Under the pieces are notes generated by a model. That model did not search any database. It saw only the letters and a list, made by a program, of their open reading frames with translations, and was not told the DNA's origin. From contig MU625092.1 in NCBI GenBank assembly GCA_025349905.2, forward strand, positions 1-12,016: DNA of 12,016 nt, given 5' to 3'. Position numbers and translations under genes: made by a program. Origin of the DNA: Blastocladiella britannica. Taxonomy: Eukaryota > Blastocladiomycota > Blastocladiomycetes > Blastocladiales > Blastocladiaceae. This document shows, piece by piece, positions 1-12,016 of the stretch. The number at the start of each line of letters is the position of its first letter. The first letter of the stretch is position 1.

Positions 1-2698
1 GCCGGTACCGGCCTGGTGCGTCAATTTTCTTCTTTTGCATCAATCGTCTCTCACGCTAACAGCTGGGCCACCATCATATGCATATCTAAACAAAAAAAAA
101 AAAAAAGACCGCGACTCTCTCAAGCGAGCGTGCGGCGACGACGCTACCTGCATCAACCGGGTCATGTTCATGGAGTGCAAGCCGGGCACCTGTCCCGTGG
201 GCAAGCGCTGCCAGAACCGGCGGTTCCAAACCAAGAGCGGTGCACCGATCGAGGTGTTTGATGCTGACCGCAAAGGCTTTGGCCTGCGCACGCTTTGCGA
301 TCTGCCCGCCGGCGCGTTCGTGATGGAGTACGTGGGCGACGTGATCACGCACCGCAAGTTTGTGCGGCGGGCCCGCGAGTACGCGCGCGCGGGCCACTCG
401 CACTTCTACTTCATGTCGCTGCAACCCGACCAGATCATTGACGCGCAGCAGCGCGGGTCGCTCGCTCGGTTCATGAACCACTCGTGCGCGGCTAACTGCG
501 TCACCCAGAAATGGGTGGTCGGCGACCACTTGCGGATCGGGATCTTTACCACCAAGCCAGTCAAGCGTGGACAGGAACTCACGTTCGATTACCAGTTTGC
601 GCGGTACGGCGACACCGCGCAGGCGTGTTACTGTGGGGAGTCGGTGTGCTCCGGGTTCATTGGCGGCAACTCCAAGGACACGCGCGCGGCCGAAGCGGTC
701 GCGGCCAGTATGGCCAATGACGTGCTCGTGAACGGGGATGCAATTCTAGGCGACGACAATGATGACGACGACTCGGACATGGACTCGGACACGTCGTCTA
801 AAGGCGGCGCTCACAAGCGGTCCCGCCGCGATCGTGACCGCCAACGATCGCGCAAGCACCAGCGCGCAGGGATGCCGGCGCGTCGCGACGACACGCTAGA
901 CGAAGGGACACTTCGACGACTGTTGTTGCCCCTGGTGGCGTCGGTGGACTCGACCACCGCGCGCGAACTGGCCCTGGCGCCGTCTCGCGTCGATAGCATG
1001 CTCACCAAGCTGCTGCGCATCGACTCCAAGGCGCAAAAGACCGCCGTCGACCTCAACTTGGGCCTCCCGAAAGTGTTGCGATGCGTTTTGGATGCGGCCC
1101 GCGAGCACGAGGCCCTCGACGATGCTGATGAGTCGGAGGAGCACCTGGCTGCGTCGGTGGGTGCAGTGGATCCAAGGTCAGGCGGGCCGGCAGTGACGAC
1201 TCGCCGTGGCTGGGCTGCTGCCGCTGCTACTGCCGCCGCGGAGACGCTGTCGGACGTTGGGTCCTCGGGTGGGAGCAGCAGTGGCGGGGTGGACGGCGCA
1301 ACCCGGCGCCAGACCCGCGCCACCCGGTGGCTCCGTACGTCTCTGGAAATGCTTGACGCGCTCCCGGTGCAGACCCGCAATACTCTCGTGGCCGCGGGCT
1401 TGCCGGAAACCATGGAAGAGATCAAGGACCACAACGACGACGTGGTCTCACACTTGGCGCGCGTGCTGGCCGGGAAATGGGCAAAGCTGGAGCAAGTGTG
1501 GGTGATTCCGCGCCGCGAGATTGTCCCTCCTTCTGCCACCGCCATGGACTACAGCAATGCAAGAGACGAGCCGCCCATCAAGCGGATGCGCGTCTCGGCC
1601 ATATCTACATCAATGATTGGCTCGCATCCACCCATGTCGCCGGCGTCGGCTGGGTCGGGGACACCAGCAACCCCCTTCACCACCGTACCGCCATGGTCAT
1701 CGTCCCAGTCGTCTCAGGCCCCGCCGCCACCGCCGCCGCTTCCAGCCCCGACGGCCCCGACACCGTGGCGCATGTACCGCGCGCCGGCCGGATATCCGTT
1801 CCCGCAGTACTACTACCACCCGATGTCCAGTGTCACGCGGTGGGCGCAGCCACAGCACTGCGAAATCATCGATGCTATGGCCAAGTTTGGGCCCGACCAT
1901 CGCATCCCACCACCGCCTCCGTTGCCGGCGGGGGTCTTTGCGGCGCCAGTGGTGTCGGCGAATACGGACGTGGACGACGTGGCCGATATCATTGAGGCGG
2001 CGCGGCGGGCGGCGATCGAAGCCGAGGCGAGGACGGTGCGCGAGCGCCAAGAGCGCGAGAAGACCGCGGCAGAGGAAGAGGAGAAGCGGCGACGCGAACG
2101 CCGAGACCTGCGCAACGCTTCGTCCTCGTCCCGTCGCGCCACTTCGTCGTCCACTGCTGCCGGGGCGGGGACGGGGACCAAGACATCGTCGTCGTCGTCA
2201 TCACGAAGCAAGCATCATCACCATGGATCTCGCAGCAGCAAACCACCATCCAAAGAGGCATCCAAGGAGGCGGCGGCATCCGAATCCGTCGACCAGATCA
2301 AGATCGTGCCTCCCCCGACTGGTAGCACCGCGTCTGCCACAGCACCATCTTCTTCAGCAACGACGACAAAAGAAGCATATAAACGGCACCCGGGCTGGTA
2401 CCGGCAGCTGGTCTCGGAGTACGTGGTCAAGCAGCTGACGGTGCACCACCGGCCACGCAAGACGGACCCGCCCCGGACCTACGTGCACCCTCTGGGCACC
2501 TCGGACGCGTTCAAGGCGGTTGCCCGCGACCTGGCCCACGAGATCCTGTGCCGCGAGTCGGTTCCGGATCCGTCGCGACCGCAGTTGACGAACTTGTCGG
2601 CGGCGCTCAAGGCCAAGATCGACAAGTACGTGGCCGCCAAAGTGGACCGGTTGAAGCACACTGCGAAGAAGACCGCCAAGGCCGCGGGAGCACTTTGA
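1..2698 (+). CDS. SET2: Set2-type histone H3 lysine-36 methyltransferase (5' partial)
   Basis: Spliced as <1..15 + 108..2698; the N-terminus lies left of the window. Set2 enzymes methylate H3K36 in the nucleus during transcription, recruited by phosphorylated RNA polymerase II. Seen in order: the AWS Cys cluster (108-230, with ACGDD, CINR, CQNRRFQ); a SET domain (231-600) with YVGDVI, the catalytic-core RFMNHSC (470-487) and ELTFDY; and a post-SET CYCGESVC near 630. Next come an Asp/Ser-rich acidic run and a Lys/Arg-rich probable nuclear signal (750-880). A helical LEDGF/TFIIS-N-like bundle follows (890-1125 and 1320-1515), split by a low-complexity insert. A divergent WW domain lies at about 1757-1855 (PTPWRMYR ... 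QYYYHP ... TRWAQP), and a C-terminal SRI domain at about 2380-2640 (HPGWYRQLVSEYVVKQL). This is the fungal Set2 order. The reading frame also stays open upstream to 35, but without an ATG; joining 1-15 gives RYRPDRDSLKRACG, a normal AWS sequence. No key SET residue appears lost. Confidence 0.94.
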   Translation, partial: PVPAWCVNFLLLHQSSLTLTAGPPSYAYLNKKKKKDRDSLKRACGDDATCINRVMFMECKPGTCPVGKRCQNRRFQTKSGAPIEVFDADRKGFGLRTLCDLPAGAFVMEYVGDVITHRKFVRRAREYARAGHSHFYFMSLQPDQIIDAQQRGSLARFMNHSCAANCVTQKWVVGDHLRIGIFTTKPVKRGQELTFDYQFARYGDTAQACYCGESVCSGFIGGNSKDTRAAEAVAASMANDVLVNGDAILGDDNDDDDSDMDSDTSSKGGAHKRSRRDRDRQRSRKHQRAGMPARRDDTLDEGTLRRLLLPLVASVDSTTARELALAPSRVDSMLTKLLRIDSKAQKTAVDLNLGLPKVLRCVLDAAREHEALDDADESEEHLAASVGAVDPRSGGPAVTTRRGWAAAAATAAAETLSDVGSSGGSSSGGVDGATRRQTRATRWLRTSLEMLDALPVQTRNTLVAAGLPETMEEIKDHNDDVVSHLARVLAGKWAKLEQVWVIPRREIVPPSATAMDYSNARDEPPIKRMRVSAISTSMIGSHPPMSPASAGSGTPATPFTTVPPWSSSQSSQAPPPPPPLPAPTAPTPWRMYRAPAGYPFPQYYYHPMSSVTRWAQPQHCEIIDAMAKFGPDHRIPPPPPLPAGVFAAPVVSANTDVDDVADIIEAARRAAIEAEARTVRERQEREKTAAEEEEKRRRERRDLRNASSSSRRATSSSTAAGAGTGTKTSSSSSSRSKHHHHGSRSSKPPSKEASKEAAASESVDQIKIVPPPTGSTASATAPSSSATTTKEAYKRHPGWYRQLVSEYVVKQLTVHHRPRKTDPPRTYVHPLGTSDAFKAVARDLAHEILCRESVPDPSRPQLTNLSAALKAKIDKYVAAKVDRLKHTAKKTAKAAGAL
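16..107 (+). other. Intron in SET2 (AWS region)
   Basis: Donor GTGCGT at 16, acceptor AG at 106-107, 92 bp, phase 1. Possible branch sites are CTAAC (55-59) and CTAAAC (86-91). The acceptor follows 15 consecutive A residues (92-106) rather than a pyrimidine tract. Splicing gives the AWS reading RYRPDRDSLKRACG. The boundaries are inferred from the family pattern, not from transcripts. Confidence 0.7.
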
Positions 2699-3193
2699 CT
2701 TTTATATACAATTTCATTTTATTGGCGTCGATTCCCGCCTTTTCCATATCCATGCCATGCGATTGCACGACGTTGTAGCAGGGCCTTGCAGCTGTGGAGT
2801 GGGTGGTCAAGCTTCGAGTCGACGCAGTCCCCGCCGGTCCCTCGCGACCCCACCCGGGAGCGTCGAGGTTCCTCCCGTTCCTAGTCGACAGCAAGCCGTG
2901 AATATCATTTTTCAATTGGCCCGTTCTTCCCTTGCTTGGAGCACCTTAATGGATCAGGGTACCCCAACCATAAGCAAAAATGAGTGGTCAATATTGTGTC
3001 ACTGGAAGGGACTTTGTGACTGAATATTTTTTAGAGTTAAGATCAATGAACAAGAACTCTATTCTCGCCTTCAAAAGTACAAAAAGGGCAGCCGTTTCCC
3101 ACCTCCTCAAAGGTAAAAAAAAAAAGCATCACACACATCCAATCCAAACAACCCAAACAACCCAAACCAACAAAACAAATCTTTTCAACAAAC
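2699..3193. other. Intergenic: SET2 3' UTR and protoglobin promoter/leader
   Basis: This is a 495-bp stretch of lower GC without a convincing gene. The left part starts with a T-rich 3' UTR (TTTTATATAC at 2700). No canonical AATAAA is seen on the plus strand. The right part becomes A-rich, with a poly(A) tract near 3116-3125, and then passes into the A/C-rich leader described separately. A small inverted repeat, GTCAC/GTGAC (2998-3002 and 3016-3020), is present but weak. Short open frames here have no recognisable family or codon bias. Confidence 0.6.
3127..3193 (+). promoter_or_regulatory. A/C-rich, probably unstructured 5' leader with 9-bp repeat
   Basis: Immediately upstream of the protoglobin ATG, the plus strand is almost free of G. 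It carries about three tandem copies of the 9-mer CCAAACAAC (3144-3170, the third imperfect). It ends in AACAAACATG, with A at -3 and so a favourable initiation context. Such A/C-rich leaders form little structure and are common upstream of well-translated messages. That it is transcribed is inference. Confidence 0.5.
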
Positions 3194-4037
3194 ATGTCCG
3201 CCATTCAGCACATTGACCGTGATCGCCTCTACACCGACATTGTGTACCGGTTCCAGTACGTGGCGTCGTTCATTGGGTTTGGTGCCGCCGACCAAAAGGC
3301 GATCCACGACTCTGTCTCGCATGTGGCCCCGCTGGTGCCCGTGGTGGTGGATGCGGTGTACGACAAGCTGTTTTCGTACGACATCACCAAGGCGTCGTTT
3401 GCCCACCGCATGGAAGGGTTCAGCGGCAAGTCGGTCGAGGACACCGACGCATTGACGCTCAAGGCCGACCAGATCAAGTTCCGCAAGGAGCACTTGGCAA
3501 AGTACCTGGTCAAGATTGTGACGGGCGAGTACAACGAGGCCATGATCAAGTACCTCGACTGGGTGGCTCTGGTGTGCTTATTCTTTTTTTTTTTGTTTTA
3601 ATGCATTTCCATGCCAGACAGCAGAAACTCACACACACCCAAAACAATAACAGATCCACACCGACAACAACTCCAAGACGTCGTCCATCAACGTGGAGCT
3701 GATCCACATCAACGCGCTGATGGGCTTTGTCGAGCACGTGCTGTTGGGTGCCATTTCGGACCTGCCCCTGGACGCGGCCACCAAGAAGGCCACGCTCATT
3801 GCCTACTCCAAGCTGCTGTGGGTCCAGAACGATTTTTTCATCCACTACTACGCGGCCGACGGGCTCGAGCTCGCCAACGCCAGCGCCAACGTCAAGGGCG
3901 TGCATCACAAGACGTCAGCGGCCGCGCGTGCCTTTGGTGCTGCTGGTGCGTCCGAGGCCAAGTCGTTTGCGGCCGGTCTGCTGATTGGCGGCGGTCTGGC
4001 CGCCATTGCCGCCAAGGCGCTGTCGCACATGTTCTGA
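3194..4037 (+). CDS. Protoglobin-domain (globin-sensor) protein
   Basis: Two exons, 3194..3571 and 3654..4037, encode 253 residues. I recognise the fungal protoglobin family: IDRDRLYTDI near the N-terminus, VYDKLFSYDIT, the YLDWVAL-IHTD junction, ELIHINALMGFVEHVLLGAI and LLWVQNDFFIHYY. Protoglobins are all-helical haem proteins that bind O2, CO or NO; the role of the fungal members is not established. H128, second codon of exon 2, aligns with the probable proximal (F8) His of fungal relatives. The globin part ends near residue 210. It is followed by an Ala/Ser linker and a hydrophobic Gly/Ala-rich C-terminal segment (SFAAGLLIGGGLAAIAAKAL), possibly a tail anchor or amphipathic helix. The start ATG is the first in frame and sits behind an A/C-rich leader. 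It converges on the aldehyde dehydrogenase gene, 79 bp between stops. There is no transducer domain, so this is a single-domain globin rather than a globin-coupled sensor. Haem binding is inferred. Confidence 0.87.
3572..3653 (+). other. Intron in protoglobin gene
   Basis: Donor GTGTGC at 3572, acceptor ending AATAACAG at 3653, 82 bp, phase 0. It has a T-rich early part and an A/C-rich 3' end. Removal joins ...YLDWVAL to IHTDNN..., matching family spacing and placing the candidate haem-ligand His one codon after the junction. Confidence 0.8.
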
Positions 4038-4100
4038 TGATCCGCTATTGGGTCCCAATCTGCTTACACATATTTCTTCTCTACCCTGTACTTGTCCAAA

Positions 4101-4106
4101 AATAAA
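4101..4106 (+). terminator. Candidate poly(A) signal AATAAA for the protoglobin gene
   Basis: A canonical AATAAA hexamer lies 63 bp after the protoglobin stop and only 10 bp before the stop codon of the convergent dehydrogenase gene. Cleavage 10-30 bp downstream would therefore fall inside the antisense coding region of the neighbour. Use of the signal is inferred. Confidence 0.5.
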
Positions 4107-4116
4107 CGTTATTGAA

Positions 4117-5769
4117 TCAAATCTTTGAAAACGTGAACCACTTGGCCAACCCAATGTACTTTTCGCCCACGGGCGAGTACCGCACGGTGTTGATGGCCTC
4201 CATCCCCATGGGCTTGATCAGCGTCGCGCGGTGGTGCGAGAAGGTGTCAAACCCGTACTTGCCGTGGTACATGCCCATCCCAGACGGGCCCACGCCGCCA
4301 AACGGCAGCCCGGAGGTGATGATCTGCATCATGGTGTCGTTGACCACCACGCCGCCCGACTGCGTGTGCGCCAAGAGCCACTGGTCGGCGGCCGGCGCGC
4401 GCGAAAAGATGTACATGGCCAGCGGGTGGTCGCGCCGGTTGATCACGGCGGCAGCGGCGCGCATGAACGCGTCGCCGCCAGGAACACCTGACTCGTCCTC
4501 GGTACCGGCCGGTGCAGCCGCCACGTCGATGGGAATGATGGGCAAGATCGGACCAAAGATCTCGTCCTGCATGATGGGCGCGTCGCGGCCCACGTCCGCC
4601 ACGACCGTCGGCGGAATGTACTTGGTGGCGCGGTCCCATGCGGCGGGGTCCCCAACCACCATGCGTCCGTGGGTTGTGTTGCCAGGACCAAACGACGGCA
4701 GGTACGCCGCCAGCCGGTCAAAGTGCCGCTCATTCACGATCCGGCCATAGTCGCGCGAAGCCTTCGGGTCCGCGCCGTAGAACTCGCCAATGGCAATCTG
4801 CAGCTCGCGCAGCAGCGGCTCCTGCTGCTCGCGGGACACCAGCACGTAGTCAGGCGCAACGCACGTCTGGCCGGCGTTCATGTACTTGCCAAACGCGATG
4901 CGACGGGCCGCCACCCGCAGGTCGGCCGACGGGTGCACGATCACGGGCGATTTCCCGCCCAGCTCCAGCGTCACGGGTGTCAGGTGCGCAGCCGCGGCCC
5001 GCATCACGATCCGGCCCACGGCGCCGTTGCCCGTGTAGAAAATGTGGTCGTAGTGTTGCTTGAGCAGCTCGGTGGCCACTTGCACGCCGCCATTCACCAC
5101 ACGGAAGAAGCGTTGGTCCAAGTACCGCGGGACCAGATCGGCAATCAGCTGGGCGGTGTGGATGGAGATTTCGGACGGCTTTTTATATTTTGGTTTTGAG
5201 TACAATTGTCCAGTTCTTCAGTGCAGCATGAAAAATATATATACCTTGATGATGACGGCATTTCCGGCCGCAATGGCCGCGACCACGGGAGCGAGGGTGA
5301 GCAAAAGCGGGTAGTTCCAGGCGCCCATGACTAGCACCACGCCAAGCGGCTCCTTGCGCACCATCACGCTGTCGGCGAGATTGACCAGCCCCCGGCGCGG
5401 AGCATCGGGCTGCGCCCAGGCGTCCATGTTGTGCACTGCCTCGGCCACGTCGTTCTGCAGGTTGGCGATTTCGGTCATGATGCCTTGTAAGCGCGCCTTG
5501 TGCAGATCGCGCACCAGGGCCGCCGCCAGCACGTCCTCGTTCTCGCTGAGCATGCGAGCGAGCGCACGCAACTGCAGCTTGCGGAACTCGATCCTGTGCA
5601 GCGCGCGGGTGGTGGCCCACGACCGACGAACGCTGGTCACGGTGTCGGCCAGCTCCGGTAAGGGTGTCTCGACGAGGGCGGTGGGCACCGCGAAGTCGGC
5701 GGCGTTCCAGGTCTTGCCGGTGGCGGCATTGACCACCTTGGGGTCTTGCGCGGCGGGGTACTTGGTCAT
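4117..5769 (-). CDS. Fatty-aldehyde dehydrogenase, ALDH3 class
   Basis: Two exons on the minus strand, 5769..5245 and 5178..4117, give 528 residues. ALDH3 enzymes oxidise long-chain and aromatic aldehydes to acids with NAD(P)+, often at ER or mitochondrial membranes (fungal Hfd1, mammalian ALDH3A2). The catalytic set is present: N152 in MGAWNYP, E247 in LELGGKSP and nucleophile C281 in NAGQTC. Also seen are FYTGNGAVG (cofactor-site region), QDEIFGPILPI, LPFGGVGPSGMG and YHGKYGFDTFSHHR, the last typical of class 3. Compared with ordinary ALDH3 there is an extra Ala/Gly/Glu-rich loop after PILPIIPID (plus strand about 4475-4535). No clear C-terminal membrane helix follows; the protein ends KWFTFSKI. 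The ATG at 5769 is the first in frame. The gene is head-to-head with the ethylene-receptor-like kinase (212 bp apart), so shared regulation is possible. Substrate is not determinable. Confidence 0.93.
5179..5244 (-). other. Intron in ALDH3 gene
   Basis: Minus-strand donor GTATAT starting at 5244, acceptor AG at 5180-5179 preceded by A-rich sequence (ATATAAAAAG), 66 bp, phase 0. Splicing joins GNAVIIK to PSEISIHTA, the uninterrupted NAVIIKPSE typical of aldehyde dehydrogenases. Confidence 0.9.
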
Positions 5770-5981
5770 TTTTTTTGTTATTTTTTGGTGTGGCGCAAAG
5801 GGTGTTTTGTCTGCTCTTGAAGCGAAAAACGACGAAGACCAAAAATCTCAAGGCGCATCTGCATCGCTGGATCAGAGACACTCAAGCAAACCCTTTCCCT
5901 AGCAAATACTCATACTGACCGCGGCACCCAGGATTGGTCGACCATCAAAACAGCAAAGAAACCTTATCCAACCAGTGGACA
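5770..5981. promoter_or_regulatory. Divergent promoter region between ALDH3 and the receptor-like kinase
   Basis: These 212 bp separate two divergent start codons, so both promoters and both leaders must fit here unless one lies within a neighbouring gene. T-rich runs lie next to the dehydrogenase start (5769-5790). An ATTGG (CCAAT on the minus strand) is at 5933-5937. The 10-bp perfect palindrome TGGTCGACCA lies at 5935-5944, 38 bp upstream of the kinase ATG. No TATA box is evident. The palindrome could bind a dimeric factor, but this is untested and a 10-bp palindrome may occur by chance. Confidence 0.5.
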
Positions 5982-8900
5982 ATGACCTCAGCACCGCCGC
6001 CTTCCTCATACAGCCCGACCCGCCTCTTTCTCGAGCCTTCCAACGACGCCCATCTCGTGGGAATGGTCGCCGATGCCGCTATTGCCTTCGCCTACGTGGC
6101 CATTCCTTGGTACATGTTATTATTTTCCTCATGTTGTTGCCATTGGCAAACACTCACTCTCCACCATTGGACACTGTAGCACCCTCTTCTACTTTGCCCG
6201 TCGGCTGCGCTTGAGTCTGACTTCGGCCCGCTACCACATGGTCGTTCTTCTCTTTATTTCATTCATTACGCTCTGGTCCGTATTTCTTTTTGCTTGTTGC
6301 TTGATCACACTGAAGTAACCACCATCTCCCCATACAGCGGCATCACACACTTTTGCCACGTCCTGGTTCACGACGAGCACCTGATCATGGTGTTTTTCAA
6401 AGTGCTCACGTACGTCACTCTTGCATTGTATTTTATTTTTCTTCCCAGAGAAAATCTCACGATCACAATTTTGTTCTATTTTTAGCGCCGTTGTCTCAGT
6501 CATGACCGCCATCGTCATGTCGCATCTTATCCCCAGCGCACTTCAGCTCCCTTCCCGGTTCTCGGCGCTCGAGGAAGAGCTCGGGCTGCGTATTGACGGC
6601 GAGCTGCTCCTTCGGCTCGAAAACACCAACTTGCAAAAGCTCCGGGCCATCACCCAAGCCGTCCGCCAGCCGCTGGCGCACCAGCGGATCTGCGAGGTTG
6701 CGTGCGAGCAGCTTGCTCAAAACTTCAGCTTGCGGAGCGCTCTTGCCCTTTCCCTCGACTTGAACCGATCCGGCCTGGCCATGTGCATTGCCGCCGAAAA
6801 CGGGCTTGGGGCGCCCACGGCACCACGGGTGCCTATTCCCGTCGGAACCCAGTTGAAGCTCGGCCCGTACATGATCACAAACCTCCACGCATCGTCCTTT
6901 GCCGCTTCGACCGCGACCGCAAGCACCAGTGATCTGCCGCAGCTCGACGAAAGGAACTGCTTGTCGATTGTTCCCCGCCGGCTTCGGGCCATTTTGGGCA
7001 CACAAGTCCCACCTGACATGTTCGGCACCCTCATTTTCTTGCGCAAGGAGCCGCATCGCCCCGATGTTTGCTGCAGTGCGAATGCACACGAATACACGTC
7101 TGAACTTGTGCACGAACAAGATCTCGCGCTGTTGCTGCTTCACAGCCAAGATGCGCTGATCCACGATCGCGCCGTCTTGGGCGACGCGGTTGGCCAGGTC
7201 GAAATGGCGCTCGCACAGTCGATGCAATTCGATCGCGATGCGGCGCACCGCGCACAGGTCAGTATCCTGGAACGCGAGAAGCGCGAGGCCGAGGAGCTCA
7301 GCGGCGTCAAGACGGCGTTCCTGGCCACCATTTCGCACGAGCTGCGGACGCCCTTGAATGCCATCAGTGCGTTAATATTCATTCCTTTCAAATCTCATAT
7401 TTTTGTTTTGGCTTACAAATCTGAGACACTACCACAGTTGGACTCGTCGACTTGCTCCTCTCTCAGGAAGCGTTGGCCCCAAGCATCCGCGAGATTTTGC
7501 AGGTCGTATCGGCGTCGTCCAATCTGTTGCTGACTCTTGTCAACGACATTCTCGACTTTTCCAAACTCGAGTTCCATGGCACCTCCTTTGCTCTCGACAT
7601 GGCACCCATCTCGTTGACCGATGTGGTGGAGCAGACGGTGGCATTGGTGTACCCGAGCGCGACCAACAAGGGCGTCATTGTCACCGCGATCCTCGAGCAC
7701 GAGACCGACCACGTGCTGGGCGACAAGCTTCGCTGCCGCCAAATCATCACCAACATCCTCTCCAACGCCATCAAATTCACCTGTGGGGGCTGGGTCACGC
7801 TCACCATCACGTCCACACCGCCAAGCTCGCTTTACGTGGACGGCGATCCAATGTGTGGCCGCACGCTTCGGCGCCTTGATTTCACAAAACAAGCCAACTT
7901 GGAGGAGGAGGAGGACCCCGAAGGAAAACCAGAGTGCGTCTACTTCCAAGTGCGCGACACGGGGATTGGGATCGTGCAAGACAAGCTCCCTCTGCTGTTT
8001 GAAAAGTTTCAGCAACTCGACTCGTCCATCACGCGCCGGTTCCAGGGTACGGGTCTTGGGCTGGCCATTGTCTCGCGCCTGGTGGAGCTGCACCACGGTA
8101 GCATCACAGTCGACTCGATTCCCAATGTGGGCTCCCTATTCACCATCACTCTGACGTTTCCGCGCATCACCAGGCCACCGTCGCCGACCAGGTCGTTGGT
8201 GGCAGAGCGCCTGGTCGGAGTCCATGTTGGCGTGGCGTTATTTGAAGGCGATGCGCAACGGGCGGTCATGGCACTGCTCCACCCTTACCAGTGCGTTCGC
8301 GTGGAACTGGCGCACCAAACCCCAACGGACCTGGACGTGGTGTTGATTAACGGGGATGTGCTCGTGACGCTTTCGGTACCGCAGCAAATGCAGCTGGCGT
8401 GCTCGATTTCGCCAGCGCCAGCGGTGATAATCTTTCAGCACTCACCGGACCAAGACGTGCAAAGGGCGCTGACGGATCGGTTCAGCACCGGCGCCTGCGT
8501 GCTGTTCCTGACGCAGTTTGTCCAGAAAGCCGAGCTCGAGGCGGCGTTGCGGAGGGCGCTCATGCAGTCGTCGTCGGCCAGTCCAGGGTCTGACCAGGTG
8601 CCGAGCATCCTGTCTTTGTTGCCGTCAATCGAGGAGCCAAAACCGTTGCCCGAATCGCCGACGCTGGCTCTACCGCCCGCCACCAGGGCGCGCGCGGTCC
8701 CACAATTACGCCTGGAGCCGACTCCCGCGCTAACATTCGCTCCCCGGCCGGTCAAGACCATTGATGACGTTCGAATTTTGTTGGTGGACGACAATCCGGT
8801 CAATCTGACGGTTGCGCACAAGACCCTGGCGTTGATTGGGTACACGCATATCGACGAGGCGACCAATGGCTTGGAAGCGGTCGCATTTGTCGAGGCGCAT

Positions 8901-9250
8901 CCCGATGTGGCCGTGTGCTTGATGGATGTGAGTATGCCGCTCATGGACGGGCTCGACGGTACGCCATTCATATTTTCTGGTTGTGTATTATATTGACCAT
9001 TCGAGTTATAGCAACCCGCGCGATCCTGGGAAATGCGGCACGGCAAGGACGAGGACATCTCAACGGACTGCCGTACATTAGCGCCATGACCGCGTCGGCG
9101 TTTGTGGAGGAGAGGACCACGTGCTTTGCGGCCGGAATGCACGATTTTGTCGCCAAGCCCGCTCGTCGCCAAGACTTGGAGGCGGTCATGTCCCGCTATA
9201 GAGTGTGGCGACAGGGCCAGTTGTTAATGCAAGATTCGTTGGAGGAGTGA
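5982..9250 (+). CDS. Ethylene-receptor-like hybrid histidine kinase
   Basis: Six exons (5982..6109, 6180..6275, 6338..6409, 6486..7366, 7438..8958, 9012..9250) give 978 residues. Residues 23-115 match the plant/cyanobacterial ethylene-binding domain: D31 and ADAAIAFAYVAIP in helix 1, then LCGITHF with C75 and H79, equivalent to the Cu(I) ligands C65 and H69 of ETR1, then KVLTAVVS and SHLIPSAL. A GAF domain (about 163-342) and a short coiled coil follow. HisKA has H383 in FLATISHELRTPLNAI. HATPase has N box N498/N502, G1 D566-G568-G570, F box LLFEKF and G2 GTGLGL (596-601). A degenerate receiver-like segment (651-769) and a Pro/Ser linker come next. The true receiver has D843/D844, phospho-acceptor D889 and K948. 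All phosphorelay residues are present. The N-terminal Cys pair linking ETR1 dimers is absent, and the helix 1-2 loop is four residues longer. It is probably membrane-bound and probably signals through an HPt protein; ethylene as ligand is inferred. Confidence 0.95.
6110..6179 (+). other. Kinase intron 1
   Basis: Donor GTACAT at 6110, acceptor CTGTAG at 6179, 70 bp, phase 2. It splits Cys codon 43 as TG|C. Splicing restores AIPCTLFYFARR, colinear with ETR1 helix 1 and the following loop. Confidence 0.9.
6276..6337 (+). other. Kinase intron 2, splitting the copper-ligand Cys codon
   Basis: Donor GTCCGT at 6276, acceptor CATACAG at 6337, 62 bp, phase 2. The codon of C75 is divided TG|C. A donor five bases downstream (GTATTT) would shift the frame and destroy the motif, so the GTCCGT site is chosen. 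Splicing yields ITLCGITHF. Confidence 0.92.
6410..6485 (+). other. Kinase intron 3
   Basis: Donor GTACGT at 6410, acceptor TTTTTAG at 6485, 76 bp, phase 2. Splicing gives FFKVLTAVVSVMTA, matching the start of helix 3 of ethylene receptors. Confidence 0.92.
7367..7437 (+). other. Kinase intron 4 (HisKA domain)
   Basis: Donor GTGCGT at 7367, acceptor CCACAG at 7437, 71 bp, phase 1. It lies just downstream of the phospho-acceptor His and restores LRTPLNAIIGLVDLL. Confidence 0.94.
8959..9011 (+). other. Kinase intron 5 (receiver domain)
   Basis: Donor GTACGC at 8959, acceptor GTTATAG at 9011, 53 bp, phase 1; the shortest intron of the window. Splicing restores MPLMDGLDATRAIL, the canonical receiver sequence after the phospho-acceptor Asp, and continues to K948. 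Confidence 0.93.
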
Positions 9251-9972
9251 TCCGTGGGAATTGGGATTGATCATGCCTTGGCGAGGAATAGAGTTAAAGT
9301 TGATACATAACTAAACCTGCACTGCTGCACACTGAACAGAGTTTCGGATGCAGAATTCTGAGATGGAAGTGATGTGGAACAAAACGTCCGTTTTATCGCC
9401 AACGGAATTCTTCAGTCCTTGTTTTTCCAGCACCACTCTCCGATCCCTGGCTTTCCATTGGCCAAACCAAGCTGTTTTTCTCATTGCTTTTTCTTGCTGG
9501 AATTCCACGAGCATTATCACAGTCCGATCATGCTACCGGAATTCCGAGCTGTCATTCCACGACTGACTGCATTTGAAAACCGACAGTGTACTAAACGATA
9601 TGCACGGTTGCCAAAGGCGGATCGGCAATCAAGGGAACTTTCCTTGGTCGTCAAATCTCTATTCGAAAGAAAAAAAACGATGAGCCAATTTAATGATCGT
9701 GCGGCAAATGTACCGAATGGTATGGTATCTCGAGAAATGAAATCATGTTCAGGGTGTGTGAATAAAGGTTCAAAAGCGAGGATCCGGGAAATGGAAACAT
9801 ATAAACCCAAATATCGAGCCGGATAGTCAGGAAGAAACTTTGCGACACCTCAACTCTGTTCTGTGCGCAGCCGTGTAAGAAACGAAATAAGAACAGAACA
9901 TCACAAGGACAACGAACTTCTCCTTTATCCAACGATTCCGTCCTCGGCTTCGCCCCCACACCCAAGGACAAG

Positions 9973-10227
9973 ATGTCCTTCAAGGACTGCTCGGATATGT
10001 GCCATCGTTTTTTCGACTCTTTTCATTTCTCTCGGTGTTTGGTTTTATTTGCCTCGATTCTTGTTTTTGTTATGCTCACCATTGTTGAATGTAGTTTTGA
10101 TTCCCCGCAAAAAAAGTCAAGTACCGGCATTGATTGCACCCAAGCGACCCGGAATGTCGGAATCTTTCCACTCGACTCGGAATTCCGTAATTATTGTCCA
10201 AGAACCCCTTTTTGTTTTTTCCCCTGA
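9973..10227 (+). CDS. Doubtful small ORF, possible membrane or secreted peptide
   Basis: This 84-codon frame starts at an ATG in good context (ACAAGATGTCC). It encodes a hydrophobic stretch (CLVLFASILVFVMLTIVEC) after a short N-terminus, followed by a Cys-containing tail with about five further Cys residues overall. That pattern resembles a signal anchor or a small secreted protein. Against it: I know no family, its third positions are mixed rather than G/C-rich as in neighbours, and T-rich DNA readily yields hydrophobic frames. It may simply be promoter or leader DNA of the DOMON gene. Confidence 0.15.
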   Translation: MSFKDCSDMCHRFFDSFHFSRCLVLFASILVFVMLTIVECSFDSPQKKSSTGIDCTQATRNVGIFPLDSEFRNYCPRTPFCFFP

Positions 10228-10260
10228 GTCATAAACTCAGTTAAGCTCTCTATTTGAGAG
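10224..10260. repeat. Two adjacent short inverted repeats upstream of the DOMON gene
   Basis: CTGAGT-cataa-ACTCAG (10224-10240) is followed five bases later by CTCTC-tattt-GAGAG (10246-10260). Both have five-base spacers. They lie 49-85 bp upstream of the first DOMON ATG. They could be operator-like or leader hairpins; the stems are short, so chance is possible. Confidence 0.4.
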
Positions 10261-10308
10261 TTCACATGTGTTCATTGAGCAGCCGTGTGCCTTCCGCTCA
10301 CCTCCGCT

Positions 10309-11585
10309 ATGCTTACAAGATTCAGAAAATTACAACAAATGAAATCGCACTTTTACTTGGCTCTATGGGCGGCGTTTACCTTGCTGGCCTCGGCCGGCCC
10401 GCTCCAGTGCTTTGACAATAACAAGCTTTGTTACCAGGCATCGCGCACGTCGGCCACTGCCTCCACCGCCGACCTCATGGTTTCGACCACCCTCGAGCAG
10501 GGCTGGATTGGTGTTGGGTTCGTATTCTCAAAAGTGTCAGCTCAGTTCGCGTTTGGCTGACATGAGCAAAAATCAATCAAAAAAATTCAAGATTTGGACG
10601 AGGAATGCGCGATGCCGACATTCTCATGCTGTGGCGCAATGAAGTCTCGGGCGAATGGATCCTGTCGCGACGGCTGTCCACCAAGTCGGGTCTCCCGCCA
10701 GCGGCACCAGTGCAAAACGCAGTGATAGTCAATTCCACCACGTCCGCCAACAGCCAGGGGTTCTACAACGTTCTGGTGCGGCGGCCGATCGCCGCATCAT
10801 CGACCACGACCGCGGGCGACACGGCGCTGACGGGCAGTGCCCAAGAAATGTCGTGGGCCGCGTACGCGGGCCCGACGACCGCCACCAACCTGCAGCAGCA
10901 CGACGCGCAAGGATCGTTCACGTACAATTCGCTCGACACGACGACGTTGGTGACGTGGGACGCGACCGGAAACGGGTACCCGACGGGCGGGTCGTCCGAG
11001 TCGGTGCGGCCCACTGCGTTGCTGGTGCACGCGGTGTGCATGGGCCTGACCTGGTCGGTGCTGAGTTTCACCAGCTCGTTCACGGCCCGGTACCTCAAGC
11101 ACCGGATCGGCGCCGCGTGGTTCGTGGTCCACCGGGGGATGGCCGTGGCGATCCTGGTGCTGACGGTCGCCGGGTTTGCGCTGGTCGTCGGCACCAACGG
11201 CGGCGAGTACTTTGCGTCGCTGCACGCGCTGATTGGGTTGGGCGTGGTTCTGGCCATGTTTGTGCAGATCGGGCTCGGAATCTACATTGACAAGATGTTC
11301 GACCCGAACCGCAAGTCCGTTCCGATGCACGACAAGGTCCACTGGTGGTTCGGGTACACGTTGCTGGCGGCGGGGGCCCTCAATGTGCTGCTGGGCCACT
11401 ACAAGTATGGGTCGAGCAAGGCATGGATCTATGCCAACGTTGCTGTGGTTGCGGCCGCGGTGGTGGCGTTTGTGGTTGGCGAGAGCAAGCTCGGGCAGAG
11501 CCATGACCATCACGAGGTGTTGCACGAGGAGAATACGGGGGCGTCGTCATCGTCGGCGACGGGACCTGGTGTGGAAATGTCGTAA
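10309..11585 (+). CDS. DOMON plus cytochrome b561 transmembrane haem protein
   Basis: Exons 10309..10517 and 10592..11585 give 400 residues; a second in-frame ATG at 10339 would give 390 and directly begins a signal peptide (MKSHFYLALWAAFTLLASA). After cleavage comes a DOMON domain with GWIGVGFGRGMRDADILMLW at the splice junction. QQHDAQGSF (His codon 10899-10901) resembles the haem-ligand His region of cellobiose-dehydrogenase-type cytochromes. Then come about five hydrophobic helices forming a b561 core. The four His expected to bind two b haems appear in LLVHAV, FVVHRG, ASLHAL and DKVHWW. The tail is His/Ser-rich and cytosolic. Such proteins move electrons across plasma or vesicle membranes, for example from ascorbate-type donors to ferric iron; the donor and acceptor here are unknown. 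It ends 37 bp from the stop of the convergent Gtr1 gene. Family assignment is firm; function is inferred. Confidence 0.92.
10518..10591 (+). other. Intron in DOMON-b561 gene
   Basis: Donor GTTCGT at 10518, possible branch site CTGAC near 10557, acceptor TTCAAG at 10591 after an A-rich stretch, 74 bp, phase 2. Splicing restores GWIGVGFGRGMRDADIL. Other donor/acceptor pairs tried break either the frame or the DOMON signature. Confidence 0.88.
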
Positions 11586-11622
11586 ACAAAAACACCAATC
11601 CATTCAGTTCCAATGTACAGTT

Positions 11623-12016
11623 TCAACTCATTTCCAGTGCTTCAAAGTGTCGCCGCGCACTGGCAATGTTGGAGAGTGCCGCGCGCGATTCTGTATTCAT
11701 ACAAGTCAGTCGGGTCCCAAAGCAAAAAAGATGGAAAAACGAACGAATCGTCGGATCAGACACAATCATCATGACGAACGTGTTGGCGGTCAGCTTGTCC
11801 AGGTACACCGAAAACCCCTTGTGTCGGACCTCGAGCGCCGAAAACTGGGCCTGCGATTTTGCACACGCAAGCTTGAACTGCTTGATGATGTTGGAAATCT
11901 TTTCAAATCGATGGCTGTCCAGCTGAGTCTCGGGAGCGAACCGCGACACGTGCGAAATGACCAAAAACGTGGTCTTTTCAAACAGGATCAGCTCGTCGGC
12001 ATCGCATGCGGCGCAG
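11623..12016 (-). CDS. GTR1: RagA/Gtr1 small GTPase, C-terminal part (5' partial)
   Basis: On the minus strand, exons 12016..11745 (continuing beyond the right edge) and 11690..11623 encode the last ~112 residues. The sequence matches the C-terminal roadblock-like domain of RagA/Gtr1: DADELILFEKTTFLVISH, SHRFEKISNIIKQFKLAC, the NTFVMMIVSDPTI strand and, after splicing, ARRHFEALE. In the cell Gtr1 pairs with Gtr2 on the vacuole or lysosome to signal amino-acid supply to TORC1; this domain makes the dimer and binds the Ego/Ragulator scaffold. The GTP-binding domain lies outside the window. The RagA/Gtr1 type is favoured over RagC/Gtr2 by the HRFEKISNIIKQFK block. The tail stops soon after FEALE, shorter than in animal RagA. 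Confidence 0.93.
   Translation of the reverse strand, partial: CAACDADELILFEKTTFLVISHVSRFAPETQLDSHRFEKISNIIKQFKLACAKSQAQFSALEVRHKGFSVYLDKLTANTFVMMIVSDPTIRSFFHLFCFGTRLTCMNTESRAALSNIASARRHFEALEMS
11691..11744 (-). other. Intron in GTR1
   Basis: Minus-strand donor GTTCGT starting at 11744, acceptor ATACAG ending at 11691, 54 bp, phase 1. Its length is a multiple of three and it has no stop, so reading through would insert 18 residues. Splicing gives SDPTIQSRAALSNIASARRH, colinear with RagA. Confidence 0.88.

Follow-up and report, generated by a model that had tools for sequence, protein, structure and literature searches.

Gene content of the window

The window, by which we mean the whole 12,016-base stretch of Blastocladiella britannica DNA analysed here, contains a receptor gene together with the following neighbours:

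2-2698, + strand: SET2-like histone methyltransferase gene, open at the window edge
about 3194-4037, + strand: Protoglobin gene, two exons
4117-5769, - strand: aldehyde dehydrogenase gene
10566-11585, + strand: gene for a cytochrome b561 domain protein

The SET2-like gene encodes AWS and SET domains that score over the cut-off, and SRI and Med26 domains that fall below it. Protoglobin belongs to a family found mainly in bacteria and archaea. The aldehyde dehydrogenase and receptor genes are divergent, their start codons lying ~210 bases apart, and the cytochrome b561 gene perhaps has an upstream exon at 10291-10560, a segment without a Pfam match.

The receptor gene is laid out as follows, all on the + strand:

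5982-6109: exon 1, N-terminus and first hydrophobic helix; D31 codon at 6072-6074
6180-6275: exon 2, second hydrophobic helix, ending with the bases TG of the C75 codon
6276-6337: intron 2, 62 nt, splitting the C75 codon as TG/C
6338-6409: exon 3, beginning with the C of the C75 codon; H79 codon at 6348-6350, K96 codon at 6399-6401
6486-7366: exon 4, end of the third helix, a linker in the GAF position (predicted GAF unconfirmed), a coiled coil (by eye) and the start of HisKA with H383, codon 7336-7338
7438-8958: exon 5, rest of HisKA, HATPase_c (7719-8159), a stretch without a Pfam match and the start of the receiver with D889, codon 8925-8927
9012-9250: exon 6, end of the receiver with K948, codon 9155-9157, and the stop codon
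6063-6549: ethylene-binding domain (ETR1_N, residues 28-120), interrupted by introns 1-3

Joined in silico, the six exons spanning 5982-9250 give a single frame of 978 residues plus a stop codon, and introns 1-5 (70, 62, 76, 71 and 53 nt) are all bounded by GT..AG. A preliminary description of this DNA had proposed five introns and six exons, which the joined frame bears out, and had named D31, C75 and H79, which lie at exactly those positions of the joined protein. The C75 codon is assembled across intron 2, with TG at 6274-6275 and C at 6338; five nearby donor/acceptor pairs keep the frame there, and CGITH is retained by the chosen pair only. At introns 1, 3, 4 and 5, the frame is kept by 4, 11, 9 and 10 pairs, respectively (the chosen pair counted), so these junctions rest on homology and not on frame alone. 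An intron matching intron 2 in both position and phase recurs in the gene models of three paralogues, on contigs C301, C55 and C177, which supports the window gene model at the level of genomic sequence.

Domain architecture of the predicted protein

ETR1_N was matched by Pfam at residues 28-120 with 70.9 bits against a cut-off of 27 (E 1.1e-19), followed, in this order, by HisKA (374-437), HATPase_c (487-633) and Response_reg (839-957). Hydropathy windows of 19 residues reveal three hydrophobic stretches within about 23-50, 54-86 and 83-120, and the kinase and receiver portions carry the motifs SHELRTP, NILSNAIKF, DTGIG, GTGLGL, LMDVSMP and AKPA. The earlier designation of the gene as an ethylene-receptor-type hybrid kinase thus agrees with the Pfam matches, and, judging by sequence, the window protein is likely to belong to the ethylene-receptor family as a hybrid histidine kinase bound to the membrane.

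The domain order put forward earlier had also included a GAF domain. Its HisKA, HATPase and receiver portion was recovered by Pfam, and its GAF portion found no confirmation by Pfam, blastp, hhalign or structure modelling. At E<=1, Pfam returned no GAF in the window protein or its three paralogues, whereas ETR1, submitted to the same comparison, gave a GAF of 50.4 bits. The window linker matched the GAF region of ETR1 weakly by blastp (E 0.13); the four linkers together aligned by hhalign with ETR1 over 38 columns (E 0.02, probability 2.35%) and with the GAF core alone over 14 columns (E 0.19). A single-sequence model of exon 4 had pLDDT <50 over the linker, and neither of the two structure models made, this one included (mean pLDDT 41.4 and 35.0), reached the quality needed for a fold search. 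From its position, the linker may be a diverged GAF domain.

Residues of the predicted binding site

Alignment places C75 and H79 of the window protein at the positions of ETR1 Cys65 and His69, and D31 and K96 at those of Asp25 and Lys91. All 12 positions checked against ETR1 are unchanged (D25, A31, Y32, I35, P36, I62, C65, G66, T68, H69, K91 and A102); of the ETR1 and ERS1 stretches used, 80 ETR1 residues are in agreement with PDB 4pl9. Several of these 12 positions affect ethylene binding in ETR1. The predicted copper-ligand motif, said from the outset to be intact, is therefore present with both C75 and H79. In ETR1, Cys4 and Cys6 form a disulfide pair, a feature of the plant members that is not treated here as required for the family; the window model has no counterpart of this N-terminal pair, its first Cys being residue 43.

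For comparison, 81 bacterial ORFs were collected from 80 loci, the best 80 of 176 confirmed. His occupies the ETR1 69 position in 81/81 and Asp the 25 position in 79/81; Lys is found at the Lys91 position in 55/81, and Thr at the Thr68 position in 44/81. Cys at the Cys65 position (81/81) is not independent evidence, as one of the two fetch patterns contains CG.

A family of receptor-type genes

The genome (15.26 Mb, 624 contigs) contains at least four receptor-type genes, found by searching it with the window's own N-terminal part, which matched four contigs; copies that have diverged further or are split into smaller pieces could escape such a search. In addition to the gene on C544 (the window), these are:

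C301, 13961-17709, + strand: 1131 residues, ETR1_N 72.8 bits
C177, 21210-17095, - strand: 1271 residues, ETR1_N 32.4 bits
C55, 41091-36676, - strand: 1243 or 1246 residues, ETR1_N 85.6 bits

Since the other three are broken up by introns, the ETR1_N model alone picks out a single gene in the genome. For one intron of the C55 model, six acceptors were tried by eye: two were in frame, three led to stops and one was not found. Pfam covered residues 1-747 of C177, whose receiver was identified visually and from its alignment with the other members. A HisKA search of the genome gave 14 matches on 11 contigs, and an exon-by-exon search for the CHASE domain, in which a split domain could be missed, gave 0 matches at E<=0.001. 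A second histidine kinase group, with the phosphoacceptor box AHELRNPLYV or VHELRNPLYV, was seen on C167, C149, C310, C508 and C465 (loci L091, L095, L084, L094 and L096, respectively).

Beyond what the preliminary description had observed, the window gene thus has three paralogues, and one gene of the four is without both ligands. Both are kept, despite the divergence of the binding domains from that of the window, in C301 (CGVTH), which has Arg at the Lys91 position and a domain 54% identical, and in C55 (CCGFTH), whose domain is 43% identical. In C177 the motif reads SGIVS, with Ser at both ligand positions; its Asp and Lys are kept, and Trp is found at the Ile62 position.

Divergence of the ligand-less paralogue

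C177 and C301 share 78% identity in the kinase and 32% in the sensor; between the window and C301, identity is 51% (sensor) and 63% (kinase). With the window as the reference, unique changes in C177 versus C301 number 27 versus 8 in the sensor (p 0.0019) and 46 versus 17 in the linker (p 0.00034), compared with 13 versus 13 in the kinase (p 1) and 11 versus 4 in the receiver (p 0.12). Setting sensor against kinase directly gives a Fisher p of 0.033, for one contrast in one genome. A constraint that still acts on the kinase seems to have been lifted from the sensor and linker of C177. The role of this protein is probably either ethylene-independent signalling or modulation of other members through pairing. 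C177 represents a natural built-in control, in which loss of the Cys and His is accompanied by rapid change in the sensor and not in the kinase.

Genome context and descent of the binding domain

The chitin synthase 2 model gave 37 matches in the genome, a count that includes exon pieces and distant glycosyltransferases, with a best score of 604 bits; since 4/14 prokaryote controls also match this model, the weaker matches are not specific. A model search for light-harvesting proteins returned no match in the genome. The strong chitin synthase matches and the lack of a light-harvesting match support a fungus-like genome, as had been claimed. The two best of 13 EF-1 alpha model matches we take to be eRF3 and an EF-like protein.

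A phylogeny was built from 85 rows (3 fungal, 2 plant and 80 bacterial) and 101 columns, leaving out C177 and a Bacillus row (L050) as long branches. The three fungal domains were grouped at 99/87, and fungal plus plant domains were split from the 80 bacterial ones at 99/98; the bootstrap of this tree was unsettled and its columns were few. An alternative tree joining C55 with plants was not rejected (p-AU 0.389). In a quick tree that included C177 and L050, the 81 bacterial rows stood apart at 94, and C177 joined C301 at 68. A phylogeny, as suggested at the outset, delivers the split from bacteria; with one fungus and two plant rows, it would fit transfer as well as a shared origin in eukaryotes. 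The window linker found no match in the bacterial ORF set at E<=0.01.

Stand-alone ETR1_N proteins in viral contigs

Viral sequences were scanned as well, and a scan that used just the N-terminal sequence from the window yielded no relative. Stand-alone ETR1_N proteins and adjoining genes were observed in IMG/VR contigs as follows:

L116:2917-3282, + strand: stand-alone ETR1_N, 71.2 bits, CGLSH; the same protein occurs on the contig of L115
L116:77-2440: phage tail protein gene adjoining the ETR1_N gene
L117:2812-3468, + strand: stand-alone ETR1_N, 74.0 bits, CGVGH
L117:2385-2756: DUF1353/tail-assembly-chaperone-like ORF adjoining the ETR1_N gene

By eye, the L116 protein has His at the ETR1 Asp25 position, and it had no match among 50,697 phage records. 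A further scan brought the contigs carrying a stand-alone ETR1_N to four in all.

Proposed mechanism and alternative explanations

The best reading of the window gene, to which we give a probability of roughly 0.7, is a copper-loaded three-helix sensor of ethylene (or a small olefin) feeding a His-Asp relay. In a dimer, the three hydrophobic helices would form a pocket, with C75 and H79 holding Cu(I) and with D31 and K96 close to it. Loaded with copper, this pocket may bind ethylene or another small olefin, and binding would change autophosphorylation at H383. From there the phosphoryl group could reach D889, within the receiver of the same protein, and next an HPt protein, for which a candidate is found on C87 (24.9 bits against a cut-off of 24.6, with GHFLKGSAAALG). 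Cu(I) would perhaps be supplied by a heavy-metal P-type ATPase on C140 (560.7 bits, with neighbours), whose copper specificity is putative.

The persistence of an ETR1_N fold match in C177, a protein of the same genome without the ligands, was counted against this reading, as were the unconfirmed GAF, the missing counterpart of the Cys4/Cys6 pair and the Arg at the Lys91 position in C301. A tentative and rather unlikely elaboration accommodates C177: three members would bind ethylene via copper, and C177, with its intact kinase, would act as an ethylene-blind partner setting the baseline of mixed complexes. Alternatively, the domain might bind copper and sense another cue, for example the copper level, the redox state, oxygen or a different small molecule, with ethylene not its natural ligand. 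The motif shows a copper site at most, the domain is present in many bacteria (176 confirmed loci), and the stand-alone proteins adjoin phage tail genes, where hormone sensing is unlikely; yet the window retains 12/12 of the ETR1 positions checked, several of which affect ethylene binding, and we regard this alternative as rather improbable.

Two further explanations question the identity of the gene itself. Plant or algal contamination gains some ground from the window being all of C544, so that its linkage to the remaining genome is not direct, but sister genes sharing introns lie on three other contigs, chitin synthase matches reach 604 bits with no light-harvesting match, and the tree places the fungal copies on a different branch from the two plant rows, leaving this explanation very improbable. 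It is barely credible that chance or membrane composition makes the three-helix N-terminus of an ordinary fungal hybrid kinase look like ETR1_N here: hydrophobic domains can in general yield weak false matches, but here 70.9 bits extend across nearly the whole domain with polar residues conserved, three paralogues have the same architecture and shared introns, and the 12/12 ETR1 positions and the tree also speak against it.

Comparison with known ethylene receptors

The proposed copper-loaded sensor and Arabidopsis ETR1 and ERS1 all carry an ETR1_N domain in which the Cu(I)-ligand and pocket residues agree, and the order of HisKA, HATPase and receiver is that of ETR1. It differs from ETR1 in sequence, with a domain identity of about 39%, and from both plant proteins in having introns inside the binding domain and ~200 residues without a Pfam match between HATPase and receiver, and in being without a confirmed GAF and a Cys4/Cys6 counterpart. 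With cyanobacterial and other bacterial ETR1_N sensors it has in common the ETR1_N domain and the His at the H69 position, but it lies on the opposite side of the tree from them. If fungi use such receptors, ethylene sensing would not be limited to plants and cyanobacteria, and could serve to detect plants, algae or the fungus's own ethylene. Ethylene-receptor homologues in early-diverging fungi, which the preliminary description also took as known, are already in print: a 2017 mBio paper reportedly described phytohormone-receptor homologues in these fungi, including hybrid kinases said to have an ethylene-receptor-like N-terminus. On that basis, the window gene is a further member of a kind already known.
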